Virus record (IMG/VR): IMGVR_UViG_3300044980_000067
Location: 1-29,627 of that record
Origin: a virus
DNA: 29,627 nt
Reading direction: 5' to 3' (one strand)
Below are positions 1 to 29,627 of this stretch, in pieces. Below the pieces are notes generated by a model, which did no database searches, was not told where the DNA came from, and saw only the letters and a list, made by a program, of their open reading frames with translations. Position 1 is the stretch's first letter; each line of letters opens with the position of its first letter. The translations under genes and the position numbers were made by a program.

Positions 1-2
1 GT

Positions 3-518
3 AAAGTTACACCTTCTGCTGGCACACTAACTGTTTTAGCTAGTGCTGATCCAGGCGCATCTGTTGTTGGCTATCAAGCAACAATTGCAGGCGCATCAGG
101 TGGTACATTCTTAACAAGTGCAAACAACCTATCAGACGTAGCAAGCGCATCAGCATCATTGGCAAACCTTGGAGGTTTACCATTAGCTGGTGGTCAGATG
201 ACTGGCTCCATCTTGTTAGATCGCGGAACAGCTACAAGTACCGCGGGTGCTGCGACTGTCAATCATCAAGCGGGCGTCATTACCACTGAGGCGTTAACAA
301 CTGCATCAGGTTCCACCTATAGTTTCACTTTAACCAATTCTAGAATCCTATCAACCTCGGTTGTGCTTCTTCAATTAATGGGTGGAACAAATACCAGAAT
401 CGGCCTTAATTTCAGTGTTGTTCCAAGTGCTGGAAGCGCAGCAATCTCAATCAAGAACAATGATATTGCAGCCGCCGCACTTAACGGAACTTTGATCTTT
501 GGCTTTGTAGTAATCTAA
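3..518 (+). CDS. Tail fibre protein, C-terminal part (5' end outside window)
   Basis: The frame is open from the first bases, so this is the end of a longer gene. The product is rich in Ala, Ser, Thr and Gly. It carries the fibre-type stretch NNLSDVASASASLANLGG followed by LAGGQMTGSI, as in phage side-tail fibres. The last 100 or so residues form a beta-rich terminal domain ending in FGFVVI, with the AGVITTEALTT segment seen near the end of many phage fibres. It probably forms a trimeric fibre tip that contacts the host surface. It runs toward the opposite-strand fibre gene at 1430-4084, so the window has two separate fibre-type genes. A TTG near base 159 is not a likely start because the same protein pattern continues upstream. 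Confidence 0.72.
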   Translation, partial: KVTPSAGTLTVLASADPGASVVGYQATIAGASGGTFLTSANNLSDVASASASLANLGGLPLAGGQMTGSILLDRGTATSTAGAATVNHQAGVITTEALTTASGSTYSFTLTNSRILSTSVVLLQLMGGTNTRIGLNFSVVPSAGSAAISIKNNDIAAAALNGTLIFGFVVI

Positions 519-523
519 GATCG

Positions 524-548
524 TAAAGGAGGTTAATAGCCTCCTTTA
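524..548 (+). terminator. Perfect hairpin after the fibre gene
   Basis: TAAAGGAGG pairs with CCTCCTTTA (9 bp) around a 7-base loop, six bases after the fibre stop codon. No T-run follows, so it is either a weak terminator or an RNA-end stabiliser. The arms contain a Shine-Dalgarno-like AAGGAGG locked in the stem. Confidence 0.5.
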
Positions 549-573
549 TCCAAACCTAATTAGGAGATATAAA

Positions 574-816
574 ATGATAGATGATGGCGAAAGTGGTGCT
601 GTTGAAAATGTAAAAGATGAGCAATATTCTGCGATGCCAAAATCTTGGCAAGCTCGCAACAATATGGAAATGAACAAAGGGATGAAGTATAACGACATGA
701 AAGACATGGCGAATACTGCGCACCCTGTTACACCGATAAAAATGGATAGAGTTAACAAACAGCTCGGTCCAAAGGCTGAGGATAACGATTATAACTATAA
801 CGACGACAGGTCTTAA
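574..816 (+). CDS. Small acidic hypothetical protein (80 aa)
   Basis: ATG preceded by TAGGAGATATAAA, a good ribosome site. The product is hydrophilic, rich in Asp, Asn, Lys and Met, with no membrane segment or cysteine. It ends in a very acidic Tyr/Asn/Asp tail (EDNDYNYNDD). No family recognised. Composition and size resemble the small charged proteins encoded between scaffold and coat (16866-18347). It is bounded by hairpins on both sides, so it may be transcribed alone or by read-through from the fibre gene. Confidence 0.6.
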   Translation: MIDDGESGAVENVKDEQYSAMPKSWQARNNMEMNKGMKYNDMKDMANTAHPVTPIKMDRVNKQLGPKAEDNDYNYNDDRS

Positions 817-837
817 TATCGTTAATTATAATTTATC

Positions 838-870
838 AAAAAAACCTCGCTTAAATAGCGGGGTTTTTTT
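838..870 (+). terminator. Rho-independent terminator
   Basis: Stem AACCTCGC / GCGGGGTT (one G-U pair in RNA) with loop TTAAATA, followed by a run of T and preceded by a run of A. It may work in both directions. It closes the 574-816 gene. Confidence 0.8.
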
Positions 871-910
871 ATAATCTTTTTTCGTGTATTCCACCAAATA
901 AGGATTAATC

Positions 911-1171
911 ATGTCTCAAGATCAAGTAAAAACCATGAGCAAAGAAACCGTTGGGCAACTCTATTCTAATTTAATTACCTTCATTAATCGCTTACCTTTG
1001 AACCCACAAATTAGAGGTTATGCTTTCATGAATTTAGATCAAGGTATGTATTGGGCTAATTTAGGTATTGATCACATGCAAGTTGCTCCTGAACAAGAGT
1101 CAGTAGCCACTCCAGATGCCGTCACCCCAGCAGAAAAAGTAGCTGACATTCAATCACAGGATGCCGCATGA
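911..1171 (+). CDS. Small helical protein, possible Acb2/Tad1-type hairpin (86 aa)
   Basis: ATG preceded by AAGGATTAATC. Residues 10-50 look like two amphipathic helices joined by a Leu-Pro-Leu-Asn-Pro turn; the second runs from RGYAFMNLDQGMYWANLGID. The rest is a flexible Pro/Ala/Glu tail. The L-x-x-G-M-x-x-A pattern in helix two loosely recalls the small helical-hairpin phage proteins that include the anti-CBASS/anti-Thoeris nucleotide sponges Acb2 and Tad1. This rests on memory of the pattern only and is weak; it may be an unrelated virion or accessory protein. Its stop overlaps the next gene's start (ATGA), so the two are probably coupled. Confidence 0.55.
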   Translation: MSQDQVKTMSKETVGQLYSNLITFINRLPLNPQIRGYAFMNLDQGMYWANLGIDHMQVAPEQESVATPDAVTPAEKVADIQSQDAA

Positions 1172-1374
1172 AATACCTAATTGGCTTAATATTAAGTTTA
1201 ATATCTGTCATGGCAATTGCAGATACTTTAAGATGCTATAGTCATGGAACTTTGATTTATAGCGGTGAAGGTAAAGATGCATCTTACGATATGGGTATAT
1301 TTAGCATGACGGAAGATAAAACCAAAAAAGTAGTCTTTATCTTTGGCGATTGTATTGTTAAAGTAGATGCGTAA
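1168..1374 (+). CDS. Small secreted protein with signal peptide (68 aa)
   Basis: Starts at the ATGA overlap with the preceding gene. Residues 1-18 form a clear signal peptide (MKYLIGLILSLISVMAIA, then DTLRC). The mature part is about 50 residues with two cysteines (C23 and C62) that could form one disulfide in the periplasm. It ends just before a strong terminator. No family recognised. A periplasmic role such as envelope change, superinfection exclusion or lysis support is possible but unproven. Confidence 0.6.
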   Translation: MKYLIGLILSLISVMAIADTLRCYSHGTLIYSGEGKDASYDMGIFSMTEDKTKKVVFIFGDCIVKVDA

Positions 1375-1397
1375 TATTTCCTGCTATACATTGTTGT

Positions 1398-1431
1398 CTC
1401 CGCTCTAATATATAGAGCGGAGTTTTTTTTT
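1398..1431 (+). terminator. Strong rho-independent terminator
   Basis: Stem CTCCGCTCTA / TAGAGCGGAG (10 perfect pairs), loop ATATA, followed by nine T. It ends the plus-strand group. The opposite-strand fibre gene stops inside its T-run, so the two transcription units meet here. Confidence 0.88.
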
Positions 1432-4084
1432 ATCCTGCACGTCTAGCATAAAGTCTTCCGCAAGCTGTGGTAGTGCCGCTTACAAAAGAGGCTAATCCTG
1501 ATAAATAAACTGTTGTTGTGGTTGAAACATTAACGCGTAAATACGGCGCGTTAAGACCGCCCACTGTAGCGCCAAGACTTGCACCTTGAATAGCATTTAT
1601 ACTAGAAAGATCAGGATAACTAGCTGAAGTTAAACTTACCCAAATCTGATAATCTGTTGCAGCAACACTACTTTGAAAAAGTATATTACCGAAAACATCC
1701 CAATCACCCGCCGTCAAAGAAATTGAAGTGACGTCTTTTTGAACATTGTTCGAAAAAGAAACTGCGGATGCAGCTAGAACAACAGAGCTAATTACTTCAC
1801 CAATATATCCTGCGCTATTACTGCCAGCATTAGATTTACCTTGAGTTTGAGCGCCACTTGTACCTTTTCCTGATAAAGACATGACAATATTAGCATCTGA
1901 ACCAACTGCCCCTAAAGCTACAGCTTGGTTGGTCGCAGAGTTTTGAATTTGAATATAGTTAACCGCTGATGCGGCTGGATTAAACCCTAGCATCAAATTA
2001 CCATTCGAATCAAACAATCCAGTCGTAATCTTAGGCGATGGAATAGTTAAACTTGCTGGCAATGTAGTTGATAGTGAAGGAACGCCACCCGCACTCGTAA
2101 CCAATACTGAGTTATTAGCCGTAGCAAGAGCCGCCATCGTATTAGCTGAACTTGCATACAATAAAGTATTAGCAGCATTAGTCGCTGGATAAGTGCTAGT
2201 TGACCATGCAGGAGCAGTGCTAGCTCCAGATTGCAGCATTTGGCCAGCCGATGCAGTACCAGCAAGGATTGCCATAGCTGATGCAGTAGAATAAACGATA
2301 CCGCCATTGCTCGCTGTTAATGAGGCATTCGTACCACCAAGAGCTAATGATAATTGTGTCGCCCATGTCGGTACGCCAGCAACGGTTGTGAGTACCGCAG
2401 CCGTTACAGTAGCAAGAGGTGATACAGCATTTGTGCTTGACGCGTAATAAGCGAGATCGTTAATCGTTCCTGTGTTGACCGTACCTGATCCAGCAGGAGC
2501 CGCCCACGTGCCATCACCACGCCAAAACGTAGAACTAGAAGCCGAAGTACCACTATTTAAACTATTAACGCTTACCTGAACAGCAGCTGGCAAAGACGTT
2601 GTATATGCGGGAACACCACCAGCGCTTGTCGCTAAAACAGAATTGTTTGCTGTTAGTATTTGACCCATCACATTCGTAGCGCTAGCAAACATTACCGCAT
2701 TAGCTGTTAAAGTTGGTAAATAAGTTGCAGTAGACCAAGCTGGTGCGGAGCTTGAACCAGATAATAAAACCTGATTAGCAGTTGAGGTGCCAGAAAGAAT
2801 TGCCATTGCGCTAGCGGTTGAGTAAACAATCCCACCATTAGATGCAATCAAATCAGCATTCGTACCACCGTAAACCAAGCCGATGACAGAACCGTTCCAC
2901 ACACCGGAGGTAATCGTTCCAACAGTTGTAATATTTGCTTGAACTGCTGCTGGTAATGTCGCACTAAAACTAGGAACCCCACCTGCTGATGTAATTAACA
3001 CTTCATTGTTAGCGGTAGCTAATCCAGAAATGGTATTAGCTGCACTTGAATATAATATTTGATTAATAGTGCTTGTTGCTGGCCAAGTTGTTGTTGACCA
3101 TGCGGGCGCAGAACTCGAACCCGACTGTAGCATTTGATTAGCGGTTGCTGTTGCTGACAAAATAGCTAATGCGCTTGCAGTTGAATAAACAACTCCACCA
3201 TTGGAGGCTGTTAAAGTTGCATTAGTCCCACCAAAAGCTAAACCAATAACTGCGCCATTCCACGTACCAGATGTAACTGTTCCGACTTCTGTAATATTGC
3301 CTTGAACTTGAGCGGGCAATGTTGCATTAAAACCTGGAACACCACCACTATCTGTGACTAATACTTCACTATTTGCAGTTGGCAAACCAGAAACAGTCGT
3401 GCCAGTTACAGCATACCAAGCCATCTGATTAATTAAGCCAGGATTGACCGTTCCTGAACCACCAGATGCAGCCCATGTGCCGTCTCCACGCCAAAATGTA
3501 GATGAACTAGCACCTGTACCATGATTGAAACTTCCAATTTGCAACTGAACGGATGTTGGCATTAATCCAGCAACAATTGAATCAAGAACAGCACTCCATG
3601 CTTCAACATTAACACCAATGGCTAAACCGATATTTGTACGAGCCGTTGCTGTATTCGTTAAATCAGATAAATTGTTAGCTGATAGTAAAAATTCACTTAA
3701 CGGTGTAACAGTTGGTACTGCCGTACTTCCCGTTGTATTAGCCCACAGACTATGAGCCGCAATTGCCGCAAATGATAATGTTCCTGTAGTGGTAATAGGG
3801 CCGCCAGTTAAACCAGTGCCAGAATTAACCAAGCTAACCGTTCCCGTAGAGCCAGATGCCAACTCTACCCACGTCATAGATACACCATCCCAATACTCAT
3901 AAGCTGACTCATTGGTGTTATATCCGAGCAAACCATCATAAGGCGATGCGGGGCGAGTTGCAGTTGTCCATTGATATGGAAATTGTGTTTTGAAATTGTT
4001 TCCACCGCCCTCACCAACAAATAAATTTCCTACATTAGATATAGTGGCATTAGCAAATTGGCTGAACTTAACGGTCGAAACCAT
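1430..4084 (-). CDS. Large repetitive tail fibre / receptor-binding protein (884 aa)
   Basis: ATG with ribosome site AAGGAGATTGAA. The N-terminal 75 residues include a GLLGYNTNESAYEYWDG segment common in phage fibre proteins. From about residue 75 to 690 the protein is a chain of beta-rich modules: GGTNAxLxASNGG followed by VYSTASAxAIL occurs three times (about residues 283, 404 and 581), and STFWRGDGTWAA occurs twice. The final 130 residues, from about GYIGEVISS, contain VTSISLTAGDWDVFGNI, a terminal domain seen in many fibres that probably carries receptor contact or trimerisation. It is the last gene of the minus-strand late region. Receptor unknown. Confidence 0.82.
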   Translation of the reverse strand: MVSTVKFSQFANATISNVGNLFVGEGGGNNFKTQFPYQWTTATRPASPYDGLLGYNTNESAYEYWDGVSMTWVELASGSTGTVSLVNSGTGLTGGPITTTGTLSFAAIAAHSLWANTTGSTAVPTVTPLSEFLLSANNLSDLTNTATARTNIGLAIGVNVEAWSAVLDSIVAGLMPTSVQLQIGSFNHGTGASSSTFWRGDGTWAASGGSGTVNPGLINQMAWYAVTGTTVSGLPTANSEVLVTDSGGVPGFNATLPAQVQGNITEVGTVTSGTWNGAVIGLAFGGTNATLTASNGGVVYSTASALAILSATATANQMLQSGSSSAPAWSTTTWPATSTINQILYSSAANTISGLATANNEVLITSAGGVPSFSATLPAAVQANITTVGTITSGVWNGSVIGLVYGGTNADLIASNGGIVYSTASAMAILSGTSTANQVLLSGSSSAPAWSTATYLPTLTANAVMFASATNVMGQILTANNSVLATSAGGVPAYTTSLPAAVQVSVNSLNSGTSASSSTFWRGDGTWAAPAGSGTVNTGTINDLAYYASSTNAVSPLATVTAAVLTTVAGVPTWATQLSLALGGTNASLTASNGGIVYSTASAMAILAGTASAGQMLQSGASTAPAWSTSTYPATNAANTLLYASSANTMAALATANNSVLVTSAGGVPSLSTTLPASLTIPSPKITTGLFDSNGNLMLGFNPAASAVNYIQIQNSATNQAVALGAVGSDANIVMSLSGKGTSGAQTQGKSNAGSNSAGYIGEVISSVVLAASAVSFSNNVQKDVTSISLTAGDWDVFGNILFQSSVAATDYQIWVSLTSASYPDLSSINAIQGASLGATVGGLNAPYLRVNVSTTTTVYLSGLASFVSGTTTACGRLYARRAG
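2195..3235 (-). repeat. Three diverged repeats of a fibre module
   Basis: Segments near 3095-3235, 2725-2872 and 2195-2340 each encode the module GGTNA-x-L-x-ASNGG, then VYSTASA, then APAWST. The copies differ in many third positions, so the protein repeat is old or selected rather than a recent DNA duplication. Such repeats can recombine and change fibre length. Confidence 0.7.
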
Positions 4085-4094
4085 TTCAATCTCC

Positions 4095-4442
4095 TTAAAT
4101 ATTACTATGTGGCAACTTCAATAACTCTATACCGACTTGTGGAGTCCCTGTTGATATAAAACTTAATACATCTCCACCTTTAACATATCTTGCATTGTCA
4201 CATGGATTAATACGCCATTGATTATAAGTGGTCGTAGATGTATTAGAAGTAGGTACTGCCGCAGTACCATTATTACTAACCCAAACATCCGCACTTGACG
4301 ATACAGAAAATGCAGCGCGATAAACTTGGTTTGGCAACCCTGGAACTGTATAAGCTAACGCCGTACTAGCAGCTAACAGCATCATTACGCCAGCATCACT
4401 CACTGGAAAAGTTTTCTCATACTGAGAATTAAAAATTGTCAT
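4095..4442 (-). CDS. Small beta-rich virion-type protein (115 aa)
   Basis: ATG with ribosome site TTAGGAGTTAGTT. The product is rich in Ser, Thr, Val and Asn, lacks charged clusters and is predicted mostly beta-stranded. It contains SADVWVSNNGTAA and ends in QVGIELLKL. It sits ten bases before the large fibre gene and ten after the 713-residue fibre gene, so it is part of the tail module: a small fibre-tip, chaperone-like or attachment protein. No family recognised. Confidence 0.65.
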   Translation of the reverse strand: MTIFNSQYEKTFPVSDAGVMMLLAASTALAYTVPGLPNQVYRAAFSVSSSADVWVSNNGTAAVPTSNTSTTTYNQWRINPCDNARYVKGGDVLSFISTGTPQVGIELLKLPHSNI

Positions 4443-4451
4443 AACTAACTC

Positions 4452-6593
4452 CTAAGGTAAAGTTGGATTGCCTAAACAAGCATTGGCAGTAAATTGAAAA
4501 GCAATATAACCATAACCAGCTCCGACCGCACTCGATATTGGCCCCGCAATGGCAGTGTTTGTATTGGAGACATATTGAAAACCTTTCTTTCCTACATATC
4601 TAGCAGCGTAAAATGACCCGATAGCAACTTTATTTGTTGTTGTAACTGAACCACCAGTTGTCATAACAACATCAGTATTGCCAGCGCTTGCATCACTAGG
4701 TGCATAGAACTTCAAAGTTGGAGATGCTCGTTTCATCGTATTAAATCTATAATCAAATACCGATGGATAAAGCGCTACATTTCCACCCGCAAATACAATT
4801 GATTGCTGACTTTGAAGATTAGATAAAGTGCCCAATGCAGCGCCTGGCACAGTAAATGGATTGTAACTTGTTTCATAATAAAGCTGGCATTCTCTTAATA
4901 CTTGATCGAATGTTTGAGGATTGGCTTCAAGAGCAAAATCATTAGCAACCAAAGATATTTTATCAAATAATAATGAATCGGTAGTTATGTTGCTCACGTT
5001 ATCCATTGTGTAGATAACCACTCCTAATGTTTGATCAAGGGCAGACGTTGCGGGCATTTGAAATCCATCGAAAGCAAGTCCCGCTAATGGCGGAATAGCA
5101 TTGATCGGTAGAACATAAGCTGGATCATTTTTAGGAGCAATGGCTGTCCATCCAGCAGAAAATACTGGATCACCACCAGCAGTCCACGAAACAATTGGTT
5201 CTGCATTTCCAATAGTTGGCGGTAAACTTGCCCTATAAATTAAACGTGCTTTTAATCTTACTACTGAGGCAAGATTTGAACTCGTATTGGAAACATTTGC
5301 TAAGATAGATAATACATCTCCCCAGTAAGGTCTTATTGTAACTGGATCGATATATTGAATTATCGCTACTCTATTAGCAGTCGCCGTTTGTGGCTCTAAA
5401 AATAAAAGTGAATTAGCCGGAATAGTGGATTGGCCAGTTGTAAAACTAGAAGCAGTTTGCTGAACCATAATAGTTTGATCGGCAATATAAGAAGCAATTG
5501 ATGTGGCTAACGTTTGCGAAGTTGATACAAACTGAAATGGATTTAATGCGAAATTCCATCCAGTCAAAATGCTATTCTTAGGCTGCATAATTAATGAATT
5601 GGCGTAAACATTGAATTCATTGTTAACAATTTGTTCAGGTGATAATTCTTGAAATAGAGGAACGCTAGCTGTAGGAGCTGGAGAAACAGCTAATGGAACA
5701 CTTTGTCCTAATACCTGTACATTTGTAATTTCAATTTGTCCGGTCGGAGCTAATGTAATAACAAAATTAACAAATGCTGCATTACCCGTATTTGTATTGG
5801 TTGAAGCGGGAACATTAACAGCGCCACTTAAAACTGAAAATACACCTGGCGCCAAAGTATTAGAAGTCGCTATAATCGTTGGTGATCCCAATGATGGAAT
5901 ATAACTTAATGATAATACTTGTCCAGCAGATGATGGATCGGCAAGCACGCTCATTGATACAGAACCATTGGCAAATATAGCTCCATTACCTAACACAGTC
6001 TGAACCAGCTGAGCGCTTGTCCAGCCACTATTATTTATCTGCAATGCAGTAGGTGGATTTCCAGTGATAGGTGGAACGGTAGGAAAATCAGTTCCAGGTA
6101 AAGATACTTGCAACAATGTAGTTGATCCAGTACCTGTTAATACCAAATTCCAACCAGATGCAATACTATAAGTGCCAGCGGTAGTAATCGTATAAGGATT
6201 TGCTGAATTATTCGCAAAATTAATCTGACCAAATTGTGGATTACTTATCAAGTTTTGTGAATTAGCAAAACTATTAGATGTAGTAGAACTGCCAGCGCCT
6301 TCAGGAACATAATTTGGAATGTCATATATTAATTGAGAAGCTGTTGTTGGTCCTTGCCTAACCTGCAATCTATAAACAAGATCAGGATTCCAATACATGT
6401 TTTGAGGCAATGTACCGTTTGGTAGAAATTGAATTGGATCAGACCATACATTAATACCATTTATATCTTGATATATTGGCTGAAAATTATAAGGAACAAC
6501 ATTCTGCAAGACAAAGAAATAGTAGGTGTCATTCAGTGGTGAACCCGTCAAGTCTGGCAAATACCAGATGGGATTATATGATCTTACTAACAC
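4452..6593 (-). CDS. Tail fibre / tailspike-type protein with head-binding N-terminus (713 aa)
   Basis: GTG start with GGAGATGTGCC in front; no in-frame ATG fits as well. Residues 1-95 (LTGSPLNDTYYFFVL, YQDINGINVWSDPIQFLPNG, LPQNMYW, YRLQV) resemble the head-binding adaptor domain of P22-type tailspikes. Two beta-sandwich modules follow, each opening with an LISNPQFG / IVNNEFN phrase and a GWN segment, like carbohydrate-binding modules. The C-terminal part from QVLRECQLYYETSYNPF resembles the end of many podophage fibre proteins. No lyase or hydrolase motif was seen, so enzymatic action is not supported. Confidence 0.75.
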   Translation of the reverse strand: MLVRSYNPIWYLPDLTGSPLNDTYYFFVLQNVVPYNFQPIYQDINGINVWSDPIQFLPNGTLPQNMYWNPDLVYRLQVRQGPTTASQLIYDIPNYVPEGAGSSTTSNSFANSQNLISNPQFGQINFANNSANPYTITTAGTYSIASGWNLVLTGTGSTTLLQVSLPGTDFPTVPPITGNPPTALQINNSGWTSAQLVQTVLGNGAIFANGSVSMSVLADPSSAGQVLSLSYIPSLGSPTIIATSNTLAPGVFSVLSGAVNVPASTNTNTGNAAFVNFVITLAPTGQIEITNVQVLGQSVPLAVSPAPTASVPLFQELSPEQIVNNEFNVYANSLIMQPKNSILTGWNFALNPFQFVSTSQTLATSIASYIADQTIMVQQTASSFTTGQSTIPANSLLFLEPQTATANRVAIIQYIDPVTIRPYWGDVLSILANVSNTSSNLASVVRLKARLIYRASLPPTIGNAEPIVSWTAGGDPVFSAGWTAIAPKNDPAYVLPINAIPPLAGLAFDGFQMPATSALDQTLGVVIYTMDNVSNITTDSLLFDKISLVANDFALEANPQTFDQVLRECQLYYETSYNPFTVPGAALGTLSNLQSQQSIVFAGGNVALYPSVFDYRFNTMKRASPTLKFYAPSDASAGNTDVVMTTGGSVTTTNKVAIGSFYAARYVGKKGFQYVSNTNTAIAGPISSAVGAGYGYIAFQFTANACLGNPTLP

Positions 6594-6603
6594 GGCACAT
6601 CTC

Positions 6604-7716
6604 CTATTTCAAAAATTTATCTCTAAGAAATTCTTCCAATAACAAAGTGCCAGCTCCATATTTAGCACCTTTTAATCCAAGTCCAATTTTACCTGACAAA
6701 TCAACAGATTTTTTAATTTCAGGATGCTTTTCAAATAATGATTTTGTTCTTTCTGATTCTTCGGTCAATGCTGTCAAAGGTTTTCTTGGAATAATACGTG
6801 TATCATGATGAACCATTTTAGCAATAGTTGGATGTTTGTAAAAAGTTTCTTTTAATGTTCTAAATTTATTACTAGCTTCATCAAGCAACTTAGCCAAATC
6901 ACCATGTCCATATTCGTGAAATTGATTTCTAATTATTTTATTTATTTTTTCCCGAATATCTAACATTTCATGACCTTTATTTTGTTCCGCACTTAATTCA
7001 TGACCCAGTGCGCCAGTTCCCCTTTTTCCCAAATCTGATTGCAAATCATGCAATGCATTATAGTCACCAGATTCTGCTTTCTTTATTAAATCTTTCATGG
7101 CATCTGTTTTTGGTAAATATTTCTTTGCCTGATTAATTAAATCTTTATCTACATTAATTATGCCTACCCCGCGCGGAAATACCTCACTTTTCACATAATT
7201 ATATAAATCAGATGATTGGCTCAATAATTTGTCATGCGCTTTTTGAATGGCATAGGATATGTTTTTTGGTAATGCACCTTTTAATGCGCTAATTCCTTTC
7301 CCAATTCCCGGTATTTTTGTTAATAAAGAAATTGGTAATCCAGTTACAGATCCTAATATTGGATTTTCTGGATTCTGAATAGCTCCATAAGAAGCTCCAG
7401 CTAATGAAGTGGGAATTAATCCGGCCCCTCCTGTAAGAGCTAATGGTGCATATTGTCCTGCTGCATAAAGTAATGGATTAGGATTCTCTGATTGAGCAGC
7501 TTCTGCAACATTATTACCAAATCCCAACCTAGCAATATTCTCACCGCCTTTTGCCACCCCACTGAAAATATCTTTAATAGTGTCAAATGGTGTTCTATTT
7601 GCTCCAGTAATTTCATTAAGCTTATTTATTTTATCTTTTTTTGAAAGTTGATTATCTTCTGCCAATAAGTTAACTGGTTCTTTTTTTTCATCATCAGCAA
7701 GAAGATTAATAGCCAT
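6604..7716 (-). CDS. Ejection-type internal virion protein (370 aa)
   Basis: ATG overlaps the stop of the preceding gene (TAATG), with AAGGATTAGTG upstream. Residues 1-40 are charged and hold a repeated NLLADD / NLLAED motif. Residues 75-150 are Gly/Ala-rich and hydrophobic (LLYAAGQYAPLALTGGAG and following), as in proteins that enter the host envelope. The rest is a long helical, Lys-rich domain ending with a Gly/Ala/Leu segment. Its place after the gp10-like hub and before the fibres matches the P22 ejection genes 7, 20 and 16. No transglycosylase motif seen. Assignment rests on position and composition. Confidence 0.6.
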   Translation of the reverse strand: MAINLLADDEKKEPVNLLAEDNQLSKKDKINKLNEITGANRTPFDTIKDIFSGVAKGGENIARLGFGNNVAEAAQSENPNPLLYAAGQYAPLALTGGAGLIPTSLAGASYGAIQNPENPILGSVTGLPISLLTKIPGIGKGISALKGALPKNISYAIQKAHDKLLSQSSDLYNYVKSEVFPRGVGIINVDKDLINQAKKYLPKTDAMKDLIKKAESGDYNALHDLQSDLGKRGTGALGHELSAEQNKGHEMLDIREKINKIIRNQFHEYGHGDLAKLLDEASNKFRTLKETFYKHPTIAKMVHHDTRIIPRKPLTALTEESERTKSLFEKHPEIKKSVDLSGKIGLGLKGAKYGAGTLLLEEFLRDKFLK

Positions 7717-8741
7717 TACACTAATCCTTTTTCTTTAAGTCTTCTCATAACCTCTTCTCTAGATAAACCAGTTTCTTTCATTGTATGTTGAATATTTTCC
7801 TCAGTAACTTGATGTTTTCCTATAGATGCTACAGGCCTTTCTGATCCCAAATTGTGACCATTATCTAATTGAGTGGTAACGCCATGCTTAGCTAATTTTG
7901 AGTATTTCTTAGCATTATCATTTATCCATTTTTTAGTAGTATTCCAATTATTTAGAACCTGTTTTGGATCATGCCACCATGTGCTATTTGGATTAGAGGC
8001 TTTTCCTAATGTTGCATAAACATATTCCGGCACAACAGAAGTACCAAAACCTTTCCTCAAAGCATCCATAGCGAAATTAGATGTGGTATCTCTAAATGAA
8101 ATATAATCTCTAAATTCTTGCGGAACTGGTCTGCCAAGCGCCATATCAGTTGTATATTTAGCTACCTCTGCTCGACCAGGTAAACCTGCGAATTTAGCAA
8201 TTGGAGCAATATCAATGGAATTTAAATCATCAGCCAAAACATTCATATTAGCCGCTTGGTTTTGAACAGCTACAGGAGCATTTTTTTTCTGAACATTTGT
8301 TAATAATTGTGTTGCAATACCTGATGGCTGAGGTGTTAATGTGCCATCTGGCAACGTCTCTAATCCAGCTAACCATGCACTAGCTATTTGATTTGCTTTC
8401 TCCATACTAATACCAGGATTATCAGCCATCGCTTGCTTAGAAAGCGCCATAACATTCTGCAAATCAACGCCGCCTTTTCCATTACCAAAATTAGCTGCTG
8501 TTTCCCTTTGATGAGCTAATCCTTTATTTGCGTCGATTTGAGCTTTCAATAATTCCATATCAAGCGGTGCTTTTGCATCGGCTCTATTTTCTTGTCTGCC
8601 TTGAATATCTAATAAACCTTTATGATATTCCTTTTCTTCTGCTTGAGCTTCGCCCTTAAGCTTGTTCTGCATTAAATTTTGCAGAATATCGCTATAATTT
8701 CCCCATTTAGAAGGATCAATATTGGGTAAAATGTTGGCCAT
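7716..8741 (-). CDS. Ejection-type internal virion protein (341 aa)
   Basis: The ATG at 8741 is chosen over an upstream in-frame codon at 8771 because GGGGGAGGAGCTTAGT lies just before it and the previous gene stops two bases earlier. The product is helical and Gln/Asn/Ala-rich (coiled residues 25-75), then has a compact middle with a TLPDGTLTPQPSG turn, and ends with VTEENIQHTMKETGLSREEV, a small helical motif. It is second of three consecutive genes in the position of P22 ejection proteins. Function inferred from context. Confidence 0.6.
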   Translation of the reverse strand: MANILPNIDPSKWGNYSDILQNLMQNKLKGEAQAEEKEYHKGLLDIQGRQENRADAKAPLDMELLKAQIDANKGLAHQRETAANFGNGKGGVDLQNVMALSKQAMADNPGISMEKANQIASAWLAGLETLPDGTLTPQPSGIATQLLTNVQKKNAPVAVQNQAANMNVLADDLNSIDIAPIAKFAGLPGRAEVAKYTTDMALGRPVPQEFRDYISFRDTTSNFAMDALRKGFGTSVVPEYVYATLGKASNPNSTWWHDPKQVLNNWNTTKKWINDNAKKYSKLAKHGVTTQLDNGHNLGSERPVASIGKHQVTEENIQHTMKETGLSREEVMRRLKEKGLV

Positions 8742-8742
8742 A

Positions 8743-9330
8743 CTAAGCTCCTCCCCCTGCGTAACTACCAAAAGCTTGAACTGCTGTTTGAATTAAATTA
8801 TTTAATAGATTTCCTGGCGCATTAACCTCATTACCTTTCAAATTACCCAATGTTTCACCAGTACGAATTGACTGATTGCCAAGATTGCCAGCGCTTCCTG
8901 CACCCACACCATAAATATTCTGACCAATACCAATACCATGTAAAAATTTCTCCATTAAATCCTGCATGAATTGTTGTCTATCTTTGGAGGTGATTTCTCC
9001 AGCGCCTTGTTGAATATTACCAATGGCAGCACTGCTACCGTTCAACCCCATTGCGCTTGCAGCATCTAAACCTTGCGCTTGGTTTTTCTTTAGAAGTTGT
9101 TGAGCATAAGGAGATTGTTCATATTGAGATGCCCATTGATTCTCTAATTGTTCAGGATGTAACAATCTTGTCTCAGCATCTACCAATGGATTAATTTGTG
9201 ATTTTCCATTATTAACAAATGGTATTTGAAATCCTTGAGCTTGATTCCACCCTTGCTGAACTGGCTTTTGTGCAGCCTTATATCCCTCTTGAGGATTTAA
9301 AAAACTACTAATCATGTCAAATAAACCCAT
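8743..9330 (-). CDS. Ejection-type virion protein, gp7/gp14 position (195 aa)
   Basis: ATG preceded by ATAGGAGTTTGAA. The product begins MGLFDMISSFLNPQ, then a Gln-rich part (YKAAQKPVQQGWNQAQGFQ), and later Gly/Ala/Asn-rich helices (AASAMGLNGSSAAIGNIQQ). Such low-complexity helical proteins are typical of podophage internal proteins released during DNA entry. First of the three ejection-type genes; its stop codon lies two bases before the next start. Confidence 0.6.
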   Translation of the reverse strand: MGLFDMISSFLNPQEGYKAAQKPVQQGWNQAQGFQIPFVNNGKSQINPLVDAETRLLHPEQLENQWASQYEQSPYAQQLLKKNQAQGLDAASAMGLNGSSAAIGNIQQGAGEITSKDRQQFMQDLMEKFLHGIGIGQNIYGVGAGSAGNLGNQSIRTGETLGNLKGNEVNAPGNLLNNLIQTAVQAFGSYAGGGA

Positions 9331-9339
9331 TTCAAACTC

Positions 9340-9714
9340 CTATGGCTGTGATGTAAAAGCCGTATATTTAATAATAGCGCTAGCACCAGGATCAGCACTA
9401 AAGGTAATTGCAAAGCTATTTAAACTTGGAACAACACTCAAAATAGTAATGTTAGGATTGGTTGAAGATATTAACGTCGCCGTTACATAACCTGCCGATG
9501 TCAATCCCAGAACTGTCACATTTATCGGCCCAGCCCCCCCGCCACCAACATCAATCGCTGCCGATGTAATCAAATTAGCAAATGCATTCTCTAATGTATC
9601 AATATCTTGATTTAAAATATCAACAATATCTGATAACCAAATAACAAATAATTGATTTAAATCTTCAGTGCCTTGCGCTGGATCAAGATTGGGAAGGGCT
9701 ATTCGATTAAACAT
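9340..9714 (-). CDS. Small neck/needle-position protein (124 aa)
   Basis: Starts in a TAATG overlap with the gp10-like gene, whose last codons (GGAGGTGC) supply the ribosome site. Residues 15-50 form a coiled-coil-like helix (LNQLFVIWLSDIVDILNQDI), then a GGGGAG linker, then a beta-rich head. A helical stalk with a small beta head, encoded right after gp10, is the place of the P22 tail needle gp26. It is about half the length of gp26, so this is a positional guess; a head-closure or knob protein is also possible. Confidence 0.55.
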   Translation of the reverse strand: MFNRIALPNLDPAQGTEDLNQLFVIWLSDIVDILNQDIDTLENAFANLITSAAIDVGGGGAGPINVTVLGLTSAGYVTATLISSTNPNITILSVVPSLNSFAITFSADPGASAIIKYTAFTSQP

Positions 9715-11561
9715 TAGTTAGCACCTCCACTAACATTCTTAATCATCATTACACCACCTAATACAGTAATTGGCACCGGACTTACCGCAACCAACTTATA
9801 AACTCTATTTCTTGAAGTCCCCAACTGATACCAACGCATACGCCATTGATAAACACCGCCATCACTAAACTGTCTTTCATCAGCGGAATAAAATGAAATG
9901 CCACCATCATCAGATACATATAATTCAATAGATGGTTTAAACAATGAGTTATAAGTTAATTCATTTAATGAAGGTGTATTGCCTTGCTCTGTCACCATGA
10001 AAATAGGCTGTCCATCAGCATCAGGTTGCTCTGCAATTATATACTGAGGACTGCCATCGGCAGCTGGTTGCTCATCAATAATGAATTTAGTGTTAGTAAA
10101 TGGCGCTAATGAGAAATTGATATTGCTATCACCAAATACAAAATCAATTTCAACATATTGGGTTTCAAATTCTGCATAATTATCTTCAGATATAATAGGC
10201 GTAATTCGCTCATACCTAAACGGCTCTTGAAGATAAGCGCTAACATCTTGAGGACTGACTGCATCAGGATTGGTTATTTCGTTAAAATAAAACTGACCAC
10301 CCATTTGATAAACTGTATTGTCACCTTGCAGCGTTACTAAATGCTGAGTATTAAAATAAATATGACGCTGAATTCTATTTCGTTCCCCATTAAGTTCTAT
10401 TACTCGATGCCATGTTTTGGTATCAAAGTTATATTCAATACTGTTTGCAGCTTGTTCTTGATCTAATATCGGATTACCTTTATAAACACCACCTGATAAT
10501 CGATAGAAAATAGTATTTTCATATTGATAAATAAATCCTACTGCATTACCTGACAAGAATGGGCTATTAGTTCCAAAAACATTAGTATATCCCTGAAATA
10601 GCACATCAATTGCTTTCTGTGAGTCAGAACTAGCAGGAATAGGATAATCACCTGTACTTATCATAACTTGCAATAAACCATCATTATTCTGCGCTAGAAA
10701 CATCATAAATCCAAAACCAACATCTAATGATAGTGGATCAGCCATACCAAAATCCCAACTATAAGTGGTAGACTTCTTCCACGGAAAATACGCACCCGAT
10801 CCTGAAAATACCGCTGGAATATTAGCCCAAACACCTGTCGTGTAATCCGTAAAAATGTATAGACGATTGTTCAATACAGCCATTTGACCAATGACACCAT
10901 CTTCCTGAGCAAATACAGCAGTTCCAGCAATTGTAAAACAAGTAGCAGCATTAAATGCTGAACCACCAAGATTAATTTGAGAAAGAAAAAACTGCGAACT
11001 ACCAGCAACAGAAACTGTAATTCTATTACCAAATGCGGCAATATATCCTGGTTTTGTTAAAACACCATCAACTGTAACATTTCCAGGAGCATTCGGATCG
11101 GTGACAATAGAGAAAGTTCCTCCAGGATTTGCTGTTGTTGGCTCCTGGTAAATGTAAATCTTCTGAGTATCAACAAAACAAACAAATACAAGTGAGTTAA
11201 CAACTAAATAAGTAAAAAATACATTTCCAGCCAATGAAAGCAAACTTCCAATATCGACTTGATTATAATTAGCATCAATACGATAAACAGTACTTCCAAC
11301 AACAGAATACCAATACTTAATTGAATCAAAATGTCCGCGAGGCTCACCTGGAAATATTAATACATTGTTACCAAGATAAGATATGTGTGAACGACCCATC
11401 GCTGGATACATAGCCAAAGGACGCTTCGTTCCTACATTTCCTTTTTGAATAGGCCAGTTAGCATTATCCTCTGGCGACCATTGCGGAAAACGTTGACGAT
11501 TGTACTGTCCAATAATAGGAAGTGGTGCAATGTCAAAGTCATTTTCAGAAAATTTAGCCAT
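9714..11561 (-). CDS. Packaged-DNA stabilisation / tail hub protein, P22 gp10-like (615 aa)
   Basis: Features of the gp10 hub family: an N-terminal LPIIGQYNRQRFPQWSPEDN segment, KPGYIAAFGNRITVSVAGSS, FDTKTWHRV in the middle, and a C-terminal RMRWYQLGTSRNRVYKLVAV. In P22 the hub plugs the portal channel below gp4 and carries the needle. The ATG at 11561 (MAKFSEN) is preferred because GGAAAAG lies before it; ATG 11579 and TTG 11588 have no ribosome site. This start lies inside the end of the HNH gene (8-base overlap), so the homing gene was placed very close to the hub's start. Confidence 0.75.
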   Translation of the reverse strand: MAKFSENDFDIAPLPIIGQYNRQRFPQWSPEDNANWPIQKGNVGTKRPLAMYPAMGRSHISYLGNNVLIFPGEPRGHFDSIKYWYSVVGSTVYRIDANYNQVDIGSLLSLAGNVFFTYLVVNSLVFVCFVDTQKIYIYQEPTTANPGGTFSIVTDPNAPGNVTVDGVLTKPGYIAAFGNRITVSVAGSSQFFLSQINLGGSAFNAATCFTIAGTAVFAQEDGVIGQMAVLNNRLYIFTDYTTGVWANIPAVFSGSGAYFPWKKSTTYSWDFGMADPLSLDVGFGFMMFLAQNNDGLLQVMISTGDYPIPASSDSQKAIDVLFQGYTNVFGTNSPFLSGNAVGFIYQYENTIFYRLSGGVYKGNPILDQEQAANSIEYNFDTKTWHRVIELNGERNRIQRHIYFNTQHLVTLQGDNTVYQMGGQFYFNEITNPDAVSPQDVSAYLQEPFRYERITPIISEDNYAEFETQYVEIDFVFGDSNINFSLAPFTNTKFIIDEQPAADGSPQYIIAEQPDADGQPIFMVTEQGNTPSLNELTYNSLFKPSIELYVSDDGGISFYSADERQFSDGGVYQWRMRWYQLGTSRNRVYKLVAVSPVPITVLGGVMMIKNVSGGAN

Positions 11562-12330
11562 TACTTTTCCAAATTTCATTGTTAACAACTAACTGAATCG
11601 TTTTTCTGCAAACATTATACTTATTCATCAGATCAGAAACCTTCATATTAACTCTATCTTTCCTTATCTGATTAGCCATTTCCATAGACAACTTAACGTT
11701 TTTTCTATTTCTTGAGTTTTCAGTGATAGTCACCCAACGACAATTAGACGGCATATATCCTTTAGTGCCATCAATTCGATCTATCGTCAAACTATCCATA
11801 TAACCATTCCTTATTGACCACTCGCAAAATGAATCTGCTTTTTTTAACCATTCATTACAAACTGTAATTCCTTTAGCTCCATAAATTTTATAACCCGCAA
11901 AAAACTTATTGTAACATCTCTCTTTCATACCTTTGTAAATACAAATTAGTCGAGGATGAGACATCCTATAACTACATTTGAATTTCTTCCTCCTTAAACA
12001 TCCACAACTTTTACGTAAAATTAAAGTTCGTGGAATAACCTTATAATGACGATTGCATATTTTACATTCTGCAATTGCCCATCTTTTCCCATTACTGCAC
12101 CCCAAATCTCTAATAATATTAAAACCATTAATATTATTTGAAAGAGGCTTAAGTTGTGGATCATAACAACCGCAACTTTGCATTCTTTTCAAACGGTAAA
12201 GATTCACTCTAAATCTTTTTCCGCATAACTTACATCTAGCAATCCCAGGCCTATCATTGCCCATTCTTCCAAAATCTTTAATTATTTTGAAATCATTTAT
12301 TTCTACCGAAGCATTCCACTGTTTTTTCAT
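11554..12330 (-). CDS. HNH homing endonuclease with two zinc ribbons (258 aa)
   Basis: ATG with GAGGGTATTGT upstream. Two similar N-terminal repeats each hold a C-x2-C...C-x-C set (C33, C36, C53, C55; C89, C92, C109, C111), fitting paired zinc-binding DNA-contact modules. The nuclease part follows: RLICIYKGMKERCYN, YGAKGITVCNEW, then LTIDRIDGTKGYMPSNCRW (about 181-199), the core of the phage HNH family. The end (LSMEMANQIRKDRVNMKVSD) looks like a helix-turn-helix DNA-recognition repeat. It is freestanding between two conserved virion genes, the usual home of mobile homing genes. It would cut alleles that lack the insertion. Confidence 0.88.
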   Translation of the reverse strand: MKKQWNASVEINDFKIIKDFGRMGNDRPGIARCKLCGKRFRVNLYRLKRMQSCGCYDPQLKPLSNNINGFNIIRDLGCSNGKRWAIAECKICNRHYKVIPRTLILRKSCGCLRRKKFKCSYRMSHPRLICIYKGMKERCYNKFFAGYKIYGAKGITVCNEWLKKADSFCEWSIRNGYMDSLTIDRIDGTKGYMPSNCRWVTITENSRNRKNVKLSMEMANQIRKDRVNMKVSDLMNKYNVCRKTIQLVVNNEIWKSNG

Positions 12331-12401
12331 ACAATACCCTCAATATATTATTAGGAATATTATATAAAATCGGTAAATCAAAATATATCAAAATCTTCTC
12401 T

Positions 12402-13127
12402 CTAAATTCCAGCTCTAACACGATAAGCACCATTGAGGTAGCTCTCATTTCCAGTATCTATTACAAGATTTACTGATGAAGCACTTTCCATTTCATCAAA
12501 AGCTTCTTGGTACATACTTTCTAACTTTTGATCCCATGCTTTTGATCTTCCCTTGAAAAAGCAAAGATCACGCGCCAATGCAAACAATAAAAATCTCTGA
12601 TAGTATTGCGGCAAACTCGACATATCAGAATTTTCAGATATATAAGCTAATTGAAACTTTCCATACACAAACACATCATAAACTTGTGATGCAGATGGGT
12701 AAAATTGCATCGTTGTTAAATTGGTATCATTAGTAATAATGACAAAACGTGGCAAACCTTGTTGAGGTTCATATTTATAACTACCAAAGAAAACATTACG
12801 CGATTCATCAATTAGCGGATAATCCACACCATCTAACTCTAACCACGCATTTTCAAGATTAGCTAAACGACCTTGTGTCACATTTGGCAATGGCAAATAA
12901 GATGGATCACCAAATGTCACAAACTGCTGACCAATTTGAAGTTGAAATGTGATTTTTTTCGAAATAGTTAGCAATAATGCAGAAGAACTATAAAATTTCA
13001 GTAAATTATTCAAAAAATGGATGCCTTTAGACATATCATTGCCCTGCAATGGCACCGTAGGCGAGTTAGCGCTTATCAGTTGATATGCATCTTGCACAAA
13101 TTCTTTAGCTGTTTGAGCGTATAGCAT
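12402..13127 (-). CDS. Head-completion adaptor, P22 gp4-like (241 aa)
   Basis: Begins MLYAQTAKEFVQDAYQLI and holds a GIHFLNNLLKFY helix, a beta core and a helical C-terminus (LPQYYQRFLLFALARDLC). This pattern matches the tail accessory factor family that binds under the portal and seals the filled head. It lies between coat and hub, as expected. The start overlaps the end of the previous 86-codon gene by 23 bases. P22 gp4 is shorter (about 166 aa) and has peptidoglycan-hydrolase activity; no such motif is evident here. Confidence 0.68.
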   Translation of the reverse strand: MLYAQTAKEFVQDAYQLISANSPTVPLQGNDMSKGIHFLNNLLKFYSSSALLLTISKKITFQLQIGQQFVTFGDPSYLPLPNVTQGRLANLENAWLELDGVDYPLIDESRNVFFGSYKYEPQQGLPRFVIITNDTNLTTMQFYPSASQVYDVFVYGKFQLAYISENSDMSSLPQYYQRFLLFALARDLCFFKGRSKAWDQKLESMYQEAFDEMESASSVNLVIDTGNESYLNGAYRVRAGI

Positions 13128-13365
13128 TTTTTGGCTTCTCTACTTTAGAGGAAACATCATTTGCAATCGTCTCTATTTTAACTGGAACGCTTTCTCTTGA
13201 CGGGAACCACACGCCACTCGCCGTCAAGTTTTCAAATTCCGGATAATTTGTCGCCAATCTTGATTCGCCTTTATCGTTGTAAACAAAAGCGCGAAAAGTA
13301 TTTTTATCAATCCATCGACCTAAATATAAAAACTGTCCTTCATGTGAATCATTTTTAACTGTCAT
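13105..13365 (-). CDS. Small conserved virion-region protein (86 aa)
   Basis: ATG with AAGGAAAATTGA in front, directly after the coat terminator. The segment GQFLYLGRWIDKNTFRAFVY, then NDKGESRLATNYPEFE and ASGVWFPS, is a compact beta-rich fold; the Lys/Ser/Asn tail looks disordered. Similar short proteins sit between coat and adaptor in related podophages, with no known function. Being first after the terminator, it would depend on read-through or on its own promoter. Confidence 0.65.
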   Translation of the reverse strand: MTVKNDSHEGQFLYLGRWIDKNTFRAFVYNDKGESRLATNYPEFENLTASGVWFPSRESVPVKIETIANDVSSKVEKPKNAIRSNS

Positions 13366-13377
13366 TCAATTTTCCTT

Positions 13378-13411
13378 AAAAAAAAGAGCGACCAGCGGAT
13401 GAACTGGCCGC
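13378..13411 (-). terminator. Rho-independent terminator after the coat gene
   Basis: On the minus strand GCGGCCAG pairs with CTGGTCGC (one G-U) around an 8-base loop, followed after TC by eight T. It begins ten bases after the coat stop. It would limit read-through from coat, raising coat output relative to the neck genes. Confidence 0.85.
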
Positions 13412-13420
13412 CCAAAACCT

Positions 13421-14674
13421 TTATGACATAACGCGTACAGCAAACTCTGGGTTAATAGCCACACCAGCAATAATGTCAATACGATCTAATTGAACATAGT
13501 TGCGGATATCAGCACCAAGAGAGTACGTCATTGCCATCTTGTAAAGATCGCTATAGGAAGTTACCGCTTCAACACCACCTTTCAATTCCTTGATTGGAGG
13601 AGCTGCAAACACAATCGCTTGATTATGGAATGCAATAGAAACGTTATGACTATTAGCCAAATACAACTGCGCACCATTAGGAATAGCAGCAGAAATATTT
13701 TGTCTTGCGCCACTGATAACAATGGTGGGGCTAACAGGGATGGTTGCATTACCCGAACCATCAGATGCAACCTGTGCGGTCACAACAAACTGAGCGGTTT
13801 GAGCTAATGGTTGATATGTTAGTGGATTAACCATATAAACACCGGAAGCTGCCGCAACTGTAATGATGTCGCCAACGTTAAATGCCGCTGCTTGGTTAGC
13901 CACCAAACCTGTAACAACAATCGTGTTGCCACCAGTAATAGGGCCATTCGTTACTGTACCTGCCAATGAATAACCAGTTGGAGGCGTACCACCCGTTTCA
14001 CCAACACCAGCAATTTGCCTATTCAAGAAATTAGTCTTGAAGAAGTCAAAACCAGATAAGTGACCAATAAAGCCATCTAACAATGCACCACGGTTAACTG
14101 TCATGTTAAATACGTTGTACAGAGCATTGGTCAATGTAGCGGAAACAGAAGGTGAGTTTGCCCAGTATCTATTACCATCTTCTGGAATACCCAATTCCGT
14201 CATATAAGCATCGGTATTGAATACAGTCGATTGATCAATAGGAACGCCAGGTGTACCAGTTGCTTGGTAAGTATCTAATTGGAAATTTTGTGTCGCAATA
14301 AATGACTCGACCATGTTAGCCAAGCGCTTAGCGCGTGGATTTAACATCTGATCGAGATATGGCTGATCACGTGCGCGATCAAAGGTCAGTTCAAAGCCAG
14401 AGAACTCAACCATCGTGTGGAACTGTGTATCAATAGTTAATGGTCTGACAACTTGAACACGAGCTTCGGATGTCGCAGTCGCACCGAAACCGCCTAAATA
14501 TCTTTCTTCTAAACGATAGTTAATGGTTTGGCCAGTTGCATATTTCAGACCTTTGAAGTCACCTTCAAGGTTTCTGTTTGCCACTTTGGCGAAGTTAAGA
14601 TAATTGATAAACCGGATGAATGTTTCGTCTAAGATATAATTAGTAGTAGAAAATGAATTGCCGGAAAAGGACAT
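13421..14674 (-). CDS. Major capsid (coat) protein, P22 gp5-like (417 aa)
   Basis: ATG at 14674 with GGGAGACATATCC in front; an upstream TTG at 14689 lies within that ribosome site and is rejected. Length is close to P22 gp5 (430 aa). Residues about 1-220 and 330-417 fit an HK97-type fold (NYLNFAKVANRNLEGDFKG, FDRARDQPYLDQM, ending IIAGVAINPEFAVRVMS). Residues about 230-330 (GGNTIVVTGLVANQAAAFNV, DIITVAAASGVY, AQFVVTAQVASDG) match the inserted beta domain of P22 coat, which steers shell assembly. A strong terminator follows. It is separated from scaffold by a 3.7-kb block, so it probably has its own promoter. Confidence 0.87.
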   Translation of the reverse strand: MSFSGNSFSTTNYILDETFIRFINYLNFAKVANRNLEGDFKGLKYATGQTINYRLEERYLGGFGATATSEARVQVVRPLTIDTQFHTMVEFSGFELTFDRARDQPYLDQMLNPRAKRLANMVESFIATQNFQLDTYQATGTPGVPIDQSTVFNTDAYMTELGIPEDGNRYWANSPSVSATLTNALYNVFNMTVNRGALLDGFIGHLSGFDFFKTNFLNRQIAGVGETGGTPPTGYSLAGTVTNGPITGGNTIVVTGLVANQAAAFNVGDIITVAAASGVYMVNPLTYQPLAQTAQFVVTAQVASDGSGNATIPVSPTIVISGARQNISAAIPNGAQLYLANSHNVSIAFHNQAIVFAAPPIKELKGGVEAVTSYSDLYKMAMTYSLGADIRNYVQLDRIDIIAGVAINPEFAVRVMS

Positions 14675-14742
14675 GGATATGTCTCCCAAAACAATTAAAG
14701 TTAAGCCAATAAATTGGCCATCATTTGATTGTCCGGCGGATG

Positions 14743-14772
14743 ACTATACACACCATTTCGGCATGCGCGGAA
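14743..14772 (-). promoter_or_regulatory. Weak candidate coat promoter
   Basis: On the minus strand TTCCGC, an 18-base spacer and TATAGT lie about 70 bases before the coat start. The -10 is good and the -35 is poor, so a phage late activator could be involved. Coat needs a promoter here because its neighbour on the right is transcribed the other way. Confidence 0.3.
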
Positions 14773-14779
14773 TTGCCTG

Positions 14780-14808
14780 TTTCACTCACGCAATCAAAGT
14801 ATGATACT
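14780..14808 (+). promoter_or_regulatory. Candidate promoter of the plus-strand cassette
   Basis: TTTCAC, 17 bases, GATACT; an overlapping TATGAT (14800-14805) is another possible -10. It lies about 95 bases before the first cassette gene and just before the foldable leader. Confidence 0.4.
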
Positions 14809-14816
14809 ATTTTCTC

Positions 14817-14894
14817 ACCAAGTCTAGGGTCATTCCTGAATGCCAGAACCTCGCTGGCTGACTTGGTAGGATTCTCGAGGATCACGAGAGAGGT
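14817..14894 (+). promoter_or_regulatory. Structured 5' leader with stem over the ribosome site
   Basis: ACCAAGTC (14817-14824) pairs with GACTTGGT (14860-14867), closing a region that holds GCCAG/CTGGC (14842-14846 with 14854-14858) and a short CATT/AATG. A further stem, TCTCG/CGAGA (14873-14877 with 14885-14889), ends in the ribosome site GAGAGAGGTG of the 44-codon gene. The fold could control translation. No known riboswitch class recognised. Confidence 0.4.
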
Positions 14895-14899
14895 GAAAC

Positions 14900-15034
14900 A
14901 TGCAAAAACCAGATAGCGAAATTGAAGACAAATGCCCTTGCTTAAAAACCTGCTGTGATAATCCCAGAATACAAGGTGATCAAGATTCTAGTGAATGCTT
15001 GAACTGTTATGCATCTTGTTTATGTAATAACTAA
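14900..15034 (+). CDS. Cysteine-rich micro-protein (44 aa)
   Basis: ATG with ribosome site GAGAGAGGTGAAAC. Eight of 44 residues are Cys: C12-x-C14, C18-C19, C33-x2-C36, C40-x-C42. The spacing suits binding of one or two zinc ions or a disulfide-knotted peptide. There is no signal peptide, so metal binding in the cytoplasm is more likely. First gene of the plus-strand cassette; the next begins 14 bases on. No family recognised. Confidence 0.6.
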   Translation: MQKPDSEIEDKCPCLKTCCDNPRIQGDQDSSECLNCYASCLCNN

Positions 15035-15047
15035 AAGGAGCATAAAA

Positions 15048-15308
15048 ATGATAGACGAAAAAGGTAACAAATTAAGTGAAAAAGACATACTTAAAACCGC
15101 GTTAGATCATTTAGGAGAGGCTTGCTGCTTCTTATATGAAACAGAATCAGATCAATGTCATGCATTGGCATTTATAGTCGATTCAGCACTAAAACTTGGT
15201 CAGGTTATCCATAGAGATGATGATATATTATCAGCAAGCGCTGATTACACCGCTTATGAAAATGAGTGCTTTAAAAAACATAAAGCGAATAAGAAGGTGA
15301 AAAAATGA
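15048..15308 (+). CDS. Small hypothetical protein (86 aa)
   Basis: The ATG at 15048 has AAAGGAGCATAAAA before it; an upstream in-frame ATG at 15009 falls inside the 44-codon gene and lacks a ribosome site. Helical acidic/hydrophobic body (DILKTALDHLGEACCFLYET, then HALAFIVDSALKLGQVI) and a basic C-terminus (KKHKANKKVKK). Four cysteines are present without ribbon spacing. Stop overlaps the next start (ATGA). Function unknown. Confidence 0.65.
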   Translation: MIDEKGNKLSEKDILKTALDHLGEACCFLYETESDQCHALAFIVDSALKLGQVIHRDDDILSASADYTAYENECFKKHKANKKVKK

Positions 15309-15511
15309 ATTTTCTAGAAACTATTACATTTTTAGGAAATGAAGCATTAGTGCCAATAAATAGAATTAAATATGTGAATTTTTTATATGGCGACAAAACT
15401 TCAATAAAAATCGTATCTGATGATGGTGATTGGGAAGAACATTTTGGACATGAGGAAGAAAAAGCGATAGCTCGTTATGAAGAAATAAAGAAGATACTAA
15501 AAGGAAAATGA
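15305..15511 (+). CDS. Small hypothetical protein (68 aa)
   Basis: Coupled to the previous gene by ATGA. N-terminal half is beta-like (EALVPINRIKYVNFLYGDKT, then SIKIVSDDGDWEEHF), the C-terminal part a charged helix (HEEEKAIARYEEIKKILKG). The I-N-R-I-x-x-V-x-F-x-Y strand pattern loosely resembles the first half of the product of 16370-16687, so the two may share a fold. Function unknown. Confidence 0.62.
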   Translation: MNFLETITFLGNEALVPINRIKYVNFLYGDKTSIKIVSDDGDWEEHFGHEEEKAIARYEEIKKILKGK

Positions 15512-15514
15512 ATA

Positions 15515-15895
15515 ATGTACGAAGGAAAACAAGGAAATATGCATAGTTACTATGGACACTACAACATCAACGACCCAAAGCCTAAATATGGAGTACACCT
15601 ATTCATGCTGGATGAATATTTAAAACGATCAATAGACACCCAGAAAGAGAAATTCTCTAAAGAAATTAGCAAAAAACTAGAGGACTTCAGGAAAGATCAG
15701 GAATTTCTTATTAAAACTAACAAAAAAGAGATAGATGATATAAAACTCTTAATCAAAGACCTAAATAGATCGCTAATTAAAATTATTTCTCTTAATAATT
15801 TAAAAAAACCAGAGTTGATTAAAGCTATTGATAAGCGAAAGAAAAATGAAAAGCCTACACCAGAGGATGATTTGGATGATGAGGATAATGAATGA
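15515..15895 (+). CDS. Coiled-coil hypothetical protein (126 aa)
   Basis: ATG three bases after the previous stop, with AAAAGGAAAATGAATA in front. Short Tyr/His/Asn-rich head (residues 1-25), then a long charged helix of about 75 residues (KRSIDTQKEKFSKEISKKLE and on) with heptad-like Leu/Ile, ending in a strongly acidic tail (PEDDLDDEDNE). Probably an oligomer. The stop overlaps the next start (ATGA). No family recognised. Confidence 0.62.
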   Translation: MYEGKQGNMHSYYGHYNINDPKPKYGVHLFMLDEYLKRSIDTQKEKFSKEISKKLEDFRKDQEFLIKTNKKEIDDIKLLIKDLNRSLIKIISLNNLKKPELIKAIDKRKKNEKPTPEDDLDDEDNE

Positions 15896-16083
15896 CGACT
15901 AAAAACGATTTCATCCTATTCCGTAAAGTCTATCCAGATAAAGGCGCAGTAATAAGCGATATTATTGATGATATTAGAGAGTGCAATGACCCTATGATAA
16001 ATCCACTAGCTAGATTTTTACCAAATCCCCTGACAAAAAATGGAATCTTCATTGTTAGTATTCAATATAAGGAATTGGAATAA
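15892..16083 (+). CDS. Small hypothetical protein (63 aa)
   Basis: Coupled start (ATGA) with the previous gene; its TAA shares a base with the next ATG. The product has a charged head and a hydrophobic end (NGIFIVSIQYKEL). No motif recognised. Tight coupling on both sides supports expression. Confidence 0.58.
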   Translation: MTTKNDFILFRKVYPDKGAVISDIIDDIRECNDPMINPLARFLPNPLTKNGIFIVSIQYKELE

Positions 16084-16370
16084 TGACAACCATTGATTTT
16101 AATATGCAGCCACGAAATTTAGATGAAATAACTATTAAGTATTGTCAGCATGAGTGGATTTCAATTAAAGAAAAAATGCCAAATATTCACGAGCGTGTAT
16201 TGGTTTTTAATGGTGATAGACATATTGAAATAGCATCTTATCGTGGTAATGGATGGGGGTTAGATACAAATTATCGATCCGACCACACACTATCTCACTT
16301 CGCATCGCTTACTCCATTCGAATGTTATCCATACTGGATGACTTTACCATCACCACCTAAGGATAAATAA
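16083..16370 (+). CDS. DUF551-type phage protein (95 aa)
   Basis: TAATG overlap with the upstream gene. From residue 25 it matches the DUF551 pattern: HEWISIKEKMPNIHERVLVF, then a GDRHIEIASYRGNGWG segment, and the closing YWMTLPSPP, where the family normally has HWMPLPxPP. The family is frequent in phages of enterobacteria and other Proteobacteria; no biochemical function is known. Residues 1-24 are an extra N-terminal stretch. Its stop shares a base with the next ATG. Confidence 0.72.
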   Translation: MTTIDFNMQPRNLDEITIKYCQHEWISIKEKMPNIHERVLVFNGDRHIEIASYRGNGWGLDTNYRSDHTLSHFASLTPFECYPYWMTLPSPPKDK

Positions 16371-16687
16371 TGCTAACCCAAATAACCCGCACCTTATGGA
16401 TTGACCTAAGCGATATATATTATGTGGATACTGATAGAGATAGCTTAGAAAGTACGGAACTAATGGTATTCATTCGTTTACATGCTAAGTTTCCGATTAT
16501 TATTAAAGATCAGGAAGCGATAAACTATTTCCTTCAATGTTTAGACGCATACAATCAGGAGAAATTACATGAAAAGTATAGCAGACCCCAAGATGTCACG
16601 CAGACAAGCCAAATTACTATGGAACAGCTTAACCCCTCAACAGAAAGCACAAATGAACGAGATGCTGGCCAAACTCAATCGTGGTGA
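16370..16687 (+). CDS. Hypothetical protein, overlapping the next gene (105 aa)
   Basis: TAATG start coupled to the DUF551 gene. Residues 1-62 look like a folded domain (RTLWIDLSDIYYVDTDRDSL, LMVFIRLHAKFPIIIKDQEA, INYFLQCLDAYNQ); residues 67-105 are hydrophilic and rich in Gln, Ser and Thr. That second part is read across the first 119 bases of the next gene in another frame, so it may have arisen by read-over after loss of an earlier stop. Function unknown. Confidence 0.6.
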   Translation: MLTQITRTLWIDLSDIYYVDTDRDSLESTELMVFIRLHAKFPIIIKDQEAINYFLQCLDAYNQEKLHEKYSRPQDVTQTSQITMEQLNPSTESTNERDAGQTQSW

Positions 16688-16820
16688 GTTGCTATTAGAG
16701 AACGTGAACGTTGATGATAATGAAGTGATACAGAATATTGTATTAGCGACAAAGAATAAACCGAGCGCGCCAACCGAACCGTTTGCTAAACACTTTCACT
16801 TACCAAATATGGATGACTAA
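16569..16820 (+). CDS. Small hypothetical protein (83 aa)
   Basis: ATG with ribosome site CAGGAGAAATTAC. Lys/Arg/Gln-rich helical first half (MSRRQAKLLWNSLTPQQKAQ, MNEMLAKLNRGELLLENVN), then an acidic link and a Pro/Lys/His tail. It starts inside the 105-codon gene (119-base overlap). It ends the plus-strand cassette and is followed by a perfect hairpin. Function unknown. Confidence 0.6.
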   Translation: MKSIADPKMSRRQAKLLWNSLTPQQKAQMNEMLAKLNRGELLLENVNVDDNEVIQNIVLATKNKPSAPTEPFAKHFHLPNMDD

Positions 16821-16829
16821 CTACCAATA

Positions 16830-16858
16830 ACCTACCAATTCGCGCTGAATTGGTAGGT
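16830..16858. terminator. Perfect 11-bp hairpin between converging genes
   Basis: ACCTACCAATT pairs with AATTGGTAGGT around CGCGCTG. No T-run on either side, so it is not a classical terminator, but it lies exactly where the plus-strand cassette and the minus-strand micro-gene run meet and could work in both directions. A partial copy (CTACCAAT) precedes it at 16821. Confidence 0.55.
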
Positions 16859-16865
16859 CTATCGA

Positions 16866-16949
16866 TTACTTACAATCCTTTTTCTTCTTTGGCATTTCTT
16901 TCTCTTTCTTCTTGTCTTTCATTTTGTCTTTCATGTGATCTTTAGCCAT
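16866..16949 (-). CDS. Lysine-rich micro-protein (27 aa)
   Basis: TAATG overlap with the upstream gene and ribosome site AAGGAACACCGATA. Thirteen of 27 residues are Lys (start MAKDHMKDKMKDKKKEK). It could bind nucleic acid or an acidic capsid partner. It is too short for homology reasoning; the coupling and ribosome site are the only support. Last of the nine-gene minus-strand group. Confidence 0.45.
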   Translation of the reverse strand: MAKDHMKDKMKDKKKEKEMPKKKKDCK

Positions 16950-17209
16950 TATCGGTGTTCCTTATGTCGGTGGGTTGATGAATGAGATTTATGTTTCTTG
17001 TGTTCGCCAGCTTCACTATAAGCAATGGCGACTGCTTGTTTTTGAGGTTTTCCAGCATGCATTTCTGTTTCTACATTTTCACTAAAACCTTTTTCAGTCT
17101 TAGCTTTCTTTCCAGTATTCAGTGGCATTTCTTTATGCTCCTTAATCATCGAATAAGCAGGATTGCGTTGCTTAGACATTAATGGAATATCAGAGGCTAG
17201 TCTAGGCAT
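16949..17209 (-). CDS. Small basic protein with QAVAIAYSEAG motif (86 aa)
   Basis: ATG at 17209, two bases after the stop of the upstream 48-codon gene, with TTGGGAATCTAAC before it; an in-frame start at 17260 would overlap that gene. The middle, KGFSENVETEMHAGKPQKQA followed by VAIAYSEAG, resembles a short motif found in many small basic phage proteins (DUF6496-like from memory). The tail is His/Lys-rich (HKKHKSHSSTHRHKEHR). Role unknown; basic tails suggest DNA or capsid contact. Confidence 0.62.
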   Translation of the reverse strand: MPRLASDIPLMSKQRNPAYSMIKEHKEMPLNTGKKAKTEKGFSENVETEMHAGKPQKQAVAIAYSEAGEHKKHKSHSSTHRHKEHR

Positions 17210-17210
17210 G

Positions 17211-17357
17211 TTAGATTCCCAACGCCTGTAATGTAGAAATAGCCGCCTGTAAATCAGCAACTACTTTGTTTTGAGCTAATGCTGGATCAAGTGTGGTTAA
17301 TAGTGAAATGATCGAGTTCAAACTCATGATGATGATATCAATCTCTGCTTTATTCAT
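17211..17357 (-). CDS. Helical micro-protein (48 aa)
   Basis: ATG with ribosome site TTGGAGTAACCAA. The product is an amphipathic helix pair rich in Ile, Leu and Ala (MNKAEIDIIIMSLNSIISLL, then AQNKVVADLQAAISTLQALG), suited to coiled-coil assembly. Four bases separate it from the upstream stop and one from the next start. No family recognised. Confidence 0.55.
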   Translation of the reverse strand: MNKAEIDIIIMSLNSIISLLTTLDPALAQNKVVADLQAAISTLQALGI

Positions 17358-17361
17358 TTGG

Positions 17362-17520
17362 TTACTCCAAAATATCACAAGAAGAACTTACTAATACTAT
17401 TTCATAAGCGCAACCAGTACAAACCGCTACGAAATTAGGCTGAATATGAAAGGTTTCACTTCCACATCTAGTGCATTCCAATATTTCACAAGGCACTTTT
17501 AATGGAACAACATTGCCCAT
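17362..17520 (-). CDS. Zinc-ribbon micro-protein (52 aa)
   Basis: TAATG overlap with the upstream gene and AAGGAGTTTCGTTA in front. Two CxxC pairs, C16-TR-C19 and C34-TG-C37, about 15 residues apart, form a small zinc ribbon (LECTRCGSETFHI ... VAVCTGCAYEIVL). Extra Cys at 11 and 48. Possibly a nucleic-acid or protein-binding adaptor. Confidence 0.6.
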   Translation of the reverse strand: MGNVVPLKVPCEILECTRCGSETFHIQPNFVAVCTGCAYEIVLVSSSCDILE

Positions 17521-17750
17521 TAACGAAACTCCTTATGCCTATGTTTAGGATGTCTCTCACCACTCATCCGCAACTCTCGCTTATTACTCTCCATCGTAGG
17601 ATTAGCTGGATAACCTGGCGTTACATCTACATCTTTCTGCGGCATCTTATCCTTACCGAATTGTTTACCAGTAGATGGCAAACCTTTACCGTCTCTAACT
17701 TCTTTCGGACCAGTCTCATAAGCCACCTTGGTGGAATCGCGTTCGTTCAT
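17520..17750 (-). CDS. Small charged hypothetical protein (76 aa)
   Basis: ATG two bases after the upstream stop. Hydrophilic, Lys/Glu/Pro/Gly-rich, probably disordered (VRDGKGLPSTGKQFGKDK), with a basic His-rich end HPKHRHKEFR. This end resembles that of the 86-codon gene downstream (HRHKEHR); in both, the last codons (CATAAGGA...) also supply the next gene's ribosome site. Function unknown. Confidence 0.55.
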   Translation of the reverse strand: MNERDSTKVAYETGPKEVRDGKGLPSTGKQFGKDKMPQKDVDVTPGYPANPTMESNKRELRMSGERHPKHRHKEFR

Positions 17751-17752
17751 GA

Positions 17753-17917
17753 CTATTTACCTTTCATACCAGATTGATCAAACTGATTATTGCGGCGCAT
17801 TTCATACTCATTCTGAAATGGCTCGTCATAACATGGTTGTGGCTGACTCTGACCTCCAACGCGATCGGTCATTTCTTCATAGCAACATTCGTCATAATCA
17901 TAGCCGTTCTTTTTCAT
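17753..17917 (-). CDS. Small acidic hypothetical protein (54 aa)
   Basis: ATG at 17917 with TTGGGAGAATCTAATC before it; an in-frame codon at 17941 has no ribosome site. The product is rich in Tyr, Asp, Glu, Gln and Asn, with a CC pair (YDECCYEEM) and a third Cys. No fold recognised. It starts two bases after the upstream stop. Confidence 0.5.
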   Translation of the reverse strand: MKKNGYDYDECCYEEMTDRVGGQSQPQPCYDEPFQNEYEMRRNNQFDQSGMKGK

Positions 17918-17919
17918 GA

Positions 17920-18075
17920 TTAGATTCTCCCAAAAATACAATCTTCTTTAGGTGCTGGTTTGTTCATTTTAACTTCTTGCTGAACATAAGCGCCTGTATT
18001 GCAAACATGATTAATTCGCGCATCCCCTTCTTTCTTTTCCTTTGGTGCATTGCCATTATCTGCTGGTAGTGCCAT
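17920..18075 (-). CDS. Small hypothetical protein (51 aa)
   Basis: The ATG at 18075 is eight bases after GAAAGGAG; a second ATG at 18081 is too close to that site. Lys/Glu-rich head (APKEKKEGDARIN), two Cys (C25, C46). It begins inside the 57-codon gene (20-base overlap, other frame) and ends just before the next start. Function unknown. Confidence 0.48.
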   Translation of the reverse strand: MALPADNGNAPKEKKEGDARINHVCNTGAYVQQEVKMNKPAPKEDCIFGRI

Positions 18076-18229
18076 CGTCATTGCTCCTTTCAGATTCTAA
18101 AACATTTTCAATAATAGCCTTCAATGAAGTTTGCTCACCATGAAAATATGCCATATAGTCAACATTCTTATGAATAGCTAGTACTAACTCTTTATAATTT
18201 CTCTCTAATGCTTCAATCCTATCTTCCAT
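18056..18229 (-). CDS. Coiled-coil micro-protein (57 aa)
   Basis: ATG at 18229, overlapping the end of the previous small gene by 11 bases. One long amphipathic helix is likely (MEDRIEALERNYKELVLAIH, then SLKAIIENVLESE) with heptad-like Leu/Ile. Only a weak GAGAAAAG ribosome site is seen; translation could depend on coupling with the upstream gene. Function unknown. Confidence 0.48.
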   Translation of the reverse strand: MEDRIEALERNYKELVLAIHKNVDYMAYFHGEQTSLKAIIENVLESERSNDDGTTSR

Positions 18230-18347
18230 CGTAATCGCTTTTCTCTTTTGACCTGCCGCCTTCAGTTATGAATTTAACATAACTCCCATTAACCGTTCTC
18301 ATATGAGAATGCGGCCTCATCAATGGATAATTATGCTCACATTCCAT
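18219..18347 (-). CDS. Micro-protein after scaffold (42 aa)
   Basis: ATG 14 bases after the scaffold stop, with only a weak GCGAGA before it. Basic, His-rich product (MECEHNYPLMRPHSHMRTVN ...). The frame is kept open to an overlap with the next small gene, which is the main support. It could equally be untranslated spacer. Confidence 0.35.
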   Translation of the reverse strand: MECEHNYPLMRPHSHMRTVNGSYVKFITEGGRSKEKSDYDGR

Positions 18348-18360
18348 ATTCTCGCACAAC

Positions 18361-19236
18361 CTATCGCTTGTTTCCGATGAACTTTGTCTTTTCATGTTGT
18401 TTAATCAATGCATCCAAATTAGGTCTATCAGATGTACGGTTAACCGGTACATCACCTTTAACAGCTTCTAATGGCTTAGCCGCCTTCGTTGCAGCGTTTC
18501 GCGTCTTAACCATACGTTCATGCAACCTACCAACCTCTGCCGCTTGTGTATAAGGATCAGAAATTTGCGCAATACGCGCCAATTCTTGAGGGTGCAGCTT
18601 TGCAGCACCATAAATAAACGCTGCTGGATTATCTAACCCACGCGTAGCCATCATCATATCGTTAGTGATCTTCTTTCCCTCTACCACCTTATGGAAATCC
18701 TGATACTTTGACATCCCTGTCGTGAACCTGGTTTCAAAATCTGCTTGTTTGGCGCGTTCTCTGTCTTGCCATTCTTGTTGACTTAACTTTTGTTGACGCT
18801 TTTCAATCGTTTTCTCAACAAATGCCTCTAATTGAGTCTCCCAAGTCTCCTCACTATTAGGATCGGGCGTAAAATCCTTAGCTGCTTGCTGCGTTTGTTG
18901 TTGAGGCATCTCTGCAAACTTGCCACGCGCTAAACGCTCACGAATCCGTTGGTTAACTTCTTCTTCGGTGTACATTCGCGGCTTTTCTATTGGATTACCA
19001 TATTCATCAATAGGGGAATCACTAGCCTCAGTTGGGGTTTCTACTGGTTCTGGTGCCTCTGGTTCAATCGCTTCAATCTCTGGTGCAATTGGTGCGGCTA
19101 ATTCAACCTCTGGCTTTGGATCAGCCGATATTGAACTTATCTCTGGATCGGCTGGCTGTGGTGGAATCGTTTCATTGGCTAGCATTGCTTGTTCACGTGG
19201 TACTAATATCGCATCAACATTGTGTACTTCACTCAT
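18361..19236 (-). CDS. Scaffolding protein, P22 gp8-like (291 aa)
   Basis: ATG with AAGGATGAATAAGT. Length is near P22 gp8 (303 aa). The first 90 residues are acidic and Pro/Ala/Glu-rich, probably disordered; then long charged helices (MYTEEEVNQRIRERLARGKF; EAFVEKTIEKRQQKLSQQEW). The region NPAAFIYGAAKLHPQELARI, then YTQAAEVGRLHERM, is characteristic of P22-type scaffolds. A basic C-terminal helix (about 255-291) fits the coat-binding hook. It directs coat assembly round the portal and leaves before DNA packaging. It directly follows portal. Confidence 0.78.
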   Translation of the reverse strand: MSEVHNVDAILVPREQAMLANETIPPQPADPEISSISADPKPEVELAAPIAPEIEAIEPEAPEPVETPTEASDSPIDEYGNPIEKPRMYTEEEVNQRIRERLARGKFAEMPQQQTQQAAKDFTPDPNSEETWETQLEAFVEKTIEKRQQKLSQQEWQDRERAKQADFETRFTTGMSKYQDFHKVVEGKKITNDMMMATRGLDNPAAFIYGAAKLHPQELARIAQISDPYTQAAEVGRLHERMVKTRNAATKAAKPLEAVKGDVPVNRTSDRPNLDALIKQHEKTKFIGNKR

Positions 19237-19248
19237 ACTTATTCATCC

Positions 19249-21426
19249 TTAAGTTGTTCGACTCTCTGTTTTTGATTTATGCATTAATTCTTTGTGATGC
19301 ATCTCTTTCTCATGTTGCAATTGACTAGAATGCGTCAACAACTTAATCAAGTTTTGTGATTGACTAATATTGAGATCAGCTTCTAATCGTTGTGTTTCAG
19401 CTTGATACCTTAGAATTGATTCTTGTAACTGTGCGGCTGCTTCTTCTTTCTCCGCTTCAATCTTTTGCATCTCAATTGACATCTCGTGATTCGATTCTAA
19501 CGCTTTCAATTGCAATTCTTTCTGTTTGCGGTCTAAATCCATCATCTTAATTTGCGTTTCTTGTTGCGCTGCTTGAGCCTTTTGCTGTATCTCTTGCTGC
19601 TTTAGCTGAACTAACATAGCATCAGGCGATGGCTGTGGCGGCTTAGGTGGCAATGGCTTACCAGTCTTACCAGCTTCAATGATTTCAGGTGGCACTAATG
19701 TCCTTAAACGATTACGTAACTCCAAATTATTATCCAGCGGCAGATTCTCGGCATATAAGTCTGCGATCATTGGAAATACTTGGCCAGACTTATCAGCTTG
19801 AAGAACCAATTGTAATGACTGCAATGCTTCTGTTTTTTGACCTTCGTAACTTGGACCAGGTTTTAATCGTATCTTATATCGACCCTGAGTCATATCATTT
19901 TCAACATTTAAACCGTACTCATCGCTAGGCTTATTGATGGATATTGGCTGGCTTTCACTGTCTGGCATCGTCAACATTAACAATCGCTGCGTGTCATACA
20001 CATTTGGGATCATCTCATCGATAATCTCGCCGCCAACCGCAATTGCAATATTAAGCGAGTTATACGGTACGTAAGTATTTTTAGTACCACGCTGCGTGCG
20101 CGCATCAATAGCAGTTCCTGAAACCTCATTGCCAAGCTCTCCTAGTTGCGTGTTATACATGCCTGTACCGCTCTGTAAATCCATGAGCGTGCGTTCATAT
20201 TGCTGCGTGAGTGATGCTGATAATTCGGGTGGATGTAATGGTTCGGGCTTAGCGCCACTCGGTGTTTCATCATAGACCAAAGCTCCACGCACCACTGAGG
20301 GATCACGCCACTGCTGTGCAGTATCAGACGCTGACACGCACTTCCTTGGTGCCATAAACTGATCATAACGTGATACCTTCATGATGTACGCACTTTGGGT
20401 AGCCAAATAGTTTAAATAACGTTGAGCATCTTTGACATCTTTAAAGAATGAGCGCGTGATTTGCTGACCTTGCTTAGTGTAATAACTCTTTTGATCAACA
20501 AATATAATAGGCAATTGCTCACTGGGGAATTCTGTTTCTTCCAATACATAATCACCAGCAATTTGGCGATGGATTATTTTATATCGCACCGTTTCACGGG
20601 TTTCCAATATTGTAACAGGCTCACCGTTATAGATAGCAATTCTCTTACCATCAATATTAATCTTTTCTAATCTTTTAAATTCTTCACTATCAATTACAGA
20701 GCCTTGTTGATCAGAAAGCTTATATATTTTGACTTTCTTGGCCACTCTTTCGAAATCATCAATCTGCGTAATGGAGTCATCGTCCGCAAACGCCATCGTT
20801 GAATCTTCTGTGATCGAACTCGTACCAATGTCTTGCTCAACTTTTTTTCCATATTTATCTCTAAACTTCTTTCTGGACATTCTTGTTTGAAAACCAGCGT
20901 ACATCCCATCCGTTTTACACAATGTAGTAGCTGATATGTCCCAATAACATTTATTCGGATCGCTGAATGAACCAATTTTAATATCAAGATTGAATGCATC
21001 TCTACCATTATTAGCTGCATAATCAGTATAAATACGATATGCACCATAACCACCAACAATTGCTTGCCAAAATGCTACTTGATAGACGGTTTTAGCATCA
21101 GAATTGAGCGTAATCTGCTTAATCAATGCCGCTCTAACCTCTGCGGTCTTAACTGGCACTTGCTCATCAGGAAGAATCTGCAAATTAGGGGTATTTTGCA
21201 TTTGATCACCCAGTAAATGGTTCATCAAAACGCCAAGCTTATTGAATGTGAGAGGTACTTTGTTATAGCGCTCGAATAGTTTGGACTCATCCTCTCGCCA
21301 CTGGTCGCCCATGATGAAATCAACCCAATCATAATAATACGAACGGTTAATGGTCCAGTATTTGTTCCATTTGTCTACACGGTCGCGGATGGTGGTACAG
21401 ATTTCGGGGTCTTTGGTGACTGCCAT
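19249..21426 (-). CDS. Portal protein, P22 gp1-like (725 aa)
   Basis: ATG at 21426 with AGCAGGCAGCAC; a TTG at 21444 is less likely. Length equals the 725 residues of P22 gp1. N-terminus WNKYWTINRSYYYDWVDFIM, then GDQWREDE, VPLTFNKLGVLMNHLLGDQ, and the central SGTGMYNTQLGELGNEVSG fit this portal family. The C-terminal 120 residues are Gln/Lys/Glu-rich helices (QLKQQEIQQKAQAAQQETQI ...), matching the long helical barrel of P22 portal that reaches into the head. The dodecamer forms the DNA channel and terminase dock. Confidence 0.87.
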   Translation of the reverse strand: MAVTKDPEICTTIRDRVDKWNKYWTINRSYYYDWVDFIMGDQWREDESKLFERYNKVPLTFNKLGVLMNHLLGDQMQNTPNLQILPDEQVPVKTAEVRAALIKQITLNSDAKTVYQVAFWQAIVGGYGAYRIYTDYAANNGRDAFNLDIKIGSFSDPNKCYWDISATTLCKTDGMYAGFQTRMSRKKFRDKYGKKVEQDIGTSSITEDSTMAFADDDSITQIDDFERVAKKVKIYKLSDQQGSVIDSEEFKRLEKINIDGKRIAIYNGEPVTILETRETVRYKIIHRQIAGDYVLEETEFPSEQLPIIFVDQKSYYTKQGQQITRSFFKDVKDAQRYLNYLATQSAYIMKVSRYDQFMAPRKCVSASDTAQQWRDPSVVRGALVYDETPSGAKPEPLHPPELSASLTQQYERTLMDLQSGTGMYNTQLGELGNEVSGTAIDARTQRGTKNTYVPYNSLNIAIAVGGEIIDEMIPNVYDTQRLLMLTMPDSESQPISINKPSDEYGLNVENDMTQGRYKIRLKPGPSYEGQKTEALQSLQLVLQADKSGQVFPMIADLYAENLPLDNNLELRNRLRTLVPPEIIEAGKTGKPLPPKPPQPSPDAMLVQLKQQEIQQKAQAAQQETQIKMMDLDRKQKELQLKALESNHEMSIEMQKIEAEKEEAAAQLQESILRYQAETQRLEADLNISQSQNLIKLLTHSSQLQHEKEMHHKELMHKSKTESRTT

Positions 21427-21459
21427 GTGCTGCCTGCTTAGCAATGCGAAGAATAATGA

Positions 21460-22227
21460 CTAATAGTTTATCAGTATTGACTTGATAAGTGCAAACATTG
21501 GAAACACAACTTGCGGTACAATTGCATTACCAAGCGCTTTTATTCTATTTCTGTCCAGTTTATCGGAAATCCCATCATCTTTTCACATAATGCTGGCGTT
21601 ATATTCGAGCCAGTCTCCAGCTTGCATAATCTTCCAAGCGTTAGGGATGAGTTTTTGCCATTGCGATTGTATTTCCTCCAAGTTCCACTCTTGGTTTTCT
21701 TGTAAATATCGTCTTTTCCAATAACGCTTCCCGATGTCGCCTCCGATGCTGTTACGGTGGGCAATAATCCATAACCGCTCGCGTCTGTGAGGCGCGCCTG
21801 AGGCACACGCTGGAATAAGATATGATTGGGTGCAATAACCCTCACTCTCCAAATCATCGAGAATGGAAGCAAGCGCCAATTCGACCATGCCAGGAACATT
21901 TTCTGAAATAATCCACCCAGGCCGACATTCTTTGACAACTCGGAATAATTCTGGCCATAGATATCTCTCATCATTTTTTCCCTTTTTCTTTCCTGCTGAA
22001 CTGAATGGCTGACATGGCATGCTAGCTGTTAATATATCGACACTATTTGTATATTTAAAATCATGAATATCATTGCTAATGAAAACATCTGGCCAATGCT
22101 TATTTAAAACCTTTTGACAAAATTTATCTTTCTCACAAAATGCTATCGTCTTAAATCCAGCCCATCTTGCAGCTAAAGCAAATCCACCAATCCCCGAGAA
22201 TAAATCAAGATGAGTTAACTCTCTCAC
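21460..22227 (-). pseudogene. Cytosine-5 DNA methyltransferase with in-frame TGA (214 + 40 codons)
   Basis: GTG start sharing a base with the TerL stop. Motifs in order: DLFSGIGGF (8-16, SAM binding), PCQPFSSAG (71-79, catalytic Cys72), SENVPGM (109-114, ENV), GAPHRRERLWIIAH (144-157). Codon 215 is TGA; beyond it the same frame continues for 40 codons with KDDGISDKLDRNRIKALGN and AIVPQVV, the family's last motif (X), then stops at TAG. TGA most simply comes from a CGA Arg codon. The +1 frame across the same DNA (to 21540) also reads as a methyltransferase-like end. The truncated 214-residue product lacks motif X and is probably inactive unless TGA is read through. Intact, it would methylate cytosine against host restriction. 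Confidence 0.75.
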
Positions 22228-23744
22228 TAGCGAAACATCCTGTCTTCACCAGCCCATTTTTGCGGAACCTCAATCGGCATGTAGCCACCACCTTGGCCAG
22301 CATACATCGTCAACATGAGCGCATCATTACCATCAGGACTTGGCATGCCTCTAGCTCTTAGATCATCCTTGGATTCAATTTGCAATTGCCCATTAGATGT
22401 AAACTTATATCCATAAGATGTCATTTCTCCATGAAGATCGTCTGAATCTGGAATTTGTACTGGCATTTCTTGCGTTAACCAATCACGCATTTCGCTATGT
22501 AATTCTGCGCGTAGATTCTTAAACTTCTCTTTCTCATTAGCAGAGCGTGCGACATTCACACCTTCTACGCATTCATAGCCCATCTCTTGCATTCTATCGA
22601 CTACGCCAGCACCAATACCAATACAGTCTACATATACTCTGTCTGGCTTTTCTTCAGTGATGATGCGTTTCAATCGTCCGCATATTTCCATCGTATTGTG
22701 ATTGCCAAACTTTTCTAGATTGTAAGCCAAACGCCCACGTCTGCGTATGATAGCCGTTCTGTCTCGATCACTCACTGCAACATCGACACCAATGATCAAT
22801 CGTCCTATTCCCTCTACATTAGCCTTGCGTGCGTTAATCACGTGCTTAGCATTGATAAACACATTAGCTACAGGATTAAGAAAAGCTTCACGCGCACTGA
22901 ATGGATATTCTTGCTTAAATTGCTCGTGAGCTGCGTCTATATCCTTGCTTAAGTCTGCAATCTTAATGCGCCTCCAAGATAGATGAGCATTCGTTAAACC
23001 ATCTTGGCTATATAGCTTTAATAGATACTCTTCCTCATCATTAGGCTGGAAACCTACAGCATCATGCGTATATTCATTTTGCCAATACCAAGGTACGAAT
23101 ATAGCTTGGTATTCACTTTCTCCAGACATTGCAGCGACCCAACGTTGATGAAAGTAATTGCCTATGCCATTGGCTGTCGATTCTAGGATAACTTCAGTTC
23201 CAGGCTCACTACTGATTGCTTGTAGAATGCCTTTTGCATGCTCTTCGGCGAATTGCCAAAATGCTACCTCTGATCCATGGAAGAGTTGAATTGTCTGACT
23301 CCGCCCAACAGACTTATTGCCAGCAGTACCAACAGAATAGCCGCTATCGAATTGACGAAAATAGAGTTCTTTAGCATTGGCAGTATCGGCAATAGGAACC
23401 AAACCAGGCTCCAAGTTATCGTAGAAGCGATTAGCCATAGTAAAAAGATTTTTAGTTGCCTCTTTATCATGTGTGAGAATAAATGCTTTTTTGCCACGGC
23501 CTGTCACCACCCTATGAAAATATCTAGCTTGAATGTACGTTGAACAACCTTGTTGTCTGCCCTTAAGAATGACTGCACGTATTTTACCAGTTTCACGTAA
23601 TTGCGTCTCTAAACGTAAATGAATGTATTCTTGAGCGCGATTCAATTCGAATGATTTAGGGTTGCCAGCTTTAGTGCGGATAGTGAGAAACTTAGGCGCA
23701 AACTTCTTGAGATCACGGAGGGTTTCTAGTTTACTTTCGTCCAT
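22227..23744 (-). CDS. Terminase large subunit (505 aa)
   Basis: ATG with AAGGACTTGAAAATAA. ATPase motor: Walker A-like KGRQQGCST (61-69), Walker B-like region TIQLFHGSEVAFW (151-163), coupling motif ESTANG (188-193). RNase H-like nuclease: LIIGVDVA with Asp321, VYVDCIGIGAG with Asp373, and MPSPDGNDAL with Asp471/Asp474 supplying the acidic metal site. The enzyme cuts concatemeric DNA and drives it through the portal. It lies between the small terminase/zinc-ribbon genes and the methyltransferase gene, with 14 bases of overlap with the preceding 53-codon gene. Confidence 0.92.
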   Translation of the reverse strand: MDESKLETLRDLKKFAPKFLTIRTKAGNPKSFELNRAQEYIHLRLETQLRETGKIRAVILKGRQQGCSTYIQARYFHRVVTGRGKKAFILTHDKEATKNLFTMANRFYDNLEPGLVPIADTANAKELYFRQFDSGYSVGTAGNKSVGRSQTIQLFHGSEVAFWQFAEEHAKGILQAISSEPGTEVILESTANGIGNYFHQRWVAAMSGESEYQAIFVPWYWQNEYTHDAVGFQPNDEEEYLLKLYSQDGLTNAHLSWRRIKIADLSKDIDAAHEQFKQEYPFSAREAFLNPVANVFINAKHVINARKANVEGIGRLIIGVDVAVSDRDRTAIIRRRGRLAYNLEKFGNHNTMEICGRLKRIITEEKPDRVYVDCIGIGAGVVDRMQEMGYECVEGVNVARSANEKEKFKNLRAELHSEMRDWLTQEMPVQIPDSDDLHGEMTSYGYKFTSNGQLQIESKDDLRARGMPSPDGNDALMLTMYAGQGGGYMPIEVPQKWAGEDRMFR

Positions 23745-23892
23745 TTATTTTCAAGTCCTTTTTATTTTGAACCTCTAAAGCTATATCAATGTGGCAAGCA
23801 TAAAATCCCAAAATAATCCACCGTTCATCGTCTAGCTTAGTCCATCCTTTAGATTGCAAATACTTTTCTTTTTCTAGTTTTGATTCATCCAT
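23731..23892 (-). CDS. Small protein with TerL-like N-terminus (53 aa)
   Basis: ATG overlaps the end of the zinc-ribbon gene (ATGGATGA), and the stop lies inside the start of TerL (14-base overlap). The product (MDESKLEKEKYLQSKGWTKL, then WIILGFYACHIDIALEVQ) is compact with two Trp and a hydrophobic centre. Its first seven residues, MDESKLE, are identical to those of TerL, suggesting a local duplication. Function unknown; it may mainly couple TerL translation. Confidence 0.55.
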   Translation of the reverse strand: MDESKLEKEKYLQSKGWTKLDDERWIILGFYACHIDIALEVQNKKDLKINGRK

Positions 23893-24274
23893 TGGTCTCT
23901 AGTGCCTTTTGCTTTTCTGCCCATTTATCCTCACATATTTTACAATAATATATTTCACCATGCATGCAAGATGATCGATGCCAAGCGAGCGATGAATTAT
24001 TTATAAAATACTCCAGCGTTTTATCTTCTCCGTCATGTCGTTCATTCCATTTGTTTTCTGTGTACGGCTTTGAAGAATAAGAACCAGACTTGCTTCTGCA
24101 TCTTTTACACGAAACTGTATAAAATGTATAAACAGGCTCTTCCCAATATGTTAATTTTGGCCGCCCTCCACAAAAAGGACAGGGCTTAAGCTCACTTTCA
24201 GGCTCTGCGATTTTCACTTCACTGCACAAACATGATGGGCATTCAGGGTGATATTTTAAACGATTTTTGCTCAT
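23885..24274 (-). CDS. Lar-like zinc-ribbon protein, two or three ribbons (129 aa)
   Basis: ATG at 24274, one base after the previous stop; a GTG at 24283 is an alternative. The central part, LKPCPFCGGRPKLTYWEEPV, then VSCKRCRSKSG, ending ENKWNERH, matches the Lar restriction-alleviation zinc-ribbon pattern (CPFCG ... CxxC ... WNxR). A CPSC pair near the start and CKIC near the end suggest further zinc sites. Lar of the E. coli Rac prophage reduces type I restriction; many phage proteins with this ribbon are untested. Neighbouring another Lar-like gene and a methyltransferase gene supports an anti-restriction role, by inference. Confidence 0.68.
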   Translation of the reverse strand: MSKNRLKYHPECPSCLCSEVKIAEPESELKPCPFCGGRPKLTYWEEPVYTFYTVSCKRCRSKSGSYSSKPYTENKWNERHDGEDKTLEYFINNSSLAWHRSSCMHGEIYYCKICEDKWAEKQKALETNG

Positions 24275-24275
24275 G

Positions 24276-24452
24276 TCATCCACAACGCTTATTCCATAAT
24301 GCTATGGCTTTATCGTGATCATTAGTCCAAGGCATACACACAAGACAATAACTACAGATAGCTTTATACAAATGATCTACATGATCATCATTAACTTGCA
24401 GTCTGACAAACGCATGACTGTTGCAAAAAGGACAACTTTTTAGCTCATCCAT
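24276..24452 (-). CDS. Lar-like zinc-ribbon protein (58 aa)
   Basis: ATG with GGTGATTG upstream. The sequence MDELKSCPFCNSHAFVRLQV ... ICSYCLVCMPW ... KAIALWNKRCG has the whole minimal Lar ribbon: CPFC, then C-x2-C-x2-C, then A-x3-WN-x-R. One base separates its stop from the start of the next Lar-like gene, so the two are probably co-translated and may have arisen by duplication. Confidence 0.68.
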   Translation of the reverse strand: MDELKSCPFCNSHAFVRLQVNDDHVDHLYKAICSYCLVCMPWTNDHDKAIALWNKRCG

Positions 24453-24470
24453 CAATCACCACGCTCTACG

Positions 24471-24486
24471 AGTTCCATGTGGAACA
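24471..24486. promoter_or_regulatory. Palindrome resembling a ParB parS site
   Basis: AGTTCCATGTGGAACA matches the parS-like TGTTCCACGTGGAACA at 14 of 16 positions. It lies between TerS and the first Lar-like gene. Only one copy was noticed, so chance is a real possibility. Confidence 0.25.
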
Positions 24487-24500
24487 TATCAATAATTGTT

Positions 24501-24857
24501 TCATAACTTATCGATCAACTTTTCCATCAATGACAATTGTTGTTTATCTTTCTCGCTATCTTCTGCTGCCTTAGCATAAGACCATCGGCCTTGGCATTTG
24601 AGCCAAAATTCACGCGCACCAGCGTCACCGTTTATGGCGTCCATATACAAGCCTGTGCCAAGGTCAGAGGTCATCTTATCCTTAGCATCATCCAATTCAG
24701 CCTTGTAATGCTTGTTAAGGGTATCTGCATCAATTTCGAATCGTTTAGCTATACGCTCTCTGGGAATGCCAGCCGCGTATAATTCTTTAACAAGTTTTCG
24801 TGTTTCATCCGTAGGATAGTGACGATAAGCACCGCGTTGGCAGTCTGCCTGTATCAT
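24501..24857 (-). CDS. Terminase small subunit (118 aa)
   Basis: ATG at 24857 is preferred; an in-frame TTG at 24878 also exists, and neither has a strong ribosome site. Residues about 18-55 (TRKLVKELYAAGIPRERIAK, RFEIDADTLNKHY) form a helix-turn-helix that would bind the packaging site. The rest (AINGDAGAREFWLKCQGRW) is typical of small terminases with an A-x-x-GD-x-x-A-x-x-FWLK motif, followed by a helical C-terminus for assembly and TerL contact. First gene of the late packaging operon, just after the divergent promoter region. Confidence 0.82.
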   Translation of the reverse strand: MIQADCQRGAYRHYPTDETRKLVKELYAAGIPRERIAKRFEIDADTLNKHYKAELDDAKDKMTSDLGTGLYMDAINGDAGAREFWLKCQGRWSYAKAAEDSEKDKQQLSLMEKLIDKL

Positions 24858-24889
24858 AATAAGCCCGACCCTGTTCAATACACATACAA

Positions 24890-24918
24890 AATATACTATA
24901 TACCGTTGGTATATGCAA
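24890..24918 (-). promoter_or_regulatory. Promoter of the terminase operon
   Basis: On the minus strand TTGCAT, a 17-base spacer and TATATT, about 35 bases before TerS. The spacer is filled by a 17-bp palindrome, so the promoter is probably under repressor or activator control. Confidence 0.6.
24898..24914. promoter_or_regulatory. Operator copy 1: ATATAC-N5-GTATAT
   Basis: ATATACCGTTGGTATAT: the half-sites are perfect inverted repeats and the site lies between the -35 and -10 boxes of the terminase promoter. A protein bound here would block or reshape that promoter. Confidence 0.55.
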
Positions 24919-24926
24919 CTTTATAT

Positions 24927-24987
24927 CAAATATTAATCCTCATAGATTAAAACATATTAAATATTAATTTGACATACCAAATATTAG
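24927..24987 (+). repeat. Three in-phase AAATATTA direct repeats
   Basis: CAAATATTAA (24927), TAAATATTAA (24958) and CAAATATTAG (24978) are spaced 31 and 20 bases, close to whole helical turns, between the two divergent promoters. They fit co-operative binding sites, but the region is very A/T-rich. Confidence 0.4.
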
Positions 24988-24996
24988 TGATATATA
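24969..24996 (+). promoter_or_regulatory. Strong sigma-70 early promoter
   Basis: TTGACA, 16 bases, TATATA, about 35 bases before the first early gene. The -35 is a full consensus match. It would drive the run of plus-strand early genes. Confidence 0.7.
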
Positions 24997-25008
24997 CTTC
25001 CTGTATAC
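24992..25008. promoter_or_regulatory. Operator copy 2: ATATAC-N5-GTATAC
   Basis: ATATACTTCCTGTATAC has the same ATATAC-N5-GTATA layout as copy 1 and covers the -10 box and likely start point of the early promoter, a classical repressor position. Confidence 0.5.
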
Positions 25009-25029
25009 AAACCAAAAGGAATAAACCAA

Positions 25030-25212
25030 ATGATGACCTTAACAAAAAAGTGGATAAACAAACAAATAAATGAATACGAAACGTTAATCAATCATCCAGA
25101 CTTAAAAGATGAAACAGAATCGGTCAAACGGTTGAAAAATGGATGGCAAGTAACCATCAATACCTTAAAAGCCACATTAGAAGTTATCGAATTAGAAATT
25201 AATCAAAAATAG
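25030..25212 (+). CDS. First early gene, helical protein (60 aa)
   Basis: ATG (25030, with another at 25033) after AAAAGGAATAAACCAA. Charged helical product (KKWINKQINEYETLINHPDL; NTLKATLEVIELEINQK), likely a small coiled-coil protein. As the first gene after the strong early promoter it should be well expressed soon after infection. No family recognised. Confidence 0.65.
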   Translation: MMTLTKKWINKQINEYETLINHPDLKDETESVKRLKNGWQVTINTLKATLEVIELEINQK

Positions 25213-25240
25213 TCTATCAACCAACGAAAGGAATAAAACC

Positions 25241-25549
25241 ATGACAAACATAATCGCACTATCACCCCAAAGAATCATCACCGATGACACCTACGAACAT
25301 GTCGAACTGTTCCGTGACATTCGTCGCCAGATGAAGATGCTAGAAAAGGACGAATCAGACGTTAAAGACTGGCTCATCAAAGGTCATTTTGCCACTCACA
25401 ATGAGTTTGTTTATAACAATCGAGTGTTGCTTACTTATGATGAGCGTTCACGAGATAACATTGACTCTAAACGTCTCAAAGAAGAGTTACCAGAAGTTTA
25501 CGCAAAGTACAACAAACGAATCACCTACAATCAGTTTAACTTGAAATAA
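25241..25549 (+). CDS. Small early protein resembling a YqaJ-exonuclease C-terminal segment (102 aa)
   Basis: ATG with GAAAGGAATAAAACC. The second half, VLLTYDERSRDNIDSKRLKE then LPEVYAKYNKRITYNQFNLK, resembles the tail of YqaJ-type phage recombination exonucleases (thread LxTW...R..IDxKxLK...P...Y....R.F.LK). The catalytic part of such enzymes is absent, so this would be a free-standing accessory domain or a remnant. The first half (EHVELFRDIRRQMKMLEKDE) is a charged helix. Comparison is from memory. Confidence 0.65.
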   Translation: MTNIIALSPQRIITDDTYEHVELFRDIRRQMKMLEKDESDVKDWLIKGHFATHNEFVYNNRVLLTYDERSRDNIDSKRLKEELPEVYAKYNKRITYNQFNLK

Positions 25550-25564
25550 TTGGAGCTATCACAC

Positions 25565-25708
25565 ATGAATCCAAAATATAGAATTACATATGAACATCAC
25601 AAAACAAAAGAAATTTTAATAAGATATTCTTATACGATGAGCAAAGAGGAAATCAAAGAAAGGCTAGAAAATGCAAACTTATTTCTTATAAAGATTGAGG
25701 AACTTTAA
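25565..25708 (+). CDS. Small hypothetical protein (47 aa)
   Basis: ATG with TTGGAGCTATCACAC. Begins MNPKYRITYEHHKTKEILIR and continues with a charged helix (SKEEIKERLENANLF) and a short strand, perhaps a beta-alpha-beta mini-fold. The stop codon directly precedes the next ATG. Function unknown. Confidence 0.55.
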   Translation: MNPKYRITYEHHKTKEILIRYSYTMSKEEIKERLENANLFLIKIEEL

Positions 25709-25927
25709 ATGAAAATAAAAAAAATAATTTCACAAATGAGAAGAGATTTTACTGCAATATTTGAATGCGAGCATTGCGGAAAGACCGAAGAAAAAAGCGG
25801 GTGTTATGATGATGAATATTATCACAGAAAAGTAATACCTGAAATGAAATGCAAAGATTGTAACAAAAAAGCAAGTGAAGATTACAGGCCATTAACAACA
25901 AAATATGATGATGGAGTACAAATTTAA
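25709..25927 (+). CDS. Zinc-ribbon early protein (72 aa)
   Basis: Starts directly after the previous stop. Two CxxC pairs, CEHC and CKDC (FECEHCGKTEEKSGCYDDEY ... IPEMKCKDCNKK), with the phrase YDDEYYHRKVIPEMKC, define a small phage zinc-ribbon family that I recognise in outline (RRDFTAxxECExCG). Function of the family is unknown; nucleic-acid binding is plausible. Its last base is the A of the next ATG (TAATG). Confidence 0.68.
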   Translation: MKIKKIISQMRRDFTAIFECEHCGKTEEKSGCYDDEYYHRKVIPEMKCKDCNKKASEDYRPLTTKYDDGVQI

Positions 25928-26085
25928 TGAATGAATTTACCAATCTGCAAAAAATAGCTTTACTACTAGATGAATTAAACGCCGCTGAATTAACAGCGGT
26001 TTATGAAAGATGCCAAAAATTAAGATGGAAATTAGAAGAGGAAGCATCAAAAAGATTATTTATTCCAACAAGCGAAGGAGTTTAG
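25927..26085 (+). CDS. Small helical hypothetical protein (52 aa)
   Basis: TAATG coupling with the zinc-ribbon gene. Helical (MNEFTNLQKIALLLDELNAA, then VYERCQKLRWKLEEEASKRL), ending FIPTSEGV, in which the codons for SEGV also give the next gene's ribosome site (GAAGGAG). Function unknown. Confidence 0.55.
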   Translation: MNEFTNLQKIALLLDELNAAELTAVYERCQKLRWKLEEEASKRLFIPTSEGV

Positions 26086-26087
26086 CC

Positions 26088-26285
26088 ATGAAAAAACTAT
26101 TACTTATCACCTTATCACTAATCAGCATCAACGCTCATGCACAATATGGATATGAAGAATTCGAACAGGATCGTTACCAAGAGGAAGCATTAGACTTGCA
26201 GCGTCAACAGTTAAAACAACAACAGATTCAAACACAGGTTGAAGATTCTAATGCAAGAATGGCGCAATGGGAAAACAGTCTATGA
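26088..26285 (+). CDS. Small periplasmic protein (65 aa)
   Basis: The ATG at 26088 has GAAGGAGTTTAGCC in front; an in-frame ATG at 26010 lies inside the upstream gene and would hide the signal peptide. MKKLLLITLSLISINAHA is a clear signal peptide cut before QYGY. The mature part is a Gln/Glu-rich helix (DLQRQQLKQQQIQTQVEDSN). Its stop overlaps the next ATG. An envelope role is implied; the target is unknown. Confidence 0.62.
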   Translation: MKKLLLITLSLISINAHAQYGYEEFEQDRYQEEALDLQRQQLKQQQIQTQVEDSNARMAQWENSL

Positions 26286-26347
26286 TCGAAACATATCTAT
26301 TAACGATAATTATTCTTATCCTTGTCATTATTTGCAAAATGAAATAG
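26282..26347 (+). CDS. Single-span membrane micro-protein (21 aa)
   Basis: ATG overlaps the stop of the periplasmic-protein gene (ATGA). The whole product is nearly one membrane helix (MIETYLLTIIILILVIICKM) with a Lys end. First of three consecutive membrane micro-genes. Support: coupling, composition and position. Confidence 0.45.
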   Translation: MIETYLLTIIILILVIICKMK

Positions 26348-26357
26348 GGAAATATAA

Positions 26358-26489
26358 ATGAGTGAATCAAAAAACAATTATATTGTCGCATTGTTATATT
26401 TAATTCTTGGAGTAATAACACATGGATTATTTAGCGCTATTTGTTTGATAATGTGCATCATATATATGGCAATATCTTGGCTTGAATAA
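26358..26489 (+). CDS. Membrane micro-protein (43 aa)
   Basis: ATG with GGAAATATAA, the same ribosome-site cassette as in front of the next gene. Hydrophobic residues 8-42 (YIVALLYLILGVITHGLFSA, then ICLIMCIIYMAISWL) could span the membrane once or twice. Function unknown. Confidence 0.52.
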   Translation: MSESKNNYIVALLYLILGVITHGLFSAICLIMCIIYMAISWLE

Positions 26490-26499
26490 GGAAATATAA

Positions 26500-26586
26500 A
26501 TGATCGATTTCACCGTAATTGGCATAGCAGTCGTATTAATATTAGTATTTACAGTTGTCTTTTTAATAGCGAGTAAATCAGAATGA
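26500..26586 (+). CDS. Single-span membrane micro-protein (28 aa)
   Basis: ATG after AAGGAAATATAA. MIDFTVIGIAVVLILVFTVV, then FLIASKSE, is one membrane helix with a short polar end. The stop overlaps the next ATG (ATGA). Third of three tandem membrane micro-genes. Confidence 0.5.
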   Translation: MIDFTVIGIAVVLILVFTVVFLIASKSE

Positions 26587-26819
26587 AAATGACCCCAGCA
26601 GAATCACTAGCTTTAGAAACCATGCTGAACGAATGGGATTATGAAGAATCATTTGATGAAAATTTAAGATTAATCGATGAACATGACCCCATCATAAAAA
26701 TAAAAGAAAGTTACCAAGACATAAGCGGAATATATCTAAGCGAAGATATTCAAACGCTAGCCAATAATATCCAAAAACTACTTTACAAAGAATTAGAGAA
26801 GGCGAAATTAAGTGACTGA
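26583..26819 (+). CDS. Acidic early protein (78 aa)
   Basis: ATGA overlap with the upstream micro-gene. Acidic, helical product (ESLALETMLNEWDYEESFDE; LSEDIQTLANNIQKLLYKEL). The small acidic type recalls DNA-mimic or antirepressor proteins, but nothing specific supports that. Overlaps the next gene by 8 bases. Confidence 0.6.
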   Translation: MKMTPAESLALETMLNEWDYEESFDENLRLIDEHDPIIKIKESYQDISGIYLSEDIQTLANNIQKLLYKELEKAKLSD

Positions 26820-27102
26820 TAAAATCAATGAATGCAGAGATATATGGCCCTTACAAATAATACTTGATCGATATGGAGGCGTTTACAGTGGTGCAAAATG
26901 GATTGCTTGGCAAGTATATATAGAACAAATGCCGCTCGATCAGCAATCTGGCGATTCAGAATGTTTTGATTTCTGGCATCATTATGATGGATTTCCACCG
27001 TGTGGAAAAGGTAACACCATTCAAGAAGCAATTGATAACTTAAAAGAAAACTTAAATAAATTGGAATGCCACAATGACCAATCTCAAACCATTCAACCTT
27101 GA
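26812..27102 (+). CDS. Conserved phage protein with RYGGVYSG motif (96 aa)
   Basis: GTG start (GTGACTGAT) overlapping the previous stop, with AGAAGGCG upstream. The core PLQIILDRYGGVYSGAKWIA, then DSECFDFWHHYDG and GKGNTIQEAIDNL, resembles a short family of phage proteins with an RYGG-x-YSG motif and a later FW. Function not known to me. It overlaps the next gene by 29 bases in another frame. Confidence 0.62.
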   Translation: MTDKINECRDIWPLQIILDRYGGVYSGAKWIAWQVYIEQMPLDQQSGDSECFDFWHHYDGFPPCGKGNTIQEAIDNLKENLNKLECHNDQSQTIQP

Positions 27103-27235
27103 TGATGCACTTGCGGGAAAACCATGCGTGACAAAAGATGGAAGAAAAATAAAAAATATATATTTAATTGAAAACACCAATCATATTTTTCCTTTAGTTG
27201 TCTGCATTGAAAATGGAATGATTAAAAATGACTGA
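27074..27235 (+). CDS. Small conserved phage protein (53 aa)
   Basis: ATG at 27074, inside the end of the RYGG gene. MTNLKPFNLDDALAGKPCVT, then KDGRKIKNIYLIE, follows the pattern of a small phage protein family (PFxLxxALAGxPVxTRDGxxV). Its last codons, AAT GAC TGA, overlap the next start ATGACTGAC. Function unknown. Confidence 0.6.
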   Translation: MTNLKPFNLDDALAGKPCVTKDGRKIKNIYLIENTNHIFPLVVCIENGMIKND

Positions 27236-27449
27236 CGCAACCAATGACATTGATTATGGATATGATGGAGAATCAGAAGAAATAGAGCTAACAGAAGATG
27301 AAACAAAATTATTAGAAAAATTAGACTCAATTAAAGATTTAAGAATTGATCTACGCTTATATAGCGAAGATATTAGTTCAATTACTATTAAAGAGATTAT
27401 AGAGATAACAAAATTAATGATAAGAATAGGCGATATAACTAATGACTGA
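27228..27449 (+). CDS. Acidic early protein (73 aa)
   Basis: Start signature ATGACTGAC overlapping the upstream stop. Very acidic front (DYGYDGESEEIELTEDETKL), then helices (ISSITIKEIIEITKLMIRIG), ending ITND with its stop inside the next gene's ATGACTGAC. Member of the local array of small helical proteins. Function unknown. Confidence 0.6.
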   Translation: MTDATNDIDYGYDGESEEIELTEDETKLLEKLDSIKDLRIDLRLYSEDISSITIKEIIEITKLMIRIGDITND

Positions 27450-27660
27450 CGAAAAATTATTATTAGAAGAAATATACCATTGCATCGGGTCGCATATTTT
27501 AGTTGATCTTGATGAGCCAGTTAATATAAAAAGTGCTCAATATACTTTAAATCATCTCCTAAAGAAAATTGATGACCTTTTACACCCGAGCGCTAAAAAT
27601 ATCTCTCTTGAAGCTGGAGATTATATAATATCAAAGAATAGAATAGAGAAAATAAAATGA
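27442..27660 (+). CDS. Small early helical protein (72 aa)
   Basis: ATGACTGAC start, 8-base overlap with the previous gene. Helical product (MTDEKLLLEEIYHCIGSHIL; AQYTLNHLLKKIDDLLHP) with a short C-terminal strand. The stop overlaps the next ATG (ATGA). Function unknown. Confidence 0.6.
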   Translation: MTDEKLLLEEIYHCIGSHILVDLDEPVNIKSAQYTLNHLLKKIDDLLHPSAKNISLEAGDYIISKNRIEKIK

Positions 27661-27848
27661 CTGACGAACAAATAAAAGATTTAATTCATATGAATCAACG
27701 ATTATCTCTAATACTAGGATATTCATCGTGCTTTCTTCATGAGTATAGAAATATATTCTCAAGCAATGACAAAGAAAAATTCGAATGGCTAAATAAAGCT
27801 ATTGAAAACTTATTTTATCTCAACAAACCATTACCAGAGATGCCATGA
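27657..27848 (+). CDS. Small early helical protein (63 aa)
   Basis: ATGACTGAC start again, coupled to the previous gene. Begins MTDEQIKDLIHMNQRLSLIL and ends with a helix (EWLNKAIENLFYL). No motif recognised. The next gene starts two bases on. Confidence 0.58.
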   Translation: MTDEQIKDLIHMNQRLSLILGYSSCFLHEYRNIFSSNDKEKFEWLNKAIENLFYLNKPLPEMP

Positions 27849-27849
27849 T

Positions 27850-28071
27850 ATGAATCCTAATGATATTAATATATCTCCATTTAAACGAGCATTAATGCTG
27901 GCTCTTATTGATGATGAGGAATGCATGCAAAAATTAACAGATATTCTAAACAGTAATCAAATTCAAGCATCAAAACTAGAACGCAGATTACAATTATTGC
28001 GTAACGAACAAAAGGAACTAGAGGAATTAATGATATATTTAAATAGCCCTACGGAAATAACAAATGACTGA
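27850..28071 (+). CDS. Small early helical protein (73 aa)
   Basis: The ATG at 27850 fits the tight packing; an in-frame codon at 27802 lies inside the previous gene. Product: MNPNDINISPFKRALMLALI followed by a long charged helix (ASKLERRLQLLRNEQKELEE) and the ending EITND, whose codons overlap the next ATGACTGAC. Function unknown. Confidence 0.58.
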   Translation: MNPNDINISPFKRALMLALIDDEECMQKLTDILNSNQIQASKLERRLQLLRNEQKELEELMIYLNSPTEITND

Positions 28072-28234
28072 CCTATTAGAAGAAACTCAAGAATTATTAG
28101 CCAAATACAAACGATTAAAAGATGATAAAATTATCATGATTGATGCAAAAGGATATAAAAATTCAGATATGTATTACGCATTCACTCTTGAAGAAATAAT
28201 GCGCCTATCAAAACTAATCGAGAATGAAATATGA
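28064..28234 (+). CDS. Tandem paralogue A (56 aa)
   Basis: ATGACTGAC start overlapping the previous stop. Core ELLAKYKRLKDDKIIMIDAK and end FTLEEIMRLSKLIENEI. The layout and the motifs LLA[KR]YK and RLSKLIEN are repeated in the next gene, so these are products of a tandem duplication that has diverged. Beta-hairpin plus helix fold likely. Function unknown. Confidence 0.6.
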   Translation: MTDLLEETQELLAKYKRLKDDKIIMIDAKGYKNSDMYYAFTLEEIMRLSKLIENEI

Positions 28235-28395
28235 ATGAAATGGAAAAAGAAGATCAAAAATTATTAGCTAGATATAAAAAATGCAAAGAAACAGGCGTTT
28301 TATTAATAGGATTAACCGAAAAAGATAAATATGAAATATTCACTTATTCGGAATTACAACGTCTATCAAAATTAATAGAGAATGATAAATTATGA
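28231..28395 (+). CDS. Tandem paralogue B (54 aa)
   Basis: ATGA overlap with paralogue A. KLLARYKKCKETGVLLIGLT ... FTYSELQRLSKLIENDKL matches A at LLA-x-YK, the FT strand and RLSKLIEN, with a shorter middle. Its stop overlaps the next ATG. Function unknown. Confidence 0.6.
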   Translation: MNEMEKEDQKLLARYKKCKETGVLLIGLTEKDKYEIFTYSELQRLSKLIENDKL

Positions 28396-28607
28396 ATTTC
28401 ATTAAACGATTATTCATCAAAAAGAAAAAGTTCAAATGTATGGCATGTCGTGATATAGGGATAATTAAACAAGCTAAAATAATAGCAATTCTGATCTATC
28501 ATTCCGATGGATCGAAGGCCATCCAATATAGAGAACCACGAGAAAGTGAATTTACGTATAAATCGTGTCCGGCATATTGTGAAACAAGAAAGGAAAATGA
28601 AGCATGA
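28392..28607 (+). CDS. Small basic cysteine protein (71 aa)
   Basis: ATGA coupling with paralogue B. Basic N-terminus (MNFIKRLFIKKKKFKCMACR) with C16-x2-C19 and later C59-x3-C63, enough for one zinc site. Contains a strand-rich middle (IIKQAKIIAILIYHSDGS). Possibly nucleic-acid binding. Its stop overlaps the next ATG. Confidence 0.58.
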   Translation: MNFIKRLFIKKKKFKCMACRDIGIIKQAKIIAILIYHSDGSKAIQYREPRESEFTYKSCPAYCETRKENEA

Positions 28608-28699
28608 TTTATCAGATTATATCAGAATGTCTTCAAGAAACATGGTTGGTCATTACAGTAATAGGAATTCTCTTATATTTTTTATGGAAAATGAGATGA
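28604..28699 (+). CDS. Single-span membrane micro-protein (31 aa)
   Basis: ATGA overlap with the cysteine gene, whose AAGGAAAATGAAGC supplies a ribosome site. MIYQIISECLQETWLVITVI, then GILLYFLWKMR, has one membrane helix and a basic end. Last gene of the early array. Function unknown. Confidence 0.48.
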   Translation: MIYQIISECLQETWLVITVIGILLYFLWKMR

Positions 28700-28704
28700 A
28701 AGTT

Positions 28705-28721
28705 TCCACAAAATCTGTGGA
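28705..28721. terminator. Hairpin at the end of the early array
   Basis: TCCACA pairs with TGTGGA around AAATC, followed on the plus strand by TTGTTTAG. A weak terminator between converging genes at best. Confidence 0.4.
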
Positions 28722-28739
28722 TTGTTTAGTCTAAAACCC

Positions 28740-28748
28740 TGTGGATAA
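28740..28748 (-). promoter_or_regulatory. DnaA-box-like nonamer
   Basis: TTATCCACA on the minus strand is an exact match to the DnaA box. Two weaker TCCACA copies lie within 45 bases (the hairpin arms at 28705-28721). One perfect box may be chance. Confidence 0.3.
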
Positions 28749-29381
28749 TTAATTTATTTCAGTTAATTCAACAATTTTTAAAATGTGTAATTTATCATCA
28801 TGAGGTTTAAAATGATAAATTTCATTAATTAATGTTTTATACTTAATTGCCTGAATGACTAATTCCACATTATGAATAGAATCTACCAAAAATATTGGAA
28901 TATCTAGCTGTTTATATCTTTTTAATTGATCTTTTAATGAAACTATATTTGATTGTATATCTTGCTTACATTCTATTCCGAAATTTTTACCTTTATATTT
29001 TATAATGATATCAATTCTTCCTCTGTACTTTCTTCCAACTGTAACCATACCAACCTCAAGAAAACATTCCATTTTTGTATTTTTACATTGATGATAAAAT
29101 TCAGCTTGGATGATTATTTCATGCTTATTGAAGGTTAAAAATAAAGGTTCATTTTTATGAAGAGCTGTATATTCTTCTTGAAGTTGTCTTTTTTCTTGTT
29201 TTTTTTGTTTTAATCTTTTCTTGTAGCTGTGAATATTGCGAACTCTTTCATTCTCTGTAATTCTTTTCTCTTCTTTTTGTTGTTCATGTACATGAAATTG
29301 CTCTTTTTTTAATTCATTAAGCAGCGTTATTCTATCATTATCATTATTTATATTATCAAAAATACTTATATTGTTATTCAT
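28749..29381 (-). CDS. PD-(D/E)XK nuclease-like protein (210 aa)
   Basis: ATGA overlap with the upstream gene. Residues 20-75 are a highly charged coiled coil (KEEKRITENERVRNIHSYKK ...). The second half carries a nuclease-type core: Glu109 (FLEVG), Asp124 (RGRIDIIIKY), Glu137-x-Lys139 (GIECKQD), then a helix and strand IPIFLVDSI. The D...ExK layout fits restriction-, recombination- or VRR/Holliday-type nucleases. It could act on host DNA or in phage recombination; no neighbour decides this. It runs opposite to the early array and meets it at 28700-28749. Confidence 0.68.
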   Translation of the reverse strand: MNNNISIFDNINNDNDRITLLNELKKEQFHVHEQQKEEKRITENERVRNIHSYKKRLKQKKQEKRQLQEEYTALHKNEPLFLTFNKHEIIIQAEFYHQCKNTKMECFLEVGMVTVGRKYRGRIDIIIKYKGKNFGIECKQDIQSNIVSLKDQLKRYKQLDIPIFLVDSIHNVELVIQAIKYKTLINEIYHFKPHDDKLHILKIVELTEIN

Positions 29382-29584
29382 TTCTCATTATCCAAAAAAG
29401 GATCAGAATCAGGCGCGGTATCTTCAACTAATTCCATGGCTGTTTCTAATCCTTCTTTTTCTATTTGTTTTACAGTATTGCTCGGTCGATAAATATCATA
29501 AACCTCTAACAGTAAGCAAACACTCAAGATGAAAAGAATAATGGATTGTTTATCAGGTTTACAAAAGTTCAAAGTGATCTCCAT
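29378..29584 (-). CDS. Small membrane protein (68 aa)
   Basis: ATG at 29584; a TTG six bases upstream is also in frame, and no strong ribosome site is visible. Residues 11-30 form one membrane helix (DKQSIILFILSVCLLLEVYD), followed by an acidic tail (DTAPDSDPFLDNE). The stop overlaps the nuclease start (ATGA), so the two are probably expressed together. Function unknown. Confidence 0.55.
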   Translation of the reverse strand: MEITLNFCKPDKQSIILFILSVCLLLEVYDIYRPSNTVKQIEKEGLETAMELVEDTAPDSDPFLDNEK

Positions 29585-29627
29585 CAGCAAAGTGATTATC
29601 TGCTAAATCGTTATCCTGCTTCCAATC
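29559..29627 (-). CDS. C-terminal end of a gene entering from the right (partial)
   Basis: An open minus-strand frame enters at the window edge and stops with TAA at 29559. Its last 22 residues, including DNDLADNHFADGDHFELL, are acidic and His-rich. It overlaps the membrane-protein gene start by 26 bases, which matches the packing style here. Only 22 codons are visible. Confidence 0.4.
   Translation of the reverse strand, partial: DWKQDNDLADNHFADGDHFELL

Follow-up and report, generated by a model that had tools for sequence, protein, structure and literature searches.

Two genes share DNA on the minus strand at the locus described here, which lies in a virus record of 29,627 bases (the whole stretch analysed, henceforth called the window). 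The larger gene, henceforth called alpha, is a C5-cytosine DNA methyltransferase gene whose frame is interrupted by a TGA. The smaller gene, henceforth called beta, is nested in the alpha frame and is read in the +1 frame relative to it. The features are as follows:

21583–22227, minus strand: alpha as it stands, with C5-cytosine methyltransferase motifs I–VIII; 214 aa, ending at the TGA
22021–22023, minus strand: alpha codon 69, AGC (Ser), in motif IV; Gly in 150 of 151 aligned relatives
21583–21585, minus strand: in-frame TGA of alpha, codon 215
21460–21582, minus strand: alpha frame past the TGA, 40 codons including motif X (ALGNAIVPQ), up to a TAG
21540–21974, minus strand: beta, nested +1-frame gene of 144 aa with ATG start and TAA stop; PHROG 1008; probable recognition-domain and motif IX subunit
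21980–21984, minus strand: AAGGG, candidate ribosome-binding site, 5 nt before the beta ATG

Elsewhere in the window, an ORF at 11554–12330, overlapping a neighbouring tail gene, looks by eye like an HNH homing endonuclease.

The alpha frame (22227–21460) starts with GTG, overlaps the stop codon of the terminase gene by 1 base, and ends at a TAG (21462–21460). As stated in the initial annotation, it contains exactly one internal stop, the TGA at 21585–21583, which is located between motif VIII (HRRERLWIIA) and DDGISDKLDRNRIKALGNAIVPQ. Ahead of this stop, motifs I, IV (PCQ), VI (ENV), and VIII (HRRERLW) were all recognised in frame, also in agreement with that annotation, and Pfam PF00145, the catalytic domain defined by these motifs, matched residues 5–167 with an E-value of 4.9e-43. 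The top fold matches of alpha were HhaI and HaeIII, and PHROG 363 matched over residues 2–251. Motif X lies beyond the TGA, i.e., outside alpha as translated in the window, and aligned with motif X of intact relatives. The earlier impression that all codons look preserved on both sides of the stop needs qualifying at motif IV, where the Gly of the relatives is replaced by Ser two residues before PCQ and both adjacent codons have changed too. An AlphaFold model built with the TGA read as Trp (mean pLDDT 79.6) showed a confident catalytic core, a mostly disordered linker at about residues 162–209, in the overlap with the TRD-like part of beta, and, at residues 222–233 and 238–254, confident helices that contain motif X. 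Termination at codon 215 consequently removes the motif X helices from alpha. Reinitiation after the TGA was rejected, as the alpha frame has no ATG before motif X.

TGA is used as a stop in the window: 12 of the 31 tabulated ORFs end in it, and none of the large genes has to read it as an amino acid to stay open. Reassignment or suppression of TGA, the latter having been proposed as an action of the host, was rejected on these grounds, a host suppressor encoded outside the window being conceivable; no tRNA gene was found in the window. The proposal that the stop is programmed fared no better, given that the RNA downstream of the stop folded no better than shuffled sequence (z +0.68) and that the family avoids a stop at that codon (see below).

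Beta reads GLLPTVTAS...MMGFPINWTEIE, and its ORF further contains ...GYGLLPTVTASEATSGS...LCEKMMGFPINWTEIE. The ATG start with AAGGG 5 nt upstream, together with the conservation of the frame, suggests that beta is produced as a separate protein. TRD-like and MGFP motifs were located in beta by motif, comparisons of profiles and folds having returned no match. Specifically, neither sequence nor fold comparison matched beta to an entry of Pfam, NCBIfam, or the PDB, for which reason assignment to a known fold was rejected; the beta profile did not align with the TRD or motif IX of five plasmid enzymes; and splicing beta into alpha in silico did not lengthen the PF00145 match. The structure model of beta was weak (pTM 0.29). 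As judged from its position and from what alpha lacks, beta most likely represents the target-recognition part plus motif IX of the enzyme, since it occupies the place of those parts, alpha is devoid of them, and its end resembles motif IX. The alpha codons from motif VIII to the TGA form a linker overlapping the +1 gene at 21974–21540, not a recognition domain or motif IX. This linker resembles a normal coding frame, which misled the first reading of the locus, and the nested +1 gene is the main thing that was missed.

The nested arrangement is widespread among relatives. Altogether, 182 of 203 loci with a match to the alpha N-terminus, from phages as well as bacteria, were classed as nested +1, and in the phage records matched by beta, these matches fell in a frame +1 to the methyltransferase matches of the record concerned. 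In nearly all fetched relatives, the TRD-like motifs LPTP and MG[FY]P stood in the +1 frame with respect to motifs I, IV, and X, and the overlap geometry at motif VIII was constant throughout the family. Over 140 non-redundant loci with the overlap were recovered, covering phages, Bacillota, Pseudomonadota, and Bacteroidota. When searches were started from the beta profile (sample of two phyla with 299 genomes each, plus three named genomes), the +1 relation was seen in all 25 non-redundant loci that also had alpha; seven of these were without a detectable motif X, several matched the N-terminal half of beta only, and some of these weak matches may reflect conserved alpha codons instead. An origin of the arrangement from a decayed gene of one frame, by two frameshifts compensating each other, was rejected because relatives share the +1 relation with both frames open.

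In 140 non-redundant nested loci, alpha is open through motif X, which there lies inside the protein. In the suggested comparison with close relatives, the relatives do not end at the window's TGA, and a stop before motif X was found only in the window and in one further locus (L179), where a TGA stands directly before motif X at a position different from that in the window. Further variation on the arrangement was seen in individual relatives. Several LPTP/WPTP modules stand in tandem in beta of L039 (1336–1954) and L003 (798–972), as if there were multiple recognition segments, and in L005 (about 4129–4250) the N-terminal part of alpha has an insertion ahead of motif IV that contains an LPTPQASD-like segment in the +1 frame. 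A methyltransferase on a Dolichospermum plasmid (L266, 698–1510) has a +1 frame open over all 270 codons and is a probable cyanobacterial nested case.

Dual coding was assessed by resampling over 143 loci. With the alpha protein fixed and synonymous codons resampled, the chance of an open +1 frame had a median below 0.001, and with beta fixed, the chance of alpha being open over the TRD part had a median of 0.005; the loci are related, so these probabilities are not to be multiplied. Conservation of the +1 frame exceeded the resampled expectation by z 56 after motif IV, as compared with z 5 before it. The third frame was also raised after motif IV (z 30), as is to be expected under constraint on synonymous sites. 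The DNA from motif VIII to motif X codes for protein in both frames.

This overlap accounts for where the stop falls. A conserved beta Glu (GAA or GAG) stands before MMGFP, and the overlapping alpha codon is hence NGA, in which N comes from the third position of the beta codon just ahead of the Glu; a T at N stops alpha. The window has such a T, at the third position of the beta Cys codon TGT (21587–21585), and the GA of the TGA opens the beta Glu codon GAA (21584–21582). N was C, A, or G in 120 of 120 other scorable loci, where codon use predicts about 24 T in 121, a count in which independence is approximate and which leaves 39 loci outside the search pattern. Across the family, T is strongly avoided at the overlapping alpha codon. 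At the same site, TGC in beta and CGA in alpha are found in L002, which in sequence is the nearest relative of the window's beta. Provided that the ancestor carried a Cys codon at this position, like L002, the change in the window leaves beta unaltered; whether the ancestor had the CGA assumed in the suggested C-to-T deamination is uncertain, since L002 has CGA but L041 and L005 have GGA. In L002, an apparent alpha frameshift was additionally noticed near codon 45 (about 4117–4150), at an A/T-rich homopolymer stretch, and is either an error or a second natural break.

The change also appears young. Three IMG/VR contigs with a 99% identical terminase have another allele in this place, in which alpha and beta are both intact and which is ~73% identical to the window methyltransferase over 700 bp. 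The claim that the change is recent is supported by these contigs and by the other relatives open to motif X. Compared with the window at 21460–22227, L041–L043 have the differing allele (about 73% at the nucleotide level) between conserved terminase and portal genes, and the presence of different methyltransferase alleles in near-identical phages suggests allele exchange. In the alpha-only part, substitutions in the window lineage were neither more numerous nor more often amino-acid-changing than in the L041 lineage. Broad decay of the window gene is accordingly unsupported in alpha, which shows no acceleration, although beta departs from the family at 8 of the 22 conserved columns, the upper limit of the range seen (L041 differs at 4). 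The likeliest reading of the TGA is a private nonsense change of recent date, or else a base error.

The account that we favour, with a probability of about 0.66, is that of a nested two-gene C5-cytosine methyltransferase in which a recent or private TGA has cut motif X from alpha. Alpha would bear motifs I–VIII, plus motif X in intact members, and beta, starting at an ATG inside alpha and translated in the +1 frame, would most likely contribute the target-recognition part and motif IX. By analogy with M.EcoHK31I, alpha and beta would join as one enzyme. In the window, a single-base change that is silent in beta would have created the TGA in the alpha codon that lies over the conserved beta Glu, and ordinary termination there would yield a 214-aa alpha without the motif X helices. 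Owing to the loss of these helices, the window enzyme is probably inactive or weakened; the truncated alpha might retain some activity.

Of the other explanations, a sequencing or assembly error or a minority variant, with the alpha frame really open to motif X, is unlikely but has points in its favour. The TGA comes from a virus record that no related record backs at this position, exact matches across the TGA being absent from IMG/VR; the remainder of alpha evolves normally; and the family strongly avoids a stop at exactly that codon. One base error would, however, be insufficient to explain the second unique change in alpha, i.e., the replacement of Gly by Ser in motif IV with both neighbouring codons changed. 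Very unlikely in our view is that alpha, truncated at the TGA, still works together with beta, motif X being dispensable in a two-part enzyme. Split methyltransferases do tolerate changes to their fragments: M.SssI fragments complement each other in many combinations (PMC3404938), and truncation of one M.EcoHK31I fragment kept targeted activity, the end concerned being unstated there (PMC3439449). Yet alpha runs through motif X in the 140 non-redundant relatives, and the avoidance of T at the position of the stop codon likewise speaks against this reading. It is more doubtful still that the locus is a single gene in which a programmed +1 frameshift follows motif VIII, giving a fused protein of motifs I–VIII and the TRD instead of products from two separate starts. 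The constant overlap geometry at motif VIII would fit such a fusion, but the beta ATG in the window and L041 stands about 70 codons before LPT with an AAGG-type sequence ahead of it, and the upstream half of beta is conserved far above the expectation from alpha. Least credible is read-through of the TGA, by host suppression or programmed recoding, with full-length alpha made at a low level: a UGA before an A can leak and motif X past the stop is well conserved, but TGA is an ordinary terminator in the window, whose large genes do without read-through, and the only other relative that stops before motif X does so at a different site.

The stop itself holds modest interest, less than the conserved nested arrangement. 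Among bacteria and their phages, it is uncommon for two genes on the same strand to overlap at length and both give a conserved product, and the annotations encountered often list just one of alpha and beta. Whether the loci represent a widespread and largely unrecognised family of phage and bacterial C5 methyltransferases, each encoded by a nested pair of genes in two frames, the specificity subunit being overprinted on the catalytic subunit, is in our judgement evenly balanced. If so, specificity and catalysis would share codons, members would be one silent beta mutation away from truncating alpha, and the window would be a natural example of such a mutation, i.e., a clean case of one protein being truncated by a change that is silent in its partner.

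Among known systems, the closest counterpart is M.EcoHK31I, whose small-subunit gene is reportedly also located inside the large one in another frame, just as the small gene is nested in the large one in another frame in most loci of the alpha/beta family. M.EcoHK31I (E. coli, YGGCCR) is a naturally two-polypeptide C5 methyltransferase (PMC3404938). Going by this description, intact members of the family appear to divide in the same manner, with motifs I–VIII and X in alpha and, in beta, an end that resembles motif IX at the level of the motif. They differ in that the predicted TRD of M.EcoHK31I is in the large subunit (PMC3404938), whereas the TRD-like part here is in beta, and the window differs further in that its alpha is without motif X. 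M.AquI (CYCGRG), a two-subunit C5 methyltransferase, is similarly split after motif VIII into two polypeptides (PMC3404938); unlike here, where motif X is in the alpha frame, its small subunit has both motifs IX and X. Among phages, PHROG 363 (alpha) and PHROG 1008 (beta) are both named DNA methyltransferase and catalogued as separate families, and the entries as returned are silent on two genes sharing DNA. The same +1 nesting with an intact alpha is found in Lactobacillus phage Lc-Nu, where ORF40 is alpha and the nested gene is unannotated, and in Paenibacillus phage Lily, where both genes are annotated as g62 and g63, the latter as “g62 internal gene.”
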